Below, piece after piece: positions 1 through 64,000 of a DNA stretch of 64,000 nucleotides. Position 1 is the stretch's first letter; every line of letters starts with the position of its first letter. The stretch is taken from positions 18,566-82,565 of the forward strand of contig CAMORS010000002.1 in assembly GCA_946624005.1 (NCBI GenBank), given 5' to 3'. The notes beneath the pieces were generated by a model. It made no database searches and had not been told where the DNA came from. It saw only the letters and a list, made by a program, of their open reading frames with translations. The translations under genes and the position numbers were made by a program. Source of the DNA: an uncultured Prevotella sp. (lineage in GTDB: Bacteria > Bacteroidota > Bacteroidia > Bacteroidales > Bacteroidaceae).

Positions 1-22
1 TTGCTGTTTCTGTTTTTCTTTG

Positions 23-30
23 TAATTTTG
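23..30 (+). promoter_or_regulatory. Bacteroidetes -7 promoter box for tamB
   Basis: TAATTTTG matches the TAnnTTTG -7 consensus of the Bacteroidetes primary sigma factor. It ends six bases before the TTG proposed as the tamB start, which would make the transcript leaderless or nearly so. Confidence 0.55.
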
Positions 31-36
31 CACCGT

Positions 37-3000
37 TTGAAAACACTTAAGCGAATCGTACAAGGAGTGCTCTGGACCATTGTCGGCCTGTATGCCTTCC
101 TATTCGTACTGCTGAAGATACCGGCAGTACAGGGGTGGATTGGCTCGCAGGCAGCACATGCCCTATCCGAAAAACTGGGCACGGAGGTGAGCGTCGGTAG
201 GGTGGAGATAGGACTGTTCAACCGTATCGTTGTCGACGATGTGCAGATGGACGATCAGTCGGGCAGGCAGATGCTTCAAGCCTCGCGCTTGTCGGCAAAG
301 GCCAATATCATCGACTTGCTGGAAGGGAAGGTCAACATCTCGTCGGTACAGCTCTTCGGCGTGCAGGCCAATCTCTATCAGCAAGATGCCCAGTCGAAAC
401 CTAACTTCCAGTTTGTGCTCGACTCGCTATCGTCGAAAGACAACCAGAAGAAGTCGGCGCTCGACCTGAGCATCCACTCGCTCATTATTCGTCATGGTGC
501 CGTGAAGTTCGACCGTCTTGACCTTCCACCCACTCACGGTCGTTTCAATACAGCCCATCTCGACATCGGCAACGTGAGTGCCCACATCGTGCTGCACCGG
601 CTGACCAACAGCTTGATCGATGCACAGGTGAAGAAGCTGACGATGAGCGAAGCTTCCGGCATCGACCTCAGGTCGCTGACCGGCCGTCTGAAAGCTGACA
701 GCACCGGAGCCGTGCTGACCGATTTCGAGCTTGCCCTGCCTCGCACCCGCCTGGCTGTCCAGCAGGCAGAGGCTCACTACCAATGGAAAGACGGTGCACC
801 CGATATGCGCACGATGACCTATCGGGCCAAGGTGAAGGATGCCAATATAATGCCATCGGAGCTGGCACCTTTTGTGCCTTCTGTCAAGTCGTTTGACAGA
901 CCTCTGGTTCTTTCAATGGAAGTCAATGGCAACCGCCATAAGCATCAAATATCCAACCTCTCGGTTTTGACGTACAATCAAGGCGTTGCGCTCAGGGCGC
1001 GACAAGTATGGCTCGACACCAGCGCAAAAAGTGCCACGATGGCGGCCGCCCGTTCGGCCGACTTGACTGTCAGCGAGAAAGCCCTTGCCGAGATAGCCGA
1101 CGATTTGTCGTCGGCCAAGATTCAGCTTCCTGAACAACTGCTCCGTTTGGGCAGTATCCACTGGCAGGGCGATGCAGACTATGGTCCTCATCGGCTGTCG
1201 GCCGACGGTATGCTGACGACCGATGCCGGCCGACTGAAATTGCAAGCTGAGACGCGCGACCAAGTATTCAACGGACAGGTGGAAGCCACAGAGGTGGACA
1301 TGGGCCGCGTGCTCGACAACGAGCTGTTTGGGATGCTCTCTGCACGTTTGACAGCACAAGGGTCATGGCCTTTAAAGGATGAACTGAGTATAAAAGGAAA
1401 CATTACTGATTTTGATGTCAAATCCTATCGTTTCAACAACTTATCGGTTGATGGAAGGTTGTTGAACAAAACGATGGAAGGGCATTTCAATTTAGACGAT
1501 CCGAATGCCCAGCTGGATTTCGACGGTACCATCGACCTCAGCGCACAAGAACCGGCCGTCGTCGCTCAGGCTACTGTTCGCCACTTCAATCCGAATGCCA
1601 TCGGGCTCACACAGCAATATCCCGACACCTTCTTCGAGGCCGACATGGAGGCCGACCTGAAAGGCTCTTCGCTGAACAATGCCAACGGCTCGTTGCTCAT
1701 CAGACAGTTCAGCATGGCAGGCCCCGACCATCACTACCAGCTCGACCGCTTGGTGGTAGATGCCACATCGGAGGGAGCAGACCGCTCGTTGGCCATCGAT
1801 AGCGACTTCGGACAGGTAGCCCTTCGTGGAAAGTACGACTATAGTACACTTTCGGAGAGCATCATCCACTTCCTCTCGCAAAAGCTGCCCATGCTGCCCG
1901 GTCTGCCAAAGGTGCAACCTTCGGGCAACAACAGCTTCGCCCTTCATGCCGACATCCGGCGGAGCGACTGGCTGCAGGCCTTCTTTGGCATTCCCCTCTC
2001 GATAGAAAAGCCTTTGATTGTGGATGGCACGATCAACGATAGCCAGAAGCAGATGTTCGCCGACCTTCTGGCTCCCAGCTTCTACTTTGACGGTGGTGCT
2101 TACCAGAATGTCGTCGCCCATGTCACTACCAACGACGAAGGACAACTTGAGACGCAGACAAGCCTCACCAAACTGATGGACAACGGCAGGAAGCTCGATG
2201 TGCAGGTGGAAGCGCAGGCAGGTAGCAACGAGATTGTTTCTGCTATCACATGGGACGATCACCAGCAGCGACCGATGAAGGGACGACTGCTCAGCACCAC
2301 CGAGTTGTTCCGTAACGAGCGAGGTGAGCAGACGGCTCACATTCGTGTGCACCCATCGGAAATACAGATGGGTGATACGGCATGGCAAGTTGAGCCATCG
2401 GACATACTTTACAGTAAGAACAACCTGGTGGTCGACTATTTTGCTGTAGCCCACAACCGGCAGCACATCATCGTGCAGGGAAAGGCCACCGAGCATCGCA
2501 GCGATTCGCTCGTCGTCGACCTGAGCGACGTCGATGTCAACTACATCACCAATATGGTCAACTTCCACGCTGTCGAGTTCGGCGGCAAGGTGAGCGGCAG
2601 AGCCTGTGTGCGGTCGGCCTTCCGGCAGCCCGATGCCTATGCCGACATCAGCGTCAGGCAGTTCACCTTCGAGGAGGGGCGCTTGGGGACACTCTTCGCC
2701 AAAGCACGATGGAACAGAGAAGAAAAACAGATAGACATCGACGCCCATGCCGACGAGCCGGAAGACTCGGGCTATGGACAAACGCTCGTCAATGGGTATA
2801 TCTCACCGTCGAAACACTTCATCGACCTCGCTATCCGTCCGCGCAGGGCACGGGCCGAGTTCTTAGAGAGTTTTTGCGGTAGCTTTATGGACAATGTAGC
2901 GGTGAGCGTAACGGGCGACCTCCGTCTGGCGGGCGACTTGAGTGAAATCAACCTGACGGGCGAGGCCGTTGCTGATGGTGAGCTCGATATCACCAGTCTC

Positions 3001-4515
3001 AACACCCACTACGTGCTACGCAACGATACCATCAGGCTCATTCCTAACGAGATTATCTTCCAAAACGATACCATCCGCGACATCCCCTCCTTTGGAGGGG
3101 CTAGGGGAGGTCTCGGCATCGTCAACGGTGCCCTGCACCACCAGGCTTTGACCAACCTGACCTACGACATTGATATCAAAGCGCAGAACCTGCTCTGCTA
3201 CGACTTCCACGACTACGGCGAGAGCACCTTCTTCGGAACAGTCTACGGCACGGGCGACTGTGCTATCCGCGGGCGGCGTGGGACGATAGACTTCGACATC
3301 AACGTTACGCCCGAAGAAGGTTCGTTCATCGAGTATAACGCTGCTTCGCCCGATGCCATCACCAACCGTGAGTTTATCACATGGCGGTCGAGGGGCGAGG
3401 ATTATTCGAGGTACGAGATTTCTTCGAGGTACGAGGTACGAGGTACGAGGTACGAGAATAGTTTGGTGGAAGGCGAAGACGGTAATCTCGTACCTCGTAC
3501 CTCGCACCTCGCACCTCGAGATAACGCTTCCGACCTGCGGCTGAACTTCCTCATCAATGCCACTCCCGACTGCACGCTGCGTGTGCTGATGGATCGCGAG
3601 AGTGGCGACTGCATCGCGCTGAACGGTACGGGTGCCATCCGTGCTACCTATTATAATAAAGGTTCGTTCGATATGTTTGGCAATTATCTCATCGACCACG
3701 GTTCGTACAAGCTCACCATCCAGAACCTGATGAAGAAGGAGTTCGCGTTCCAGCCTGGCAGCGCCATCGTCTTCGGAGGCGACCCCTATCTCGCAACACT
3801 CAATCTGAACGCTCTCTACACCGTCAACGGTGTGGCTCTCTCCGACTTGCAGATAGGCCGTAGCTTCTCGTCGAACAACGTTCGTGTCGACTGTCTGATG
3901 AACATCGGCGGAACACCGCAGCAGCCTCATGTAGAGTTCGACCTTGACATGCCTACCGTCAGTGCCGACGCCAAGCAGATGGTACGTCAGCTCATCAACA
4001 GCGAAGAAGAGATGAACCAGCAGGTCATCTACCTGCTCTCCATCGGACGTTTCTATACACAGAATGCCAACAATGCCGACGAGAACCAGAGTCAGACGTC
4101 GCTCGCCATGCAGTCGCTCTTGAGTGGTACCATCAGTCAGCAGATTAACAACGTGTTGGGCACCCTTGTCCACTCGTCCAACTGGAACTTCGGAGCCAAT
4201 ATCTCTACCGGCGACGAGGGTTGGAACAATGCCGAATACGAAGGATTGCTCTCCGGCCGACTGCTCAACAACCGACTCTTGATCAACGGACAGTTTGGCT
4301 ATCGTGATAATGCCAACGCCACCACATCGTTCATCGGCGACTTCGACGTGCGCTACCTCCTGCTGCCCAACGGCAATTTGGCCGTGAAGGTGTACAACCA
4401 GACCAACGACCGCTATTTCACCCGCAGCAGTCTCAACACACAGGGCATTGGCTTTGTGTTGAAGAAAGACTTCAATTCGTGGCGCGACCTGTTTGGTTGG
4501 AGAAAGAAGAAGTAG
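37..4515 (+). CDS. tamB: TamB family translocation/assembly module protein (DUF490)
   Basis: Large inner-membrane-anchored protein expected to span the periplasm and help deliver proteins or lipids to the outer membrane. An N-terminal hydrophobic anchor (WTIVGLYAFLFVLL) follows a basic start, then about 1,000 residues of repetitive beta-rich sequence, then a C-terminal TamB domain with NFLINATPDCTLRVLMD and a YLL-rich end. The ORF track opens at base 1, but a TAATTTTG promoter box lies at 23-30, so I prefer the TTG at 37 (MKTLKRIVQ); GTG at 67 is an alternative, and an upstream start outside the window cannot be excluded. Two short repeat elements are translated in frame near codons 1016-1025 and 1118-1164. 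The last 44 bp overlap the end of the convergent HTCS gene. Confidence 0.88.
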   Translation: MKTLKRIVQGVLWTIVGLYAFLFVLLKIPAVQGWIGSQAAHALSEKLGTEVSVGRVEIGLFNRIVVDDVQMDDQSGRQMLQASRLSAKANIIDLLEGKVNISSVQLFGVQANLYQQDAQSKPNFQFVLDSLSSKDNQKKSALDLSIHSLIIRHGAVKFDRLDLPPTHGRFNTAHLDIGNVSAHIVLHRLTNSLIDAQVKKLTMSEASGIDLRSLTGRLKADSTGAVLTDFELALPRTRLAVQQAEAHYQWKDGAPDMRTMTYRAKVKDANIMPSELAPFVPSVKSFDRPLVLSMEVNGNRHKHQISNLSVLTYNQGVALRARQVWLDTSAKSATMAAARSADLTVSEKALAEIADDLSSAKIQLPEQLLRLGSIHWQGDADYGPHRLSADGMLTTDAGRLKLQAETRDQVFNGQVEATEVDMGRVLDNELFGMLSARLTAQGSWPLKDELSIKGNITDFDVKSYRFNNLSVDGRLLNKTMEGHFNLDDPNAQLDFDGTIDLSAQEPAVVAQATVRHFNPNAIGLTQQYPDTFFEADMEADLKGSSLNNANGSLLIRQFSMAGPDHHYQLDRLVVDATSEGADRSLAIDSDFGQVALRGKYDYSTLSESIIHFLSQKLPMLPGLPKVQPSGNNSFALHADIRRSDWLQAFFGIPLSIEKPLIVDGTINDSQKQMFADLLAPSFYFDGGAYQNVVAHVTTNDEGQLETQTSLTKLMDNGRKLDVQVEAQAGSNEIVSAITWDDHQQRPMKGRLLSTTELFRNERGEQTAHIRVHPSEIQMGDTAWQVEPSDILYSKNNLVVDYFAVAHNRQHIIVQGKATEHRSDSLVVDLSDVDVNYITNMVNFHAVEFGGKVSGRACVRSAFRQPDAYADISVRQFTFEEGRLGTLFAKARWNREEKQIDIDAHADEPEDSGYGQTLVNGYISPSKHFIDLAIRPRRARAEFLESFCGSFMDNVAVSVTGDLRLAGDLSEINLTGEAVADGELDITSLNTHYVLRNDTIRLIPNEIIFQNDTIRDIPSFGGARGGLGIVNGALHHQALTNLTYDIDIKAQNLLCYDFHDYGESTFFGTVYGTGDCAIRGRRGTIDFDINVTPEEGSFIEYNAASPDAITNREFITWRSRGEDYSRYEISSRYEVRGTRYENSLVEGEDGNLVPRTSHLAPRDNASDLRLNFLINATPDCTLRVLMDRESGDCIALNGTGAIRATYYNKGSFDMFGNYLIDHGSYKLTIQNLMKKEFAFQPGSAIVFGGDPYLATLNLNALYTVNGVALSDLQIGRSFSSNNVRVDCLMNIGGTPQQPHVEFDLDMPTVSADAKQMVRQLINSEEEMNQQVIYLLSIGRFYTQNANNADENQSQTSLAMQSLLSGTISQQINNVLGTLVHSSNWNFGANISTGDEGWNNAEYEGLLSGRLLNNRLLINGQFGYRDNANATTSFIGDFDVRYLLLPNGNLAVKVYNQTNDRYFTRSSLNTQGIGFVLKKDFNSWRDLFGWRKKK
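3083..3110. repeat. Family E C/G-rich hairpin repeat inside tamB
   Basis: TCCCCTCCTTTGGAGGGG plus CTAGGGGAGG forms an inverted repeat. Related sequences occur between genes at about 13740-13771, 18241-18270 and 41097-41125. Here it is translated in frame as roughly IPSFGGARGG. Confidence 0.7.
3387..3526. repeat. Family A palindromic element translated inside tamB
   Basis: Left arm of tandem TACGAGG heptads, a 33-nt core (3454-3486) and a right arm of CTCGTAC/CTCGCAC heptads. The flanks GGCGAGGATTATTCGAGG and CCTCGAGATAAC recur at 12092-12220 on the opposite strand. The tamB frame reads SRGEDYSRYE...VPRTSHLAPRDN, almost the same peptide as the element at 12.1 kb would encode on the minus strand. 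The segment is uninterrupted by stops. Confidence 0.85.
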
Positions 4516-7500
4516 TCTTGTGGCAATAGTCGGTGGGGCTCATGCCGATGTGCTTCTTGAACGTTTTCGAGAAGTAGTTAGGGTCGGAAAAGCCTGTTGC
4601 GTAGGCTGTTTCCGACACATTATATCCCTGATGCAACATCTGGCACGCCTTGTCGAGTCGTTTCTTGCGGATGTAGTCGCCCATCGACATGTTGAGGATG
4701 TTTTTCATCTTGATGTGCAGCAAACTGCGGCTGATGGCCAGAGCGGTGGTGATGTCGGTGATGGAGAAGTCGCTGTTGGCGATATTGTCTTCTACAAGCT
4801 GGTTCATCTTCTGCACGAAAGTCTTGTCCAAGGGGCTCAGCGTGGTGGCCTCTTCTGTATCGGTATCGCCCTCTACGATTTGCTGCTGGCGCTTTTTGAC
4901 CAGCTGCAAGATATTGTTCACCTGCAGCTGCAGAATCTGTGGGTCGAAAGGTTTCGCTACGTAAGCCTCGGCTCCGCTTTGATAGCCCTGCACGACATCC
5001 TCATTCTCGCTCTTGGCGGTGAGCAGGATGACGGGGATATGCGATGTCTGCATATCGTTCTTCAGCTGTCGGCAGAGCTCTATGCCATCCATCTCGGGCA
5101 TCATCACGTCGGCGATGACAAGCTGTATCTCGTGGTCGTGGGTGAGCTGCAGAGCCTCTTTCCCATTAGCGGCGGTGACGACATTATAGAGAGGCGAGAA
5201 GAAGTCGTCGAGAAATTCTCGCAGGTCGTTGTTGTCATCGACAATGAGAAGGGTCAGCGGCTTATCAGCGGCTTTGTCGGCGGCAGTCGTCGCGGTGTTG
5301 TCTGTTGTAGCCAGGGTGTAGGTCTTCATCTGGCTGAAGCGATACTGCTCGATGGGTGTTACGATACTGTCGTCGCGGATGAGGTTGTGCTCGTTGAAGG
5401 CATTGTCGCTGACGTTGAGCCACACGGTGAAGGTGGTGCCTTTCCCTACGGTGCTCTCCACCCGGATCTCTCCCTTCTGTACCTCGACGAGGTGTTTCAC
5501 CAGCGAGAGTCCGATGCCCCATCCGTTGTTGTTGGCATTATAGCCTCGTTTCGTCTGGTAGTAGCGGTCGAAGATATGCTCCAGTTCTTCGGCTACGATG
5601 CCGATACCGGTGTCGCTGACGTCGAGGCGCAGGTAGTTGTATGTATCGTTGCCATGATTCGTTATCGATGCATTGACGTCGATTCCTCCGGTGTTGGTAT
5701 ATTTCAGGGCATTCGACATCAGGTTGTAGAGAATATGTTCCAGATAGGAAGGTGAGAACCAAACGTCCTCGCCGTTGTTCTCGCTCTTGACTGTGAGCGT
5801 CAGTCCCTGGTCGCTGCAAGCCATGCGGAAAGGTTGCAGGGCCAGTTCGATGAAGTCGAGCGGGTTACCTTTCTGCAGGAAGAAGGGGAAGCTGTCCGTC
5901 TCCACCTTGTTGAAGGTGATGAGTTCTCCGACGAGCTGTTCCATCTTGGCGGCATTCTTGATGGCCATGTCGATACTCTTCTGTTGGCTCTGGCTCATGC
6001 CTTCGTTGGAGATGCTCTTCAGCGGTGCGATGATGAGCGAGAGCGGTGTCTTCAGTTCGTGCGACGCGATGGTGAAGAAGTTCTGTCTAACGGCATCCAG
6101 TTCGCGCAGCTTCTCTCTCTCCATGTTGGCGATGCGCACATCGTTCTTCTCCCTCATTCTCACGAGGAAGAGCCGCCATGCAAACCAGCCGATGGCTGCC
6201 AAGACCAGCAGGTAGAGCAGATAGGCCCACGTCGATCGGTAGAAGGGCGGGCGCACAACGATGGTGATGACCTTCTCGGGACAGCGTTCCCATCCCTCGT
6301 TGCTGTTGTTGGCACGGATATGTAGCCGGTACGACCCTGCCGGCAGGTTGAAGCTGGAGAAACGTCTTTCGTCGTAGACATCACGCCATCGCTTGTCGAT
6401 GCCTTCGAGCCACACCTGGTAGCGTATGGTCGACGAGTTGCTGGGCATGATGACGCCATAGTCGAGCACGAAGTGTGAGGCTTGGTCGTGGCTGAGCACG
6501 ATGCGTTCGACATCGTCGTATTTGCGCAGGTGTACATAGAAGGGGCCGTTGTTGACCTTGACGTTCTGTGGTCTGAAGGCGATGAGTCCGTTGATGGTTC
6601 CGAAGAGCATGGTGCCGTCGGCCGTCTTCATCGACGAGGCGTAGTTGAACTGGTTGGAGGGCAGTCCGTTGCTCTGTGCCGTGAATCGGTTGACGGCATG
6701 TGTTGCAGGGTCGTAGCGGAAGAGTCCCTGGCTGGTGCTGATCCAAAGAGCACCGCTGTTGTCTTCTTCGATGCTGCAGATGGTCGCCTTCCTGAATTTC
6801 TCGTCGTCGAGCGATTGGATGATTCCTGTCTTGGTGTTGAGATACTGCAGCCCGCTATTGTTTGTGCCAATCCATAGTATGCCTCGCGAATCACGGAAAA
6901 GGCTGATGATGTAGTTCTCCAAAAGTCCTTTGCCACTCTCCTTGCTGATGCCCGTCACTTTTTGGTTGGCATGATTGATGTGGAAGATGCCGCTGTTGAT
7001 GGTTCCCACCCAGAGGTTGTCGTCGTTGTCAATGTGTAGGGTGTAGATAAACTGCTTGTCAAGCTTGCTGTTGCCCACCGTGCGGAACAGGTCGCTTGCT
7101 GGGTCGTAGTAGCGTAGTCCCTGCATGGTGGCTATCCACATCCGTCCGCTTTTCTGTTGTGCGAAGTAGAACACCCCCTCGGCGTCGAGTCCGCGAGCAT
7201 GAAGGTAGTGAACATGTCGGTGCGTGCGGATATTGTAGCGGTAGAGTCCCTCGAAGCGTGTTCCAATCCATATCTCGCCCGTGTTGCGGTCGTAATGCAG
7301 AGCGTGGATATTGTTGCCCATGTCGGGAATGCCGTTGAAGACGGTGAATCGCGATGTCTTCCTGTCGTAGATGTTGATGCCCCCGTCCTCTGTTGCTATC
7401 CAGAAGATACCGGGCTCTGGCTCTATGATGTTGCGCGGCACGCGGGCTTTGAGCGAAGCCGGATCATCTCCGGGCTCGAATACCTGAAACTGCTCGTAGT

Positions 7501-8470
7501 CGCTCAGCAGATAGTCAATGCCTCCGAAGTAAGAGCCTATCCATACGTTGCGGTCGCGGTCGAAGAGGATAGAGTAAACGGCATTGTCGCTGAGCGAGTG
7601 GATATTGTGATACTCGTGTTGCAGGATTTCTATCTTTCCGTCGGGATGGATGATGGTGATGCCCTTCTCTGTTCCGAGCCATATACGGTGCAAGTGGTCT
7701 TCGTTGATACATCTGATGAAGCCGCTTGAGATCTGTCCCGGCGGAAACACCTTCGATGTTCCCTTCTTGGTATCGATGCACATGGCCCCCTGTCCGTTGC
7801 GTCCCACCCAAAGGCGTCCTTTCGAATCGAAGTGGATGGGCACGATAACGTTATTGCCCTTCATGAAGTCGGCGTAGTATTGGGCAGGCAGTCGCATGAT
7901 TTTTGTGAAAGACTTGTCGTAGTGGAAAATGAGGGTGTTGGTGGCTACATAAAGCCGGCCGTCGTTGTCAACATCGAGCGCATTGATCCAGTCGTCGCCG
8001 AAGATGGTCATCCTTTCGATGGTGTCTTTCTCTTCGTTGTATCGACAAAGCGTCATACCGCCGAAAAAGATGTTTCCCTCGTTATCTTCTGTTATCGACC
8101 AGAAGAGCCCTTGCGGTTGCGAATAGCAACGGAAGTCGTCTGTTTTGCTGCGATAGCGGCAGATGCCGTTCTCCGTAGCCACCCAGAGCCGTTGCTTCTT
8201 GTCAACGAGCAGCGCGTGCACCATGTTGTGAGTCAGCGAGTTGGCCTCGTCGTTGTGATAGTAGGTGTAGATGTTGTAGCCGTCGTAGCGCGACAGTCCG
8301 TTGCGGGTGCCTATCCAGAGGTTGCCCTTCGCATCCTGAGCCAGCGCCTCCACCTGCTGATGAGGCAGTCCGTTCTGGCTGTTGATGTGCAAAAACTTGT
8401 AGTTGGCTCCGAGCAGTTGCTGCACCGAAGCCACTACAACCAGGATCATGAGACACACGTTTTTCTTCAT
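4472..8470 (-). CDS. Hybrid two-component system sensor/regulator (HTCS)
   Basis: One-protein signalling system of the type that controls polysaccharide utilisation in Bacteroidetes. Order: signal peptide (1-22), two stretches of Reg_prop beta-propeller repeats (about 30-620, many GxLWIGT-like motifs), Y_Y_Y domain, membrane helix near 750-770, histidine kinase with SHELKTPL (His about 804), HATPase with DTGIGI and GWGIGL, receiver with VADVMMPEMDG-like phosphoacceptor (Asp about 1121), and C-terminal AraC-type HTH (SDPNYFSKTFKKHIG). The propeller should sense a periplasmic oligosaccharide. It lies 61 bp downstream of the GH2-GH43 gene on the same strand, so that enzyme or its promoter is the likely target. 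No SusC/SusD pair is present here. Confidence 0.95.
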   Translation of the reverse strand: MKKNVCLMILVVVASVQQLLGANYKFLHINSQNGLPHQQVEALAQDAKGNLWIGTRNGLSRYDGYNIYTYYHNDEANSLTHNMVHALLVDKKQRLWVATENGICRYRSKTDDFRCYSQPQGLFWSITEDNEGNIFFGGMTLCRYNEEKDTIERMTIFGDDWINALDVDNDGRLYVATNTLIFHYDKSFTKIMRLPAQYYADFMKGNNVIVPIHFDSKGRLWVGRNGQGAMCIDTKKGTSKVFPPGQISSGFIRCINEDHLHRIWLGTEKGITIIHPDGKIEILQHEYHNIHSLSDNAVYSILFDRDRNVWIGSYFGGIDYLLSDYEQFQVFEPGDDPASLKARVPRNIIEPEPGIFWIATEDGGINIYDRKTSRFTVFNGIPDMGNNIHALHYDRNTGEIWIGTRFEGLYRYNIRTHRHVHYLHARGLDAEGVFYFAQQKSGRMWIATMQGLRYYDPASDLFRTVGNSKLDKQFIYTLHIDNDDNLWVGTINSGIFHINHANQKVTGISKESGKGLLENYIISLFRDSRGILWIGTNNSGLQYLNTKTGIIQSLDDEKFRKATICSIEEDNSGALWISTSQGLFRYDPATHAVNRFTAQSNGLPSNQFNYASSMKTADGTMLFGTINGLIAFRPQNVKVNNGPFYVHLRKYDDVERIVLSHDQASHFVLDYGVIMPSNSSTIRYQVWLEGIDKRWRDVYDERRFSSFNLPAGSYRLHIRANNSNEGWERCPEKVITIVVRPPFYRSTWAYLLYLLVLAAIGWFAWRLFLVRMREKNDVRIANMEREKLRELDAVRQNFFTIASHELKTPLSLIIAPLKSISNEGMSQSQQKSIDMAIKNAAKMEQLVGELITFNKVETDSFPFFLQKGNPLDFIELALQPFRMACSDQGLTLTVKSENNGEDVWFSPSYLEHILYNLMSNALKYTNTGGIDVNASITNHGNDTYNYLRLDVSDTGIGIVAEELEHIFDRYYQTKRGYNANNNGWGIGLSLVKHLVEVQKGEIRVESTVGKGTTFTVWLNVSDNAFNEHNLIRDDSIVTPIEQYRFSQMKTYTLATTDNTATTAADKAADKPLTLLIVDDNNDLREFLDDFFSPLYNVVTAANGKEALQLTHDHEIQLVIADVMMPEMDGIELCRQLKNDMQTSHIPVILLTAKSENEDVVQGYQSGAEAYVAKPFDPQILQLQVNNILQLVKKRQQQIVEGDTDTEEATTLSPLDKTFVQKMNQLVEDNIANSDFSITDITTALAISRSLLHIKMKNILNMSMGDYIRKKRLDKACQMLHQGYNVSETAYATGFSDPNYFSKTFKKHIGMSPTDYCHKTTSSFSNQTGRATN

Positions 8471-8502
8471 GTCGCTAATCTCCTATCTTTAAAATTCCAC
8501 CT

Positions 8503-8537
8503 CTCACTCCTCACTTCTCACTCCTCAACTCTCAAAA
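8503..8537. repeat. Heptad tandem repeat (CTCACTC)
   Basis: Five head-to-tail 7-mers (CTCACTC, CTCACTT, CTCACTC, CTCAACT, CTCAAAA) fill the gap between the GH2-GH43 gene and the HTCS gene and run into the enzyme's 3' end. Confidence 0.75.
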
Positions 8538-11333
8538 CACGGGAGCCTTACTCTTTGCCGACGGCACATCGCCTACGATGTGTGGCCAACCGTCGTGCCA
8601 TTTCACCTCGTCGAGCAGCAGCAAGCGACCGTTTTCAGGCTTGCTGCGCAGGTACGAGTGGTAGAGCATCCAGTCAGTTCCGTTCTTGTCGGTGATGATC
8701 TCCGAGTTGTGGCCGGGTCCTACGAACTTGTCGTTTGAATGGAGAATGACCTCGAAGTGGTTGTCCAAGAGCTTCTGTCCCTGCTTGTCGACATAGGGTC
8801 CGAAGAGGTTGTCCGACCTTCCTACCGTCACGCGGTAGGTGCTTTTAGCTCCTTCGCAGCATCGTCCCTCCGAGCCGAAGAGGTAGTAATGGCCGTCGCG
8901 CTTGTGGATGTAGGCAGCCTCCATGAAGTCGCCCGCCACGCGCTCAGGCTTTGTCCCCTCCTTGAGCTTCAGTCCGTCGTCGGTCAGCTCTGCTCCGTAG
9001 ATGCCGTGGAAGCTGCCCCAGAAGAGGTATTTCCGTCCGCCGTCCTCGATATAGAAGGGGTCGATACAGTTTTGAATGTCGATTTCCTTGCTGATGAACA
9101 GTTTGCCATAATCGGTAAAAGGACCTTCCGGTCGGTCGGCTGTTGCCACACCGATGCCGCATTCCCATTCGCCGCCCCAGGTAGACATGGCGTAGAACAT
9201 CACGTAGCGTCCGTCGATGTAGTTGATGTCAGGAGCCCAGATGCCGCCTTTCTTGACGAAGTTGGGGCGTGTTTTGTCAGTGAAGGCTGTGCCGAGGAAT
9301 GTCCAGTCAACCAGATTGTCCGACCGATAGATGGGCAGGTTGCGCGTGCTCTCCGTGGCATAGAGGTAGAAGTGGCCATCGGGAGCCTTGACGACAGTGG
9401 GGTCGGGTAGGGCAACGCTCACCACAGGGTTGCTATATTGTTGGTCTTCATGGGCTTTAAGCATACGCTCCACCTCTTGCTTGGCTTGCTGTCGGTCTTT
9501 GGAGAATATCTTGCGGATGCGCTCCATGTCGAACTTACGGTTGCGGTCGTAGGTGTAGATACCGTTCTTCTCCAGCTCGACGTCGACAATCTGCGTGTAG
9601 CAGAAGCCGCAGATATGGTCGATGCTGAGGATGACGTTCACCTGGTCTTCCAGTCGGCGGTAGAACTCTTCGAGCGACTCCGGATCCTTGCCGTAGCCCC
9701 AGAACTGTCCTTCTGGTGCCACCTCCTGTGCGTTCATCTTCTGGACCCAGCGTATGCCTCCGAACTCGTCGATCATGTAAGCTTCTCCTTTGTAGGGTGC
9801 ACTCTCGTGTGGGTGCTGCACATAGACAGCGCCATCCTCCTTCTCGCGCAGTTGTTCGTACAGACGGACGGGGTCTTGCTCGTAGGTATGCTCGGCATAG
9901 ATGTCGGTGAAGCCAGCGTGATAGCCGCCACTGGTCGTCACGACAGGTCGTGTGCGGTCCAGTCGGTGGGTGATGAAGTAGAGGTCGTTGGTCAGTCGGG
10001 CGCGCTGTCTGTCGCGGTCTGGAATCCATGTCTCGTTGAGCGGCGACCAGGCCACGATGCAGGGCTCGTTATAGTCGCGGTCGATACATTCCTCCCATTC
10101 CGTTATCATGTTGCGGCCGGCGACAGGGTTCGTCCAGTCCATCTCCCATGAGGGCGACTCTCCCCAGACGATGTAGCCCAGCCGGTCGGCCCAGTAGAAG
10201 TAGCGCTGCTCGAACACCTTCTGGTGCAGGCGTGCCCCGTTGAAGCCCGCCTCCTTAGCCAGTTCTATGTCGCGGCGCAGATGCTCGTCGGTGGGTGCTG
10301 TCCATTGTCCGTCGGGATAGTAGCCCTGGTCGAGCACTAAGCGCTGGTAATAAGGCTCGTTGTTCAGGTAGAATGTGCGTCCGCGCAGTTCAGCTTTACG
10401 CATGCCGACGTACGACTTGACCTGGTCGACAACCTTTCCGTTGCGGTCTTTCACCACGTATTCCACGTCGTAGAGGAACGGACTTTCGGGCGACCACGTC
10501 TTTACATTATTTATATGTGCCGTCAGCGAGGCACTTCCGCTGGCACGTGTCTCTCCGCGCCAAACGGTCTTCTTGCCGTCCCTGATGATGACGCTGAGCG
10601 AGTGCGAGCCGTCGGTCTCAAAAAACTCGGGCTCCAGGACAAACTGGCTGTTGTCCAGGTCGGGTGTCACGCGCACTTTCTTCAGTCCGCCTTTTGCGAT
10701 GGGTTCGAGCCATACCGTCGACCAGATGCCCGTCACGCGGGTGTAGAAGCAGGCGTAGCTGTTGAGCTGTCGGCTCTGCTTTCCTCCGGGCTGCAGCTGC
10801 GAGCGCACATCGTCCTCGACATAGACGACGAGGTCGTTGTCGGCTCCGAAGCGTACATATCGTGCGATGTCGACAGAGAAAGATGCTGCTCCGCCGTAAT
10901 GTTCAAAGACACGGCGTCCGTTGATAAAGATCTGCGAGTGGTAGTCGACGCCACCGAAGTGGAGCATGACGTGCTTGTCGCGCCACGCCTCTGGCACGTT
11001 GATGGTGCGGTGGTACCACAGGGCATTGGTGAAGTCTTTGCGCCCTACGCCCGAGAGGGGGCTCTCTACGCAGAAGGGCACTACGATGTGGTCGTCGAAG
11101 CCCCTGCTCTTCTCGAGCCCGCGTTCCATTCCGCTTTGTCCGAAGTCGAAAACGTAGCTCCATTCGCCGTTGAGGCATTGCCACTCAGAGCGTTCGAACT
11201 GCGGACGTGGGTATTCCGACCGTGGGATGATTTCTTGCGATGCGGCTTGTCGTGAAGCCGAGGAAGGGAAGGCCAGCTGTGCGAAGCAGAGCAGAAAGGC
11301 CATAGAAAAAAACTGTTTAGTCAAGGATGTCAT
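8532..11333 (-). CDS. Secreted GH2-GH43 fusion glycoside hydrolase
   Basis: Two catalytic modules in one chain. After a signal peptide (MTSLTKQFFSMAFLLCFAQLAF) come GH2 sugar-binding and immunoglobulin-like domains and a GH2 barrel, with PLNETW giving the acid/base Glu (about 434) and IDEFGG the nucleophile Glu (about 523). From about residue 635 a GH43 five-bladed propeller follows, with LPDPTVV (base), NCIDPFYI and FMEAAYIH (acid). This suggests a beta-galactosidase/beta-glucuronidase-like activity coupled to an arabinofuranosidase/xylosidase-like activity on a branched plant glycan; the actual linkages are not predictable. The ORF track starts at TTG 11363, but that codon is part of the promoter box (11361-11368), so ATG 11333 is the start. 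The HTCS gene follows. Confidence 0.9.
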   Translation of the reverse strand: MTSLTKQFFSMAFLLCFAQLAFPSSASRQAASQEIIPRSEYPRPQFERSEWQCLNGEWSYVFDFGQSGMERGLEKSRGFDDHIVVPFCVESPLSGVGRKDFTNALWYHRTINVPEAWRDKHVMLHFGGVDYHSQIFINGRRVFEHYGGAASFSVDIARYVRFGADNDLVVYVEDDVRSQLQPGGKQSRQLNSYACFYTRVTGIWSTVWLEPIAKGGLKKVRVTPDLDNSQFVLEPEFFETDGSHSLSVIIRDGKKTVWRGETRASGSASLTAHINNVKTWSPESPFLYDVEYVVKDRNGKVVDQVKSYVGMRKAELRGRTFYLNNEPYYQRLVLDQGYYPDGQWTAPTDEHLRRDIELAKEAGFNGARLHQKVFEQRYFYWADRLGYIVWGESPSWEMDWTNPVAGRNMITEWEECIDRDYNEPCIVAWSPLNETWIPDRDRQRARLTNDLYFITHRLDRTRPVVTTSGGYHAGFTDIYAEHTYEQDPVRLYEQLREKEDGAVYVQHPHESAPYKGEAYMIDEFGGIRWVQKMNAQEVAPEGQFWGYGKDPESLEEFYRRLEDQVNVILSIDHICGFCYTQIVDVELEKNGIYTYDRNRKFDMERIRKIFSKDRQQAKQEVERMLKAHEDQQYSNPVVSVALPDPTVVKAPDGHFYLYATESTRNLPIYRSDNLVDWTFLGTAFTDKTRPNFVKKGGIWAPDINYIDGRYVMFYAMSTWGGEWECGIGVATADRPEGPFTDYGKLFISKEIDIQNCIDPFYIEDGGRKYLFWGSFHGIYGAELTDDGLKLKEGTKPERVAGDFMEAAYIHKRDGHYYLFGSEGRCCEGAKSTYRVTVGRSDNLFGPYVDKQGQKLLDNHFEVILHSNDKFVGPGHNSEIITDKNGTDWMLYHSYLRSKPENGRLLLLDEVKWHDGWPHIVGDVPSAKSKAPVF

Positions 11334-11360
11334 AATGTTGATTTTTATATAAGTTGGCGG

Positions 11361-11368
11361 CAAAGTTA
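11361..11368 (-). promoter_or_regulatory. -7 promoter box for the GH2-GH43/HTCS unit
   Basis: TAACTTTG on the minus strand, 27 bases before ATG 11333. It overlaps the false upstream TTG start. Confidence 0.65.
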
Positions 11369-11449
11369 CAATATTTTTTGTATAAACCCTTGTGTGTTCT
11401 GAAAAAAATACAATTATTTCGGTAAAAATGTTGTTTTTCTTTCTTCATC

Positions 11450-11615
11450 GAGGGTGCGGGGGTTCTATTCGAGGGTGCGGGGGTACGAGGGTACGAGGGT
11501 GCGAGATTAGCTTTGTCGCTTGGCACAGATGTATTCTCGTACCCCCGTACCCCCGTACCCTCGTACCCTCGATCTTTATTCTCGTACCCACGTACCTTCG
11601 TACCCACGATATACC
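11450..11615. repeat. Family A palindromic repeat, GGGTACGA variant
   Basis: Left arm of 8-bp units (cgagggtacgagggtgcgag), a 33-nt core starting ATTA and ending TATTCTC (11506-11538), then a right arm of GTACCCCC/GTACCCTC units. A second half-arm follows after another TTATTCTC (11577-11610). Confidence 0.8.
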
Positions 11616-11626
11616 ATGCGTCCCTG

Positions 11627-11736
11627 GAGGTCGTTGATGGTCTCTGATGAGGTCGTTGATGGTCTCTGATGAGGTCGTTGATGGTTTCTGATGTTGTCGT
11701 TGATAGTTTCTGATGTTGTCGTTGATAGTCTCTGAT
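11627..11736. repeat. Family B 22-bp tandem array (5 units)
   Basis: Five complete units of 22 bp; the first two are identical GAGGTCGTTGATGGTCTCTGAT and the last two begin GTTGTCGTTGATAGT. The array lies between the GH2-GH43 promoter and the end of the glycogen operon. Related arrays occur at 18520-18660 and 42964-43088. Confidence 0.85.
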
Positions 11737-12050
11737 AGCATAAAGAACGGAGAATGAATAGCTGATCAAATAGTTTGTGGGTGCTTTCAAAGGCCATCTG
11801 GTTGAGTGGATTGCGCATTCTGTAACGTGTTACAGATCTGTAGCATGATGTGTTACAATGGAAAAATGTGATTAAACCGTTGACCTATAGTGAGTTATAC
11901 TCAATGTCTTAAATCTTGTAACACTTGTACACTTTAAATGCAATAAATTAAGGTTACATCAAGAAAATAAATATTTATAAGGTAAGAATAGAAAAGATGT
12001 GTAGCATCTGTATCTGTTACAAAAGAGCCTGGCCCACTGCTTTGAGCTGA
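11737..12050. other. Intergenic stretch without recognised gene
   Basis: A/T-rich spacer with scattered GTTACA/TGTAAC words (for example TGTAACGTGTTACA near 11821). I see no convincing coding sequence, RNA gene or promoter box pointing to a neighbour. Confidence 0.5.
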
Positions 12051-12059
12051 TGCCTTTCT

Positions 12060-12222
12060 TCATCGAGGGTGCGGGGGTGCGGGGGTGCGAGATTACTGTT
12101 ATCTCGAGGTGCGAGGTGCGAGGTACGAGGTACGAGATTACTGTCAGGCCCTTCAATACTATTCTCGCCCAACGTACCTCGTACCTCGTACCTCGAATAA
12201 TCCTCGCCTCTCGACCTTGTCG
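12060..12222. repeat. Family A palindromic repeat, TACGAGG variant
   Basis: Contains a half-arm of GGGTGCGG units ending in TGCGAGATTA, then a full element: heptads CGAGGTG/CGAGGTA, 30-nt core ATTACTG...TATTCTC (12137-12166), then GTACCTC heptads and CGAATAATCCTCGCC. The minus strand encodes SRGEDYSRYEVRGT...VPRTSHLAPRDN, matching the tamB insert. Confidence 0.85.
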
Positions 12223-12257
12223 CTTGCCAGAGCAAGAATTCGCCCGCAGGAGGAAAT

Positions 12258-12306
12258 GGGGATTTCAAATCCCCGACCCACAGCAGCCGAATTTCAAATT
12301 CGGCTG
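12258..12306. terminator. Twin hairpins downstream of the glycogen operon
   Basis: GGGGATTT-C-AAATCCCC (12258-12274) and CAGCCGAATTT-C-AAATTCGGCTG (12284-12306), both with a one-base loop. They lie 26-74 bp past the GH57 stop codon on the minus strand, where a terminator is expected, though no strong T-run follows. Confidence 0.5.
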
Positions 12307-12331
12307 AACGCCCGGGAGAAGTCAAGCAAGC

Positions 12332-13735
12332 TTATTTCTTCTCAGCTTTCGGTGCGGCAGCCTTCTTGGGCTTCTCGGCACCCTTCTTTGGCTTCTCCGC
12401 AACCTTATCGAGCTTGGCCTTCAGCTTGTCTTCCTCTTTCTGCATCTTCTCCACCTTGGCCTGCAGACGGGTGATCTCCTTGTCCTTGCGCTCTATCTCG
12501 TCGCCCTGGTTCTTGATGGTGGTGAGGAGCGAGTTGAGTTCGTCGTTGTCAATCTCCTCGGGATAGAGGGCATTGACGCGGTTGATGAAGTCGCCGAGGA
12601 TGTTCATGTAGTTGGTGAAGGCGTCGAACGGACTGTCGTAGATGCCTCGGTCGAGACCGACGTTTGAGGGCTTCGTTGTCATGAAGCGGAAGTTGTTGGA
12701 AGCCTGCAGATAGTCCCAATCCTGGTTGATGCGCGGGTCGTTGGCGATGCGTACGCGGTCGGCGATGCCGTAGAGCTTCTGGAAAGCCTCGCGCTGCATG
12801 ACGTTACCGAGCCAGCAGCTGACGTCGCGCTCTTCGTCTACCCATGAGAGCGTGTCGGGCACGTGCAGCGCGTCGACGCTCTTGAGCTTGCTGAAGATCT
12901 CGGAGGGCAGCGAGAAGGTGATGCCTTCTTTCTCTGCCACAGCGGGGAGTGCCTTGACAAACTCGAGGATGTTTGACGAGAGCGGCTGTGCGATGCCGAG
13001 GGCGGAGAGCTCCATGAAGATGTTGAACACCTGCTCCTCTTGCGGTGCCTTGGCAATCTTCTGGATGTAGTTGTCGGCGAAGAGCGGATACTCGTCCCAT
13101 GTGGGGTCGTTGAAGCGCAGCGAGATGTCGTCGCTGAGGGTGACGTCGCGGAGCAGCAGCTTCAGCTTCGGAGCCATGGCGCAGTGGTAGAGGTAGTGAG
13201 GCGACTTCCATCCGAGTACGTGCTTGGCACCCTCGGTGAGCATGCCTTTGAATCCCATCAGTGAAGCCTGATGGCCGATGTCGTCGCTATAGATGAGTGA
13301 AGAGTTGCGCAGGACGGTGGGTCGTTTGCCGAAATACTCTTCCATCTTGTCGCACTGGCGCTTCACCTCGTCGGCGAAGCTCTCAGGCTTGATGAGCGAT
13401 GCCAGTCCGTGTGAATAGGGTTCGGCGAGAAATTCGACGCAGCCCGTCTTGTTGAGTTCCTGAAGCTTGGTGAGCACCTGCGGTGCATGCAGCTCGAGCT
13501 GCTCTACGCCGACGCCCGAAAGCGAGAAGGCCACCTTGAACTTTTTGCCAAACTGCTGGAACATCTGTTCAAAGGCTTCGAGGGCAGGCATGTAGGAACG
13601 TTCTACGATGTCGCTGATGGAGCGGTCGTTCTCGTAGTCGTCGTAATAGTAATGGTCGGTACCGATGTCGAAGAACCGGTAGCGCTTGAGATGCACAATC
13701 TGATGAATCTCAAAGTATAGGCATATTGTTTTCAT
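12332..13735 (-). CDS. GH57 family alpha-amylase/4-alpha-glucanotransferase
   Basis: Cytoplasmic alpha-glucan-active enzyme of the GH57 type that accompanies glycogen synthase and debranching enzyme in Bacteroidetes. The N terminus MKTICLYFEIHQIVHLKRYRFFD and the segments EFLAEPYSHGLASL and LRNSSLIYSDDIG fit the family. After about residue 400 a coiled coil (EIERKDKEITRLQAKVEKMQ) and a Lys/Ala/Pro-rich tail (KPKKAAAPKAEKK) follow; these are probably not catalytic and may bind a partner or the glucan particle. The track's start at 13777 would begin inside a family E repeat, so I use ATG 13735. Third gene of the operon. Confidence 0.88.
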   Translation of the reverse strand: MKTICLYFEIHQIVHLKRYRFFDIGTDHYYYDDYENDRSISDIVERSYMPALEAFEQMFQQFGKKFKVAFSLSGVGVEQLELHAPQVLTKLQELNKTGCVEFLAEPYSHGLASLIKPESFADEVKRQCDKMEEYFGKRPTVLRNSSLIYSDDIGHQASLMGFKGMLTEGAKHVLGWKSPHYLYHCAMAPKLKLLLRDVTLSDDISLRFNDPTWDEYPLFADNYIQKIAKAPQEEQVFNIFMELSALGIAQPLSSNILEFVKALPAVAEKEGITFSLPSEIFSKLKSVDALHVPDTLSWVDEERDVSCWLGNVMQREAFQKLYGIADRVRIANDPRINQDWDYLQASNNFRFMTTKPSNVGLDRGIYDSPFDAFTNYMNILGDFINRVNALYPEEIDNDELNSLLTTIKNQGDEIERKDKEITRLQAKVEKMQKEEDKLKAKLDKVAEKPKKGAEKPKKAAAPKAEKK

Positions 13736-13739
13736 AATG

Positions 13740-13771
13740 AGGCCCCCCCTCTTATCCCCCCGAGGGGGGAA
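13740..13771. repeat. Family E C/G-rich hairpin repeat
   Basis: A C-run, TTAT, then CCCCCCGAGGGGGG; a diverged relative of the repeats in tamB, at 18.24 kb and at 41.1 kb. It sits within the glycogen operon, between the GT4 and GH57 genes. Confidence 0.5.
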
Positions 13772-13846
13772 GACCATGCGGGGGCTTGGGTCTTTCGTTG
13801 TTTTTTTATTTCGTTATACCGTTTTGCGGGAAGAGGTGTGGCAGGT

Positions 13847-13904
13847 GTCACGCTAGGAAGCGTGACCTCCTACATTAGCACATAGGTGGCATCGGCAGAG
13901 CCGA
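13847..13904. repeat. Short hairpins inside the glycogen operon spacer
   Basis: GTCACGCT-AGGA-AGCGTGAC (13847-13866) and TCGGC-AGA-GCCGA (13892-13904), embedded in gtggcaggt and catacacgac contexts that resemble other intergenic sites. They lie between the GT4 stop and the GH57 start and could lower downstream expression or stabilise RNA ends. Confidence 0.5.
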
Positions 13905-13923
13905 CGCATACACGACAATGCTG

Positions 13924-15192
13924 TTATTCCCAGCCGAGGGTGCGGCGGTAAAGTTCGCGAATCCAGGCACCCACCTTCACCCAGGTGATTTGGTCTACCT
14001 CTTTCTTACCCTCCTCCTGGAGATACTTGAAGAGGCTCTCGTTGTGGCAGATGCTGTACATGGCGTCGGCCATGGCGTGTACATCCCAGTAGTCTATCTT
14101 GATGCAGTTGTGCAGAATCTCGGCGCATCCGCTCTGTTTCGAGATGATGGTGGGCGTGCCGCACTGCATTGCCTCAAGCGGTGAGATGCCGAAGGGTTCC
14201 GATACGGAGGGCATGACATAGACGTCAGAGTCTTTCAGGCATTCGTATACCTGCTTGCCGCGCATGAATCCGGGGAAGTGGAATCGGTCGGCAATGCCAC
14301 GTTCGGCTGCCAGCGTGATCATCGCATCCATCATGTCGCCGCTGCCAGCAAAGCAGAAGCGAATGTTGCGTGTGCGGTGGAGCACAAGGTTGGCTGCTTC
14401 GACGAAGTATTCGGGACCTTTCTGCATGGTGATACGACCGAGGAAGGTGACGACCTTCTCCTTGTCCGTATGGTCGGGACGCGGAATGTCCTGCAGTTCC
14501 TGTCGGAGCGGATAGACGGCGTTGTGTACGGTGAAGCACTTGCGCGGGTCCTGATGGTAGTGGTTGATGACGGTCTGTCGTGTCAGCTCCGACACGCACA
14601 TGATGCAGTCGGCATGGTCCATACCGTTTTTCTCGATGCCGTAGACGGTGGGGTTGACGTTACCTCGTGAACGGTCGAAGTCGGTGGCATGAACGTGGAT
14701 GCACAGCGGCTTACCGCTCACCTGCTTGGCATGGATGCCGGCAGGGTAGGTGAGCCAGTCGTGTGCGTGGATGATGTCGAATTCCTGCTGCCGTGCGACG
14801 ACACCGGCGATGATGGAGTAGTTGTTGATTTCCTCGTGCAGGTTTTTCGGGTAGCCTCCGGCAAACTCCATGCAGCCCAGGTCGTTGACGTGCATGTAGT
14901 TGAAGTCGGCGTAGATATGATCGCGCAACTGGAAGTAGAGGTCGGGGTCCATGATGTTGCCCACGCGGCTTTGTACATAGTCGCGGTTGACGTCGCGCCA
15001 AGCTATGGGCACGGCGTTCATGGCTATGATGCGGCAGGCCTCTGTCGGTTCGTCGCCGAAGGGGTGCGGTAGGCAGAGCACGGTGTCAATGTCGCCCTGT
15101 GCCTTGAGGCCCTCTGATATTCCGAAGTTGGCTGTGGCGAGTCCTCCAAAGACATGTGGAGGATACTCCCATCCAAACATTAGTACTTTCAT
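13924..15192 (-). CDS. GT4/glycogen-synthase-type glycosyltransferase
   Basis: Probable glycogen synthase of the Bacteroidetes glycogen cluster, transferring glucose from a nucleotide sugar to alpha-1,4-glucan in the cytoplasm. N-terminal GT-B half starts MKVLMFGWEYPPHVFGGLATAN, with HAHDWLTYPAG in the middle; the C-terminal half has TFLGRITMQKGPEYFVEAA and PSVSEPFGISPLEAMQCGTPTI, the donor-binding E-x7-E region. The track start is a TTG three codons upstream; ATG 15192 is preferred. It lies between the debranching enzyme and the GH57 gene, all on the minus strand. Confidence 0.9.
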   Translation of the reverse strand: MKVLMFGWEYPPHVFGGLATANFGISEGLKAQGDIDTVLCLPHPFGDEPTEACRIIAMNAVPIAWRDVNRDYVQSRVGNIMDPDLYFQLRDHIYADFNYMHVNDLGCMEFAGGYPKNLHEEINNYSIIAGVVARQQEFDIIHAHDWLTYPAGIHAKQVSGKPLCIHVHATDFDRSRGNVNPTVYGIEKNGMDHADCIMCVSELTRQTVINHYHQDPRKCFTVHNAVYPLRQELQDIPRPDHTDKEKVVTFLGRITMQKGPEYFVEAANLVLHRTRNIRFCFAGSGDMMDAMITLAAERGIADRFHFPGFMRGKQVYECLKDSDVYVMPSVSEPFGISPLEAMQCGTPTIISKQSGCAEILHNCIKIDYWDVHAMADAMYSICHNESLFKYLQEEGKKEVDQITWVKVGAWIRELYRRTLGWE

Positions 15193-15211
15193 GATTGTCA
15201 ATATTATATTT

Positions 15212-15246
15212 GCATTAACTCGTCAACTTTGTCAACTCGTCAACTT
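15212..15246. repeat. GTCAACT tandem repeat between operon genes
   Basis: Three to four copies of CGTCAACT/TGTCAACT with 8-9 bp spacing directly after the debranching-enzyme stop codon. Confidence 0.55.
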
Positions 15247-17191
15247 ATTTTTTATATGTGTACTTCTCGAGCATGTTGAGCGTGCGGAGCACCTCAGCGA
15301 CGTTCATGGCAAACGACATGGCGCCTCGAGCGCGGAAGGGCGGGTTGCCGTCGCTCATCTCTGGGATAGTGCCGAGGCAGTTGAGAGCCATCTCGTCTTC
15401 GTAGCCCACCATCTGTCGCTCTACGAAGCTCAGACGTGTGCGCTTGTAGAGCTTCAGGCAAGCTTCCATATAGAAGCCGCCGAGCCATGGCCAAGCCGTA
15501 CCCTGGTGGTAGGCATAGTCGCGCTGCGTCTGTGGTCCGACATACATCGGGTTGTAGCCGCCGCTCTTCGGCGAGAGCGAGCGCAGACCTTTTGGCGTGA
15601 CGAGCTCGCGCGTACATATATCTAATACGCCCTTTTGCTGTTCGGCCGAGAGCGGTGAGTAGTCGAGTGCCACGGCGAAGATCATGTTCGGACGTACGCT
15701 CCAGTCCATCATGTTGCCGTCGACATAGTCGAAGAGGTAGCCATAGTCGTTGAGGAAAGTCTCCACGAACGAAGCCTTTGTCTTCTCTGCCATTGCTTCG
15801 AGCCGTTTGACAGCCTTCTCGTCGTTGTTCATCGAGGCCAGCTTGGCGCAGAACTTCAGGGCATTGTACCACAGCGCGTTGAACTCCACCACATAGCCTG
15901 TGCGTGGCACGACGGGTCGGCCGTTGGCTGTGGAGTTCATCCATGTCATGGCTCGCTCGCGTCCGTCGATGCGCAGCAGTCCGTTGTCGTCGAGCTTCAC
16001 GTTGGGATGCTTGTTCGTCTCGATGTAGCGCACGATGTCTTCCACCAGTTTGCTGTACATCTTCAGGCATTTCTCGATGCCCGCCTCCTTAGCATACTGC
16101 TGAATGGCCCATACGGCCCAGAGGGGTACGTCGGGCTGCTCCATCTCGTAGATCTTCCCGGCTGGCTTGCCGGCCATGAAGGCGCGCAGCTCTTTCTCTG
16201 CCGACTTCATGACGAGTTCGAAGTAGTCTTGCTCTTCGATGGCCAGTGTCAGTCCGGGCAGGGCGATGAAGGTGTCGCGAGCGCGGCACTTGAACCAGGG
16301 ATAGCCAGCGAGCAGGTAGCGCTCGTCCTTGCTGGTGCGGTTGTGGAACTGATGAGCGGCGTTGACCAGACAGTGGAAGAAGTTGTCGCGCGGAGCTCGC
16401 TCGTCGACCTCTTCCTGGAAGAGCTTCGAGAGTGTTCGCGGCTTGATCTCCTTCGTTGAAGCGGCAAAGACGATGCTCTCGCCCTTGCGGATCTTCATCT
16501 CGAAATAGCCCGGCACGTAGAGATCCTCGTTCGACGAATAGCCACGCTCCTGCTCTTTGGGATATTCGATGCCGCGATACCAGTCGGGACGGAAGACGAA
16601 CTCGTTCTTCTTCGAGAACTGCATGTAGAGGTTGGGATAGCCTGCATACATACAGGTGCTGATGCCATTCTCCACTTCGTGATACTCGCGGCTGGCCGTC
16701 GGATTCTCATGCGTGAACTGCCGAACGCTGCGGAAGGCCAGGAAGGGCTGGAATCGGAGCGTCGTCTCGGAGTGGGCATCGACGAGAGTGTATCGCAGCA
16801 GGATGCGGTCTTCGTAGTGTTGGAACACCACCTCCTTCTTCAGAATGACTCCCCCGACGCGGTAGATTGTTGTGGGCACCTTGTCGCAGTCGAACTCTCG
16901 GATGTACTTGTGCCCTTTCGGGCTGTAGTTGTTGCCTTGATACTTGTGTAGTCCCAGATTGAATTCTGCCCCATGCTGGATAACGGTGACGTCGAGCGAG
17001 GAGAGCAAGACATGGTTGTCGTCGTCCATCTCGGGTATCGGCACCACCAGCAGTCCGTGATACTTTCGGGTGTTGCAGTCAACAATCGTGGAACAAGAAT
17101 AGGCTCCCGATCGGTTGGTTCGTAGCAACTCTCTCGGCAGCGCTTCTTCTAAATTTGTCATCAAAGCTTTTTCAAATCTCAGATAACTCAT
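15245..17191 (-). CDS. Glycogen debranching enzyme (amylo-alpha-1,6-glucosidase, GH133)
   Basis: Removes alpha-1,6 branch glucose from glycogen. The N-terminal domain (about 15-225; LRTNRSGAYSCSTIVDCNTRKYHGLLV) is the bacterial GDE N-terminal fold and the C-terminal (alpha/alpha)6 domain (about 280-640) contains LAGYPWFKCRARDTFIALPGL and LSPKSGGYNPMYVGPQTQRDYAYHQGTAWPW, hallmarks of the family. First gene of the glycogen operon, followed by GT4 and GH57 genes. A -7 box at 17242-17249 precedes it. Confidence 0.95.
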   Translation of the reverse strand: MSYLRFEKALMTNLEEALPRELLRTNRSGAYSCSTIVDCNTRKYHGLLVVPIPEMDDDNHVLLSSLDVTVIQHGAEFNLGLHKYQGNNYSPKGHKYIREFDCDKVPTTIYRVGGVILKKEVVFQHYEDRILLRYTLVDAHSETTLRFQPFLAFRSVRQFTHENPTASREYHEVENGISTCMYAGYPNLYMQFSKKNEFVFRPDWYRGIEYPKEQERGYSSNEDLYVPGYFEMKIRKGESIVFAASTKEIKPRTLSKLFQEEVDERAPRDNFFHCLVNAAHQFHNRTSKDERYLLAGYPWFKCRARDTFIALPGLTLAIEEQDYFELVMKSAEKELRAFMAGKPAGKIYEMEQPDVPLWAVWAIQQYAKEAGIEKCLKMYSKLVEDIVRYIETNKHPNVKLDDNGLLRIDGRERAMTWMNSTANGRPVVPRTGYVVEFNALWYNALKFCAKLASMNNDEKAVKRLEAMAEKTKASFVETFLNDYGYLFDYVDGNMMDWSVRPNMIFAVALDYSPLSAEQQKGVLDICTRELVTPKGLRSLSPKSGGYNPMYVGPQTQRDYAYHQGTAWPWLGGFYMEACLKLYKRTRLSFVERQMVGYEDEMALNCLGTIPEMSDGNPPFRARGAMSFAMNVAEVLRTLNMLEKYTYKK

Positions 17192-17241
17192 AGATTCTCG
17201 TTGTTGTATGGTTAATAATAATATGTATCAAAAAATCACCT

Positions 17242-17249
17242 CAAAAGTA
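17242..17249 (-). promoter_or_regulatory. -7 promoter box for the glycogen operon
   Basis: TACTTTTG on the minus strand, 50 bases upstream of the debranching-enzyme ATG, matches TAnnTTTG. Confidence 0.55.
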
Positions 17250-17364
17250 CAAAGAAAATATTTATTGACAAAATAAAATGTAAGTAATTTGCAAAAATAA
17301 GTTGTTTTTTACATTTCATTGATAAAAATTGAAATTAAAATGGGGCTTGCTGATAAAAAATAGC

Positions 17365-17372
17365 TACCTTTG
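17365..17372 (+). promoter_or_regulatory. -7 promoter box for the AlbA_2 gene
   Basis: TACCTTTG ends seven bases before ATG 17380, predicting a transcript that starts at or beside the start codon. Confidence 0.65.
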
Positions 17373-17379
17373 CGGCGTC

Positions 17380-18093
17380 ATGAAGAAGCATCGCAAATCG
17401 TCAATACCTGTCGCTGCAGAAACGCGAAAGTCGCCGACGGCTATAGCCACCGACGACCGTCAGCACCTCCTGCGACTGATTCGCCAAGGTGAGCACGAGC
17501 AGCAAGACTTCAAATACAAGGTGATGGATGCCGAGAAGCTGGCGCGCTCGGTGTCGGCCTTTGCCAACACGAGCGGTGGCCGTCTGCTCATCGGGGTGCG
17601 CGACGACGGTCATATTTCCGGTGTGCGCTCCGAGGAAGAAATCTTCATGATGCATGCTGCGGCCTTCAAGTGGTGCCGTCCGCAGGCAGACATCAAGTTC
17701 GAGACGCTCTATGCCGAAGGTAAGACCGTCGTCATCGCCACCGTGCCGCCCTCCGTCCGCAAGCCCGTCTGTGCTCTCGACGATGAGGGAAGACCGAAGG
17801 CCTACATCCGCATTGCCGACGAGAACATCGTGGCCTCGCCCGTCCATCTGAGCATCTGGAGGATGGAGGCATCGCCGAAAGGCCAGACGATGACCTTCGG
17901 CGACGAAGAGCGGACCATCTTAACGACTTTGGCCGACCATCCAGGACTGACGCTCAACCGGCTTGTCCGCATGACGCGCATCAATCGCCGACAAGTCGTC
18001 GACACGCTGGCGCGCCTCATCCGCTTCGGCCTGGTCGTGATGCAACATGCTGAGCAGCAGTTCCTTTTCTATGAAACGACAGACGAAAGATGA
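17380..18093 (+). CDS. AlbA_2 (Schlafen-type) domain putative DNA-binding protein
   Basis: Residues about 25-150 form an AlbA_2 domain: GEHEQQDFKYKVMDAEKLARSVSAFANTSGGRLLIGVRDDGHISGV. The C-terminal third resembles a winged helix (ERTILTTLADHPGLTLNRLVRMTRINRRQVVDTLARLIRFGLV). Such proteins are usually considered nucleic-acid-binding regulators, often called transcriptional regulators or ATP-binding proteins; its target is unknown. The track start at 17329 lies upstream of the promoter box, so ATG 17380 is used. It is divergent from the glycogen operon, 188 bp apart, and stands alone. Confidence 0.85.
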   Translation: MKKHRKSSIPVAAETRKSPTAIATDDRQHLLRLIRQGEHEQQDFKYKVMDAEKLARSVSAFANTSGGRLLIGVRDDGHISGVRSEEEIFMMHAAAFKWCRPQADIKFETLYAEGKTVVIATVPPSVRKPVCALDDEGRPKAYIRIADENIVASPVHLSIWRMEASPKGQTMTFGDEERTILTTLADHPGLTLNRLVRMTRINRRQVVDTLARLIRFGLVVMQHAEQQFLFYETTDER

Positions 18094-18240
18094 TGACCAA
18101 GTTTTGGACCATTTGTATCCAAAAAGCTCAATACCTCACCAAAACTTCCGGAATCCCTTTATTTATGCAGGGTTTGGATGGTGAGGTGTTTGGCAAACAC
18201 CCCACCAGACATCTCACCAAACACCTCACCATTTTGGGAA

Positions 18241-18270
18241 CCCCTCCCAGCCTCCCCAAAGGGGAGGAGC
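18241..18270. repeat. Family E C/G-rich hairpin repeat
   Basis: CCCCTCCCAGCCTCCCCAAAGGGGAGG; its reverse complement closely matches the copy inside tamB. Confidence 0.7.
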
Positions 18271-18291
18271 CCCAAGTGGCACATGTAGGAG

Positions 18292-18311
18292 GCGACGCAT
18301 CCTTGCGTCGC
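18292..18311. repeat. Hairpin GCGACGCA-TCCT-TGCGTCGC
   Basis: Perfect 8-bp stem with a TCCT loop, embedded in the family C cluster. Confidence 0.65.
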
Positions 18312-18519
18312 AACAGCACATAAGAAGCAATGAATGGTGGGGTCTCTGGTGAGGTGTATGGTGAGGTGATAAATAAACACCTCACCATCGGGAAGTCCGA
18401 TAAACAGAGCTGTTCAGCACAATTTGGTGAGGTGTTGCCCTGTCTTCAGCAAAACTTTTTCTGTGTATATTGCCCCATTCTTTGCAAGAGTTTTCTGTGG
18501 GTGTTGAACATTATTCCGG

Positions 18520-18660
18520 GATGGCCTGAACAGGCGTCGGAGATGGCTTCTGAGCATGTCGCAGATACTTTCTGAGCAGGTCAGAGACTATCCCTGACCA
18601 GGTCAGAGATGGTTGCTGAGCTTGTCAAATACTATCTCTGACAATGTCAGCAACCATCTC
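18520..18660. repeat. Family B 22-bp tandem array (degenerate)
   Basis: About six diverged units, for example GCAGGTCAGAGACTATCCCTGA and GCTTGTCAAATACTATCTCTGA, exactly 22 bp apart. Aligned units share the pattern GnTCnnnGAnnnTnnCTGAnn with the arrays at 11.6 and 43.0 kb. Lies between two convergent genes. Confidence 0.75.
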
Positions 18661-18687
18661 TTTTGAACTTGCTGTATTCGGGTTCAC

Positions 18688-20433
18688 TTATTTAATAGTT
18701 TTCCCAGGTTCTAGATAGAAATAGGAGTCGTCGTGTGTTATTGTCTTGCTATCGCGGTAATCTGTCTCAGCAGGAGAGAGTGTAATATAGAGTCCCCCGC
18801 AGCCACGCTCGGTTTGAAAGCCGCTATGCTCGTAGGTGGAGAGGAAATAGAGGTTCTTCGCCATGTACATATAGAGGTAGTTGTCGATGGTGATGGGGTT
18901 ATGGTTCCAGTTGGCATCCTCGTTCAAAACAAGAGGTCGCCCATTGATGAGTCGTTGGCGCACTTCTCCGATACCAAGTAGCTTTCCTTCATCGTCGCTG
19001 ACGTAGGCGGCAAATGAGGGATCCATCCAAATCCACTTGTTTATATCGTGGCTCCATACCATACAGATGACGTGGCAGTCACTGTCGGAATCGTAGGCTT
19101 TCGGTTCACAAGTAACGAAGCGTGCAGGCCATCCCATGGCGAGATAGAGTTCGGAAAGTACTATGGCGAGCCCACGACAGTTTAATCCGCGTTGCTGCTG
19201 CTTGCAGGCATCATATAGGTCAATGGCATTACGAGGTACATCGGGTATTCCCCCGTTGCCATCGTGCTCTATTTCATTGTGCAGCCAATACATGATGTTC
19301 TTCATACGTGCTATTTCATCCCCTGCCCCTGCAATACTGTCGAGATGGAAATACTGACGGACACGTACCAGATTCTCATCACCTTGGTCGGCATAAGTAA
19401 AAGTAGGCAGCGACCGTTCTTCTTTAGCATAAGGAGCGGCTTTTTTCAAAAGCTGCATGTAGTCTAACCCTTCACGCCACTTCTGTTGATTGTCGCGCAT
19501 CAGATCCATCACTTGCTGAAAGCGACTGTCTGGTCGCAAGAAGTTCCAAAATGGATCGTATTCAAAGTTTTCTATACTTTTGTACCCCGCCTCTGCTGCT
19601 TCTCCCAACAGCTTGATCGTGGCCTCCTTCCCTCCTTTCATTGCAAAAGCCGTGGCCAGCAGATATTTGACATCAGCACGGATTTGGTTTAGGAAGTTGT
19701 TGCCAGTCAGACATTCGTCTGCTATTTGGTTTGCGTCTTTCAAGGTTTCGAGCGTCTTGTCGTCGAGATCAGATGCCTTGCACCGCTTGATGAAATTCTC
19801 ATAACTGCTCCAAATTACGGGAGCATTCGTGATATATCCCTTGAAATTCGGACATTCTATGGCTTCGCCGATACCTGTTCCCACGACGACTCCATTGAAT
19901 GTAACCCGTTCCAGCAACGGACAGTCGTAGGCCAATGTTGGTCCGCCGGTAGTCAACACGATGCCATTGAACACCACTTCGCGCAGGCGCGGACACTGAC
20001 AGAAAGCTGAACCAGCATCAATATGTCCAAGATAGCCATTGAACGTAATGCGCTCCACAGCACGTAAACCTGTGAATGAACCGCCACTGACATACGATAG
20101 TTTTCCGAATGTAATCTCTTCCAACAAACTATTCTGGAACACTCCGTTCGGGAATACTCCTTCCCCCTCGTCGTATTCCTCACCGCTTTTCACGATGTGG
20201 GTTCGCGACAAGTCTATTCGGCGCAGAAGCCCCAACCTTGACATTTCGCTCATCAGCTGAAAGTCTGCTTTGTTGATGGGGCCTTCTACGGTGAGTTCAT
20301 GAATGGACAAACGGTGCGGACCTAACACTTCGCTCAGTGTTCCTGCCTCTTTTAACACGACGCTTTTGCCATAGGCAGAAACTGAAAAAACGGTCAGTAG
20401 CAATATAGCTACCATTGTCTTGATTGTTCTCAT
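18688..20433 (-). CDS. Secreted LRR and transglutaminase-like domain protein
   Basis: A signal peptide (MRTIKTMVAILLLTVFSVSAYG) is followed by BspA-type leucine-rich repeats (about 45-200; LLEEITFGKLSYVSGGSFTGLRAVERITFNG) and a C-terminal transglutaminase/cysteine-protease-like domain. The expected triad is visible: Cys in GLNCRGLA, His in DSDCHVICMVW and Asp in WIWMDPSF. Its substrate is unknown; a surface or periplasmic peptidase or cross-linking role is possible. It begins 28 bp after the stop of the outer-membrane barrel gene, so it probably belongs to the ECF-sigma operon. Confidence 0.82.
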   Translation of the reverse strand: MRTIKTMVAILLLTVFSVSAYGKSVVLKEAGTLSEVLGPHRLSIHELTVEGPINKADFQLMSEMSRLGLLRRIDLSRTHIVKSGEEYDEGEGVFPNGVFQNSLLEEITFGKLSYVSGGSFTGLRAVERITFNGYLGHIDAGSAFCQCPRLREVVFNGIVLTTGGPTLAYDCPLLERVTFNGVVVGTGIGEAIECPNFKGYITNAPVIWSSYENFIKRCKASDLDDKTLETLKDANQIADECLTGNNFLNQIRADVKYLLATAFAMKGGKEATIKLLGEAAEAGYKSIENFEYDPFWNFLRPDSRFQQVMDLMRDNQQKWREGLDYMQLLKKAAPYAKEERSLPTFTYADQGDENLVRVRQYFHLDSIAGAGDEIARMKNIMYWLHNEIEHDGNGGIPDVPRNAIDLYDACKQQQRGLNCRGLAIVLSELYLAMGWPARFVTCEPKAYDSDSDCHVICMVWSHDINKWIWMDPSFAAYVSDDEGKLLGIGEVRQRLINGRPLVLNEDANWNHNPITIDNYLYMYMAKNLYFLSTYEHSGFQTERGCGGLYITLSPAETDYRDSKTITHDDSYFYLEPGKTIK

Positions 20434-20461
20434 ATTAACTATTGTCTTGATTTTCTTTCCA

Positions 20462-23005
20462 TTAGAATGCTCCGTTGTCGTTGTCGGCGTTTTGCAGCTT
20501 CTTCTGGTAGTTCAGGTTGCGACCGGTCGAGAAGTTGTAGCTGAAGCCGAGGGTCAGCATCGAGGCATTGTCGTTGATCCAGGTGCGAGAGTTCCAGTGC
20601 AGGATGTTCGTGGGAAGAGAAGCCGACGAATACTTTGAGCGGGTGAAAAGCCACAGACAGGTGGCATAAATCTTCCAGCCCCCTTTCTGCCAGAAAGCCG
20701 TCAGGTGAGAGCGGCTCTCGCCAGCATCAAGCATGGAACCCCGCAACATCTTCGACTGAATGAGTCCTTCGTAGCTGGCTCCCCATGCTCCCTTCCGGAA
20801 GTTGACGTTATACATGAGCGGTGCGTAAGTGTGATGGTAGTGTCCGATGATCGGACTGCTCACGGTCTGCCGCATGGCTCCTGTTCCCACTTGCAGGCTG
20901 AGCACCTCGTTGCCAAACGGACGGATGGTGAATATACCACGCAGACCAAGGTTTGCCGAGTAGTTGGCATTCTCCTGCATGCCCACGATATAGGTCTGAT
21001 TGTTGACACTTTGCTCCGTCCAATACTGGCTGACGGGCGAGTCGCGATAGGTGTAGAGAAGCGTCAGCTGCGCGTTGAGCCACTTCGTGTTCCATTTTGC
21101 CGTGAGTTCTGAGTTGTAGGTGGAATAAGCCCGCAGCGAGGGGTTCCCCCTTTGCATGACGTTGGGAATCAGGAGCTGCGCGTTGTTGCTCAGTTGTGAG
21201 ATAGCCGGCGTCGTGGTCCACGAGCTGTTCTCCCATTGCAGACTGACGCGCTCCGTGGGGTTGAAAGCCAGCACCAGCTTTGGCGTGAAGAACCATCGCT
21301 GCTCGCGGGTGTCGGTGTTGTCGTTGGTGACATGGGTGGCTCCGGCACCGATACGATAGAGCACCCGACTGAGATTTCCCGAGTATTCAGCATAGAGATA
21401 GTGCTGATAGGAAGCCGAGCGATACTCATAGTCTTGATAGCCGGACATAACGTTGCTGATGGTAGCCTTGGCCTGTCCGAACGTTCCGCGATAGCCCAGG
21501 CTCAGACTGCGCTTCCCCCAAGCCTTGGTGTAGGCCAGTTCGCCGATGAACGAATATTTGTCGCCATGCTGGCGAATGGAGTCTTCAAGCAGAACGACGG
21601 CTTGTTCGTAGGCTATCTGCCTTTTGTCTGTCTTGTCGCTATTGTGAAAGTAGGTTCCTACGAGGTCGACGGAAAGCTCCTGGTCGTGGGGGAGTACTTT
21701 CGAGACATACACATCGAGGTTGGGGCCAAAGCTCTTCGAGCGCGTACCGTTGTCACCCTCTGCCGATAGTCCTGCCGCATCGATATCATCGTGGCCGTTG
21801 CTGTGATAGGTGTTGTAAGCGGGGTTGGCCTTCAGCTGCACCGTGATGTCGTTCTCGCGGCTGTAGGTGTACTTGATGTTGGGGTCGTGGGTGCGATAGC
21901 CAAACTTGTCGATGCCTTTCAGATGGTATTGCATCGCTTGCTGGTTCATCTGGTAAGCGTAGTCGTTGGTGAAGTGGCGGTCGTCGTATTCGCGCAGACT
22001 GAACCAGTAGGAGAGCGAGAGCTGATGGTTGCCCGACGTGAAGTTGAGGTAGCCTTCATCGTCGCCGAAACCTGTCGTAAAGGCGTGTCGCGCTTCGACA
22101 CCACCACTCACACCCGTGTCCAACCGCCGCGTGTAGACCTTCACCAGTGCCCCTGCATCGGAGAATCGTGCTGGCGGGATGTTGTAATACTCTACGCGGA
22201 TGATCTTCTCGGGCGGAATACCACGCAAGTCGATGTCGGAAGCCGGTGCACCATTGAGCAGAATCTTCACGCTGCCACCATCCCTGCGGGCTATCTTGTC
22301 GGTAGTCGGGTCGATGAAAAGAGTCTCGACGAGCGGCAGCAGGTCGCGCACATCGCGGGCATTGGCAATCTGCTCGGACGTGAAGGTATAGGTCGACTTG
22401 TCCACGTAGTTCATCACGCGCGAACCGCTGACCGTCACGCCACGGATGACATATTCGTCGGGCTTCATGCGCAGCGTGCCTATCGAGCCTACTTCGCACA
22501 GTCGCCAGAGGGTCTGATAGCCCACGAACGAAGCCTTCATCAGTACGCGTTGCGCGCGGACGGGTATCACGAAGTCGCCATTGTCGTTGCTCACACCGCT
22601 TGTCAGCAGCGACGTGTCGCGCGGGCTGTAAAGCGCTATGTTGGCAAAAGGCAGCGGTTGGCCATGCTCGTCGACGAGTCGGCCTATCAGTTTTGTGTCC
22701 TCCTTGACGGTGCATTCTACGAGGATGGTGCTGTCGCCGACGGTAACCGTCATCGGATAGTAGCCTACCACATCGCGTACGGCATCAGGTATCGAGGCCT
22801 GACGGATGCGCTTGGTGACGGTATAGTCTTCCAGATCGTTGTAAATAAACGTGATGCGATAGTGCTTTGATGCTTTGTCCAAGTCCATCAGCACATTGGG
22901 CATCGACTGCTGACGATAGTTGCGCGACACGGTTTGTGCCTGCAATGAAATGCTGAAAAGGCAGAAAAGTAAAAACGCACAAACGCGGAAAGATAGATGT
23001 TTCAT
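20462..23005 (-). CDS. TonB-receptor-like outer membrane beta-barrel protein
   Basis: Signal peptide (LLFCLFSISLQAQ), an STN-like domain (about 25-105; MPNVLMDLDKASKHYRITFIY), a carboxypeptidase-regulatory-like domain (KLIGRLVDEHGQPLPFANIAL), a plug (IANARDVRDLLPLVETLFID, VKILLNGAP) and a beta-barrel ending FNYSFSTGRN. It is the third gene after an ECF sigma factor and an anti-sigma protein, the arrangement in which the STN domain relays ligand binding through the anti-sigma factor. The ligand is unknown and no SusD partner is adjacent, so it may be an OMP_b-brl_3-type relative and not a classic SusC. Confidence 0.85.
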   Translation of the reverse strand: MKHLSFRVCAFLLFCLFSISLQAQTVSRNYRQQSMPNVLMDLDKASKHYRITFIYNDLEDYTVTKRIRQASIPDAVRDVVGYYPMTVTVGDSTILVECTVKEDTKLIGRLVDEHGQPLPFANIALYSPRDTSLLTSGVSNDNGDFVIPVRAQRVLMKASFVGYQTLWRLCEVGSIGTLRMKPDEYVIRGVTVSGSRVMNYVDKSTYTFTSEQIANARDVRDLLPLVETLFIDPTTDKIARRDGGSVKILLNGAPASDIDLRGIPPEKIIRVEYYNIPPARFSDAGALVKVYTRRLDTGVSGGVEARHAFTTGFGDDEGYLNFTSGNHQLSLSYWFSLREYDDRHFTNDYAYQMNQQAMQYHLKGIDKFGYRTHDPNIKYTYSRENDITVQLKANPAYNTYHSNGHDDIDAAGLSAEGDNGTRSKSFGPNLDVYVSKVLPHDQELSVDLVGTYFHNSDKTDKRQIAYEQAVVLLEDSIRQHGDKYSFIGELAYTKAWGKRSLSLGYRGTFGQAKATISNVMSGYQDYEYRSASYQHYLYAEYSGNLSRVLYRIGAGATHVTNDNTDTREQRWFFTPKLVLAFNPTERVSLQWENSSWTTTPAISQLSNNAQLLIPNVMQRGNPSLRAYSTYNSELTAKWNTKWLNAQLTLLYTYRDSPVSQYWTEQSVNNQTYIVGMQENANYSANLGLRGIFTIRPFGNEVLSLQVGTGAMRQTVSSPIIGHYHHTYAPLMYNVNFRKGAWGASYEGLIQSKMLRGSMLDAGESRSHLTAFWQKGGWKIYATCLWLFTRSKYSSASLPTNILHWNSRTWINDNASMLTLGFSYNFSTGRNLNYQKKLQNADNDNGAF

Positions 23006-23016
23006 GACTCTTCGGA

Positions 23017-23616
23017 TTATCTGACGGTGATGGTTTCTTCGTCGAGCGTGAGGCTGACGTGCTCAAACTGGTCTAATGTGCTGACGATGTCGGTAAGCGG
23101 TGTTGTGCTGTCCCATTCATAGTAGAGCCGCAGATGGCGCACTTCGTCGTTCTCGTATCGCACGCGTACCTTATAATATATAGCCATCTCGCCAAGCATC
23201 TGCTCCAGTTCGATGTTCTCGAAAATTTTGTGAACGCTTTCCGTCGGTGCCTCCTGTTGAGTTCCGGTTTGCGACAAACTGTCGGAAAGATGGTTGCCGG
23301 AAGCTTTCTGAACCTTTTCCACCGGTTCCACAGTCCTCTGTGACATTCGTTCTCCCCTTGTCAGCACATGGTAGGCAGCAAACGACAGGGTGGACGCGAG
23401 CAGCAGTCCGGCGAATACCGCGGCTATGCGAAGCTGCTTCCGATGGGAGCGGCGTTTGCGGCTGAACGCTTCTTCGGCAGTCACCATCAGCTCGTAGTAG
23501 GCGAGCATCTCTTCGTCGGCGAGCAGCTGGTTCAGCTCTTCGTCGGTGAAACGCTCCGGATGGTCGGTCATCAGCAGGAGCCGTTCCAGTTTGGTGTTGT
23601 TTTCTTCTCGGTTCAT
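23017..23616 (-). CDS. FecR-like anti-sigma factor (short form)
   Basis: 199 residues: a cytoplasmic N terminus with acidic helices (FTDEELNQLLADEEMLAYYELM), one membrane helix (RIAAVFAGLLLASTLSFAAYHVL), a polar linker, and a C-terminal DUF4974-like domain (FENIELEQMLGEMAIYYKVRVRYEN). The usual central FecR domain appears to be missing, so it is shorter than most Bacteroidetes FecR proteins. It should hold the adjacent ECF sigma factor inactive and touch the STN domain of the barrel protein. Flanked by 3 bp and 11 bp gaps, so it is certainly co-transcribed. Confidence 0.82.
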   Translation of the reverse strand: MNREENNTKLERLLLMTDHPERFTDEELNQLLADEEMLAYYELMVTAEEAFSRKRRSHRKQLRIAAVFAGLLLASTLSFAAYHVLTRGERMSQRTVEPVEKVQKASGNHLSDSLSQTGTQQEAPTESVHKIFENIELEQMLGEMAIYYKVRVRYENDEVRHLRLYYEWDSTTPLTDIVSTLDQFEHVSLTLDEETITVR

Positions 23617-23619
23617 GGG

Positions 23620-24102
23620 TCAGGAATTAAAATGTTGTTTCAGTTTCGTCAAAGCTTGCGACAAGTGCTTGTAGACGGCCACTTCGCTGATATTCAGTCG
23701 CTTGGCAATATCTTTATACTTCAGATGTTCGTCGAACCGCAGCTGAAAGACACGCCATGTTTGGGGCGTGAAGGTCTGTTCGGCATAGTTTAGCAGTTCG
23801 CTCAGCAGTTCTTCTCGGTCGTTCTCTTCCGTTGGCGACGGCTCGTTGAGCGTCAGTCGACGCTTGATGCGCTCGCGAACAGAGAGATGTTTCAGACGGT
23901 CGATACACGCGTTGCGCACACATCCCATCAGATAAGCCTCAGCACCGATGTCAGGCACAACGAGCGTTCCTTCCGTCAGCCGCACGAAGAGGTCGGCCAC
24001 CACGTCGCGGCTCTCCTCCGCATCGTGAAGCATCTGCGCTGCCTTCTGTTCCATTCCAGGACGCAATCGGCGGTAGATATCGATGGTTTGCTGCCTGTTC
24101 AT
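23620..24102 (-). CDS. ECF RNA polymerase sigma-70 factor
   Basis: Region 2 (AEESRDVVADLFVRL, YLMGCVRNACIDRLKH) and region 4 (TWRVFQLRFDEHLKYKDIAKRLNISEVAVYKHLSQALTKLKQHF) are clear. It probably directs transcription of its own operon with the anti-sigma factor, the outer-membrane protein and the transglutaminase-like protein. The track begins at GTG 24165, but MNRQQTIDIYRRLRPG at 24102 is the better start and gives a normal 160-residue protein. No TAnnTTTG box was found directly upstream, which would fit autoregulation by the ECF factor itself. Confidence 0.9.
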   Translation of the reverse strand: MNRQQTIDIYRRLRPGMEQKAAQMLHDAEESRDVVADLFVRLTEGTLVVPDIGAEAYLMGCVRNACIDRLKHLSVRERIKRRLTLNEPSPTEENDREELLSELLNYAEQTFTPQTWRVFQLRFDEHLKYKDIAKRLNISEVAVYKHLSQALTKLKQHFNS

Positions 24103-24253
24103 TGCTGTCTGTTTCGCTTGTCTTGCATGCTTGTTGTTGACTTTGGCGAGCGATGATTCGCCCACTTACGTCAATATAACGACCGAACTGCGGATTTTCC
24201 TAACCCCCATTGTCCTTTTTTTTTGCATCGGCAAAGCCGCTGCTTACATAACA

Positions 24254-24287
24254 AATGGAGAGCTTGCTGTACGGCAGGCTCTCCATT
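24254..24287 (-). terminator. Hairpin terminator after xylA
   Basis: Perfect 10-bp stem AATGGAGAGC / GCTCTCCATT (24254-24263 with 24278-24287), 26 bp past the xylA stop on the minus strand and followed there by TTGTTATG. Confidence 0.65.
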
Positions 24288-24312
24288 CATGTATGCGGCA
24301 TAGAAATAAGCC

Positions 24313-25632
24313 CTACTTAGCAAACCAGGCGACGATGGTCTCCAAGAGTTCCTGCTTGCCGGAAGTCTGCTTGGGCTCGCCAATCTGCTTGCCATAGGCA
24401 TAGATGTCCTCGAGCGAGAGCTTGCCCTCTTCGAAGTCGCGGCCGATACCGCTGTCGAACGATGCGTAGCGTTCTTTCAGACGGTTGCAGAGCGTGCCGT
24501 CCTCGATGATGGCGGCGGCGTTGAGCAGGGCACGTGCCATTGCGTCCATACCGCTGATATGAGCGATGAAGAGGTCTTCGAGGTCGGTAGAGTTGCGGCG
24601 CAGCTTGGCATCGAAGTTCGTCCCGCCGTTGTGGAAGCCACCGTTGCGAAGAATCTGCAGCATGGCCTGGGTGAGCTCGTAGTTGTCGATGGGGAACTGA
24701 TCGGTGTCCCATCCGTTCTGTGCATCACCGCGGTTGGCATCGATGCTGCCCAGCATGTCGTTATCGACGGCTACAGCCAGCTCGTGCTCAAAGGTGTGGC
24801 CGGCCAGCGTGGCGTGGTTCACCTCGATGTTCACCTTGAAGTCGTTGTCCAAGCCGTGAGCGCGGAGGAATCCGATGACCGTCTCTGTATCGACGTCGTA
24901 TTGGTGCTTGGTGGGTTCCATGGGTTTCGGTTCGATGAGGAAAGTACCCTTGAAGCCTTGCTTGCGTCCGTAGTCGCGAGCTGCGCGGAGCACTTGAGCC
25001 AGATGTTCCTTCTCGCGCTTCTGGTCGGTGTTGAGCAGCGACGAATAGCCTTCGCGTCCACCCCAGAATACGTAGTTGGTGCCTCCGAGCTTGATGGTGG
25101 CATCGATGGCGTTCTTAATCTGCACCACGGCGCGCGAGACGACGTCGAAGTCGGGGTTGGTAGCTGCTCCGTTCATGTAGCGCTTGTGTCCGAAGACGTT
25201 GGCTGTGCCCCAGAGCAGGTGGATGTCGGGATACTGCTTCATCTTCTCCAAGGCGTAGTCGGTGATCTGTCGCATGCGCTCCTCATATTCTTCTACGGTA
25301 GCTCCCTCTTCGATGAGGTCGACGTCGTGGAAACAGAAATAGTTGATGCCCAGCTTGTGCATAAACTCGAAGCCAGCGTCCATCTTGTCCTTGGCGCGCT
25401 GCAGCGGTGTGTCGGCTTTGTCCCATTCGTACGAACGTGTCTGTCCGCCGAACTGGTCGCCACTGGCTTGTCCTAATGTGTGCCACCAAGCCATCGCGAA
25501 CTTCAGCCAGTCCTTCATCTTCTTGCCCATTACTTCACGGTCGGCCTCATAGTAGTGGAAGGCCATGGGATTTCTGCTTTCTGTTCCCTCAAAGGGAATC
25601 ACTCCGGTAAACGGAAAAAATTCTTTTGCCAT
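24313..25632 (-). CDS. xylA: Xylose isomerase
   Basis: Converts D-xylose to D-xylulose in the cytoplasm. Family motifs are present: FCFHDVDLIEEG with the catalytic His, VFWGGREGY, EPKPMEPTKHQYD, VNIEVNHATLAGHTFEHELA and GSIDANRGD with metal ligands. The 439-residue length from ATG 25632 (MAKEFFPFTG) is normal; the track start at 25689 reads through spacer and overlaps the xylB end. It follows xylB by 46 bp on the same strand and a hairpin terminator follows. Confidence 0.97.
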   Translation of the reverse strand: MAKEFFPFTGVIPFEGTESRNPMAFHYYEADREVMGKKMKDWLKFAMAWWHTLGQASGDQFGGQTRSYEWDKADTPLQRAKDKMDAGFEFMHKLGINYFCFHDVDLIEEGATVEEYEERMRQITDYALEKMKQYPDIHLLWGTANVFGHKRYMNGAATNPDFDVVSRAVVQIKNAIDATIKLGGTNYVFWGGREGYSSLLNTDQKREKEHLAQVLRAARDYGRKQGFKGTFLIEPKPMEPTKHQYDVDTETVIGFLRAHGLDNDFKVNIEVNHATLAGHTFEHELAVAVDNDMLGSIDANRGDAQNGWDTDQFPIDNYELTQAMLQILRNGGFHNGGTNFDAKLRRNSTDLEDLFIAHISGMDAMARALLNAAAIIEDGTLCNRLKERYASFDSGIGRDFEEGKLSLEDIYAYGKQIGEPKQTSGKQELLETIVAWFAK

Positions 25633-25678
25633 ATTGTTGTTTTTTGGGTTAATTATTTGGTATTTCGGTATTCCGGGG

Positions 25679-27193
25679 TTATGGGGCATCGCTTATTACT
25701 GCTGCGAGATGTTGTTTCCAACGCTCGTAGGCCTCGCGGCATTCATCCTGATGGGTGGTGGCGGGTTGGATGGTGGCCAGTTGTCGGAGCGAAGAGAAGG
25801 CTTCGTTGTGGTCGCGATAGATGCCTGCACCGATGCCAGCTCCTTTGGCGGCCCCGGCAGCCCCGTCGGTTTCCATCAGACGGATGGTGGCACCGCTGGT
25901 GGTGGCGAGTGTCTGGCGGAAGATGTCGCTGAGGAACATATTGGCCTGTCCGGCATGAATCTGGCGGATATCCATGCCCATCTGGCGCATCACCTCCATG
26001 CCGTAGCAGAAGGAGAAGACGATGCCCTCTTGGGCAGCACGGAGCAGATGAGCCCGCGAGTGGTTGTTGAAGTTCAGGCCATGGATGGAGCAGCCCACTT
26101 CGCGGTTCTGCAAAATGCGTTCAGCCCCGTTGCCGAAGGGGATGATGCTCACGCCATCGCTGCCTACAGGTATCGTTCCGGCCAGTTGATTCATCTCGGC
26201 ATAGCTCATATCGGCTGCTACATTGCGGTGCATCCAAGCATTGAGGATGCCCGTTCCGTTGATGCAGAGCAGGACACCAAGGCGAGTTCTATCGCTAAGA
26301 TGATTGACGTGCGCAAAAGTGTTTACGCGCGACTTCGGGTCGTAGTTCACCTCGCCCAGCACACCGTAGACGACCCCCGATGTTCCCGCAGTGGAAGCCA
26401 CCTCGCCAGGCTCAAAAACGTTAAGCGACAGAGCGTTGTTAGGTTGGTCGCCAGCACGATAGCAAATAGGAATGCCTTCGGGCAACCCTGTCTCCTCGGC
26501 TGCTTTGCGAGAAACATAGCCTTGTATGCCAAAAGTAGGAACAATCTCCGGCAGGATGTTTTCGGGGAATCCGAAATAGTCCATCAGGAATCCTGCCGGG
26601 CAGTCTGCCTTGAAGTCCCAGAGCATTCCCTCGGAGAGTCCGCTCACCGTCGTTCGCACTTCGCCCGACAGACACATGGCGATATAATCGCCTGGCAGCA
26701 TGATCTTGTCTATTTGCTCAAACAGCTCGGGCTCGTTCTCTTTCACCCAAGCCAGTTTGGAGGCTGTGAAGTTGCCCGGCGAATTGAGCAGGTGGCTCAG
26801 ACAACGCTCTTCACCCAGTTCGCGAAAAGCCCGTTCGCCATAGGGCACGGCACGCGAGTCGCACCAGATGATGCTGGGGCGCAGCACACGTTGCTCCTTG
26901 TCGACACACACCAAGCCGTGCATCTGATAGGAGATGCCGATGGCCGAGATGTCGTCGGGTGATGGTTGATGGGTGGTGGGTGTTGATGAAAGCAGTTTTG
27001 CCATAGCCTGTTTCGCATACGTCCACCAGTCGTCGGGATGCTGCTCAGCCCATCCTGCCTTCACGGCCATGATGGGTGCCTCGCTATCGGGATATTGAGC
27101 CGAAGCCACACACTTGCCTGTCTCTGCATCTACGATAGATGCCTTTACGGAGCTACTGCCAACGTCGAGCCCCAACAGATATTTTCCTTCCAT
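25679..27193 (-). CDS. xylB: Xylulokinase
   Basis: FGGY-family kinase that phosphorylates D-xylulose to feed the pentose phosphate pathway. N-terminal ATPase motif YLLGLDVGSSSVKASIVD, GISYQMHGLVCVD and the C-terminal GAAKGAGIGAG are typical; 504 residues is the usual length. First gene of a xylB-xylA operon with a -7 box at 27220-27227. No transporter or regulator is next to the operon in this window. Confidence 0.95.
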   Translation of the reverse strand: MEGKYLLGLDVGSSSVKASIVDAETGKCVASAQYPDSEAPIMAVKAGWAEQHPDDWWTYAKQAMAKLLSSTPTTHQPSPDDISAIGISYQMHGLVCVDKEQRVLRPSIIWCDSRAVPYGERAFRELGEERCLSHLLNSPGNFTASKLAWVKENEPELFEQIDKIMLPGDYIAMCLSGEVRTTVSGLSEGMLWDFKADCPAGFLMDYFGFPENILPEIVPTFGIQGYVSRKAAEETGLPEGIPICYRAGDQPNNALSLNVFEPGEVASTAGTSGVVYGVLGEVNYDPKSRVNTFAHVNHLSDRTRLGVLLCINGTGILNAWMHRNVAADMSYAEMNQLAGTIPVGSDGVSIIPFGNGAERILQNREVGCSIHGLNFNNHSRAHLLRAAQEGIVFSFCYGMEVMRQMGMDIRQIHAGQANMFLSDIFRQTLATTSGATIRLMETDGAAGAAKGAGIGAGIYRDHNEAFSSLRQLATIQPATTHQDECREAYERWKQHLAAVISDAP

Positions 27194-27219
27194 ATTCAGT
27201 AGTTTGGTTTTCCATCGGG

Positions 27220-27227
27220 CAAAGTTA
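27220..27227 (-). promoter_or_regulatory. -7 promoter box for xylBA
   Basis: TAACTTTG on the minus strand, 26 bases upstream of the xylB ATG. Confidence 0.65.
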
Positions 27228-27279
27228 CTTCAAAACATTGAGACAGCCAAGAAAAAAGTAAAAAATATTTGGTTTTTTC

Positions 27280-27373
27280 ATTCACATAATCGTACCTCTG
27301 ACTGCGTCGAAGGTACTCACGTTCGAAAAAACTCAAATAAATTTGGTTTTTTACTCACTTAATCGTACCTTTG
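27280..27373 (+). promoter_or_regulatory. Duplicated promoter cassette before the MscS gene
   Basis: Two related modules. The first has a degenerate -7 box TACCTCTG (27293-27300) followed by GTCGAAGGTACTCACGTTCG (27306-27325); the second has an A/T stretch, TTTGGTTTTTTACTCACTTAATCG and an intact TACCTTTG (27366-27373). The same 20-mer and promoter context recur at 63.8-63.96 kb. Confidence 0.75.
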
Positions 27374-27398
27374 CAGGCGTAATAATATAAATAGGTAT

Positions 27399-29735
27399 AT
27401 GATCAGGAAATGGATATTGTTGGTGTTGGCCGTCTTGCTGCCGCTGATGTCGGCCCATGCAGTGCTGAAAGAGCGCGACCTGAAGCAGACGCTCACTATT
27501 CTGCGTTCGGAGCTCGAGAAAGTACACACCGAGCAGGAACGCAACGTCAAGCGAGCCCAAGAGCAGCAAGAACGTACACGGCGTGAGTTTATGCAGACGA
27601 TGCAGCGCAGCAATCAGAATGCGCTGATGCTCTACTCGCAGAAACCCGACTACGTCTTCGACCTCACCTACGCATGCCATGAGGCAACGGAGCAGTTCTG
27701 GAACTTCAAGCGCAAGTCGTCGCCCTTCAAGGAGTATATCGGGCGGATGGACTCCGAGCTGGCTCGCTACGACAGTCTTATCGTCAGCCTTCAGAACATG
27801 CGTATGGCGATGCTCGACGAGCGTTCGCAGATAGACCGCAATGTCTGTCTGACGCTGGCGGTGAACATCAGGCGTTCGCTGGCCGACTCGAAGGCATCGC
27901 TCAACGAATATATTGTCAGCTACGAGTGGATGGAGCGCCATCTGCAATATCTCAATGACTATGCCAACGTGCGTTACAACGAGATACAGAACAGCATCTT
28001 CGTCAACGGCGGACAGAGTTATCCCGTCATCCTGAAGTCGCTGCCTTACTATCTCTCAACGACGGCCGAGACGGTGAGCGAGAAGTATCGACCGCTGCGT
28101 AAGGTCCACTCGCAGTGGGATGCGAAAATCATCTTGCAGCTCTTCCTCTACATCCTTGTCTATGGATTTGTAGCCATCCTGTTGAACCAGCTCTTCTTCC
28201 GACTGCTACCCAAACGGTTTCAGGGCAAGGTGTACAAGGCCAAGCGTCCGTGCATCATCATGGCCACGACGACCATCACCTTTGCCGTCATCCTGGCCGT
28301 CGTGCGCGCCTTGGCTAACCAGAACTTCATCATCATGGCCAGCGAGCTGCTCATCGAGTATGCGTGGTTGTTAGGCGTCATTCTGGTGTCGCTGCTGTTG
28401 CGTATCAATGGCGATCAGATCAAGAGTGCCTTCCGCATCTATGCACCATTGATCGTGATGGGCTTCATCGTCATCTCGTTCCGCATCATCCTGATACCCA
28501 ACGACCTGGTGAACCTGTGCTTCCCGCCGATATTGCTTTGTTGCACTTTGTGGCAGTGGTGGGCCGTGAGGCGTCACAACAGCAGCATTCCTCGCAGCGA
28601 CATGTTCTACACCTATATGTCGCTGGGCATTTTCATCGCCAGCACCGTCTGCTCGTGGATGGGCTATACGCTGCTGAGCGTCCAGTTGCTCATCTGGTGG
28701 ATCATGCAGCTCACCTGCATCCTCACCATCACCTGTCTGATTCATTGGATGAAGCTCTACAGCGAGCGGCACCATCTTGACGAAAGGCCTGCCTCGCAGA
28801 CGTGGCTCTTCCGCTTTGTCAATACCGTCGTGTTGCCCTGGATGGCGCTGATGTCGATACCGCTGAGCATCTACATGGCCGCCGATGTGTTCAATCTGAG
28901 TGCGCTGACGTGGCAGATTTTCAACCGCAAGCTCATCGATTTCAACAATTTCTCCATGAGCCTTTTCAGCATCATCCAGGTGGTCACCCTTTTCTTTGTG
29001 TTCAAATACATCAACCGCCTTGCCCTTGATTTGTTGCAGCAGCACTTCAGCCAGCACCATTTGGAGAACTCTGGTTCGAGGAAGATGATGGGTAAGAACG
29101 TCATCCAGGTGGTGGTGTGGGGAGCCTGGCTGCTGCTCTGCCTGAGCATCTTGCATGTTGGTGGTACATGGCTGGGCTATATTGCCGGTGGATTGTCGAC
29201 GGGTATCGGTTTTGCCTCGAAAGACATCCTGGAGAACATCTACTATGGTATCTCGCTGATGGCTGGTCGCATCAAGGTGGGCGACTGGATAGAGTGCGAC
29301 GGCACGAAGGGCAAGGTGGCCAACATCTCGTACACCAGCACGCTGGTAGAGGCAATCGACGGTTCGGTCATCGCCTTTACCAACTCGCAGCTGTTCACGA
29401 AGAACTATAAGAACCTGACAAAGAATCACGGCTATGTCTTGTCGTTGATACCCTTCGGTGTTGCCTATGGCAGCAACTTGCACGATGTATCGACAATGGT
29501 GGAGCAGGCCGTGATGCAGCTCAACCATCCCTATCTCGACCGTGAAAAGCAGGTGCGTGTGCTGTTCACCGACTTCGGCGACAGCAGCATCAATTTCAAG
29601 TTGTTGTGCTGGGTAGATGCCATCAAACAAATCTATGCCGTGAGCGATGTCATGGAGTGCATCTACGACACTCTCAACGCCCACGGCATAGAGATTCCGT
29701 TCCCGCAGAGGGATGTCCATCTGATTCAGAGGTGA
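27399..29735 (+). CDS. Large MscS-family mechanosensitive channel
   Basis: Inner-membrane channel expected to open under osmotic downshock. Signal peptide (LVLAVLLPLMSAHA), periplasmic coiled coil (about 25-70; LRSELEKVHTEQERNVKRAQEQQERTRR) and helical domain, about ten membrane segments from residue 245, and the conserved pore/beta domain near 590-660 (GGLSTGIGFASKDILENIYYGISLMAGRIKVGDWIECDGTKGKVANIS). Its 778 residues place it with the larger MscK/YbdG-like members. Monocistronic, with a tandem promoter cassette upstream and a small hairpin (29730-29751) at its stop codon. Confidence 0.93.
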   Translation: MIRKWILLVLAVLLPLMSAHAVLKERDLKQTLTILRSELEKVHTEQERNVKRAQEQQERTRREFMQTMQRSNQNALMLYSQKPDYVFDLTYACHEATEQFWNFKRKSSPFKEYIGRMDSELARYDSLIVSLQNMRMAMLDERSQIDRNVCLTLAVNIRRSLADSKASLNEYIVSYEWMERHLQYLNDYANVRYNEIQNSIFVNGGQSYPVILKSLPYYLSTTAETVSEKYRPLRKVHSQWDAKIILQLFLYILVYGFVAILLNQLFFRLLPKRFQGKVYKAKRPCIIMATTTITFAVILAVVRALANQNFIIMASELLIEYAWLLGVILVSLLLRINGDQIKSAFRIYAPLIVMGFIVISFRIILIPNDLVNLCFPPILLCCTLWQWWAVRRHNSSIPRSDMFYTYMSLGIFIASTVCSWMGYTLLSVQLLIWWIMQLTCILTITCLIHWMKLYSERHHLDERPASQTWLFRFVNTVVLPWMALMSIPLSIYMAADVFNLSALTWQIFNRKLIDFNNFSMSLFSIIQVVTLFFVFKYINRLALDLLQQHFSQHHLENSGSRKMMGKNVIQVVVWGAWLLLCLSILHVGGTWLGYIAGGLSTGIGFASKDILENIYYGISLMAGRIKVGDWIECDGTKGKVANISYTSTLVEAIDGSVIAFTNSQLFTKNYKNLTKNHGYVLSLIPFGVAYGSNLHDVSTMVEQAVMQLNHPYLDREKQVRVLFTDFGDSSINFKLLCWVDAIKQIYAVSDVMECIYDTLNAHGIEIPFPQRDVHLIQR

Positions 29736-29751
29736 GGAGTAACACTCACCT
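29730..29751. terminator. Hairpin at the end of the MscS gene
   Basis: AGGTGAG-GAGTAACA-CTCACCT; the stem includes the stop codon and is followed by TTTA. It lies between convergent genes and may serve both. Confidence 0.5.
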
Positions 29752-29764
29752 TTAACTTCTCACC

Positions 29765-30556
29765 TTAATAGTCGTCATCGTCAGCCACGTCGGCGGCTTC
29801 GAGGTCGAGTTCGGCAGGATCGGTATCGATGGTGGTGCGATAGCTCTCCTCGGTGAGCTTATCCTCATCATATTCGTCCTCGTCGTCGTCGTAATCGTCC
29901 TCACGGTCTGGCTCGTCGTAGTCACGGTCGATGTCGTCGTTGTTCTCGTCGATGTCGAACTTCATCTTCGGGCGTTCTACGATGGGCTTCACCTTGGCAA
30001 AGATGGCTTCCACCCACGAGCCCTTGGGAATCTCGAGCACCTCGAAACCTTCGTTCACCATCTTGTCGTACATGCCGCCAGCCTTGCGCAGTCGTTCGGC
30101 GGGTAGGGTAGTGGTGCTGATGTCGAAGCCGCTGAGAATGATATCCTTAATGCTCTGCGAGAGCGAGTCCCATCCGCCGCCGAAGTTGCGGTCGAGTACC
30201 TCGACGAGCTTGGCTGCCGAGATATGCCGGATATTCTCGTAGGTGAGGTCGGTCACACGCGAGATGGGGCGCTTCTTCACTCCCATCTTGATTTGTGTGT
30301 TCTCGTCGAGCTTGATCTTTCCAACCTTGAAGCCGCGGGCCTCCATTTTCTTGATCACCTCGGGCTTGTCAATCTTCACTTCCTCCACCTCGAAGGCCGT
30401 GCGAATCACGTCGATATAGTGGTGGAAGTTGTCTTTCAGGTCGGCATCTTTCTCTGCGGAGTTCCACATACGGAAGACGTCGTTCTCCTGAATATCCCAG
30501 GCGCTGCTCTTGGTGAGCGTCTTGAGTGTAAACGTCTTTTTCTGACTATCTTTCAT
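29765..30556 (-). CDS. Hypothetical protein with acidic C-terminal tail
   Basis: I do not recognise the family. The 263-residue protein has a basic/mixed N-terminal two-thirds (KSSAWDIQENDVFRMWNSAEKD, FDISTTTLPAERLRKAGGMYDKMV, PKGSWVEAIFAKVKP) and a strongly acidic, probably disordered tail (EPDREDDYDDDEDEYDED...VADDDDY). There is no signal peptide or membrane helix, so it is probably cytoplasmic; the tail could bind a basic protein or metal ions. It follows the omega-amidase gene by 22 bp and is probably co-transcribed with it. Confidence 0.8.
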   Translation of the reverse strand: MKDSQKKTFTLKTLTKSSAWDIQENDVFRMWNSAEKDADLKDNFHHYIDVIRTAFEVEEVKIDKPEVIKKMEARGFKVGKIKLDENTQIKMGVKKRPISRVTDLTYENIRHISAAKLVEVLDRNFGGGWDSLSQSIKDIILSGFDISTTTLPAERLRKAGGMYDKMVNEGFEVLEIPKGSWVEAIFAKVKPIVERPKMKFDIDENNDDIDRDYDEPDREDDYDDDEDEYDEDKLTEESYRTTIDTDPAELDLEAADVADDDDY

Positions 30557-30578
30557 ATTTCTTTTGTGTTTGAATTTT

Positions 30579-31334
30579 TTAGATGTTCAGTTTGAAGTCA
30601 TCGCCGTCGGGCAAGACGGGGAATCGATTCCGGAATGTTGCCAGCGGCTCCTGTTCGATCATTCCGCTGACCACCTCTTCTCCTCCGTTGTCGGAAGCCA
30701 GAAGTCGTCCCTTGGCGTCGATGATGTACGACCCGCCGGAGTAGTGGCTCGTGGGGTCGTTGCCCACGCGATTGGCAGCTACGACGTAGCATTGGTTCTC
30801 GAGGGCGCGAGCCTGTAGCAGGATGTCCCACACACGACGTCGCGATTCGGGCCAGTTGGCCACGATGACCATAGCATCGTAGTCGCCTAGGTTGCGCAGC
30901 CATACGGGGAAGCGCAAATCGTAGCATACAGCCAGCAGCAGGCGCATACCCTGAAAGCTGACAATGGTGCGCTCCTTGCCTTTGTGAAAAAGCTTGTCCT
31001 CGCCTCCATAGCTGAAGAGGTGGCGCTTGTCGTAGCAGGCAACGCTACCGTCGGGCCATACGAAATGAAGACGGTTGCTGAGCTGGTTGTTGTCGTCGGT
31101 GACTGCCATGCTGCCGCAGATGGCACAACGTCGCTGCCTTGCCTGTGCTATCATCCACTCGAGAGCTTCGTCGTGTCGGGGAGGCCTCCCGTCGGTCATG
31201 AATCCGGTATTCCACATCTCAGGAAGCACGCAGAGGTCGGCTTCGGGAGCGCTGTCCATCAGTCGCTCGGCCGATTGCATGTTGTCGATGGGATTTCCCC
31301 AATGGATGTCTGTCTGTAGGATGTTTATCTTCAT
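30579..31334 (-). CDS. Omega-amidase / nitrilase-superfamily hydrolase
   Basis: Carbon-nitrogen hydrolase. The triad is visible: Glu in CVLPEMWNTGF, Lys in YDKRHLFSYGGED and Cys in AVCYDLRFPVW. The MWNTGF and RHLFSYGGE context is typical of the YafV/omega-amidase branch, which hydrolyses alpha-ketoglutaramate or ketosuccinamate in metabolite repair. The track start 31430 includes 32 extra codons containing the promoter box; ATG 31334 (MKINILQTDIHWG) gives the normal 251 residues. Confidence 0.9.
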   Translation of the reverse strand: MKINILQTDIHWGNPIDNMQSAERLMDSAPEADLCVLPEMWNTGFMTDGRPPRHDEALEWMIAQARQRRCAICGSMAVTDDNNQLSNRLHFVWPDGSVACYDKRHLFSYGGEDKLFHKGKERTIVSFQGMRLLLAVCYDLRFPVWLRNLGDYDAMVIVANWPESRRRVWDILLQARALENQCYVVAANRVGNDPTSHYSGGSYIIDAKGRLLASDNGGEEVVSGMIEQEPLATFRNRFPVLPDGDDFKLNI

Positions 31335-31390
31335 TCCTTCTGTGGCTTTCGATGTGAAGTCTGTCGTGGCTGTTGACCTACTTTCGGTTG

Positions 31391-31398
31391 CAAAGATA
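31391..31398 (-). promoter_or_regulatory. -7 promoter box for the omega-amidase unit
   Basis: TATCTTTG on the minus strand, 56 bases upstream of ATG 31334. Confidence 0.6.
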
Positions 31399-31524
31399 AT
31401 GGCATAAAACCTATTATGCAAGTTTTTCAACGATTTTTTTTTGAATTTTCTTCGATTACGGCAAATATATCCGTTCTGAAACGAAAAATATGTTGAAAAA
31501 AATGCTCATCTCAAACATTTTTTG

Positions 31525-31532
31525 TAATTTTG
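31525..31532 (+). promoter_or_regulatory. -7 promoter box for the YfhO-like gene
   Basis: TAATTTTG followed by CACCGCG, 80 bases upstream of ATG 31613. The same TGTAATTTTGCACCG string precedes tamB. Confidence 0.65.
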
Positions 31533-31612
31533 CACCGCGTAGCAGGAAGCATTGTCGCTTTCAGCTTTCGCCAAAACAGACATCGAAACCAATAAGAACA
31601 GAAGAAAAAGAT

Positions 31613-34159
31613 ATGAAGAACCTGAAACAGTATCTGCCAGAAGTGCTGGTGATCGTTTTGTTTGCGCTTATCGCGTTTGCCTATTTCTTCCCTGCCGATA
31701 TCGAAGGGAAGATATTGTATCGTCACGACTCATCGGCCGGAGTAGGCTTGGGGCAGGAAGCCCAGAAGTATAAGGAAGCGACGGGCAAGGCCACCCGTTG
31801 GACCAACTCGGCCTTCGGAGGTATGCCCACCTACCAGACGGCTCCGTCGTATGGCAGCACAGAGAGCATTACAGCCGCCACAAAGGCCTACCATCTGTGG
31901 CTGCCCGAGAATGTGTGGTACGTCTTTGTCTACCTCTTGGGCTTCTACATCCTGCTGCGTGCCTTCGACTTCCGTCGATGGATGGCAGCATTGGGTGCCG
32001 TTGTGTGGGCTTTCAGCAGCTACTTCTTCATCATCATCGCTGCCGGGCATATCTGGAAGGTATGGGCATTGGCTTATCTGCCGCCGATGATAGCCGGTAT
32101 CGTCCTGGCCTATCGTGGCAAGTATCTGTGGGGCCTCATCGTGACAGCCATCTTTGCTGCTTTCGAGGTGAACGCCAACCATGTGCAGATGACCTACTAC
32201 TATTTGTTCATCATCGTGCTGATGGCGCTGGCTTGGCTCGTCGATGCCATCCGCAAGGGGCAGCTGCTCCATTGGCTGAAGGCAACAGGCGTATGTCTCG
32301 CTGCAGCTGTGATAGGCATCGGCATGAATGCGTCGACGCTCTATCATACATGGCAATACTCGCAGGAGTCGATGCGCGGCAAGAGCGAACTGGTGAAAGC
32401 CAATAGCGCCAACCAGACGTCGAGCGGACTGGAGCGCGACTACATCACCGACTACAGCTATGGCATCGGCGAGACATGGTCGCTGCTTATCCCGAATGTC
32501 AAGGGTGGTGCCTCCGATCGCGTCTTGGGAAGCACGTCGGCTGGTAAGAAGCAGGGCAGCAGCCACTATTTCAACACCGCTGAAGGAACGATACCTTATT
32601 CTTATATATACGACCAGATGCCGATGTACTGGAATGAGTCGACGCTCGACCGGCAGCAGCCAGGCACGTCGGGTCCCGTCTATGTGGGAGCTTTCGTGCT
32701 GATGCTCTTCGTTCTGGGACTGTTCATCGTCAGAGGACCCCTGAAGTGGGCATTGCTCATTGCCACCCTGCTGAGCATCATGCTGGCATGGGGACAGAAC
32801 TACATGCCGCTGACCAACTTCTTCATCGACTACGTGCCGATGTATGCCAAGTTCCGAACGGTAGAGTCGATACTGGTCATTGCGGAGTTCTGCATACCGC
32901 TTTTGGCGATGCTGGCATTAAAAGAATTCGTATCCTCGAAGAGTGAGGAGCGGGGAGCAAGGAGTGGGAAAGCCCTTTGGGCAACCTTCGCCCTGACGGC
33001 TGTGCCTTGTCTGCTCTTCGCGTTGATGCCCGGACTGTTCTTCAATTTCACAACCAATACAGAAGTGAGCCAGTTCCAGCAGATGCTGCCGCAAGACCAG
33101 CTCGGTGCGTTCATGGACAACCTGCAGCAGGTGCGCCGCAGCATCTTCACAGCCGACTGCTGGCGCTCGCTGGCCATCATCGTGGTGGGCATGCTCCTGC
33201 TGTTGTTCTATCGGGCGAAGAAGCTGAAGCAGGCGTGGCTCATGGGAGCCCTCATCGTGCTCTGTCTCTTAGACATGTGGACGGTCAACAAGCGCTATCT
33301 CAGCTACGACATGTTTGTTCCGAAGAGCGAGCGCGAGGCTCCGCAGCAGCTCACCAAGACCGACGAGATGATTCTTCAGGACACCACCGCACTGGGCAAC
33401 TACCGTGTGCTCAACATGGCTTCGAACACGTTCAACGAGAACGAGACGAGCTATTACCACAAGAGCATCGGCGGCTATCATGCTGCCAAGCTGCGCCGCT
33501 ATCAGGAGATGATAGAGCACTACATCATGCCCGAGATGCAAGCACTCATGCCGGCCATCGCCAATGCTGCCGGTGATATGACGAAAGTGAATGGCGACTC
33601 CATCTTCCCTGTGCTCAACATGCTCAACACGCGCTACATCATCATGCCGCTGCAGGGAGGAGAGACGGTGCCCGTACAGAATCCATACGCCTACGGCAAC
33701 GCCTGGTTTGTCGACAAGATCAGCTATGTTGACAATGCCAATGCCGAGATAGATGCCATCAAGAAGCTCAATCTGCGCCATGAGGCTATTGCCGACAAGC
33801 GCTTTGAGCAACAGTTGGGCAAGGCTGCCCAGCAGGATGAGACCTCGCTCGTAACGCTCGTAGCCTACGAGCCCAACCACCTCACCTACGATGTGGAGTC
33901 GGGTAGGGGAGGCATCATCGTCTTCTCTGAGAACTATTATCCTGGTTGGACGGCCACCATCGACGGTCAGCCGGCTGAGTTGGGACGTGTCAACTACATT
34001 CTGAGGGCGCTCAACATTGCTGCCGGCAAGCACAAGGTAGAACTGATGTTCTATCCCAAGAGCTTGCAGACAACAGAGACCATCGCCTACATCGCCCTGG
34101 CATTGCTCCTCTTGGCCATTGCCGTTGCCTGTTTCGTAGAATGGAAGAAAAAGCATTGA
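31613..34159 (+). CDS. YfhO-family multispanning membrane protein
   Basis: A GT-C-like membrane protein of 848 residues. About 12 membrane helices extend to near residue 560, with a large loop near 290-340; a soluble periplasmic C-terminal domain (about 580-800) ends in one more helix (IAYIALALLLLAIAVACFVEW) and KKKH. The conserved FSENYYPGWTATIDGQPAELGRVNYILRALNIAAGKHKVELMFYP segment is typical of YfhO proteins, thought to act in glycosylation of envelope polymers. Substrate unknown. The true start follows a 5' leader of about 80 nt. Its stop codon lies inside a heptad repeat leading to fkp. Confidence 0.88.
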   Translation: MKNLKQYLPEVLVIVLFALIAFAYFFPADIEGKILYRHDSSAGVGLGQEAQKYKEATGKATRWTNSAFGGMPTYQTAPSYGSTESITAATKAYHLWLPENVWYVFVYLLGFYILLRAFDFRRWMAALGAVVWAFSSYFFIIIAAGHIWKVWALAYLPPMIAGIVLAYRGKYLWGLIVTAIFAAFEVNANHVQMTYYYLFIIVLMALAWLVDAIRKGQLLHWLKATGVCLAAAVIGIGMNASTLYHTWQYSQESMRGKSELVKANSANQTSSGLERDYITDYSYGIGETWSLLIPNVKGGASDRVLGSTSAGKKQGSSHYFNTAEGTIPYSYIYDQMPMYWNESTLDRQQPGTSGPVYVGAFVLMLFVLGLFIVRGPLKWALLIATLLSIMLAWGQNYMPLTNFFIDYVPMYAKFRTVESILVIAEFCIPLLAMLALKEFVSSKSEERGARSGKALWATFALTAVPCLLFALMPGLFFNFTTNTEVSQFQQMLPQDQLGAFMDNLQQVRRSIFTADCWRSLAIIVVGMLLLLFYRAKKLKQAWLMGALIVLCLLDMWTVNKRYLSYDMFVPKSEREAPQQLTKTDEMILQDTTALGNYRVLNMASNTFNENETSYYHKSIGGYHAAKLRRYQEMIEHYIMPEMQALMPAIANAAGDMTKVNGDSIFPVLNMLNTRYIIMPLQGGETVPVQNPYAYGNAWFVDKISYVDNANAEIDAIKKLNLRHEAIADKRFEQQLGKAAQQDETSLVTLVAYEPNHLTYDVESGRGGIIVFSENYYPGWTATIDGQPAELGRVNYILRALNIAAGKHKVELMFYPKSLQTTETIAYIALALLLLAIAVACFVEWKKKH

Positions 34160-34188
34160 ACATTGAAGATTGAACATTGAGCATTGAA
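34154..34188. repeat. Heptad tandem repeat (CATTGAA)
   Basis: Five 7-mers CATTGAA, CATTGAA, GATTGAA, CATTGAG, CATTGAA; the first contains the stop codon of the upstream gene. Confidence 0.75.
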
Positions 34189-34208
34189 CGTAAGGCTTAG
34201 CGTGTAAG

Positions 34209-37172
34209 ATGAAGAAACTATTATCGTTGCCCCCCAATCTGGTGGGTTGTTTCCACGATATCACGGGGTTCAACCATGCAGAGTGGTTCTGCAACAGCGA
34301 TCCCGTAGGAAAAAAGTTAGGTTCTGGCGGAGGCACCGTATGGCTCCTCAGCCAATACCGTCAGCAACTGTCAGCTTTGTCGACAGCCGATCCATCCCCC
34401 CAGCGGGATGGCGACAAGGAGGATTCGCTCATCCTCATCCATGCTGGTGGGCAGAGCCGTCGACTGCCAGCCTATGCCCCTTCGGGAAAGATATTGACGC
34501 CCATACCCATCTTCCGATGGGAACGCGGACAGCGCCTTTCGCAAGACCTCTTGTCGCTGCAGGTGCCCCTCTACGAACAGATCATGCGCGAAGCACCTGC
34601 CACGCTACGCACAATGGTGGTCAGCGGCGATGTTTACATCCGAGCCACTCAGCCGCTGCAACCTATACCCGATGCCGACGTGGTTTGCTACGGTCTATGG
34701 CTCCCTGCCGAGACAGCGAAGAACCATGGTGTCTTCGTTTCGTCGAGACAGAAGCCGTCAGAGCTGGAATATATGCTGCAAAAGCCGTCGGTAGCCACGC
34801 TGGGCGAACTGTCGAAGACCCATCTCTTCCTAACCGACATCGGCATCTGGCTACTCAGCGATCGTGCCGTAGAGGTGCTCACTAAGAAGTGCCTGCAACA
34901 GCAGAACGGCAGCAAGCAGCATACGTCTGAACTCCTGAAAGAATACGACCTTTATTCCGACTTCGGAAGAGCCCTTGGCACGCATCCTGTCATACCTGAC
35001 GACGACATCAACCAGCTCACCGTCGCCATACTCCCCTTGCCGGGCGGCGAGTTCTATCATTTCGGCACATCGCATGATATCATCGGCTCGACGCTGGCAT
35101 TGCAGAACCTTGTCAACGATCAGCGCGAGATCATGCACCATTCGCGCAAGCCGCACCCCTCGATGTTCGTGCAGAACACCTTCCTCGAGACTGAACTCAC
35201 CGAGCAGAACCAGAACATCTGGATAGAGAACAGCTGGGTGGGCCTCGGATGGAAGCTCAGCACCAACAACATCGTCACCGGCGTGCCCGAGAACAACTGG
35301 CAAATCAGCCTTCGCGACGGCCAGTGTGTGGACATCGTACCTATTGGCGATAACCAGTATTGTGTGCGCCCATACGGCTTCGATGATGCCTTCCGCGGTT
35401 CCGTCGACGACGAATCGACCCACTTCCTCGGGCAACCCTTCTGTCAATGGGCGGCCGATCGCTGTATCGACGTCAAAGCGTTTGCCGGACCATCCCCCCA
35501 AGGTCAGGTGTGCGATGACTGTGCCGTCGCAAAATTCCCCGACCTCCAGCAAGCCCCCCTCTTTCCCGTTGTCGACAACATCCACGATGCAGGCCTCGTC
35601 TTGCGCTGGATGCTCAACAATCCTGAGCTGCAGGGCGGACGAATGCTTTGGAACAACTCGCCAAGACTTTCAGCCGAAGACATTGCCAACAAGGCCAACA
35701 TGCAACGGCTGATGCGGCAGCGAGCCGACTTTCGTGCCGACAACTGGCGCGCCCTGGCTCGCAATCACGCCCACAGCGTGTTCTATCAGGTAGACCTTGA
35801 AGATGCCGCCCGCGAGTTTCATCAGCACCATCTTGCCGAACCCCTTCCGCTGAGCGACGACGAGCCGCTCATGAAGCGCATCCACGACAGCATGTTCCGG
35901 GCAGAACTGGCCCGTCTCAATGCCGAAGCCTCGCCTGCGTCGACGGATGTCGAAGGGCAGCCAAAAGCGCTCCAACACGAAGAGCGTGCCTTCGCCCTGC
36001 TGCGAGAGGGTCTCACTGCTTCGGCAATGGCCAGCAAGCAGCGTCCACGCCTGTCGGTCTATTTCGACCAGATAGTGTGGGGACGCTCGCCTGTGCGCAT
36101 TGATATAGCTGGCGGATGGACAGACACGCCGCCTTACTGCCTTATGGAGGGAGGCAACGTGGTCAATCTGGCCATCGAGCTGAATGGGCAGCCGCCGCTG
36201 CAGGCATACGTGAAACCTTGTCGCGAGCATCACATCGTGCTCCGCAGCATCGATCTCGGAGCTATGGAAATCGTTGAGTCTTTCGATCAGTTGGCACAGT
36301 TCCATCTTGTCGGCAGTCCCTTCTCCATCCCCAAGGCTGCCTTGGCGTTGGCTGGATTCCTTCCCGATTTCTGCGTAGAGCGTTACGACACGCTCGCCCG
36401 TCAGCTCGAACACTTCGGCTGCGGCATCGAACTGACGCTCCTCTCTGCCATTCCTGCAGGCAGCGGACTGGGCACCAGCAGTCTGTTGGCATCCACTGTG
36501 CTGGGGGCTCTGAACGACTTCTGTGGGCTGGCATGGGATAAGAGCGAGATAGGCCATCGCACCCTTGTACTCGAACAGCTGCTCACCACGGGCGGCGGAT
36601 GGCAAGATCAGTTTGGCGGTATACTCCACGGTGTGAAGCTGCTGCAGACGCATCGTGGCTTCGACCAGAATCCGGAGGTGCGTTGGCTCCCCGACAGTCT
36701 CTTTACACAACCCGAATACGAACCCTGTCACCTGCTCTACTATACGGGCATCACCCGTACGGCGAAGACCATCCTGGCCGACATTGTGCGCCGCATGTTC
36801 CTCAATCAGCACGACGAGATACAGCTCCTGCGACAGATGCAGCGACATGCCCTCGACATGTATGAAGCCATCCAGCGCAACGAGTTTGAGCAGATGGGAC
36901 GCCTCATCGGTAAGACGTGGCAGCAGAACCAGTTGTTGGACAGCGGGACAAATCCTGCTGAGGTGCAACAGCTGACCCGCCTCATCGACGACTTCTGTCT
37001 TGGCTACAAACTGCCAGGTGCCGGCGGTGGAGGTTATCTCTACATGGTGGCAAAGGATGCCGAGGCGGCAGCCCGCATCAAGCAGACGCTCAACGCACAT
37101 CGCCTGCATACTAATGCCCGCTTTGTCGACATGAGCCTCAGCACCACCGGCCTGCAGGTGAGCAGAAGTTAG
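34209..37172 (+). CDS. fkp: Bifunctional fucokinase / fucose-1-phosphate guanylyltransferase
   Basis: Makes GDP-L-fucose from external L-fucose in two steps and feeds fucosylation of capsule and glycoproteins in Bacteroidetes. The N-terminal pyrophosphorylase half contains SGGGTVWLL and AGGQSRRLPAYAPSGKILTPIPIF; the C-terminal GHMP-kinase half contains PVRIDIAGGWTDTPPYC, IPAGSGLGTSSLLASTVLGAL and LPGAGGGGYLYM. At 987 residues it is close to the length of known Fkp proteins. It starts 49 bp after the YfhO-like gene and precedes the GSCFA gene. Confidence 0.97.
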   Translation: MKKLLSLPPNLVGCFHDITGFNHAEWFCNSDPVGKKLGSGGGTVWLLSQYRQQLSALSTADPSPQRDGDKEDSLILIHAGGQSRRLPAYAPSGKILTPIPIFRWERGQRLSQDLLSLQVPLYEQIMREAPATLRTMVVSGDVYIRATQPLQPIPDADVVCYGLWLPAETAKNHGVFVSSRQKPSELEYMLQKPSVATLGELSKTHLFLTDIGIWLLSDRAVEVLTKKCLQQQNGSKQHTSELLKEYDLYSDFGRALGTHPVIPDDDINQLTVAILPLPGGEFYHFGTSHDIIGSTLALQNLVNDQREIMHHSRKPHPSMFVQNTFLETELTEQNQNIWIENSWVGLGWKLSTNNIVTGVPENNWQISLRDGQCVDIVPIGDNQYCVRPYGFDDAFRGSVDDESTHFLGQPFCQWAADRCIDVKAFAGPSPQGQVCDDCAVAKFPDLQQAPLFPVVDNIHDAGLVLRWMLNNPELQGGRMLWNNSPRLSAEDIANKANMQRLMRQRADFRADNWRALARNHAHSVFYQVDLEDAAREFHQHHLAEPLPLSDDEPLMKRIHDSMFRAELARLNAEASPASTDVEGQPKALQHEERAFALLREGLTASAMASKQRPRLSVYFDQIVWGRSPVRIDIAGGWTDTPPYCLMEGGNVVNLAIELNGQPPLQAYVKPCREHHIVLRSIDLGAMEIVESFDQLAQFHLVGSPFSIPKAALALAGFLPDFCVERYDTLARQLEHFGCGIELTLLSAIPAGSGLGTSSLLASTVLGALNDFCGLAWDKSEIGHRTLVLEQLLTTGGGWQDQFGGILHGVKLLQTHRGFDQNPEVRWLPDSLFTQPEYEPCHLLYYTGITRTAKTILADIVRRMFLNQHDEIQLLRQMQRHALDMYEAIQRNEFEQMGRLIGKTWQQNQLLDSGTNPAEVQQLTRLIDDFCLGYKLPGAGGGGYLYMVAKDAEAAARIKQTLNAHRLHTNARFVDMSLSTTGLQVSRS

Positions 37173-37174
37173 GA

Positions 37175-37309
37175 AAATGAAGAACTTCTAAAATGAAGAA
37201 TGAAGAATGAAGAATTTTTAAAATGAAGAATGAAGAATGAAGAATTATGCATAATGCATTATGAACTATGAATTATGAACTATGAACTATGAACTATGAA
37301 CTATGAATT
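37175..37309. repeat. Heptad arrays ATGAAGA and ATGAACT at the GSCFA start
   Basis: Two runs of AATGAAG heptads, then TATGCATAATGCAT, then seven ATGAACT/ATGAATT heptads from 37261 to 37309. The start codon of the following gene is the ATG of the penultimate heptad (37296). Confidence 0.85.
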
Positions 37310-38207
37310 GTTCCGCACGCCTGTAGACATCGCGAAGCCACCCTTTGGCATCAAGCCAGGTCAGCACATCTTCTGTGTGGGTAGCTGTTTCGCGCAGAGC
37401 ATCGGCCAGCGTTTTGCCGATGCCCTCTTTCCTACGGCTGTCAACCCATGGGGCGTGATGTACAATCCGGTCAGCATTCTCCATACCATCCAACGAATTG
37501 GCAATGCATACTCCCTGCAGTCCGCTTCGGCTGTCGATTCTGCATCGTCAGCAGGCGAAGACATCGCTGCAGCTACGCCTCCTGACGTAGCCATCCTGAC
37601 GCTGGGCACCAACCATGTTTACCGACTGAAATCTTCCGGAGCTATTGTCGACAACTGCCAGAAGCGCCCCGCTAACCTCTTTCAGGAGGAATGCCTCAGC
37701 GTCGATCAATGTGTGGAGGCCCTATGCCAATGTGTCAGCATCCTGCAGCAACTCAATCCGGAGGTGAAGATCGTCCTCACGGTCAGCCCCATCCGTTATC
37801 AGAAATATGGTTTCCATGAGAGTCAGCTGTCAAAGGCAACATTGTTGCTGGCCGCCGACAAGGTGGTCGGGCTACAACAGAAAGTCGCCAAGGAAACCAC
37901 GAATGGCGGAACAGACAGCAGCATAGCCTATTTTCCTGCTTACGAACTGCTGAACGACGAGCTGCGCGACTATCGTTTCTATGCCAGCGATATGCTCCAT
38001 CCCTCCGAACAAGCCGTCGGCTATGTGTGGCAACGCTTTGTAGAGGCTTTCTTCACGACAGAAGCGTGTCAGTATCTCAAAGAATGGAACCCCATCCGTC
38101 AGGCGCTGGATCATCGGCCGTTCCATCCCGATGCGCCGGCGTATCAGCAGTTCATGGCGCTGACGCAGCAACGCCTTGATGCCTTTAAAGCGAAGTACAA
38201 CCTTTAG
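37296..38207 (+). CDS. GSCFA domain protein
   Basis: 303-residue protein with the family signature near its N terminus (FCVGSCFAQSIGQRFADALFPTAVNPWGVMYNPVSI), then ILTLGTNHVY and KIVLTVSPIRYQ and a C-terminal DMLHPSEQAVGYVWQRF. This is an SGNH-hydrolase-like fold in which the GSCFA Ser and the DxxHP motif would be catalytic, so an esterase/acyl-transfer activity on a glycan or lipid is plausible. It follows fkp, which suggests work on a surface glycan. Only the ATG at 37296 among the tandem ATGs keeps the long frame open together with the repeat. Confidence 0.88.
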   Translation: MNYELFRTPVDIAKPPFGIKPGQHIFCVGSCFAQSIGQRFADALFPTAVNPWGVMYNPVSILHTIQRIGNAYSLQSASAVDSASSAGEDIAAATPPDVAILTLGTNHVYRLKSSGAIVDNCQKRPANLFQEECLSVDQCVEALCQCVSILQQLNPEVKIVLTVSPIRYQKYGFHESQLSKATLLLAADKVVGLQQKVAKETTNGGTDSSIAYFPAYELLNDELRDYRFYASDMLHPSEQAVGYVWQRFVEAFFTTEACQYLKEWNPIRQALDHRPFHPDAPAYQQFMALTQQRLDAFKAKYNL

Positions 38208-38288
38208 CGGCTTTATCCCCAAAAGCGGCAGTAGGCACCGTAATCAAAGGGGTGCCGGCTCCGTTATCGTATATAAAAAGAACAAAAT

Positions 38289-39065
38289 ATGAAGCAACAT
38301 TGGTTCGTTTTCTGCAGGACAGACCTCCTGCTTGTCAGTCAGCCCGACGGCACGCTGACCATCCCCCTGAGCGAGCAGCCCCCGGTGGCGACGGCTCCAT
38401 GGACGAAGATACACCAGCTGACGATGCCCGACGGCGAGGTGGTCAAGACGATGAGGGTGGAACAGCAGACAGTGCCTTCCGAACTTCAGGATGTGGCAAC
38501 ATGGTGCGGCCTTCGAGCCAGCTATCAGAAGCTGCCGCGCGACCTCTATCTGAAGGCCGGCAAGTGTCAGGAGATACTGTATTGGGACGAGAACACGCGC
38601 TACTGCGGTGTCTGTGGTGCGCCGATGGAGCTGCACACCGAGATCTCCAAGCGTTGCACGCATTGCGGAAAGGAGGTGTGGCCGCAGTTGGCAACAGCCG
38701 TCATCGTGCTGATTCACAAGGGCGAAGAGGCGTTGCTGGTGCGTGGGCGCAACTTCGTGGCCAACTTCTACGGTCTTGTGGCAGGCTTTGTTGAGACAGG
38801 CGAAACGCTCGAAGAGGCTGTGGCGCGAGAAACGCTGGAAGAGACGGGACTCACGATCACGAACATCAGATATTTCGGCAGCCAGCCGTGGCCCTATCCT
38901 TGCGGTCTGATGGTGGGTTTCGAGGCCGACTATGTCAGTGGCGAGATTCATGTTCAGCTGTCCGAACTGAAGCGGGCAGCATGGTTCCGTCGCGACAATC
39001 TGCCCCGTATCCCCGAGAAGCTCTCCATCGCCCGTCAGCTCATCGACCACTGGCTGGAGGGGTAG
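38289..39065 (+). CDS. nudC: NAD(H) pyrophosphatase / NUDIX hydrolase
   Basis: Cleaves NADH or NAD-capped RNA to the mononucleotides. It has an N-terminal domain, a four-Cys zinc ribbon (CGVCGAPMELHTEISKRCTHCGK, about 113-136), a Nudix box (GFVETGETLEEAVARETLEETG, about 172-193) and the NudC-specific SQPWPYP motif. The 258-residue length is normal. It is located between the GSCFA gene and the GH97 gene on the same strand, with modest gaps. Confidence 0.95.
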   Translation: MKQHWFVFCRTDLLLVSQPDGTLTIPLSEQPPVATAPWTKIHQLTMPDGEVVKTMRVEQQTVPSELQDVATWCGLRASYQKLPRDLYLKAGKCQEILYWDENTRYCGVCGAPMELHTEISKRCTHCGKEVWPQLATAVIVLIHKGEEALLVRGRNFVANFYGLVAGFVETGETLEEAVARETLEETGLTITNIRYFGSQPWPYPCGLMVGFEADYVSGEIHVQLSELKRAAWFRRDNLPRIPEKLSIARQLIDHWLEG

Positions 39066-39121
39066 CTCTCGATTGCTTGCATATTCGTATTCAGCCATTT
39101 AGATAAAAAAAACATTCGAAG

Positions 39122-41089
39122 ATGAGACTATTTCTCGTGTTGACAGCTTTGTGCCTTTCTGTCGCAGCAGAGGCCGAAGAGGTGAGCGTTGCGTCGCCCG
39201 ACGGCTCGCTGAAAGTGACGATGAACGATGCCGCCGGACAGCTTTCCTATCACATCAGTTTTGATGACCAGCCGGTAGTGCTTCCCTCACGCTTGGGACT
39301 GAAGACGAGCATTGCCGACTTGAGCCAGGGGCTGCGCATCGTTGACAACCGGAGCGCACAGCTCAGCAAGAACTATACGATGACGAACACAAAAAGCTCG
39401 TCTGTCAGCTTGACAGCCAACACGATGAGCGTGGCCGTGGAGAACGTCGATGGCTTCCGCTTCGAGATAGAATGGGTGGTGGCCGACCACGATGTGGGCT
39501 TCCGCTATGTGCTGCCCCGGCAGAAGGACAACAAGTACAAGCGGATGGTTGTAGAAGAAGAGCTGACGGCCTTCCTGCTGCCCGGCGAGACACGCACTTT
39601 CCTTTGTCCGCAAATAGGACCCGAGACGGGATGGGAACGCACAAAACCCAGCTACGAAGAGGAGTATGAGGCCGATGCTCCCATGCGACAGTCATCCAAA
39701 TACGGTCTCGGGTATACCTTCCCCTGCCTGCTGAAGACTCCTTCGGCATGGGTGCTCATCGGCGAAACAGGCGTGGGGAGCAACTTCTGCGGTGCTCATC
39801 TCTCCGACTTCCAGGAGGGTAGGGGCTTCCAGATCGCTTTCCCCCACGAGGGAGAGAATGGTGGCTTTGGTTCTGCCAAGCCCGGTATTCCGCTTCCGGG
39901 AGTCACACCGTGGCGGACCATCACCATCGACACGACGCTGAAAGCCATCGTTGAGACAACCATTCCCTACGACCTTGTCGACCCGCTCTATAGTCCGTCA
40001 ACCAGCTATCAGCCAGGTCGTTATACGTGGAGCTGGCTCATCTGGCAAGACCGCTCCATCAACTATGCCGACCAGCAACGCTTCGTCGACCTCGCTGCCG
40101 ACATGGGCTACGAGTATTGTCTGGTGGACAACCTCTGGGACGAACGAATCGGGCGCGACAGCATCGAGCTGCTCAGCAATTATGCACGCAGCAAGGGCGT
40201 GTCACTCATGTTGTGGTACAACTCTAACGGCTTCTGGAACGATGCTCCACAAGGGCTGCGCAACCTGATGAACACCGCCATAGCCCGTGAAAAGGAGATG
40301 GCTTGGCTTGAGAAAATAGGGGTGAAAGGCATCAAAGTAGACTTCTTCGGAGGCGATAAGCAGGAGACGATGCGTCTCTACGAAGACATCCTGAGCGATG
40401 CCAACCGCCACGGTCTGCAAGTGATTTTTCATGGTTGTACGCTGCCGAGAGGGTGGGAGCGGATGTATCCTAATTTCGTCGGTGCCGAGGCGGTGTTGGC
40501 TTCCGAGAATGTATTCTTCACCGAGTATCATGCCGACCGTGAAGCTTTTCAACTGACGCTTCATCCTTTCGTCAGAAATGCCTATGCGTCAATGGATTGG
40601 GGTGGCGTCATCATGAACCGCCATCTCTCGAAAGACAACCATAGCCGACATGCCCGTAAGACCTCGGATGTCTTCGAGATGGCTTCGGGCATCACCAATC
40701 AATGTGCCATCAACTGCGTGGCCGTGCAGCCTAATACTGTCCACGATTTGCCGCAGTTTGAAATAGATTTCCTTCGTCGGCTGCCCACCACGTGGGACGA
40801 GACACGGTTCATCGAGGGCTATCCCGGACGCTATGTCGTGATGGCTCGCCGCCATGGGGCCGACTGGTATGTGGCCGCCTTGAATGCTACCGACCAGCCG
40901 ATACGCCTGGAACTCAATCTGGCCGACCTTTTCACGGCTTCCGACAGTCTGCTTCTCTATGCCGACAAGCCACGAAAAAGAGGCGAGCTTGTGCCCGCCT
41001 CCTATTCGAAGCCGCTGAAACCCAACGGCAAGGGAAAATGTTTCGTGACGCTCCAGCCTCGTGGCGGAGCCATTGTAGTCAAGCGTTAG
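39122..41089 (+). CDS. GH97 family glycoside hydrolase, retaining type
   Basis: Signal peptide (MRLFLVLTALCLSVAAEA), N-terminal beta-sandwich, (beta/alpha)8 barrel and C-terminal domain of GH97. GIKVDFFGGD holds an Asp where the retaining alpha-galactosidase branch (BtGal97a) has its nucleophile; inverting SusB-type enzymes lack it. TEYHADREAFQLTLHPFVRN and GASMDWG-like segments support the family. Expected to release alpha-linked galactose (or a related sugar) in the periplasm. 655 residues is the usual length. Convergent to tnaA. Confidence 0.92.
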   Translation: MRLFLVLTALCLSVAAEAEEVSVASPDGSLKVTMNDAAGQLSYHISFDDQPVVLPSRLGLKTSIADLSQGLRIVDNRSAQLSKNYTMTNTKSSSVSLTANTMSVAVENVDGFRFEIEWVVADHDVGFRYVLPRQKDNKYKRMVVEEELTAFLLPGETRTFLCPQIGPETGWERTKPSYEEEYEADAPMRQSSKYGLGYTFPCLLKTPSAWVLIGETGVGSNFCGAHLSDFQEGRGFQIAFPHEGENGGFGSAKPGIPLPGVTPWRTITIDTTLKAIVETTIPYDLVDPLYSPSTSYQPGRYTWSWLIWQDRSINYADQQRFVDLAADMGYEYCLVDNLWDERIGRDSIELLSNYARSKGVSLMLWYNSNGFWNDAPQGLRNLMNTAIAREKEMAWLEKIGVKGIKVDFFGGDKQETMRLYEDILSDANRHGLQVIFHGCTLPRGWERMYPNFVGAEAVLASENVFFTEYHADREAFQLTLHPFVRNAYASMDWGGVIMNRHLSKDNHSRHARKTSDVFEMASGITNQCAINCVAVQPNTVHDLPQFEIDFLRRLPTTWDETRFIEGYPGRYVVMARRHGADWYVAALNATDQPIRLELNLADLFTASDSLLLYADKPRKRGELVPASYSKPLKPNGKGKCFVTLQPRGGAIVVKR

Positions 41090-41096
41090 GAGGAGA

Positions 41097-41171
41097 AGCC
41101 CCCTCCCGCCTCCCCGAGGGGAGGAGTCCCACGTGGCAGGCTACCGTAGGGGCGGAACAGCGTTTCCGCCC
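41097..41171. repeat. Family E repeat plus hairpin between GH97 and tnaA
   Basis: CCCCCTCCCGCCTCCCCGAGGGGAGG (41097-41125 region) followed by GGGCGGAA-CAGCGT-TTCCGCCC (41150-41171). Lies between convergent stop codons, so it may act as a two-way terminator. Confidence 0.6.
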
Positions 41172-41222
41172 GCAACAGCGCATACGTGGCACGTGTCGTG
41201 TCACGCTTCCTGCGAGTGGCGA

Positions 41223-42599
41223 TTAGCCCAGACGCTTGAGCTGAACGGTGAAGTGGCGCATCAGCGGAGCTTCCCACGTAATCTCCACACCGCGTTTGAT
41301 TTCGTTGCGGCGGTCGTAGACATTCTTCAGGGCTGCAGCGATGACGTCCATGTGGTTGTCCGTATAAACGCGGCGAGCGATGCACAGACGCAGCAGGTCG
41401 AGGCCACCGAAGCGGTTCTCACGCGTCACGGGGTCGCGGTCGGCCAGGATGTAGCCAATCTCGCAGCCGCGGATGCCTGCCTCGAGGTAGAGCTCGCAAG
41501 TCAGCGTCTGAGCGGGGAACTCTTCCTTCGGAACGTTGCACAGCACCTTGTCGGCATCGATGAACAGGGCGTGACCGCCAACGGGACGCTGGTAGGGAAT
41601 GCCGTATTCGTCGAGCTTCTTAGCCAGATACTGCACCTGATGGATGCGTGTCTCCAGCATGTCGAACTCGGTGTTCTCGTCGAGACCGACGGCCAGGGCG
41701 TTGAGGTCGCGGCCGTTCAGACCACCGTATGTCAGGAAGCCCTCGAAGGGGATGCAGAACTGCTTGGCACCCTCGTACCAGTCTTCCTTGTTTGTGGCGA
41801 TGAAGCCACCCATGTTCACCAGACCGTCTTTCTTGGCCGACATCGTCATGGCGTCGACATACGAGTACATCTCGCGGGCTATCTCCTTGATGGTCTTGTC
41901 GGCATAGCCTTCCTCGCGCGTCTTGATGAAGTAGCTGTTCTCTGCGAAGCGGGCAGAGTCCATCACGACGGGTACGTTATACTTGTGGCAGAGCTCGCAG
42001 GTCTCGCGGATGTTCTTCATCGAGACAGGCTGTCCGCCTACGGTGTTGTTCGTTACGGTGAGCACCATGAAGGGCACGTTGCCGGGGTTCTCCTTCAGCA
42101 CCTTCTCCAGCTTCTCCAGAGAGACGTTGCCCTTGAAGGGGATTTCGAGCTGCGTGTTCTTGGCCTCGTCGATGGTGACGTCGATAGCCTTGGCCTTGCG
42201 GAACTCGATGTGGCCTTTCGTGGTATCGAAGTGTGCGTTGCCAGGAACGACGTTGCCTTCCTTCACGAGGTAAGAGAAGAGCACATTCTCAGCAGCACGG
42301 CCCTGGTGTGTGGGGATGACATACTTGAAGCCGAAGATGCGCTGTACAACCTCCTGGAACTTATAGAAAGAGGTAGCACCGGCATAGCTCTCGTCGCCAA
42401 GCATCATGGCCGACCACTGGCGGTCGCTCATGGCACCTGTGCCAGAGTCGGTGAGGCAGTCGATGTATACCTGCTCAGCCTTCAGCATGAATACGTTGTA
42501 GTGGGCCTCTTTCAGCCACTGTTCTCTTTCTTCGCGAGTGCTCTTGCGGAGCGGCTCAACCATCTTGATTTTCCAAGCTTCTGCAAATGGGATTTCCAT
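41223..42599 (-). CDS. tnaA: Tryptophanase (tryptophan indole-lyase)
   Basis: PLP enzyme converting tryptophan to indole, pyruvate and ammonia. LTDSGTGAMSDRQWSAMMLGDESYAG, PTHQGRAAENVLF, HFDTTKGHIEF, VVMDSARFAENSYFIK and MSAKKDGLVNMGG (PLP lysine) match TnaA; the FDTTxGH and DSARFAEN segments favour TnaA over the related tyrosine phenol-lyase. 458 residues is slightly shorter than the enteric enzyme. No tnaC-like leader peptide or tnaB transporter is seen next to it. A -7 box lies upstream at 42643-42650. Predicts an indole-positive organism. Confidence 0.95.
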   Translation of the reverse strand: MEIPFAEAWKIKMVEPLRKSTREEREQWLKEAHYNVFMLKAEQVYIDCLTDSGTGAMSDRQWSAMMLGDESYAGATSFYKFQEVVQRIFGFKYVIPTHQGRAAENVLFSYLVKEGNVVPGNAHFDTTKGHIEFRKAKAIDVTIDEAKNTQLEIPFKGNVSLEKLEKVLKENPGNVPFMVLTVTNNTVGGQPVSMKNIRETCELCHKYNVPVVMDSARFAENSYFIKTREEGYADKTIKEIAREMYSYVDAMTMSAKKDGLVNMGGFIATNKEDWYEGAKQFCIPFEGFLTYGGLNGRDLNALAVGLDENTEFDMLETRIHQVQYLAKKLDEYGIPYQRPVGGHALFIDADKVLCNVPKEEFPAQTLTCELYLEAGIRGCEIGYILADRDPVTRENRFGGLDLLRLCIARRVYTDNHMDVIAAALKNVYDRRNEIKRGVEITWEAPLMRHFTVQLKRLG

Positions 42600-42642
42600 A
42601 AATGTTGTTGTTTATTAAGGTGAATGATATTGATTTCGGCTG

Positions 42643-42650
42643 CAAAGGTA
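42643..42650 (-). promoter_or_regulatory. -7 promoter box for tnaA
   Basis: TACCTTTG on the minus strand, 43 bases upstream of the tnaA ATG. Confidence 0.65.
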
Positions 42651-42751
42651 CGAAGAAAAAACGAAAGACATGCATAAAAACTGCAAAATTATGCTAATTC
42701 GATGTCTGATTCTTTCTTTTCTCATGGCAGATTTAATGATTGTCTACAATT

Positions 42752-42924
42752 CTACATTACTACATTACTACAATAAGGTGTTTCCATCAATCGTGAAAAG
42801 GGTCAGAGTAGATTTTTATTATTATATATATATTATATATATAATATATATATAATAATAAACTATTTTACTACCCCCCATCTGCACCTCGTGAGATGCT
42901 TATTGTAGTAATGTAGTAATGTAG
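42752..42924. repeat. Large nested palindrome
   Basis: Two perfect 26-bp arms, CTACATTACTACATTACTAC... (42752-42777) and its reverse complement (42899-42924), enclose a perfect 48-bp A/T-only palindrome (42815-42862). Both share the same centre, about 42838. The arms contain CTACATTA 8-mers in tandem. There is no ORF inside with a recognisable product. Confidence 0.9.
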
Positions 42925-42963
42925 AAATGTAGTTTTTTCAAATCCAAAGTAGGAACACCTCAT

Positions 42964-43088
42964 TGATGATCTCCGACTTGCTCGTAGATAATCTCTGACC
43001 TGCTCGTAGATAATCTCTGACCTGCTCGTAGATAATCTCTGACCCTATCAAAGACCATCTCTGACATGCTCAAAGACCATCTCTGACG
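42964..43088. repeat. Family B 22-bp tandem array
   Basis: GATAATCTCTGACCTGCTCGTA occurs at 22-bp spacing with near-perfect copies, preceded by GATGATCTCCGACTTGCTCGTA and followed by diverged units GACCATCTCTGACATGCTCAAA. Lies about 170 bp upstream of the DnaJ-like gene. Confidence 0.85.
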
Positions 43089-43262
43089 TTAGCGCAATGG
43101 CAGGTGTCACGCTGGGATAGATTACCCACTTCTTCAGCAGGTTCGCAGCGAAAAGAAAATCGGTATCGGTGATGTTTTGTCAGTTGTGCTGGCATGGCAT
43201 GATTTTTGATGTTCTTCCGATAGAAGAATCAAACAAGGTAACAAGAAAGGAGATTGGACAAT

Positions 43263-43952
43263 ATGGCATTCATCGATTATTATAAGATTCTGGGCGTAGC
43301 GAAAGACATCCCGCAGAAGGATGTGAAGAAGGCTTACCTGAAGAGGGCTAAGCAGTTTCATCCCGACCTTCATCCCGACGACCCGAAGGCGAAGGCGAAG
43401 TTTCAGGCTCTGAACGAGGCATACGACGTCATTGGCGACCCGGAGAAACGCCGCAAATACGACCAGTATGGTGAGCAGTGGCGCGAGGCCGATGCCTTTC
43501 AGGGCGGTTTCGGTCGCGGTGGCAAGGGCGGTTCGCCGTTTGAGGACTTCGACTTCAGTGGCTTCTCCGGAGGCGGTGGCTTCAGCTCGTTCTTCAAGGA
43601 CTTGTTCGGCGGCGGCCAGTCGGGAGGTTTCAGCAATCCCTTCAGTGGCGGTTTCGGCAGAAGTGCATCGTCGGCTGTCCAGACGGGCGATGTCAATGCC
43701 AACGTAACGATCGACATCTACACCGCTCTGTTAGGAGGCGAGGTGATGGTGCAACTGTCGGACGGTAGCAAGATCAAGCTGAAGGTGAAACCTGAAACGC
43801 AGCCTGGCACGAAGGTGCGTCTGCGCGGAAAGGGGAAGAACAAGGGCGACGGTTCGCAGGGCGACCTCATCATCACCTATCAAGTGAAGCTGCCCACCCA
43901 TCTCTCCGAGCGCCAGAAGGAGCTGCTCAGAGAGATGCGAGCGGAAATATGA
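43263..43952 (+). CDS. Short DnaJ/CbpA-type co-chaperone
   Basis: J domain at residues 1-68 with the HPD motif in KQFHPDLHPDD, which would stimulate Hsp70 ATPase. A Gly/Phe-rich region (GGFGRGGKGGSPFEDFDFSGF) and one C-terminal substrate-binding domain (VTIDIYTALLGGEVMVQLSDGSKIKLKVKPETQPGTKVRLRGKG) follow. At 229 residues it is much shorter than CbpA (about 305) and lacks the cysteine-rich zinc domain and most of the second C-terminal domain. ATG 43263 is preferred to TTG 43254; an AAGGAG lies 12 bp upstream, unusual for this phylum. A single gene with repeats in its 5' region. Confidence 0.88.
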   Translation: MAFIDYYKILGVAKDIPQKDVKKAYLKRAKQFHPDLHPDDPKAKAKFQALNEAYDVIGDPEKRRKYDQYGEQWREADAFQGGFGRGGKGGSPFEDFDFSGFSGGGGFSSFFKDLFGGGQSGGFSNPFSGGFGRSASSAVQTGDVNANVTIDIYTALLGGEVMVQLSDGSKIKLKVKPETQPGTKVRLRGKGKNKGDGSQGDLIITYQVKLPTHLSERQKELLREMRAEI

Positions 43953-44018
43953 AGTATGAGTACGAAGGTTGTATTACGAAGGTTGAAGTACGAATTATGC
44001 ATTAAGCATTAATAATTG

Positions 44019-45230
44019 TTACTCCACAAGCTTCGTCATCTTCAGCAGGGAGATGCGTCCTTCAGGGTTGACGATAGCGTTGACACGATATTTGTTGGTG
44101 GCGTTTTTCGCTGCATCGGTGTGCTGAATATCGAGCGTAGCGGGAAACGTCACTTCGTATTCATACTGAGCGTCGGCCACCTCACGCTTCTTGATGTCGT
44201 ACTGTCCGGGCAGTTTGAAGGTGATGCCCGTCACATCCTCTTTGTACCAACGGTTCATGAACTCCACGACATCGGCCTTCGATGTGTTGGTCTTGTCGAG
44301 CAGGGTCATCCCGTCGGCTGTTGTTCCGATGAGGGCATTCTCGTCGCGGCTGTTGATGCTGACGAAGAAGTTGTGGAAGATATTGCCTATCAGCGCTTTC
44401 TCCTCGGCGGTTATCTCCTGGGTCTTCAGCTTCTTCATGGCATCTTCGGCTTCGTCGTAGTGGTCGCCGTCGTCGTGGTTCTTCATATAGTTGAGATACT
44501 CTTCTACGGTGTTGGCATTGAGGCAGAAAGCCCAGTCGATAGAGTCGATGAGGTGTTTGGCTTCCTGTTTGTGGCTGCTTTCCGGATGTTTGCGGATATA
44601 CTCTTCGAGAGCAGATTTCGACAAGCTCACCAGGGCGTTCGTCCAGTCGTCGTCAACCTGTTTGATGGCTTGCAGATGGGCCATGATGCTGTCGCGATGG
44701 GCCAGCGGAGCGTCCTTGAACGTGTCGAGATAGCCCTGCAGCACCAACGGGTCGTTGCTCTGCATGGCGAAGTTCCATTCCTGCATCTCCTTCTTGTCTT
44801 GCGCGTCCTTATACATATAGAAGCATACGCCGCAGATGATCAGGGCGATGACGAACGATACGATGATGCCCACCTTGCTTGTCTTCTTCTTCGGTGGGGG
44901 TGGCGTCTGCTGTTGCTGCCGACGAGTGGTGGTCACGGCCTTGCTGGCGGGTGTCGATGTCTGCGTCTTGTCGTTCGGCTCGGTGTGCTCGCGTTGTGCT
45001 TCCTCGTTGACGACGGGAGCCGCTACGGGTGCCATCATGGCCGGTTTGGGTGATGCTGCCTGTTGCGTGGGGTAGTGGCAGTGGGGACACCAGTCTTCGT
45101 TGTTGAGGTAGACTTCCCCACACTTGGGGCAACGGGTCACTTTGCCTGCTATCTCCACGCCGCAACTGGGGCAGGTGGGAGCTTTGTCGCTTATTTGGTG
45201 CCCACATTCGGGGCATTTGATGATAGCCAT
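44019..45230 (-). CDS. Zinc-ribbon membrane protein of unknown function
   Basis: Two N-terminal zinc ribbons (CPECGHQISDKAPTCPSCG and CPKCGEVYLNNEDWCPHC), a low-complexity Ala/Thr/Gln/Pro/Lys linker, one membrane helix near 119-141 (VGIIVSFVIALIICGVCFYMY), and a mostly helical C-terminal region that resembles TPR-like repeats (LQGYLDTFKDAPLAHRDSIMAHLQAI; LEEYIRKHPESSHKQEAKHLIDSI) and ends in a small beta-rich domain. The ribbons would face the cytoplasm. No specific function can be assigned. Single gene between convergent and tandem neighbours. Confidence 0.82.
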   Translation of the reverse strand: MAIIKCPECGHQISDKAPTCPSCGVEIAGKVTRCPKCGEVYLNNEDWCPHCHYPTQQAASPKPAMMAPVAAPVVNEEAQREHTEPNDKTQTSTPASKAVTTTRRQQQQTPPPPKKKTSKVGIIVSFVIALIICGVCFYMYKDAQDKKEMQEWNFAMQSNDPLVLQGYLDTFKDAPLAHRDSIMAHLQAIKQVDDDWTNALVSLSKSALEEYIRKHPESSHKQEAKHLIDSIDWAFCLNANTVEEYLNYMKNHDDGDHYDEAEDAMKKLKTQEITAEEKALIGNIFHNFFVSINSRDENALIGTTADGMTLLDKTNTSKADVVEFMNRWYKEDVTGITFKLPGQYDIKKREVADAQYEYEVTFPATLDIQHTDAAKNATNKYRVNAIVNPEGRISLLKMTKLVE

Positions 45231-45293
45231 CTTTTATTTTATATTTTGTAGTTGTCTATATTTCGATGTTTTGATATTCCGATTTTTCAAGTT

Positions 45294-45992
45294 TTACCGA
45301 TGTCGGAACCTCAGTTCCCTGAGCGTGTGCTTTCCCATCAGGCGACTCTTGTCAACATAGCCGTTGATGCCGTTGATGCGCCCCTTGGCGGTATACTGCC
45401 ATGCAGTGTAGTCGCGTCCGTCGGCCAGGATGGGCTGCTTGTCGCTGTACATCGCCACCATCAGGGGATAGTCGTCGATCTTGTGCTGCAGGTATTTGTT
45501 GTAGAAGTTGCGCCCGGTATAGATGAGCGGTTTCTGCTTGTAGGCTTTCTCCACCAGTGTGAGAAACTTCATGAGCGAGTCGCAGAACTGCTGTGCAGGC
45601 AGTCCACCGTTGGTCTCGACGTCGATCATCGGGATGAGGTCCTGGTCGCCTGGTCGGCATTGCGTCTTGAAGTTCTCCAGCTGTGTGGTGACGTTCGTCT
45701 TTGGGCGGAAGAAGTGGTAGGCACCCACTTTCAGCCCGTGGCGGTGAGCCAGTTCGATGTTGCGGGCATACTGCTCGTCGATGCGGTCGCCTCCCTCTGA
45801 GGCCTTGAGGTAGACATATTTCATGTGGGTGTTGTCGCCTACTGTCTCCCAGAAGACGTTGCCCTGATAGTGGCTCAGGTCGATGCCGTGAATGTGCTTG
45901 CAGGTATCCTCGCAAAGGATATAGCTCTCCTGAGCTGTTGCCCTGAGCGTAGCGGCTATGATAATGAGTGTGATGGTGACGATTCTTTTCAT
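45294..45992 (-). CDS. GH25 family lysozyme-like muramidase
   Basis: Signal peptide (MKRIVTITLIIIAATLRATAQ) and a GH25 barrel: HGIDLSHYQGNVFW with the N-terminal catalytic-site Asp, YLKASEG, GAYHFF, IPMIDVETNGG (Asp-x-Glu pair) and TAWQYTAKGRINGINGYVD. Expected to cleave the MurNAc-GlcNAc bond in peptidoglycan during wall remodelling or competition. 232 residues is normal. The -7 box at 46001-46008 is only eight bases from the ATG. Confidence 0.92.
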   Translation of the reverse strand: MKRIVTITLIIIAATLRATAQESYILCEDTCKHIHGIDLSHYQGNVFWETVGDNTHMKYVYLKASEGGDRIDEQYARNIELAHRHGLKVGAYHFFRPKTNVTTQLENFKTQCRPGDQDLIPMIDVETNGGLPAQQFCDSLMKFLTLVEKAYKQKPLIYTGRNFYNKYLQHKIDDYPLMVAMYSDKQPILADGRDYTAWQYTAKGRINGINGYVDKSRLMGKHTLRELRFRHR

Positions 45993-46000
45993 ACAGTCTG

Positions 46001-46008
46001 CAAAGTTA
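46001..46008 (-). promoter_or_regulatory. -7 promoter box for the GH25 gene
   Basis: TAACTTTG on the minus strand, ending eight bases before ATG 45992; predicts a leaderless or very short-leader transcript. Confidence 0.6.
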
Positions 46009-46070
46009 TAGCAAAAAGCGCAATCTGCAAAATAAATTATGTTTCTTTAACCCGAAACGCTTTGATGTCG

Positions 46071-46745
46071 TCATTTGATACGGTTGTACAGCGGGTCGAG
46101 GGCTTTCCGCTCGACGCCTAACTGCTGCAGGCGGTTGAGGTCGCGCCGGGCTTCCGTGTGTTTTCGCTGTCGGATGTAGATGTCGGCCCGGTTGATCAGG
46201 TAGTCGATGTTGTCGGGGTCGCGCAGGATGGCTTCGGTGTAGTCGAATTCTGCCAGCGACAGCATGTTGCGCTCGAGCTCCATTCCAGCCCGGGCAGCAT
46301 AGGCGATGGCACTGTCGGGATGTTGCTGTACTAAGATGTTGATCTGGTCCATCGCTTCGGTCAGCCGGTTGTCTTTCTGGTTGAGCAAGGCCAGTCCGAG
46401 GCGCGATTCGAAGTGGGTAGGCACGATGATGAGCACATGTTCGAAGTCGATGCGGGCGAAGGCGTAGCGGTGCAGTCGCTCGTTGGCATGAGCTCGGAAG
46501 AAGAGTGCTGCGAGGTTGTCGGGCTGCCGGTCGAGGATGCGGTCGTATTCGTCTTTGGCCGTCTGCCATTGTTCCAGCTGCATGTTCCACGAAGCCTTTC
46601 TCAGTCTGAGGTCGATATTCTCGGGATAGCGCATCAGCTCGTTGGCGGCAGCCTTGAGGCTGTCGCGCAATGTCTGGTTGTCGGTCTGTGCAGAGAGGGA
46701 GAGAAACCAGAACGTGAGGCTGACGAGAGTGGTAAGGCGCAGCAT
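46071..46745 (-). CDS. Secreted TPR-repeat protein
   Basis: Signal peptide (MLRLTTLVSLTFWFLSLSAQ) followed by about five TPR motifs (for example WQTAKDEYDRILDRQPDNLAALFFRAHANERL and LAEFDYTEAILRDPDNIDYLINRADIYIRQ). Likely a periplasmic scaffold for protein contacts. The track start at 46823 lies within dnaB; ATG 46745 overlaps the context TGACATG, one base after the dnaB stop, so translation is probably coupled to dnaB. Confidence 0.85.
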   Translation of the reverse strand: MLRLTTLVSLTFWFLSLSAQTDNQTLRDSLKAAANELMRYPENIDLRLRKASWNMQLEQWQTAKDEYDRILDRQPDNLAALFFRAHANERLHRYAFARIDFEHVLIIVPTHFESRLGLALLNQKDNRLTEAMDQINILVQQHPDSAIAYAARAGMELERNMLSLAEFDYTEAILRDPDNIDYLINRADIYIRQRKHTEARRDLNRLQQLGVERKALDPLYNRIK

Positions 46746-46746
46746 G

Positions 46747-48261
46747 TCAGAAGGGAACGCCGTCTGGAGCTCCTTGTGGTGGCGGTAAGGGCATCGACGA
46801 GTCGTAGTTAGGCTGATTGGCATTGCCGTTCATGCGCGAACCGATGAACTCGCCCCCCTTCTCAGCGGGTGTCCTGAAGGCATTGTCGCCTGGATTCTGG
46901 AATCGGGTGAACTCGCCTCGGAAGTTGAGCAGCACGTCGCCTGTGGCACCCTTACGGTGCTTGGCGATGATGATCTGGGCCATGCCGTGCAAGTCGTTGC
47001 CCTTGTCGTCGGCATAGATATGGTAGTATTCCGGTCGGTGCACGAAGATGACCATATCGGCATCCTGTTCGATAGCTCCCGACTCGCGCAGGTCGCTCAG
47101 CTGCGGGCGCTTGCCCTCTATGCCCTCGCGGCCTTCAACCGTACGATTGAGCTGTGAGAGGGCGATGATTGGGATGTCGAGCTCTTTGGCCAGACCTTTG
47201 AGCGAGCGGCTGATGGTAGACACCTCTTCCTGTCGGCTTCCGAACTTGGCACCGTTGGCGTTCATCAGCTGTAGGTAGTCGATCATGATGATCTTCACCC
47301 CTTTCTCCCTGACCAGGCGTCGTGCTTTCGTGCGGAGCTCGAAGATGCTCATGCCCGGCGTGTCGTCTACGTAGATAGGTGCTGCCTCGAGGCGTCGCAG
47401 GTTGCGGTCGAGCCGTTTCCACTCTTCATCGTCGAGCTGTCCGTTCAGGATTTTCTTTCCTGACACCTCGCAGACGTTAGAGATGAGTCGGTTGCCCAGT
47501 TGCACGTTGCTCATCTCGAGCGAGAAGAAGGCAACGGGAATGAGCTGGTCTACGGCGATGTTCTTGGCCAGCGAGAGCGCGAAGGCCGTCTTACCCATTG
47601 CAGGTCGACCGGCAATGATGACGAGGTCGGAATTCTGCCATCCCGACGTTTTGTCGTCGAGGTCGTCGTAGCCAGTGGGAATGCCTGTCAGTCCGCTGGT
47701 ATTGGAGGCTGCCTTCTGGAGGATTGTCACAGCCTGTTTGAGCACGGGGGCGATGTGTGTGTAGTCTTGCCGCATGTTCTTCTGCGAGAGTTCGAAGAGC
47801 GACCCTTCGGCCTCTTGCATCAGTTCGTCGACGTCTACCGTCTCGTCGAAAGCCTTTGTCTGAATGACGCTCGAGTAGGAGATGAGCTCTCTGGCAAGGT
47901 ATTTCTGCGCAAGGATGCGCGAGTGGTACTCGATGTTGGCCGACGATGCGACGTGCGAGGTGAGTTCCACGATGTAGGCTGGTCCGCCGATGTCGGCGAG
48001 TGTTCCCTCGTGGCGGAGCTCTTCAGTGACGGTGAGCAGGTCGACCGGTCGCTCGGCGAGGCTCAGCGTCTGGATGGCTCTGAATATTTTCTCATGGCGG
48101 GGCTCGTAGAATGTCTCCGGCTTCAGGATTTCGCTGACGACAGAGAAGGCGTCCTTATCGATCATAAGGGCGCCTAAGACGGTGCGTTCCAAGTCGGTAG
48201 CCTGTGGTTGCAGGTGTCCCAGACTTGGATCGATGGGTGTTCGGTTCTTTCTTTCTGGCAT
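46747..48261 (-). CDS. dnaB: Replicative DNA helicase
   Basis: Hexameric helicase that unwinds DNA at the replication fork. N-terminal DnaB domain (LERTVLGALMIDKDAFSVVSEIL) and RecA-like ATPase with Walker A GRPAMGKTAFA, Walker B KIIMIDYLQLM and the SGAIEQDADMVIFVHRPEYY segment. The C-terminal extension is Pro/Gly/Asn-rich. 504 residues is normal; no intein is seen. It follows the YkvA-like gene by 21 bp and is followed immediately by the TPR gene. Confidence 0.97.
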   Translation of the reverse strand: MPERKNRTPIDPSLGHLQPQATDLERTVLGALMIDKDAFSVVSEILKPETFYEPRHEKIFRAIQTLSLAERPVDLLTVTEELRHEGTLADIGGPAYIVELTSHVASSANIEYHSRILAQKYLARELISYSSVIQTKAFDETVDVDELMQEAEGSLFELSQKNMRQDYTHIAPVLKQAVTILQKAASNTSGLTGIPTGYDDLDDKTSGWQNSDLVIIAGRPAMGKTAFALSLAKNIAVDQLIPVAFFSLEMSNVQLGNRLISNVCEVSGKKILNGQLDDEEWKRLDRNLRRLEAAPIYVDDTPGMSIFELRTKARRLVREKGVKIIMIDYLQLMNANGAKFGSRQEEVSTISRSLKGLAKELDIPIIALSQLNRTVEGREGIEGKRPQLSDLRESGAIEQDADMVIFVHRPEYYHIYADDKGNDLHGMAQIIIAKHRKGATGDVLLNFRGEFTRFQNPGDNAFRTPAEKGGEFIGSRMNGNANQPNYDSSMPLPPPQGAPDGVPF

Positions 48262-48282
48262 GATTCTGATGTAGTTGAATAG

Positions 48283-48678
48283 TTAACTCTTCGAGTCGTT
48301 GAAGAGGTCGTTGATTTCCAATATCTCGTCGTCGTCGAACCATTTCGACAGTTTCTCTTTGGCTTTCTGCTTGACATCATCACTGACGTCGCCCCATACT
48401 TTCTGCAGGACGTAGACCAGCACGGAGAGATCGTCGCCAAGACCTACGATAGGAATGGCATCGGGTACGACGTCGAGCGGACTGATGAGGTAGCCTAAGG
48501 CTCCGATGATGATGGCCTTGTCTTTCACCGATACTTGGTCGCTTTGTAGCGTGTAGTATAGTATCAATGCAGAATAGACCAACTTGGCTCCGGCTCTTTT
48601 TGCGACGCGTGATATTTTTTCCAAGAACTCACCTTTGGAGAACTTGTTGCTGTATTGCATGAAATCAGGAAGTTCCAT
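48283..48678 (-). CDS. YkvA/DUF1232 family membrane protein
   Basis: 131 residues with the DUF1232 core AIIIGALGYLISPLDVVPDAIPIVGLGDDLSVLVYVL, a short re-entrant or membrane-spanning hairpin, and a charged C terminus (KEKLSKWFDDDEILEINDLFND). Function of the family is unknown. Probably in one transcript with dnaB. Confidence 0.88.
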   Translation of the reverse strand: MELPDFMQYSNKFSKGEFLEKISRVAKRAGAKLVYSALILYYTLQSDQVSVKDKAIIIGALGYLISPLDVVPDAIPIVGLGDDLSVLVYVLQKVWGDVSDDVKQKAKEKLSKWFDDDEILEINDLFNDSKS

Positions 48679-48720
48679 CTATGAAAAGTTGAAAAATTTA
48701 AAAATTAAACAATTATATTT

Positions 48721-48752
48721 TCGAGGGTACGAGGGTACGAGGGTGCGAGATT
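48721..48752. repeat. Family A half-element
   Basis: tcgagggtacgagggtacg then AGGGTGCGAGATTA: the left arm and ATTA boundary of family A without a matching right arm. Confidence 0.75.
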
Positions 48753-48830
48753 ACATTTGTTGTTGTTTCGAGGCACACTGCATGGGGTACGGCTGAGCGG
48801 GGAGTGTGGAACTCCCCGCTGTAGGTCGCT

Positions 48831-49544
48831 TTATCGCTTTCCCTTGAACTGTCCGCCCGAGGCAGTCTTGTTCTGGGTGTTGTTGGATTGCTGTTTGTTG
48901 GTCGACGACGAGCTGCGTGTCGAAGAGGTGTTGCCTGCCGACGAGGCCCTCCAAGACGAACCGCTGCCAGACGTAGAGGTGTTGTAGCCGCTGCTGCCCG
49001 AGCGCCAAGAGGTGGTGGAAGAGCTCGTTGCCGAGTTGCGTCCGTGGTTGCTTGTGCCATTGTTGGGCGGCAGCTTGATCGACGTGGGCTTGTTGAAGTT
49101 GCGGTCGGCATAATAGCTTCTCTGGTGGCTGTTGTTTCCTCCGCGATACGACCTGTAAGCCAGCGGAGCGCTATAGTAGACCGTGTGCTCGCCATACCTT
49201 CTGTAGATACGCATCCGCCAGGAGCTGCTGCGCCACGAAACGGGGCGATAGAAGTAGTTGGCTTGCATGTAGAGATCATACTGATAGGCTGTCAGCACGT
49301 AGCGAAGGTCGCTGTTGCGGCGTTCCCAAGCCCATCCGTAGAGGCTGGCGCGGCTGTCGATAGCCATCAAGTAGTCGATGTTGATTTCGTACACAGCTTC
49401 GCATTGTTCTCGGCTGAGCTGCAGTTCGTAGGCCATCTTGTCGGTGAGGAACAAAGCCTCCTGCCGAGCCTGCGAGTATGTCATTGCTGCGGCCTCGACA
49501 ATCATCGTTGTCAGCAGGGCCATGAGTAACATAAACTTTTTCAT
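48831..49544 (-). CDS. Secreted Ser/Thr/Asn-rich protein of unknown function
   Basis: Signal peptide (MKKFMLLMALLTTMIVEAAA), a compact helical/aromatic region (YSQARQEALFLTDKMAYELQLSREQCEAVYEINIDYLMAI, then YGWAWERRNSDLRYVLTAYQYDLYMQANYFYRPVSW), and from about residue 150 a disordered Ser/Thr/Asn/Gly-rich tail ending SGGQFKGKR. The tail has many potential O-glycosylation sites of the Bacteroidetes D-S/T type or is a surface linker; this is inference. Not assigned to a family. Confidence 0.78.
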   Translation of the reverse strand: MKKFMLLMALLTTMIVEAAAMTYSQARQEALFLTDKMAYELQLSREQCEAVYEINIDYLMAIDSRASLYGWAWERRNSDLRYVLTAYQYDLYMQANYFYRPVSWRSSSWRMRIYRRYGEHTVYYSAPLAYRSYRGGNNSHQRSYYADRNFNKPTSIKLPPNNGTSNHGRNSATSSSTTSWRSGSSGYNTSTSGSGSSWRASSAGNTSSTRSSSSTNKQQSNNTQNKTASGGQFKGKR

Positions 49545-49670
49545 ATCCGTAAGTCTTTTTTATGGTTTAACTTCAGGTTCACGGTGCAAAGTAACGAAAT
49601 ATTCCTGACATCACCAAAGGTTTTTCCCTAAATCGGTCAAGTTTTTTTCCTACTCGTCAGAGGGATTTGC

Positions 49671-50786
49671 CTATCTGGCCAACACCGAACGGTAGTAGTC
49701 TTCGTACATTCGCGCCACTTTCAGATGGTCGTGATGCCGTTTTACGTAGGCGATGCTCTGGCGTTTCAGCTCGGGTATTCTGTCGGGATGCAGGATGAGC
49801 TGTTCCAGTTCGTGGAAGACGCTCTCGTAGGTGGGTTCAACATTGACGATGGGGCGCAACTCGTTTTCGCCGATGATGTCGTAGTTCTCGGGTTCGCCGC
49901 CTCCGATGCAGACGAGTCCTTTGCTCATCGCCTGTAGGGCATTCATGGCTGGAGTATAGCTGTAGAGCTGGTCGAGAATGCAGTCGCAGCCGTCCATCAT
50001 GGCCTGATAATCGTCGTAGGGGATGTGTTCGGCTTTGACGATGCTGCAGCGTCCGGGATATTTCCGCTCGATGTCCTGGAGGGCTTGCAGCATGATGTCT
50101 GTTCCTTTGAAGTGGGACCGGCGTGTGTCGATGCCGATGAAGAAGCGGATGGGGTCTTTCTCGGGGTGGAAAGGATGGACGGGCTCGTCGTGCTCTGTCT
50201 TGATGGGCAGAGGGATGAAGCGTGTCTTGTCGGGGAAGTATTCGCCATAGCAGCGGATGTATTCGTAGAGGCAGGCAGGAATGCCGTCGCAGTCGGTCAT
50301 CACGAGACGGCAATAGTCACCCTTGGGCGTGTCCACCCATTCGTTGACGAAAGCTTTCACTTGCGGTTCGTCGGTGCGCTGGTGGTTGCCAATATAGAAG
50401 TCGCCGTAGCGAAACTGCTTTCTGTTCAACCCCGCGTCGACCCAGTACCAGTCGATGCCAAAGGCTCCGATGAGCATCTTCCTGTTGTGGCGGCGCAGGT
50501 AGCGATAGACCTTCTCGGCGCGCTGCGACTTCATCCAAACAAAGTCGGGGTTGATGAGCTGCACGATGTCGAAGTCTCTGAGGCGTGGCAGGATGCTGAG
50601 CAGCTTCACGATGTAGCCGATGCCGCTCATGGCCGATGTGCCTAATCGCATCAGGGTGATGTCGCGCTCGTAGTTGCGCCAGCGTGTGCCGTCGGAGACG
50701 ACGAGCACCTGATGTCCCAGTTCGCGCAGTCCGGTGGCCAGCGTGGCGTGGAGGTTGCTATATTCGCCAAAGAGGAGAACTCTCAT
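49671..50786 (-). CDS. GT-B glycosyltransferase
   Basis: 371-residue glycosyltransferase with an N-terminal MRVLLFGEYSNLHATLATGLRELGHQVLVVSDG and a C-terminal donor-binding half (FIGIDTRRSHFKGTDIMLQALQDIERKYP, DCILDQLYSYTPAMNALQAMSKGLVCIGGGEPENY). Probably adds a sugar to a surface polysaccharide or lipid-linked glycan. The track extends the start to 51275 through tandem repeats and the neighbouring GT2 gene; ATG 50786 is the real start. Together with the two upstream GT2 genes it forms a small glycan-assembly cluster. Confidence 0.85.
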   Translation of the reverse strand: MRVLLFGEYSNLHATLATGLRELGHQVLVVSDGTRWRNYERDITLMRLGTSAMSGIGYIVKLLSILPRLRDFDIVQLINPDFVWMKSQRAEKVYRYLRRHNRKMLIGAFGIDWYWVDAGLNRKQFRYGDFYIGNHQRTDEPQVKAFVNEWVDTPKGDYCRLVMTDCDGIPACLYEYIRCYGEYFPDKTRFIPLPIKTEHDEPVHPFHPEKDPIRFFIGIDTRRSHFKGTDIMLQALQDIERKYPGRCSIVKAEHIPYDDYQAMMDGCDCILDQLYSYTPAMNALQAMSKGLVCIGGGEPENYDIIGENELRPIVNVEPTYESVFHELEQLILHPDRIPELKRQSIAYVKRHHDHLKVARMYEDYYRSVLAR

Positions 50787-50791
50787 GATGG

Positions 50792-50900
50792 TTGATGTTT
50801 GATGTACGATGGTACGATGTGTTCCTTCGGAAGTTTGATGTTTGATGTACGATGTACGATGTGTTCCTTTGGAAGTTTGATGTTTGAAGGTTGATGTACT
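50792..50900. repeat. Duplicated TTTGATGTTTGATGTACGATG module
   Basis: Two 42-bp near-identical copies (50792-50833 and 50834-50875), each made of GATGTTT/GATGTAC heptads plus GTGTTCCTTYGGAAG, followed by a partial third copy. In the 5' region of the GT-B gene. Confidence 0.8.
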
Positions 50901-50959
50901 TTTTCCATATTCCTTTTTTACTCGTGAAGCGATACATCGTCCTTCGTCCTTCTTACGTC

Positions 50960-51934
50960 TTACGTCAGTAGGGGGAGCGTTCGTAGCATCAGCTTGCGCC
51001 CCATCTTCGACTTCACCATGCGGCGGAACATCTTGTACTTTGCCGTGTAGTCGGCCTCTGGCAGCGGAAACAGTCCGCGCTTGGCGAGCCGCTCGATGCG
51101 TTCGTCCAGTTCTTTCTCGCTCTTCGTCAGCGTGATGATATTGTAAAGATAGTCCATCGACAACTGGGCCACTCGACGACGGAGTGCCAGGTTTTCTGCT
51201 CCGTGGAGTGTCTGTGCCAGGTGGTCGAGCTGGAAGAGAACATACTCGGCATCGTCGAGGCGCCGTTGGAGCCACTCCTTGTCAGCATTATGAACGATGG
51301 AGCCGGCTCGTATGCGGTAATAATAAGCACAAGTGTCGGTGGCATAAAGCTCTTCGGCTCGAAGGATAAGCTGTGGCGTAAACTCCTCGTCCTCGTGCAG
51401 CAGTCCTTGCGTGAAGCGTAGCTGCATGAGCAGTTTCTTCTTGAAGACATAGCCCCAAGCCGATGCTCTCAGGTTGTTGCGGCGCATGTATTCGGCTCCT
51501 GTCAGCGGTCCGTCGAAAAGGTAGGGCGAGTCGACATCCTTTTCTTCGCTGGTGTGGTTGAACATCACGACGTCGGGATGCTTCTCGCGCAGCAGCATCA
51601 TGCAATGGTCGTAGTTGGCCTTGATGAGCAAGTCGTCGGCATCGACAAACTGTATGTACTGCCCATGACATAGCTCTATGCCTCGGTTGCGTGCTCCGCT
51701 GAGGCCCTGGTTCTTCTGCCGCAGGTAGACCAGCTGGTCTTGGCAGTCGATCAGTTCGTTCAGGGGGCTCACCTCCGAGCCGTCGTCGACGAGGATGATC
51801 TCTCGCTCGTTGTCGTCCAGTTCGATGGCCAGGATGCTGTCGATACACTCGCGTAGCATCTCAATGGGCACGTCGTAGTAAGGAATGACGAAGCTTACCA
51901 GTGGCCTCGATTCTTCATTCTGTAAAGTTTGCAT
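50960..51934 (-). CDS. GT2 family glycosyltransferase
   Basis: Starts with the GT-A fold: VSFVIPYYDVPIEMLRECIDSIL, IILVDDGS, LSGARNRGIE and the metal-binding FVDADD (DxD). The C-terminal part (AWGYVFKKKLL, FTQGLLHEDEEFTPQLI) is typical of enzymes for capsule or O-antigen. The start overlaps the upstream GT2 gene by 40 bp, showing translational coupling. Confidence 0.92.
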   Translation of the reverse strand: MQTLQNEESRPLVSFVIPYYDVPIEMLRECIDSILAIELDDNEREIILVDDGSEVSPLNELIDCQDQLVYLRQKNQGLSGARNRGIELCHGQYIQFVDADDLLIKANYDHCMMLLREKHPDVVMFNHTSEEKDVDSPYLFDGPLTGAEYMRRNNLRASAWGYVFKKKLLMQLRFTQGLLHEDEEFTPQLILRAEELYATDTCAYYYRIRAGSIVHNADKEWLQRRLDDAEYVLFQLDHLAQTLHGAENLALRRRVAQLSMDYLYNIITLTKSEKELDERIERLAKRGLFPLPEADYTAKYKMFRRMVKSKMGRKLMLRTLPLLT

Positions 51935-52818
51935 AAGCCTTTGACACCTAAAAGTCTGACTAATATGAGTTTTATCTTATCTACAGCTCCTTTGGCTTCG
52001 CCTAACGACATCTGCCAGGCACACTTCGGGATGCTGATTTGCTGTTCGGTAGCGTAGACGTCTATCTGCACGTTGACCATCTTCAGGTAGAAGTCGGTGG
52101 CACGGCTGTCTTGGCTTAACTGCCACTTGCTGAATGCCTCGCAATAAGCCCTGAGCAGCCAGCGAAGCTTGCGTGGATCGCAGCTTGCGGTCAGTCCGCG
52201 CGGGTTGTCACAGTAGTAGTAGAGCCCTTGGTCGGTGGTGGCCACACGTCGAGCGTTGTCGAGCAGGCGGGGCAGGATTTCAGCATCCTCGTAGATGCGT
52301 CCCACTTCATAGCGCACTGTCTCGAAGAGTCGGCGGCGATAGATCTTGTTCCATGCGTAGGAATGCAAGTAAGCCCGTTCGGCCAGCCAGTATTGGCGCA
52401 TGTTATCGTAGACGTTGGGCTGTAGGGCGAGTTTGCGCTGTCGGTTGCCGCCGTAGTATTCCATGACGGGAAACTCGAGCATGTCTATCTGGCTGTCAGC
52501 TTCGATGATGGGTAGCAGATGGTTGAAAGTGCCGGGCTCCACGTAGTCGTCGGAGTCGGCAAAGCAGATGAACTCTCCCCGAGCCCTGTCCAGTCCCTCG
52601 TTGCGTGCTGCGCTGAGTCCTCTGTTCGGCGTATGCACTACGCTGATGCGTTGGTCGTCGGCGGCAAACTGGTCACAGAGCTGTGCTGATCCGTCGGTCG
52701 ACCCGTCGTCGACGAGCAGCACCTCGTAGTCGGTGCCGTTGTCCGTGGTGATGCTCTCCACGCATCGTCGTAGCGTGTCGGCCACCTGGTAGACGGGTAT
52801 GATGATGCTCAGCTTCAT
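51895..52818 (-). CDS. GT2 family glycosyltransferase
   Basis: GT-A enzyme with LSIIIPVYQVADTLRRCVESI, VLLVDDGSTDGS, LSAARNEGLD and CFADSDDYV (DxD). A C-terminal region with AWNKIYRRRLFETVRYEVGRIYEDAEILPRL follows. Sugar donor and acceptor are unknown. First gene of the three-glycosyltransferase group; the 25-bp gap to the DUF2027 gene suggests joint transcription. Confidence 0.92.
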   Translation of the reverse strand: MKLSIIIPVYQVADTLRRCVESITTDNGTDYEVLLVDDGSTDGSAQLCDQFAADDQRISVVHTPNRGLSAARNEGLDRARGEFICFADSDDYVEPGTFNHLLPIIEADSQIDMLEFPVMEYYGGNRQRKLALQPNVYDNMRQYWLAERAYLHSYAWNKIYRRRLFETVRYEVGRIYEDAEILPRLLDNARRVATTDQGLYYYCDNPRGLTASCDPRKLRWLLRAYCEAFSKWQLSQDSRATDFYLKMVNVQIDVYATEQQISIPKCAWQMSLGEAKGAVDKIKLILVRLLGVKGLCKLYRMKNRGHW

Positions 52819-52843
52819 GTTCGTCCAACCTTCTTGCTTCTGT

Positions 52844-54055
52844 CTATCTGATGGTCACCTGTGTGGCGCCGTAACCATATTCCTGGAACGAGGCGTCTTG
52901 ATAGGTGTACGATTTGTAGCGATAGGTCAGCTCGTGGATGATAGCATGGCGCAACACCCCTTCGCCCTTGCCGTGGATGAAGACAATCTTCTGCCCCTTG
53001 TTGCCTCCGTAGTCGGCCAGAGTGCGGCGGAACACATCGAGCTGATAGTTCAGGATATCGCCGGCCGACATGCCTCGTGTGGTGTCGAGAATCTCGTTGG
53101 CGTGCAGGTCGACGACGACGGGTTCGTCGCCCTTGTGGTGTTTCGGTGCAAAGGGATTGCCTCCCTTCTTGCTGTTGTCGTAGCGTCTGACGTAGCTGTT
53201 GTCTCTGCCGGAGCCGTTGTTCGTTTGCATTCCCCGTTCGCCGTTCTTAGCGGGGTTCGTGTACATTTCCTCCTTCAGCTTGTTGGCGTCGACGACGAGC
53301 GTGCGTGCCGGTCGGTCGTTCTCGATGATGGGGTAGACGAGGGCCTTCTGTTCGAAGAAGTCGTTCTCTTGGAAGGAGTGCAGCTTATAGAACTTCACGG
53401 GGTCGATGCGCAGCTGCACGTCAACGGGCTGTTTGATGAGGAAGGGCTTGTCGCGTTTGTAGGCTGTGAGTTGCAGGCAGACACGCTCCATCTCGTTGAG
53501 CGACTCCCTTCCGAACTCCTCGACGAAGAGTTTCGTGTTGGGCTCTATCTCGCCCACCAGACGAACGCGCCATCCGTTGCCCTCTGCCACGAGGTAGGCA
53601 AAGTGGAGATAATAGTTGCAGTCGTTCACGAGGTAGGTCTCGAAGCGTGTCTGCATCATCTCCAGCGGGTTGATAGGCACGAAGGCCAGGTAGGCCGACA
53701 GCTGGTCGCCGCCCTTCCGCTCCTCGACAGGTTGGCGGAAGGTCACGGGGCGGTCGGCAGGATCATCGTCTGTTTCCGACGTATCGCGTTGCCTAATCGT
53801 ATTTCCCTTCGGGCTGTTTTGTTCCGTTGTGTGCTTCGACACCTGATGTTGCGGATTAACGGGTTTCCCCATCTTGCTCTCTACCATGTGTCCGCTGCTG
53901 TAGTCGTCGTTGTCCACAACTACTACGTCGTTAACGGCCATAGGAATCTCGAAGCCGTCTTCATCCTCTACGAGCACGATGTTCTTTCCCTGGAAGCCCG
54001 AAACGCGTCCGCCTCCTACCTCGCTGAGGAATCTCACTTTGTCGCCTATCTTCAT
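52844..54055 (-). CDS. DUF2027 and Smr domain protein
   Basis: N-terminal SH3-like region (IGDKVRFLSEVGGGRVSGFQGKNIVLVEDEDGFEIPM), a central DUF2027 domain (about 115-250; YLAFVPINPLEMMQTRFETYLVNDCNYYLHF), a low-complexity linker, and a C-terminal Smr domain (about 325-403) with VVDLHANEIL and HGKGEGVLRHAI. Smr domains nick or bind nucleic acids, and the N-terminal fold resembles MutS2-associated KOW-like regions, so a role in RNA or ribosome rescue is possible but unproven. Confidence 0.88.
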   Translation of the reverse strand: MKIGDKVRFLSEVGGGRVSGFQGKNIVLVEDEDGFEIPMAVNDVVVVDNDDYSSGHMVESKMGKPVNPQHQVSKHTTEQNSPKGNTIRQRDTSETDDDPADRPVTFRQPVEERKGGDQLSAYLAFVPINPLEMMQTRFETYLVNDCNYYLHFAYLVAEGNGWRVRLVGEIEPNTKLFVEEFGRESLNEMERVCLQLTAYKRDKPFLIKQPVDVQLRIDPVKFYKLHSFQENDFFEQKALVYPIIENDRPARTLVVDANKLKEEMYTNPAKNGERGMQTNNGSGRDNSYVRRYDNSKKGGNPFAPKHHKGDEPVVVDLHANEILDTTRGMSAGDILNYQLDVFRRTLADYGGNKGQKIVFIHGKGEGVLRHAIIHELTYRYKSYTYQDASFQEYGYGATQVTIR

Positions 54056-54098
54056 TTTTTTTCTATATTACTAAGTTGTAAATAAGGTTTAGTAGTAA

Positions 54099-54118
54099 GG
54101 ACGCGAAACGTCGCGTCC
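54099..54118. repeat. Hairpin GGACGCGA-AACG-TCGCGTCC
   Basis: Perfect 8-bp stem between the LuxR-type gene and the DUF2027 gene, preceded by AGTAGTA and followed by CTACATC. Confidence 0.65.
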
Positions 54119-54129
54119 CTACATCTTTG

Positions 54130-54750
54130 TCAGATTTTGTTGATGTCTACGTAGCCATGCATGATGGCGTAGATAGTGAGAGCCGATACGCTCTTCAAGC
54201 CCAGCTTGTCCATGATGTTCTTCCGGTGTGTGATGACGGTGGTGAGTCCGATGTTGAGCTGGTCGGCTATCTCTTTGTTGATTTTCCCCTGCACGATGAG
54301 CGACAGGACCTCAAGCTCGCGGTCAGACAGGATTTTCCGCTGCAGCACTTCGGGTAGCGGTGGCAGGTTCTTTCCGCCGGGATGGCCGCCCTGCTGCATG
54401 ACCAACAACGAGCGCACGAGCTGCTTCTCTGGCACGTTGATGCACAGACAGCGGAAGTCGCTCATCTGTGTGCTTGTGGTCAGCGTTAGTACGATGGTTT
54501 TCCGGCGGCGTTGCAAGAAGAAGTTGCGGTGTTGCAGGACAGTGTTCATCGCCACGAAGTAGTGCACGTAGTCGTCGGGATTGTTCGCCTCCATTTCAGC
54601 AAACTCACCGAAGGTGTCGACAGCGACGACGGGCATCACCTGCTGTATCAGGCTTTTCAGGCCTAACACCGCCAGTGTATTCGGATCGAGGATGGCTATG
54701 CGAAACACTCCTTCACCCCGCGGGTTTTCGTTTAATGAGTGGAAATTCAT
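54130..54750 (-). CDS. LuxR/NarL-type regulator with degenerate receiver
   Basis: The C-terminal HTH is clear (LSDRELEVLSLIVQGKINKEIADQLNIGLTTVITHRKNIMDKLGLKSVSAL, about 140-195). The N-terminal 120 residues resemble a receiver (FRIAILDPNTLAVLGLKSLIQQV) but the acidic pair and the phosphoacceptor Asp are not recognisable (HYFVAMN at the expected place), so phosphorylation is unlikely. Target genes unknown. The -7 box ends four bases before the ATG, so the transcript should begin at the start codon; a GTG at codon 15 is an alternative start. Confidence 0.85.
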   Translation of the reverse strand: MNFHSLNENPRGEGVFRIAILDPNTLAVLGLKSLIQQVMPVVAVDTFGEFAEMEANNPDDYVHYFVAMNTVLQHRNFFLQRRRKTIVLTLTTSTQMSDFRCLCINVPEKQLVRSLLVMQQGGHPGGKNLPPLPEVLQRKILSDRELEVLSLIVQGKINKEIADQLNIGLTTVITHRKNIMDKLGLKSVSALTIYAIMHGYVDINKI

Positions 54751-54754
54751 GGTG

Positions 54755-54762
54755 CAAAGGTA
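54755..54762 (-). promoter_or_regulatory. -7 promoter box for the LuxR-type gene
   Basis: TACCTTTG on the minus strand followed by CACC and the ATG. Confidence 0.65.
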
Positions 54763-54765
54763 AAT

Positions 54766-54802
54766 AATAATCCCCGAAACACCAAATGTTTCGGGGATTA
54801 TT
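54766..54802. terminator. Terminator hairpin after the decarboxylase beta gene
   Basis: Perfect 15-bp stem AATAATCCCCGAAAC / GTTTCGGGGATTATT with loop ACCAAAT, 18 bp past the stop codon on the minus strand. T-rich sequence on both sides fits a rho-independent terminator. Confidence 0.85.
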
Positions 54803-54819
54803 TGTATAGAAAGAGTATC

Positions 54820-55977
54820 TTAACTCAGGAAGCCCAGCAGCGCACCGGCAGCAACGGCCGAACCGATGACACCAGCCACATTGGGACCCATAGCGTGCAT
54901 CAGGAGGAAGTTGTGGCGGTCGTATTCCAGGCCAAGGTTGTTCGAGATGCGGGCTGCCATCGGCACGGCCGACACACCGGCATTGCCGATGAGCGGGTTG
55001 AGCTTCTTGTCCTTCGGAAGGAAGAGGTTCATCAGCTTGACGAAACCCACGCCGCTCATGGTGGCTACAACGAAGGCGCAGGCACCGATGAAGAAGATGA
55101 AAATGGTGTCCATCGTCAGGAACTCTGATGCCTGTGTGGAGCAACCCACGGTAAGACCCAGGAGCATCACGACGATATCGTTCAGGGCATTGCCGGCCGT
55201 CTTGGCCAGACGGGTTGTCTTGCCCGACTCCTTCAGCAGGTTGCCGAAGAAGAGCATGCCGAGCAGCGGCAGGCCCGAGGGCACGATGAAGGTGGTCAGG
55301 AGCAGTCCGATGATGGGGAAGATGATGCGCTCTGTCTGGCTCACCTGGCGTACGGGCTTCATGCGGATGAGACGCTCTTTCTTGGTGGTCATGAGCCGCA
55401 TGATGACGGGCTGGATGACAGGTACGAGAGCCATGTACGAGTAGGCGCAGACGGCGATGGCACCCATCAGGTTGGGTGCTGTCTTCGACGAGAGGAAGAT
55501 GGCTGTCGGTCCGTCGGCACCACCGATGATGGCAATACCTGCTGCCTGGTTAGGCTCGAATCCGAGTGCCAGAGCCACCATGTAGGCGCCGAAGATTCCA
55601 AACTGTGCTGCTGCACCGATGAGTACCAGCTTGGGATTGGCAATGAGGGCTGAGAAGTCGGTCATTGCTCCGATGCCGAGGAATACGAGTGGTGGATACC
55701 ATCCTTGGCGCACACCTTGGTAGAAGATGTTGAGCACCGAGTTGTCTTCGTACAAGCCAATCTCCAGTCCGGCATCGGCACGGAAGGGGATATTTCCCAG
55801 GATGATGCCCAGTCCGATGGGTACAAGGAGCAGTGGCTCGAAGTCTTTCTTGATGGCCAGCCAGATAAAGAAGGCACCCACCGCAATCATGATGAGGTTG
55901 GGAATGGAGGCGTTGGCGAAGCCTGTATATGTCAGGAACTCATTGAAATTGCTGACAAGGAAATCTGTAAATGACAT
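54820..55977 (-). CDS. Sodium-translocating decarboxylase beta subunit
   Basis: Membrane subunit of the biotin-dependent decarboxylase family (oxaloacetate or methylmalonyl-CoA decarboxylase) that couples carboxybiotin decarboxylation to sodium export. Nine to ten membrane helices, IIGGADGPTAIFLSSK with the key Asp, and VGCSTQASEFL and GNAGVSAVPMAARISNNLG are typical. Third gene after gamma and biotin-carrier genes; the carboxyltransferase alpha gene is not in this cluster. Confidence 0.95.
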   Translation of the reverse strand: MSFTDFLVSNFNEFLTYTGFANASIPNLIMIAVGAFFIWLAIKKDFEPLLLVPIGLGIILGNIPFRADAGLEIGLYEDNSVLNIFYQGVRQGWYPPLVFLGIGAMTDFSALIANPKLVLIGAAAQFGIFGAYMVALALGFEPNQAAGIAIIGGADGPTAIFLSSKTAPNLMGAIAVCAYSYMALVPVIQPVIMRLMTTKKERLIRMKPVRQVSQTERIIFPIIGLLLTTFIVPSGLPLLGMLFFGNLLKESGKTTRLAKTAGNALNDIVVMLLGLTVGCSTQASEFLTMDTIFIFFIGACAFVVATMSGVGFVKLMNLFLPKDKKLNPLIGNAGVSAVPMAARISNNLGLEYDRHNFLLMHAMGPNVAGVIGSAVAAGALLGFLS

Positions 55978-56040
55978 TTTCTTTATTTACGATTTGACGA
56001 TTTACTATTTTATCGCGTATTGACAAATACTTTTCAGAAC

Positions 56041-56487
56041 TTATCCGATGGTGAGCAGTGTGGCTCCTTCCATCACGGTGTCGCCTTTCTCCACGAGGAT
56101 GGAGGTGATGGTGCCCGTAGCTTCGGCTTCGATGTTGTTCTGCATCTTCATAGCCTCGAGGATGATGACGGTGTCTCCCTCCTTGACGCTCTGTCCAACG
56201 CTGACCTTCACCTCTGTGATGGTGCCGGGCAGCGGGGCCATAATCTTCTTGCCTCCGGTGGCTGCTGAAGCAGTGGGCTTGGCGGCAGCGGGCTTGGCAG
56301 CAGGTGCTGCCGGTGCGGCAGCTGTGGGAGGTGTGACGTGAACAGCCTTTGCCTTGGGCTTGGCAGGCTCCTTCATCTCTACTTCAAACTGTTTGCCGTT
56401 GACATTCACGCGGGCGATGTTGCCTTCTATCTCTTCTATCTCAACGTTGTAGTTGATGCCGTTGAGTTTGTATTGATAATTTTCCAT
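56041..56487 (-). CDS. Biotin carboxyl carrier subunit of the decarboxylase
   Basis: 148 residues: a short N-terminal fold (YQYKLNGINYNVEIEEIEGNIARVNVNGKQFEVEM), an Ala/Pro/Lys-rich hinge and a biotinyl domain (about 78-148) with EAMKM as the biotinylation site. It shuttles the carboxyl group from the carboxyltransferase to the beta subunit. Lies 63 bp upstream of the beta gene. Confidence 0.95.
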   Translation of the reverse strand: MENYQYKLNGINYNVEIEEIEGNIARVNVNGKQFEVEMKEPAKPKAKAVHVTPPTAAAPAAPAAKPAAAKPTASAATGGKKIMAPLPGTITEVKVSVGQSVKEGDTVIILEAMKMQNNIEAEATGTITSILVEKGDTVMEGATLLTIG

Positions 56488-56536
56488 TTTCCTTTTTTAT
56501 ATTTACTGTTAACGATAAACTCTCAACTGTGTCTGT

Positions 56537-57532
56537 CTAAATGTTCTCACCGGTAGGTATCTGATGGTGGGTGTATCCACTCTGTTGTCCGGCCATCGTG
56601 TTGCCACCCTGATACATGCCGTTATGCCAGCGCGAAGAATGCGGTGTGATGGTGATGATGCCGCTCTCTTCGTCGTGGGTGTTGTCGCGATACTGCTTGA
56701 GAGCCATCGCGATGACCACCATATACTCCTCGATGTTCGGTTCGCGGGGCTTGTCGCCCTGCTTCGTCTTCTGCTCGGACATCTTCTTCCAGTTCTGTTC
56801 GCGCTGCTCGCGTTCGATGGCTTTCTTCTCTTTGTGCTTCTTGGTCATGAACTTACCAAAGATGGTGAAGAAAACGTAGAGCAAAGCGAGACAGAAGAAT
56901 ACGATACCCATCGACAGGATGGTGATACCGAAGCCGTGCGGGTCGTCGCGCTTCAGCTTGGCTATCTTCGACTCGTTGATCTCGATATAGTTGCCGATAC
57001 CGGGCGTGACGGCCTCTGCAGGCTTGATATCCCATTGCTGGAAGCCGTCCTTGATGCGTGCGAACGACTTGTCGGCATCAAGAGTGGGCACCGAAACGGA
57101 GTCGATGAGGTCGATGCCGTTGCCGTCGTAGAGGGCTATCCACAAGGGCTTTCCTGGCTCGACGGGAGCTTTCAGGTGGAGGGCACCCTTGGCGGGATTG
57201 GAGTTGAGAAACAAGATGAGGTGCTCGCGTGCCGACATCTGCGTGCGTTCCTCTTCGTTAGGAATAATGCTCATGCGTGCAATGCGTTGCGGCGCTGTGA
57301 GCTTCGGGTTGAGCACGTTGCGGTCTGTTGTGATGAACATGCCGCGCACGTTGTAAGTTGAAAACGACGTGTTGGTCAGTTCCACCCAGGGCAGGTGTGC
57401 TCCGAACTCGTCTTGCAGGTTCTGCTGGTTGTTGGTGAGCACCTCATTGATTTTGATGTTCTTCGCTCCTTGCGCGAACATCGAGGTGCTGCAGGCCAGC
57501 AGAGCCGCAAGCATGAATACGATTTTTTTCAT
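56537..57532 (-). CDS. OadG-like gamma subunit with N-terminal lamin-tail-like domain
   Basis: Signal peptide (LAALLACSTSMFAQ), then a periplasmic domain of about 150 residues resembling a lamin-tail/beta-sandwich fold (IKINEVLTNNQQNLQDEFGAHLPWVELTNTS), a single membrane helix near 205-230 (FGITILSMGIVFFCLALLYVFFTIFGKFM), and a cytoplasmic charged coiled region (KKHKEKKAIEREQREQNWKKMSEQKTKQ). The membrane part is that of OadG, which assembles the decarboxylase. At 331 residues it is far longer than a plain gamma subunit (about 80-100). First gene of the three-gene set; -7 box at 57568-57575. Confidence 0.85.
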   Translation of the reverse strand: MKKIVFMLAALLACSTSMFAQGAKNIKINEVLTNNQQNLQDEFGAHLPWVELTNTSFSTYNVRGMFITTDRNVLNPKLTAPQRIARMSIIPNEEERTQMSAREHLILFLNSNPAKGALHLKAPVEPGKPLWIALYDGNGIDLIDSVSVPTLDADKSFARIKDGFQQWDIKPAEAVTPGIGNYIEINESKIAKLKRDDPHGFGITILSMGIVFFCLALLYVFFTIFGKFMTKKHKEKKAIEREQREQNWKKMSEQKTKQGDKPREPNIEEYMVVIAMALKQYRDNTHDEESGIITITPHSSRWHNGMYQGGNTMAGQQSGYTHHQIPTGENI

Positions 57533-57567
57533 ACGTGTATTATTATATCTGTTTTGCTTTCAGGGGT

Positions 57568-57575
57568 GCAAAGTT
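57568..57575 (-). promoter_or_regulatory. -7 promoter box for the decarboxylase operon
   Basis: TAACTTTG on the minus strand, 35 bases upstream of the ATG at 57532. Confidence 0.6.
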
Positions 57576-57640
57576 ACGAATAAATAAGGAGGTGGGCAAG
57601 AAAATCGTCAAGAAATTCGGTTTATCCCACGTAAAGGGTT

Positions 57641-59323
57641 TCAGCCGCAGAAGAAGAGTACGATAATCTGGGCTGTGAAGATGCGCAAGAACATCGACAG
57701 CGGGTAGACCGTCGAATAGCCCACGGCGGGAGCCTCCTTCGAGCAGACGCTGTTGGCGTATGCCAGTGCGGGCGGGTCGGTATAGGTGCCGGCGAGCATT
57801 CCCATGAGCGTGAAGTAGTTCAGGTGGTGGCGCTTGCGGGCTATGGTTCCTATGACGATGATGGGAATGACGGTGATGAGGAAGCCCGACAACACGTAGA
57901 GCAGTCCGTCGCCGTCGACGACCGTGTTCCAGAAGCCGGCGCCGGCCTTGATGCCTACGCTGGCGAGGAACAGCACAAGGCCTATCTCGCGTAGCATCAT
58001 GTTGGCCGATGTCGTGGTGTAGGTCACGAGGTGCACCTTGTAGCCGTAGCGGCCTATGAGGATGGCGATGATGAGAGGTCCGCCGGCAATGCCTAAGCGC
58101 AGCGGAACGGGCATTCCGGGAATGGCAAAGGGGATGGAGCCGAAGATGATGCCCACGATGATGCCGATGAAGATGGTGGCGATGTTGGGCGCGTCGAGGC
58201 GTCGGATGGAGTTGCCCATCTTCTCGGCTACGTGGTCGACGGCATCTGCAGGTCCCACCACCATGATGCGGTCGCCCACTTGTAGGGGCAGGCTTGCCGA
58301 GGCGAAGATGTCCATCCCTTGTCGGGTGACGCGGGTGACGTTGACACCATATGCGCTCGAGAAGTGCATCTTGCCCAGCGTCTTGCCGTTGATGTTGGGA
58401 TTGGTGATGAGTATGCGCTTGTTGACGTAGGGCTGGTCTTGCACGCCCCAGTCGATTTCAACCTCAGGGCCGATGAAGGCGATGATGGCCTCGGCGTCGG
58501 CTTCGGCACATACGACGTTGAGCACGTCGCCTTCGTGGAGTACGGTCTGGCTGGTGGGTATCGATACGTGCCCGTCATGAAGCATCCGCGAGCATACAAA
58601 GTTGCGGTTCAGAAAGTTGCGCACCTGCAGCATCGTTTTCCCGCTGAGGTATTGGTTGGTCACCTTCAGCTTCAGCCGGTAGGGCTTGGTGTTGGTGTTG
58701 GCCTCTTCCAGTTCGGAGAGGTTCTCTTCTTCTTTCGTCAGGCGGATGCGGCAGATATAGCGTACGAGGATGGTGGCTCCGATGATGCCCAGCACGCCGA
58801 GCGGATAAGCGCAGGCATAGCCAGAAGCAATCTGTGGGATGTTGTCGGTGAAGACGTTGCTCAGGGCCTCCGTGGCAGCACCCAGTCCGGGGGTGTTCGT
58901 CACGGCGCCGTAGAGTGTGCCGACGAGCATCGGCAGGTTGTGCGGGTCGCTGGTGTCGAAGAAGGCGTAGTAGCATCCGAACATCACGAGGATGTTCAGC
59001 AAGATGAGTATGGTGGCCATCCAGTTCATCGTGACGCCTTCCTTGCCGAAGCTTTCGAAGAATCCCGGTCCCACCTGCATGCCTATCATAAAGACAAACA
59101 AGACGAGGCCGAACTCTTGCAGGAACGACAGCGTCTGCAGGGGAGCCGTGAAGCCGATATGTCCGGCCACGATGCCGGCGAAGAGTACGAAGGTGACGCC
59201 CAGCGATATGCCGCCCACCTTCACTTTGCCGAGCAGCACGCCGATGGCGATGACCAAAGAATAGAGCAGCACGATGTGTGCTACTGAGTCGTTATCCGTA
59301 AACAAGTGAATCAACCAGTCCAT
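57641..59323 (-). CDS. AspT/YidE-family putative transporter
   Basis: Inner-membrane transporter with two Asp-Al_Ex halves (each about five helices; [18 protein letters not shown] and [19 protein letters not shown]) separated by a pair of TrkA_C/RCK_C domains (about 200-370). The family includes aspartate:alanine exchangers, but most members, such as YidE and YbjL, have no known substrate. 560 residues is normal. It starts at the stop codon of folK (overlap region TTA-CAT), so it is coupled to it. Confidence 0.92.
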
Positions 59324-59324
59324 T

Positions 59325-59798
59325 TTATTTTTCTGACAATGTGTCTTTTACATGGTTTTTGTTCAATTCTTTCATTCTGTTCCTGATTTCGCCGAGCGGC
59401 ACCATGACGAAGTCGCGTTGCTGCATCAGCGGATGGGGTATCTTCAGGTCGGGTGTGTCGATGGTGATGTCGTCGTAGAGCAGGATGTCGATGTCGATGA
59501 TGCGGTCGTGATATTGTCCATCGGTCGACTTGTGGCGCCGCCCCATCTCGCACTCTATCTGCTGCGTGGCGTGCAGCAGCTCGTGGGGCGAGAGGCTGGT
59601 GCGGCAGCAGATGGCAGCGTTGACAAAGCGGTTCTCCGATTGGAATCCCCATGGCTCAGAGTGGTAGAGGGCCGACTGTGCTGCGACGCTGCCTATGCGT
59701 TTGTCGATCATCCTGATGGCACGTCGGATGTTCTCTTCCTTCCTGCCCAGATTGGTGCCTAAGCCCAAATAGACAACGTGTGTTGCCTTCTTGTCCAT
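59325..59798 (-). CDS. folK: 2-amino-4-hydroxy-6-hydroxymethyldihydropteridine pyrophosphokinase
   Basis: Transfers pyrophosphate from ATP to the pterin in folate synthesis. HPPK signatures [18 protein letters not shown], and [17 protein letters not shown] are all present. About 157 residues from ATG 59798; ATG 59804 and GTG 59807 lie just upstream. Between queA (gap 24 bp) and the AspT-type gene. Confidence 0.95.
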
Positions 59799-59822
59799 TC
59801 CCATCACGTTCCAGGTGTTCCG

Positions 59823-60941
59823 TTAGTCGTTCAGGATGAGCATCGCGTCGCCATAGCACCCGAATTTGTACTCGTGCTCGATGGCCAGCTCGTAGGCTTT
59901 CATCACCAGCTCGTAGCCACCGAAGGCTGCCGTCTCCATGAGGAGTGTCGACATGGGGTGGTAGAAGTTGGCTATCATGCAGTTAGAGAGTCCGAACTCA
60001 TAGGGCGGGAAGATGAACTTGTTGGTCCATCCCTCGTATTCCTTGAGCAGCTTGTCGGTGCCGACGGCTGTCTCGGTGGCTTTCACCACGCTGGTGCCGA
60101 CAGCGCAGATGCGTCGTTCTTCCTCCTTGGCCTTGTTGACGATGCGGCAAGCTTCAGCACCGACGAACATCTGCTCGGAGTCCATCTTGTGCTTCGTCAG
60201 GTCTTCCACCTCGATGCTGTGGAAGTTGCCTAAGGCGCAGTGGATGGTGACATAGGCAAACTCGATGCCCTTGATCTCCATGCGCTTGAGCATCTCGCGC
60301 GAGAAGTGCAGTCCCGAGGCAGGTGCTGTCACGGCACCCTCGTGCTTGGCGTAGATACATTGGAAGTTGGTCATGTCTTCTTCCGTTGCCGGCCGTTTGT
60401 CTACGATGTAGTGGGGCAGGGGAGCTTCTCCCAGGGCGAAGAGCTCGCGCTTGAACTCGTCGTGCGGACAGTCGTAGAGGAAACGCAGGGTGCGTCCGCG
60501 GCTCGTTGTGTTGTCAATCACTTCGGCCACCATCGTTCCGCTGTCGTCGAAGAAGAGCTTGTTGCCGATGCGAATCTTGCGGGCTGGTTCTACAAGCACG
60601 TCCCACAGGCGCATTTCCTCGTTCAGTTCGCGCAGCAGGAACACCTCTATCTTGGCGTCGGTCTTCTCCTTGGTGCCGTAGAGGCGTGCGGGGAACACCT
60701 TTGTATCGTTGAAGATGAACGTATCGCCCTCGTCGAAGTGGTCGAGAACGTTGCGGAAGTCAAGATACTGCTTGTTGCCCTCGTCGTCGGTGAGCGGTTC
60801 GCCGTTCTCGTCGGTTTTGAACAAGTCGATGGTCTGCGACTTCTTGTGAAGCACCATCAGGCGGCATTCGTCACGATGGAAGGGCGGGTTCAGGGCAATG
60901 AGCTCTTCCGGCAGTTTGAATTTGAATTGTGATAACTTCAT
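59823..60941 (-). CDS. queA: tRNA preQ1(34) S-adenosylmethionine ribosyltransferase-isomerase
   Basis: Uses S-adenosylmethionine to convert preQ1 in tRNA to epoxyqueuosine. [64 protein letters not shown] and [13 protein letters not shown] match the family. 372 residues is somewhat longer than many, as in other Bacteroidetes. In the ftsX-folK gene string, between truB and folK. Confidence 0.96.
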
Positions 60942-60978
60942 CTCTTATCTTTTATTATTTCTTTTTTCTTGATTGTCG

Positions 60979-61713
60979 TCAGTCGATGTCGGCATTTTTC
61001 TTGCGGTCTATCCGCGGGGAGTGGGCATTGAGCCAGGCAGGAAACTGTTCAAGCGTTAGGCAGTTGTCCACACGGACATCGCCGACGCGGGTGCGACAAA
61101 GCGACGTCAGATAGGCACCGCAACCGAGCTGCTCGCCGATGTCGCGGGCCAGCGAGCGGATGTATGTACCCTTGCCGCAATGCACACGCAGACTGAGTTG
61201 CATCAGCTCGGGGTCGAAGTGCAGCAGTTCGAGCTGCTCCACATGCACCGTCTTGGCATTGATCTCGAAGTCGTGGCCCTTGCGGCTCAGCTGGTAGGCG
61301 CGTTTGCCGTTGACGCAGACGGCGCTGTAGACGGGCGGCACCTGTTCGATGTCGCCCACAAAGTGCTGTAGCACCTCTTCAATCTGCTGGCGCGTGATGC
61401 CGCTTGTGTCGAACGTCTCGTCGACGGGGTGCTCCATGTCGTGGCTCGCGGTGTTGGCTCCCAGCTGCAGGGTGGCAACATACTCTTTGTCGTGGGCCTG
61501 CAGCGTCTCTATCAGCTTGGTCTTCTTGCCTGTGCATAGTGTCAGCACGCCTGTTGCCAAGGGGTCGAGCGTGCCGGCATGCCCCACCTTCACCTTAAAG
61601 CCTTCGTGCTTGGTGAGCAGGTAGCGGATATGAGCCAATGCGCCGAAACTCGACATAGCATACGGCTTGTCGATATGCAGGATAACCCCTTCCTTGAAGT
61701 CCAGCTTTTCCAT
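60979..61713 (-). CDS. truB: tRNA pseudouridine(55) synthase
   Basis: Isomerises U55 of tRNA. The catalytic motif GHAGTLDPLATGVL holds the Asp. IDKPYAMSSFGALAHIRYL, KEYVATLQLGANTASHD and CGKGTYIRSLARDIGEQLG are typical. ATG 61713 (MEKLDFKEG) is preferred over the track start at 61719. Slightly short (244 residues), lacking the PUA domain seen in some homologues. Confidence 0.96.
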   Translation of the reverse strand: MEKLDFKEGVILHIDKPYAMSSFGALAHIRYLLTKHEGFKVKVGHAGTLDPLATGVLTLCTGKKTKLIETLQAHDKEYVATLQLGANTASHDMEHPVDETFDTSGITRQQIEEVLQHFVGDIEQVPPVYSAVCVNGKRAYQLSRKGHDFEINAKTVHVEQLELLHFDPELMQLSLRVHCGKGTYIRSLARDIGEQLGCGAYLTSLCRTRVGDVRVDNCLTLEQFPAWLNAHSPRIDRKKNADID

Positions 61714-61722
61714 GTTCAATGC

Positions 61723-62523
61723 TCAATGACAAAGACTATAAGCAATGGCCACCAGTCCGGCTACGGCGCAGTAGGCGGCAAAGTAGATGAGCTTGCCGCG
61801 CTTCACGATGTTGATCATCCATTTGCAGGCGAAGCAGCCCGAAGCGAAGGCAGCCACGAAGCCCACGATGAGCGGCAGTGTGCCGATATCACCGAAGACA
61901 TCCACGCCCTTAACGGCTTTCACGCCGTCGAGCAATACCTCGCCGAGAATGGGCGGTATGACCATGAGGAAGGAGAACTGTGCCAGTCGCTCCTTCTTGT
62001 TGCCGAGGAGCAGACCTGTGGCGATGGTGCTGCCCGAGCGCGAGAGCCCTGGCATCACGGCACATGCCTGTGCCACGCCGATGATAAAGGCGTCCTTCAG
62101 GCTGATCTTCTCTTTCTGTCGCGGCTTGGCGTAGTAGGAGAAAGCCAGCAACGAGGCTGTCACCAAGAGCATGATGCCCACGATGAGCAGTCCGGAACCG
62201 AAGATGGCTTCCACATCGTCTTTGAAGAAAACACCCACGATGCCTACGGGAATCATCGACACGAGGATGTTCAGGGCGTAGCGCGTCTCGTCGTTGAGCT
62301 CGCACTTGAACAGACCTTTCACAATCCATTCTATCTCGCTCCACAGCACAACGAGCGTGCTACACACCGTGGCAACATGTACAGCAACGTCGAACATCAG
62401 GTTGTCGCCGCCGCTGATGCCAAGTATCTCCTGACCGATGGTCAGATGGCCACTGCTGCTCACGGGCAGATACTCCGTAAGGCCTTGTATCAGGCCCAAT
62501 ATCAAAGCTTGAAACCAGTCCAT
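61723..62523 (-). CDS. uppP: Undecaprenyl-diphosphatase
   Basis: Membrane phosphatase recycling the undecaprenyl carrier for peptidoglycan and other wall polymers; also called bacitracin-resistance protein BacA. Signature [19 protein letters not shown] at the N terminus and [18 protein letters not shown] near residue 155, with about eight helices. 266 residues is normal. Nine bp upstream of truB. Confidence 0.96.
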
Positions 62524-62541
62524 TTCGTCAATGCTTATTCC

Positions 62542-62775
62542 TTAATCCTTGTCTTTCGGCTTGTATACGATGGCCACGATGATGCTGAGGAAACCCAGGA
62601 ACGTCACGGCTGGGGCCACCTTGATGCGCGTGGCGCTGAAGATGTCGGGGTTGTAAGCCTCTACGGTAGACGCATCGCCGCTCATCAGGATGAAGCCGAT
62701 GATGACGATGGCCATTCCTATTGCCAACAGAATGAAGTTGGTCTTTCCGAATGCTAAGTTTTTCTTATCTGCCAT
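62542..62775 (-). CDS. DUF3098 small membrane protein
   Basis: 77 residues with two membrane helices (FILLAIGMAIVIIGFILMSG and VAPAVTFLGFLSIIVAIVY) separated by VEAYNPDIFSATRIK. Conserved between ftsX and uppP in Bacteroidetes; function unknown. Probably linked to the envelope because of its neighbours. Confidence 0.9.
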   Translation of the reverse strand: MADKKNLAFGKTNFILLAIGMAIVIIGFILMSGDASTVEAYNPDIFSATRIKVAPAVTFLGFLSIIVAIVYKPKDKD

Positions 62776-62836
62776 TTTTTTATGATTTGCGTTCTTTACG
62801 TTAGTTATGTTCTTTACGTCAGTTGCGATTCGTCTT

Positions 62837-63715
62837 TCAACTCTTATACAGATCGCCCGCCTTCATGCGGAGGAAGCGGTTCACCGAGAAGTAGGTGCAC
62901 AGGAAGGTGATGATGAGTCCGAACACCAGCATAGAGGCTACCGTAACGGCCAATACCCTCCATGTGATGACCGTCGTCACCTCCGGTTCGTACAGGTAGA
63001 GCGCATAGACGCCTGCACCCAGCACGCCGATGGCCAGTATGGCTGCTCCGATGCCGATGCCGATGCTCCGCTTGAGGAAGGGGCGGCGGATGAATCCCCA
63101 TGATGCTCCTACGAGCTTCATCGTATGGATGGTGAACCGTCGGGCGAAGATACCGAGCTTCACCGAGTTGTTGATGAGCGAGAACGACACGATGGTGAGC
63201 AGGACGGCCAGCACCAGCAGCACCAGGTTGATGCGGCTGAGGTTGGTGTTCACAGAGTCCATCAGGTCTTGCGGGTAGGTTATCTCGTTCACCTTCGGGT
63301 TGGCTTTCAGCTCGCTGCTGATGGTCTTGAGCGAGTCGCTGTTGGCATAGTCGGCCTTCAGCTGCAGCTCGATGCTCCCCACGAAGGGGTTGATGCCCAG
63401 AAACTCGCTCGGGTCGGTGCCCATCGCTTTCTTCTGCTCTTTCAGGGCCTGTTCCTTGCTGATGTAGGTGAGGTGGCTGATGTACGGCTTGCCTTGCAGC
63501 TCGCGGCACATCTTCTGTGCCTCGGGCGTTGTCATGTCGTCGCTGAGCATCAGCGTGACGGTGAGGTTCTCCTTGACGTAGGCCGAGAGGTTGTCGGCCA
63601 CCTGTACGGAGAAAACCACCATACCTAAGAGTATAAGCACCAGAGCCGTGCTTATACACAATGTAACGGCCTGCAGTCCACGATGACTGCGGGCTTTCTT
63701 TCTCTTTCTTGTCAT
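62837..63715 (-). CDS. ftsX: Cell division ABC permease FtsX
   Basis: Inner-membrane partner of FtsE that activates periplasmic peptidoglycan hydrolases during division. N-terminal helix, extracellular domain (about 45-155; VKENLTVTLMLSDDMTTPEAQKMCRELQ) and three C-terminal helices of the FtsX fold (LVLAVLLTIVSFSLINNSVKL; FIRRPFLKRSIGIGIGAAILAI). The track start at 63754 includes the promoter box; ATG 63715 (MTRKRKKARSHRG) is used. No ftsE gene in the window. First gene of the string through aspT-like. Confidence 0.93.
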   Translation of the reverse strand: MTRKRKKARSHRGLQAVTLCISTALVLILLGMVVFSVQVADNLSAYVKENLTVTLMLSDDMTTPEAQKMCRELQGKPYISHLTYISKEQALKEQKKAMGTDPSEFLGINPFVGSIELQLKADYANSDSLKTISSELKANPKVNEITYPQDLMDSVNTNLSRINLVLLVLAVLLTIVSFSLINNSVKLGIFARRFTIHTMKLVGASWGFIRRPFLKRSIGIGIGAAILAIGVLGAGVYALYLYEPEVTTVITWRVLAVTVASMLVFGLIITFLCTYFSVNRFLRMKAGDLYKS

Positions 63716-63723
63716 ATTGGCTG

Positions 63724-63731
63724 CAAAGATA
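63724..63731 (-). promoter_or_regulatory. -7 promoter box for the ftsX operon
   Basis: TATCTTTG on the minus strand, ending eight bases before ATG 63715. Confidence 0.6.
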
Positions 63732-63799
63732 CGCCCTTTTTTGCTGAAAAACAAAGGTTTTAAGGATTTTTTTATGAAAATATTGCTTTTTGCTCAGTA

Positions 63800-63958
63800 T
63801 TTAGTACCTTTACATAAGGTACTCACGTTCGAAAAAGCAAAAAATATTTTGCTTTTCGCTCACTTAATCGTACCTTTGACTGACGTCGAAGGTACTCACG
63901 TTCGGCAAAAAAAAGAATGAATTCTTTTGTTTTGCGCTCACTTATTCGTACCTTTGCA
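63800..63958 (+). promoter_or_regulatory. Triple promoter cassette before the MATE gene
   Basis: Three -7-like boxes: TACCTTTA (63805-63812), TACCTTTG (63871-63878) and TACCTTTG (63949-63956), spaced 66 and 78 bp. AAGGTACTCACGTTCG follows the first two (63816-63831, 63889-63904). The strings TTTGC/TTTTG, CTCACTTAATCG precede the boxes at about -33 spacing. The last box ends five bases before the ATG at 63962. Confidence 0.75.
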
Positions 63959-63961
63959 CCC

Positions 63962-64000
63962 ATGAAAATCGACCGCGACATTCTGAAAATTGCTCTGCCG
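63962..64000 (+). CDS. MATE family efflux transporter (5' end only)
   Basis: Only 13 codons are visible, MKIDRDILKIALP. This N terminus matches the start of Bacteroidetes MATE-family multidrug/sodium antiporters (typically followed by SIVSNIT), but the call rests on a short fragment. The gene continues beyond the window. Confidence 0.55.
   Translation, partial: MKIDRDILKIALP

Follow-up and report, generated by a model that had tools for sequence, protein, structure and literature searches.

Short palindromic inserts with tandem-unit arms and a fixed core boundary, placed in frame in genes of an uncultured Prevotella

Palindromic copies in the window and their anatomy

The window, by which we mean the whole 64,000-nucleotide stretch of DNA that was analysed (G000:C2:18566-82565), belongs to a 2.64 Mb genome in 127 contigs (82% complete), whose nearest named relatives on the basis of ksgA are Prevotella assemblies from rumen and gut. 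It begins within a tamB-like gene on the plus strand (1..4515, an open reading frame of 1504 amino acids that touches the window edge), which holds in frame the first of three full copies of a palindromic element. This first copy is an insert at 3385..3519 on the minus strand, consisting of outer partial units (3385-3423) and a hairpin of 4 + 4 heptads (3424-3519), the latter enclosing a 36 nt core, GAGATTA..TATTCTC, at 3454..3489 (minus strand); it reads as ...SRYEVRGTRYENSLVEGEDGNLVPRTSHLAPR, and ENSLVEGEDGNLVPR is a stretch of the TamB insert peptide. The second copy is an intergenic hairpin of 4 + 4 octads at 11469..11572 (plus strand) with a 36 nt core at 11503..11538 (plus strand), it is preceded on its 5' side by a partial outer octad arm (11449..11464, plus strand) and followed by an additional outer octad arm which opens with a second TATTCTC (11577..11609, minus strand). 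The third copy, an intergenic heptad hairpin at 12104..12196 (plus strand) with a 33 nt core at 12134..12166 (plus strand), is adjoined by a half module of 3 octads and GAGATTA (12064..12095, plus strand). Lone half modules also exist, for example a half copy at 48722..48753 (plus strand) made up of a T-run, 3 octads and GCGAGATTA, without a right arm. The layout, three cores and one half copy reported in a preliminary description of this DNA were all found within one base, the half copy being one base off its earlier position, and the core lengths given there (33, 33 and 30 nt) are reproduced when GAG is left out of the count.

In tamB and at 12105 the arms consist of heptads, (CGAGGTR)x4; those at 11470 consist of octads, (CGRGGGTR)x4. 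Compared with dinucleotide shuffles, the hairpins fold with z-scores of -9.0 (tamB), -12.7 (11469-11572) and -8.0 (12104-12196), and none of 200 shuffles folded as well, whilst a search of the window against Rfam returned nothing above the gathering score. Two further kinds of repeat occur in the window: 22-nt tandem repeats (GAGGTCGTTGATGGTCTCTGAT, GATAATCTCTGACCTGCTCGTA) at 11627-11736, 18536-18621 and 42965-43087, apparently a separate repeat family, and a second small in-frame palindrome within tamB at 3083-3115, CCCCTCCTTTGGAGGGGCTAGGGGAGG (IPSFGGARGGLGI), similar to a palindrome in the tamB linker of another genome (G348).

An element reads, in order, as a T-rich flank, four G-rich units of 7 or 8 nt, GAGATTAC, the core, CTATTCTC and four units reverse-complemented, with T at position -1 of the outer flank in 92 of 106 distinct ends. 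Heptad runs (unit CGAGGTR) have exactly four units in 34 of 51 cases; octad runs (unit CGRGGGTR) have four in 21 and two in 27 of 61. GAGATTA and TATTCTC pair fully save for one T.T mismatch, and the element therefore has polarity, the copies at L085 and L114 showing instead the perfect, mismatch-free form TAATCTC. Other forms of the boundary are CATTCTC, TATCCTC and TGTTCTC, so that it accepts a few variants rather than varying freely. Nested within some cores is a 30-nt module, CCAAAGGTCGGCGCCTACGGGGAAAGCCAA in either orientation, or another such module, CATTCCCGAGCAGAGCTCGCCTACCCGTAGCC. These boundary variants, the nested modules of the 30-nt class and the mostly intragenic, in-frame placement of the copies had been overlooked in the preliminary description. 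Absence of stops from all six frames of the arms was considered as a sign of design and dropped, since half of all 7-mers share this property. Two related arrangements were also seen: downstream of a gene, L110:1472-1568 holds three tandem 35-nt blocks of five heptads (14 heptads in a single run) which form no hairpin, and in-gene octad arrays at L093:3731-3761, L093:4232-4262 and L095:3410-3526, related in layout, have GAGAACATCTCTC in place of GAGATTA as boundary and translate in frame as ENISRTPAPSHPRTPENIS.

The elements form a genome-wide family. When the layout was searched for as a pattern across the genome, further copies emerged, with 14 exact cores in all (GAGATTA-N10..40-TATTCTC) against 0 in a reversed control, and some 75 arm clusters (75 counted in the stretches fetched from the genome). 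On the two strands, the heptad-pair pattern gave 83 + 82 matches and the octad-pair pattern 105 + 100, with 0 to 5 in controls. Elsewhere in the taxonomic family the exact core pattern typically occurs 0-3 times per genome, in unrelated sequences, and a single genome with 11 matches owes them all to unrelated sequence; among 399 family genomes searched with the strict core pattern, it was found in the present genome plus one chance match, which indicates that the exact core is clade-limited. Heptads combined with a core are present in 20 of 299 genomes of the genus, eight of these with at least six matches. The exact patterns were absent from IMG/VR viral contigs, and a plasmid search for the element gave no match.

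Placement in genes and reading frame

Open frames of at least 200 amino acids contain 62 of the 75 clusters, the same rate as for random intervals of equal length (0.84), which implies that genes are not avoided by the copies, unlike the case of extragenic REP repeats. Hosts identified by curated models are RsmA/KsgA (equivalog, 243 bits with the insert in place), Dxs (693 bits), DcuA/DcuB (489 bits), CobQ, the CbiE-CbiT linker, TamB, a cyclomaltodextrinase-type alpha-amylase, GH3, an M16 peptidase and an LpxL/HtrB-type acyltransferase. The domain match runs unbroken across the insert in DcuA/B, TamB, the amylase and GH3; in the case of TamB the Pfam match (170 bits) covers residues 1034-1491 without a break, including the insert at 1141-1172. 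For KsgA, an AlphaFold model derived from relatives shows the insert (77-114) flanked by a helix and a strand, itself lacking secondary structure and having a pLDDT below 50. The insert probably adds a hydrophilic, disordered loop of ~30-70 residues where proteins have surface loops, linkers or C-terminal junctions. A set of secreted-protein C-termini (YDLQGRxV ... KKGxYIxNGKK; L085, L089, L098, L106, L114, L115 and L116) carries the insert at an identical junction, at which paralogues in L004 and L057 have none.

Core length is divisible by 3 in 25 of 26 automatically detected cores, the sole exception (L120) being a spurious intergenic match without a right arm, and the intergenic copies likewise have core lengths divisible by 3. 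The 20 in-gene cores scored are read in one common frame, EN[S/T/G/Q]..[G/S]NL on the coding strand, with a mean GRAVY of -1.22; among the open frames of each core it ranks first in hydrophilicity in 15 cases and second in 5, and over in-gene copies as a whole this single one of the six frames is used almost without exception. By hand tally, 21 of 22 in-gene copies have one and the same orientation relative to their host gene (binomial p 1e-5); the CobQ copy is the exception, and for one of the 21, L099:1503, the host is only weakly assigned. Selection on the peptide, polarity of insertion, or both may underlie this polarity, and coding constraint, rather than recognition by an enzyme, could account for some of the conservation of the boundary.

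Occupied sites and their content in other genomes

The cleanest view of turnover comes from one sister pair of incomplete assemblies, the present genome (82% complete) and that of a sister species, G332 (68% complete), between which flanks are 84-100% identical, mostly above 90%. We compared 16 orthologous sites, a count which takes in one site without a separate identity score: 15 are occupied in the sister species and one (L081) is empty, with diverged flanks; the frame readout there is not meaningful. The insert is nearly unchanged at five occupied sites (identity 0.97-0.98), and at the cbiE-cbiT site its length in the two genomes differs by exactly three heptads, a 21 nt change that keeps the frame. 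At eight sites the whole content has been replaced (element identity 0.51-0.57), including switches from heptads to octads between flanks that are 88-99% identical; the least clean of the eight is L100, with a right flank of 84%. The tamB site of the first copy holds a different element of 159 nt in the sister species. Length differences at the 16 sites, and at two further sites in G304, are all divisible by 3 (about 11 are non-zero), and the frames are open in both sister genomes wherever the comparison is valid. Judged by sequence comparison, the site is conserved while its content is exchanged. No exact pre-insertion site with near-identical flanks was recovered among the empty relatives, which are too diverged or, as at tamB, have naturally variable linkers.

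Near-identical copies also occur at unlinked positions. The intergenic third copy of the window is 98.8% identical over 82 nt (about 12102-12183) to a copy within an aminotransferase gene on contig C6, which implies that copies have passed from coding to non-coding positions or the reverse. The same contig carries a high-copy dispersed repeat (L287:18527-18916; G000:C6 about 23526-23915), which matches some 50 contigs of the sister species.

Across more distant Prevotella, the position of the KsgA insert is either empty or occupied by hairpins built of unrelated units: GAGGAGT heptads (L138, L180), GGAAAGT heptads (L183) or mixed octads (L130), with CGAGGTR units in L201 and G304. The boundary at this site, GAGAATAGT..GGTAATCTC (GAGAATA..TAATCTC), is exact in L138 and L180 and partial in the rest. 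At the tamB site, 26 relatives have a hydrophilic linker that varies (22-64 residues); G529 has an ENS..SNL insert with different arms there, whilst G348, G452 and G304 have different palindromes, in frame. The pattern in which the boundary is fixed and the arms change, noted from the window copies in the preliminary description, is real and is seen in other species too, where the arms are built of unrelated units.

Nature of the elements and comparison with known repeats

The best-known palindromic repeats that code for protein are those of intracellular Alphaproteobacteria (Rickettsia, Wolbachia), and in the case of an insert-bearing Rickettsia gmk the host protein has been shown to be translated and active. 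To our knowledge, how these repeats move has stayed open. Rickettsia RPE and the Wolbachia repeats are dispersed elements of ~100-150 bp, many of them in frame in conserved genes, for which mobility is inferred and the mobiliser unknown (Ogata et al.; reviewed in PMC2229807, PMC10969869). The Prevotella elements share with RPE the dispersed palindrome of ~100-150 bp with a long stem-loop and the in-frame insertion into conserved protein genes. They differ in that they occur in a different phylum, have what appears to be a different sequence, have arms of four tandem 7/8-nt units which change from species to species around a constant core boundary, and retain the insert at orthologous sites while exchanging its content. 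By these features the Prevotella family appears to work like RPE, which we mean as an analogy and not as a claim to membership in RPE proper. PARCELs are also palindromic, coding and thought to be mobile; these, however, are tandem 25-residue domains of their own repeat proteins, whereas the Prevotella elements are single inserts in unrelated housekeeping proteins (PMC2996958).

We consider it probable that the elements are short, non-autonomous, protein-coding palindromic repeats which spread by copying and are tolerated in genes as read-through extra protein. We infer that the inserts are translated and that copying between sites proceeds by ectopic recombination or by a transposition activity which recognises the hairpin. 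An occupied site would have its content swapped over time for another copy or variant, including exchanges of heptad for octad arms and the reverse, and frame-breaking outcomes would be purged by selection. Ectopic gene conversion between copies could account for whole-content replacement at fixed sites, although heptad-to-octad swaps, having little arm homology in common, are a difficulty for it; the common boundary motif may serve as a point of recombination or recognition. Of the selection or mobilising/processing enzyme proposed in the preliminary description, selection stands, partly on frame and hydrophilicity, whilst our searches found no mobilising enzyme. A more specific reading, in which a boundary-recognising recombination activity swaps entire cassettes, in frame, at set positions of the chromosome while core boundary and frame stay constant, is unlikely in our judgement; if true, this Prevotella lineage would continually reshuffle the loops of its housekeeping proteins, with arm units wholly replaceable (heptad to octad).

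The preliminary description had also pointed to a REP-associated tyrosine transposase. REPs have as their defining mark a GTAG/CGTC tag at the hairpin foot. REP/REPIN-type elements moved by a Y1 HUH transposase (TnpA-REP/RAYT) on a single-stranded hairpin resemble the present ones in being short hairpins with a mismatch, here the conserved T.T at the boundary, in many copies per genome, and two short Y1_Tnp proteins are encoded in the genome. The distribution of Y1_Tnp does not follow the elements, however: it was not found in the element-rich, incomplete genomes G304, G452, G348 and G427 and is present in element-poor ones, and neither Y1 gene of the present genome is adjoined by copies, whereas Y1 genes of REP systems are usually repeat-flanked. 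The Prevotella elements are, moreover, longer and mostly intragenic by location, at the frequency of random intervals, contrary to extragenic REPs. We therefore regard this origin as improbable. At one of six Y1 loci checked, heptad hairpin copies do lie near the gene (L267:150-341, in G299).

Local evolution of simple repeats, by slippage of heptads or octads and template-switch perfection of quasi-palindromes without transfer between sites, would suit the tandem units and the loss of exactly three heptads at cbiE-cbiT. It also has a precedent in the G-rich heptamers of Xanthomonas (GGGAATC) and Nostoc, which share heptad units with a modal four per array and, in Xanthomonas, mostly four units, frequent close inverted pairs, no link to mobile elements and sites mostly shared by sister species, as far as the consulted part of that account goes (PMC4692102). 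That part gives the Xanthomonas heptamers as mainly intergenic (7-11% intragenic), unlike the Prevotella elements, and mentions neither a fixed core boundary nor an octad class, a constraint on frame or any swapping of content (PMC4692102). Slippage is, however, a quite improbable explanation, as cores of 20-50 nt and the nested 30-nt modules recur in unlinked genes, and slippage cannot yield a change from heptads to octads together with core replacement between 88-99% identical flanks. Very improbable is the view that selection acts on the protein, favouring the hydrophilic linker as useful, and that the palindrome is a by-product: a single hydrophilic frame is used throughout and the tamB site is such a linker in all 26 relatives compared, yet intergenic copies without coding function keep an intact hairpin whose core length is a multiple of 3, and one DNA sequence is found in many unrelated hosts. 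Chimeric metagenome assembly at repeats is hardly credible even though most relatives, like this genome itself, are available as fragmented assemblies, as near-identical inserts occupy five sites in two separate assemblies, the inserts are in frame and one KsgA site is occupied across several species.

The non-autonomous, protein-coding palindromic repeats that we favour would place a class comparable to those of Rickettsia and Wolbachia in gut and rumen Bacteroidetes, for which we found no account of such inserts in the open-access literature; genomes there hold dozens of copies, sister species are at hand for comparison and turnover at fixed sites can be measured. In TamB and other conserved proteins, extra loops would be swapped without loss of frame, and the inserts (YEVRGTRYEV / LVPRTSHLAPR peptides) will confuse Prevotella annotation, protein family models and structure predictions.
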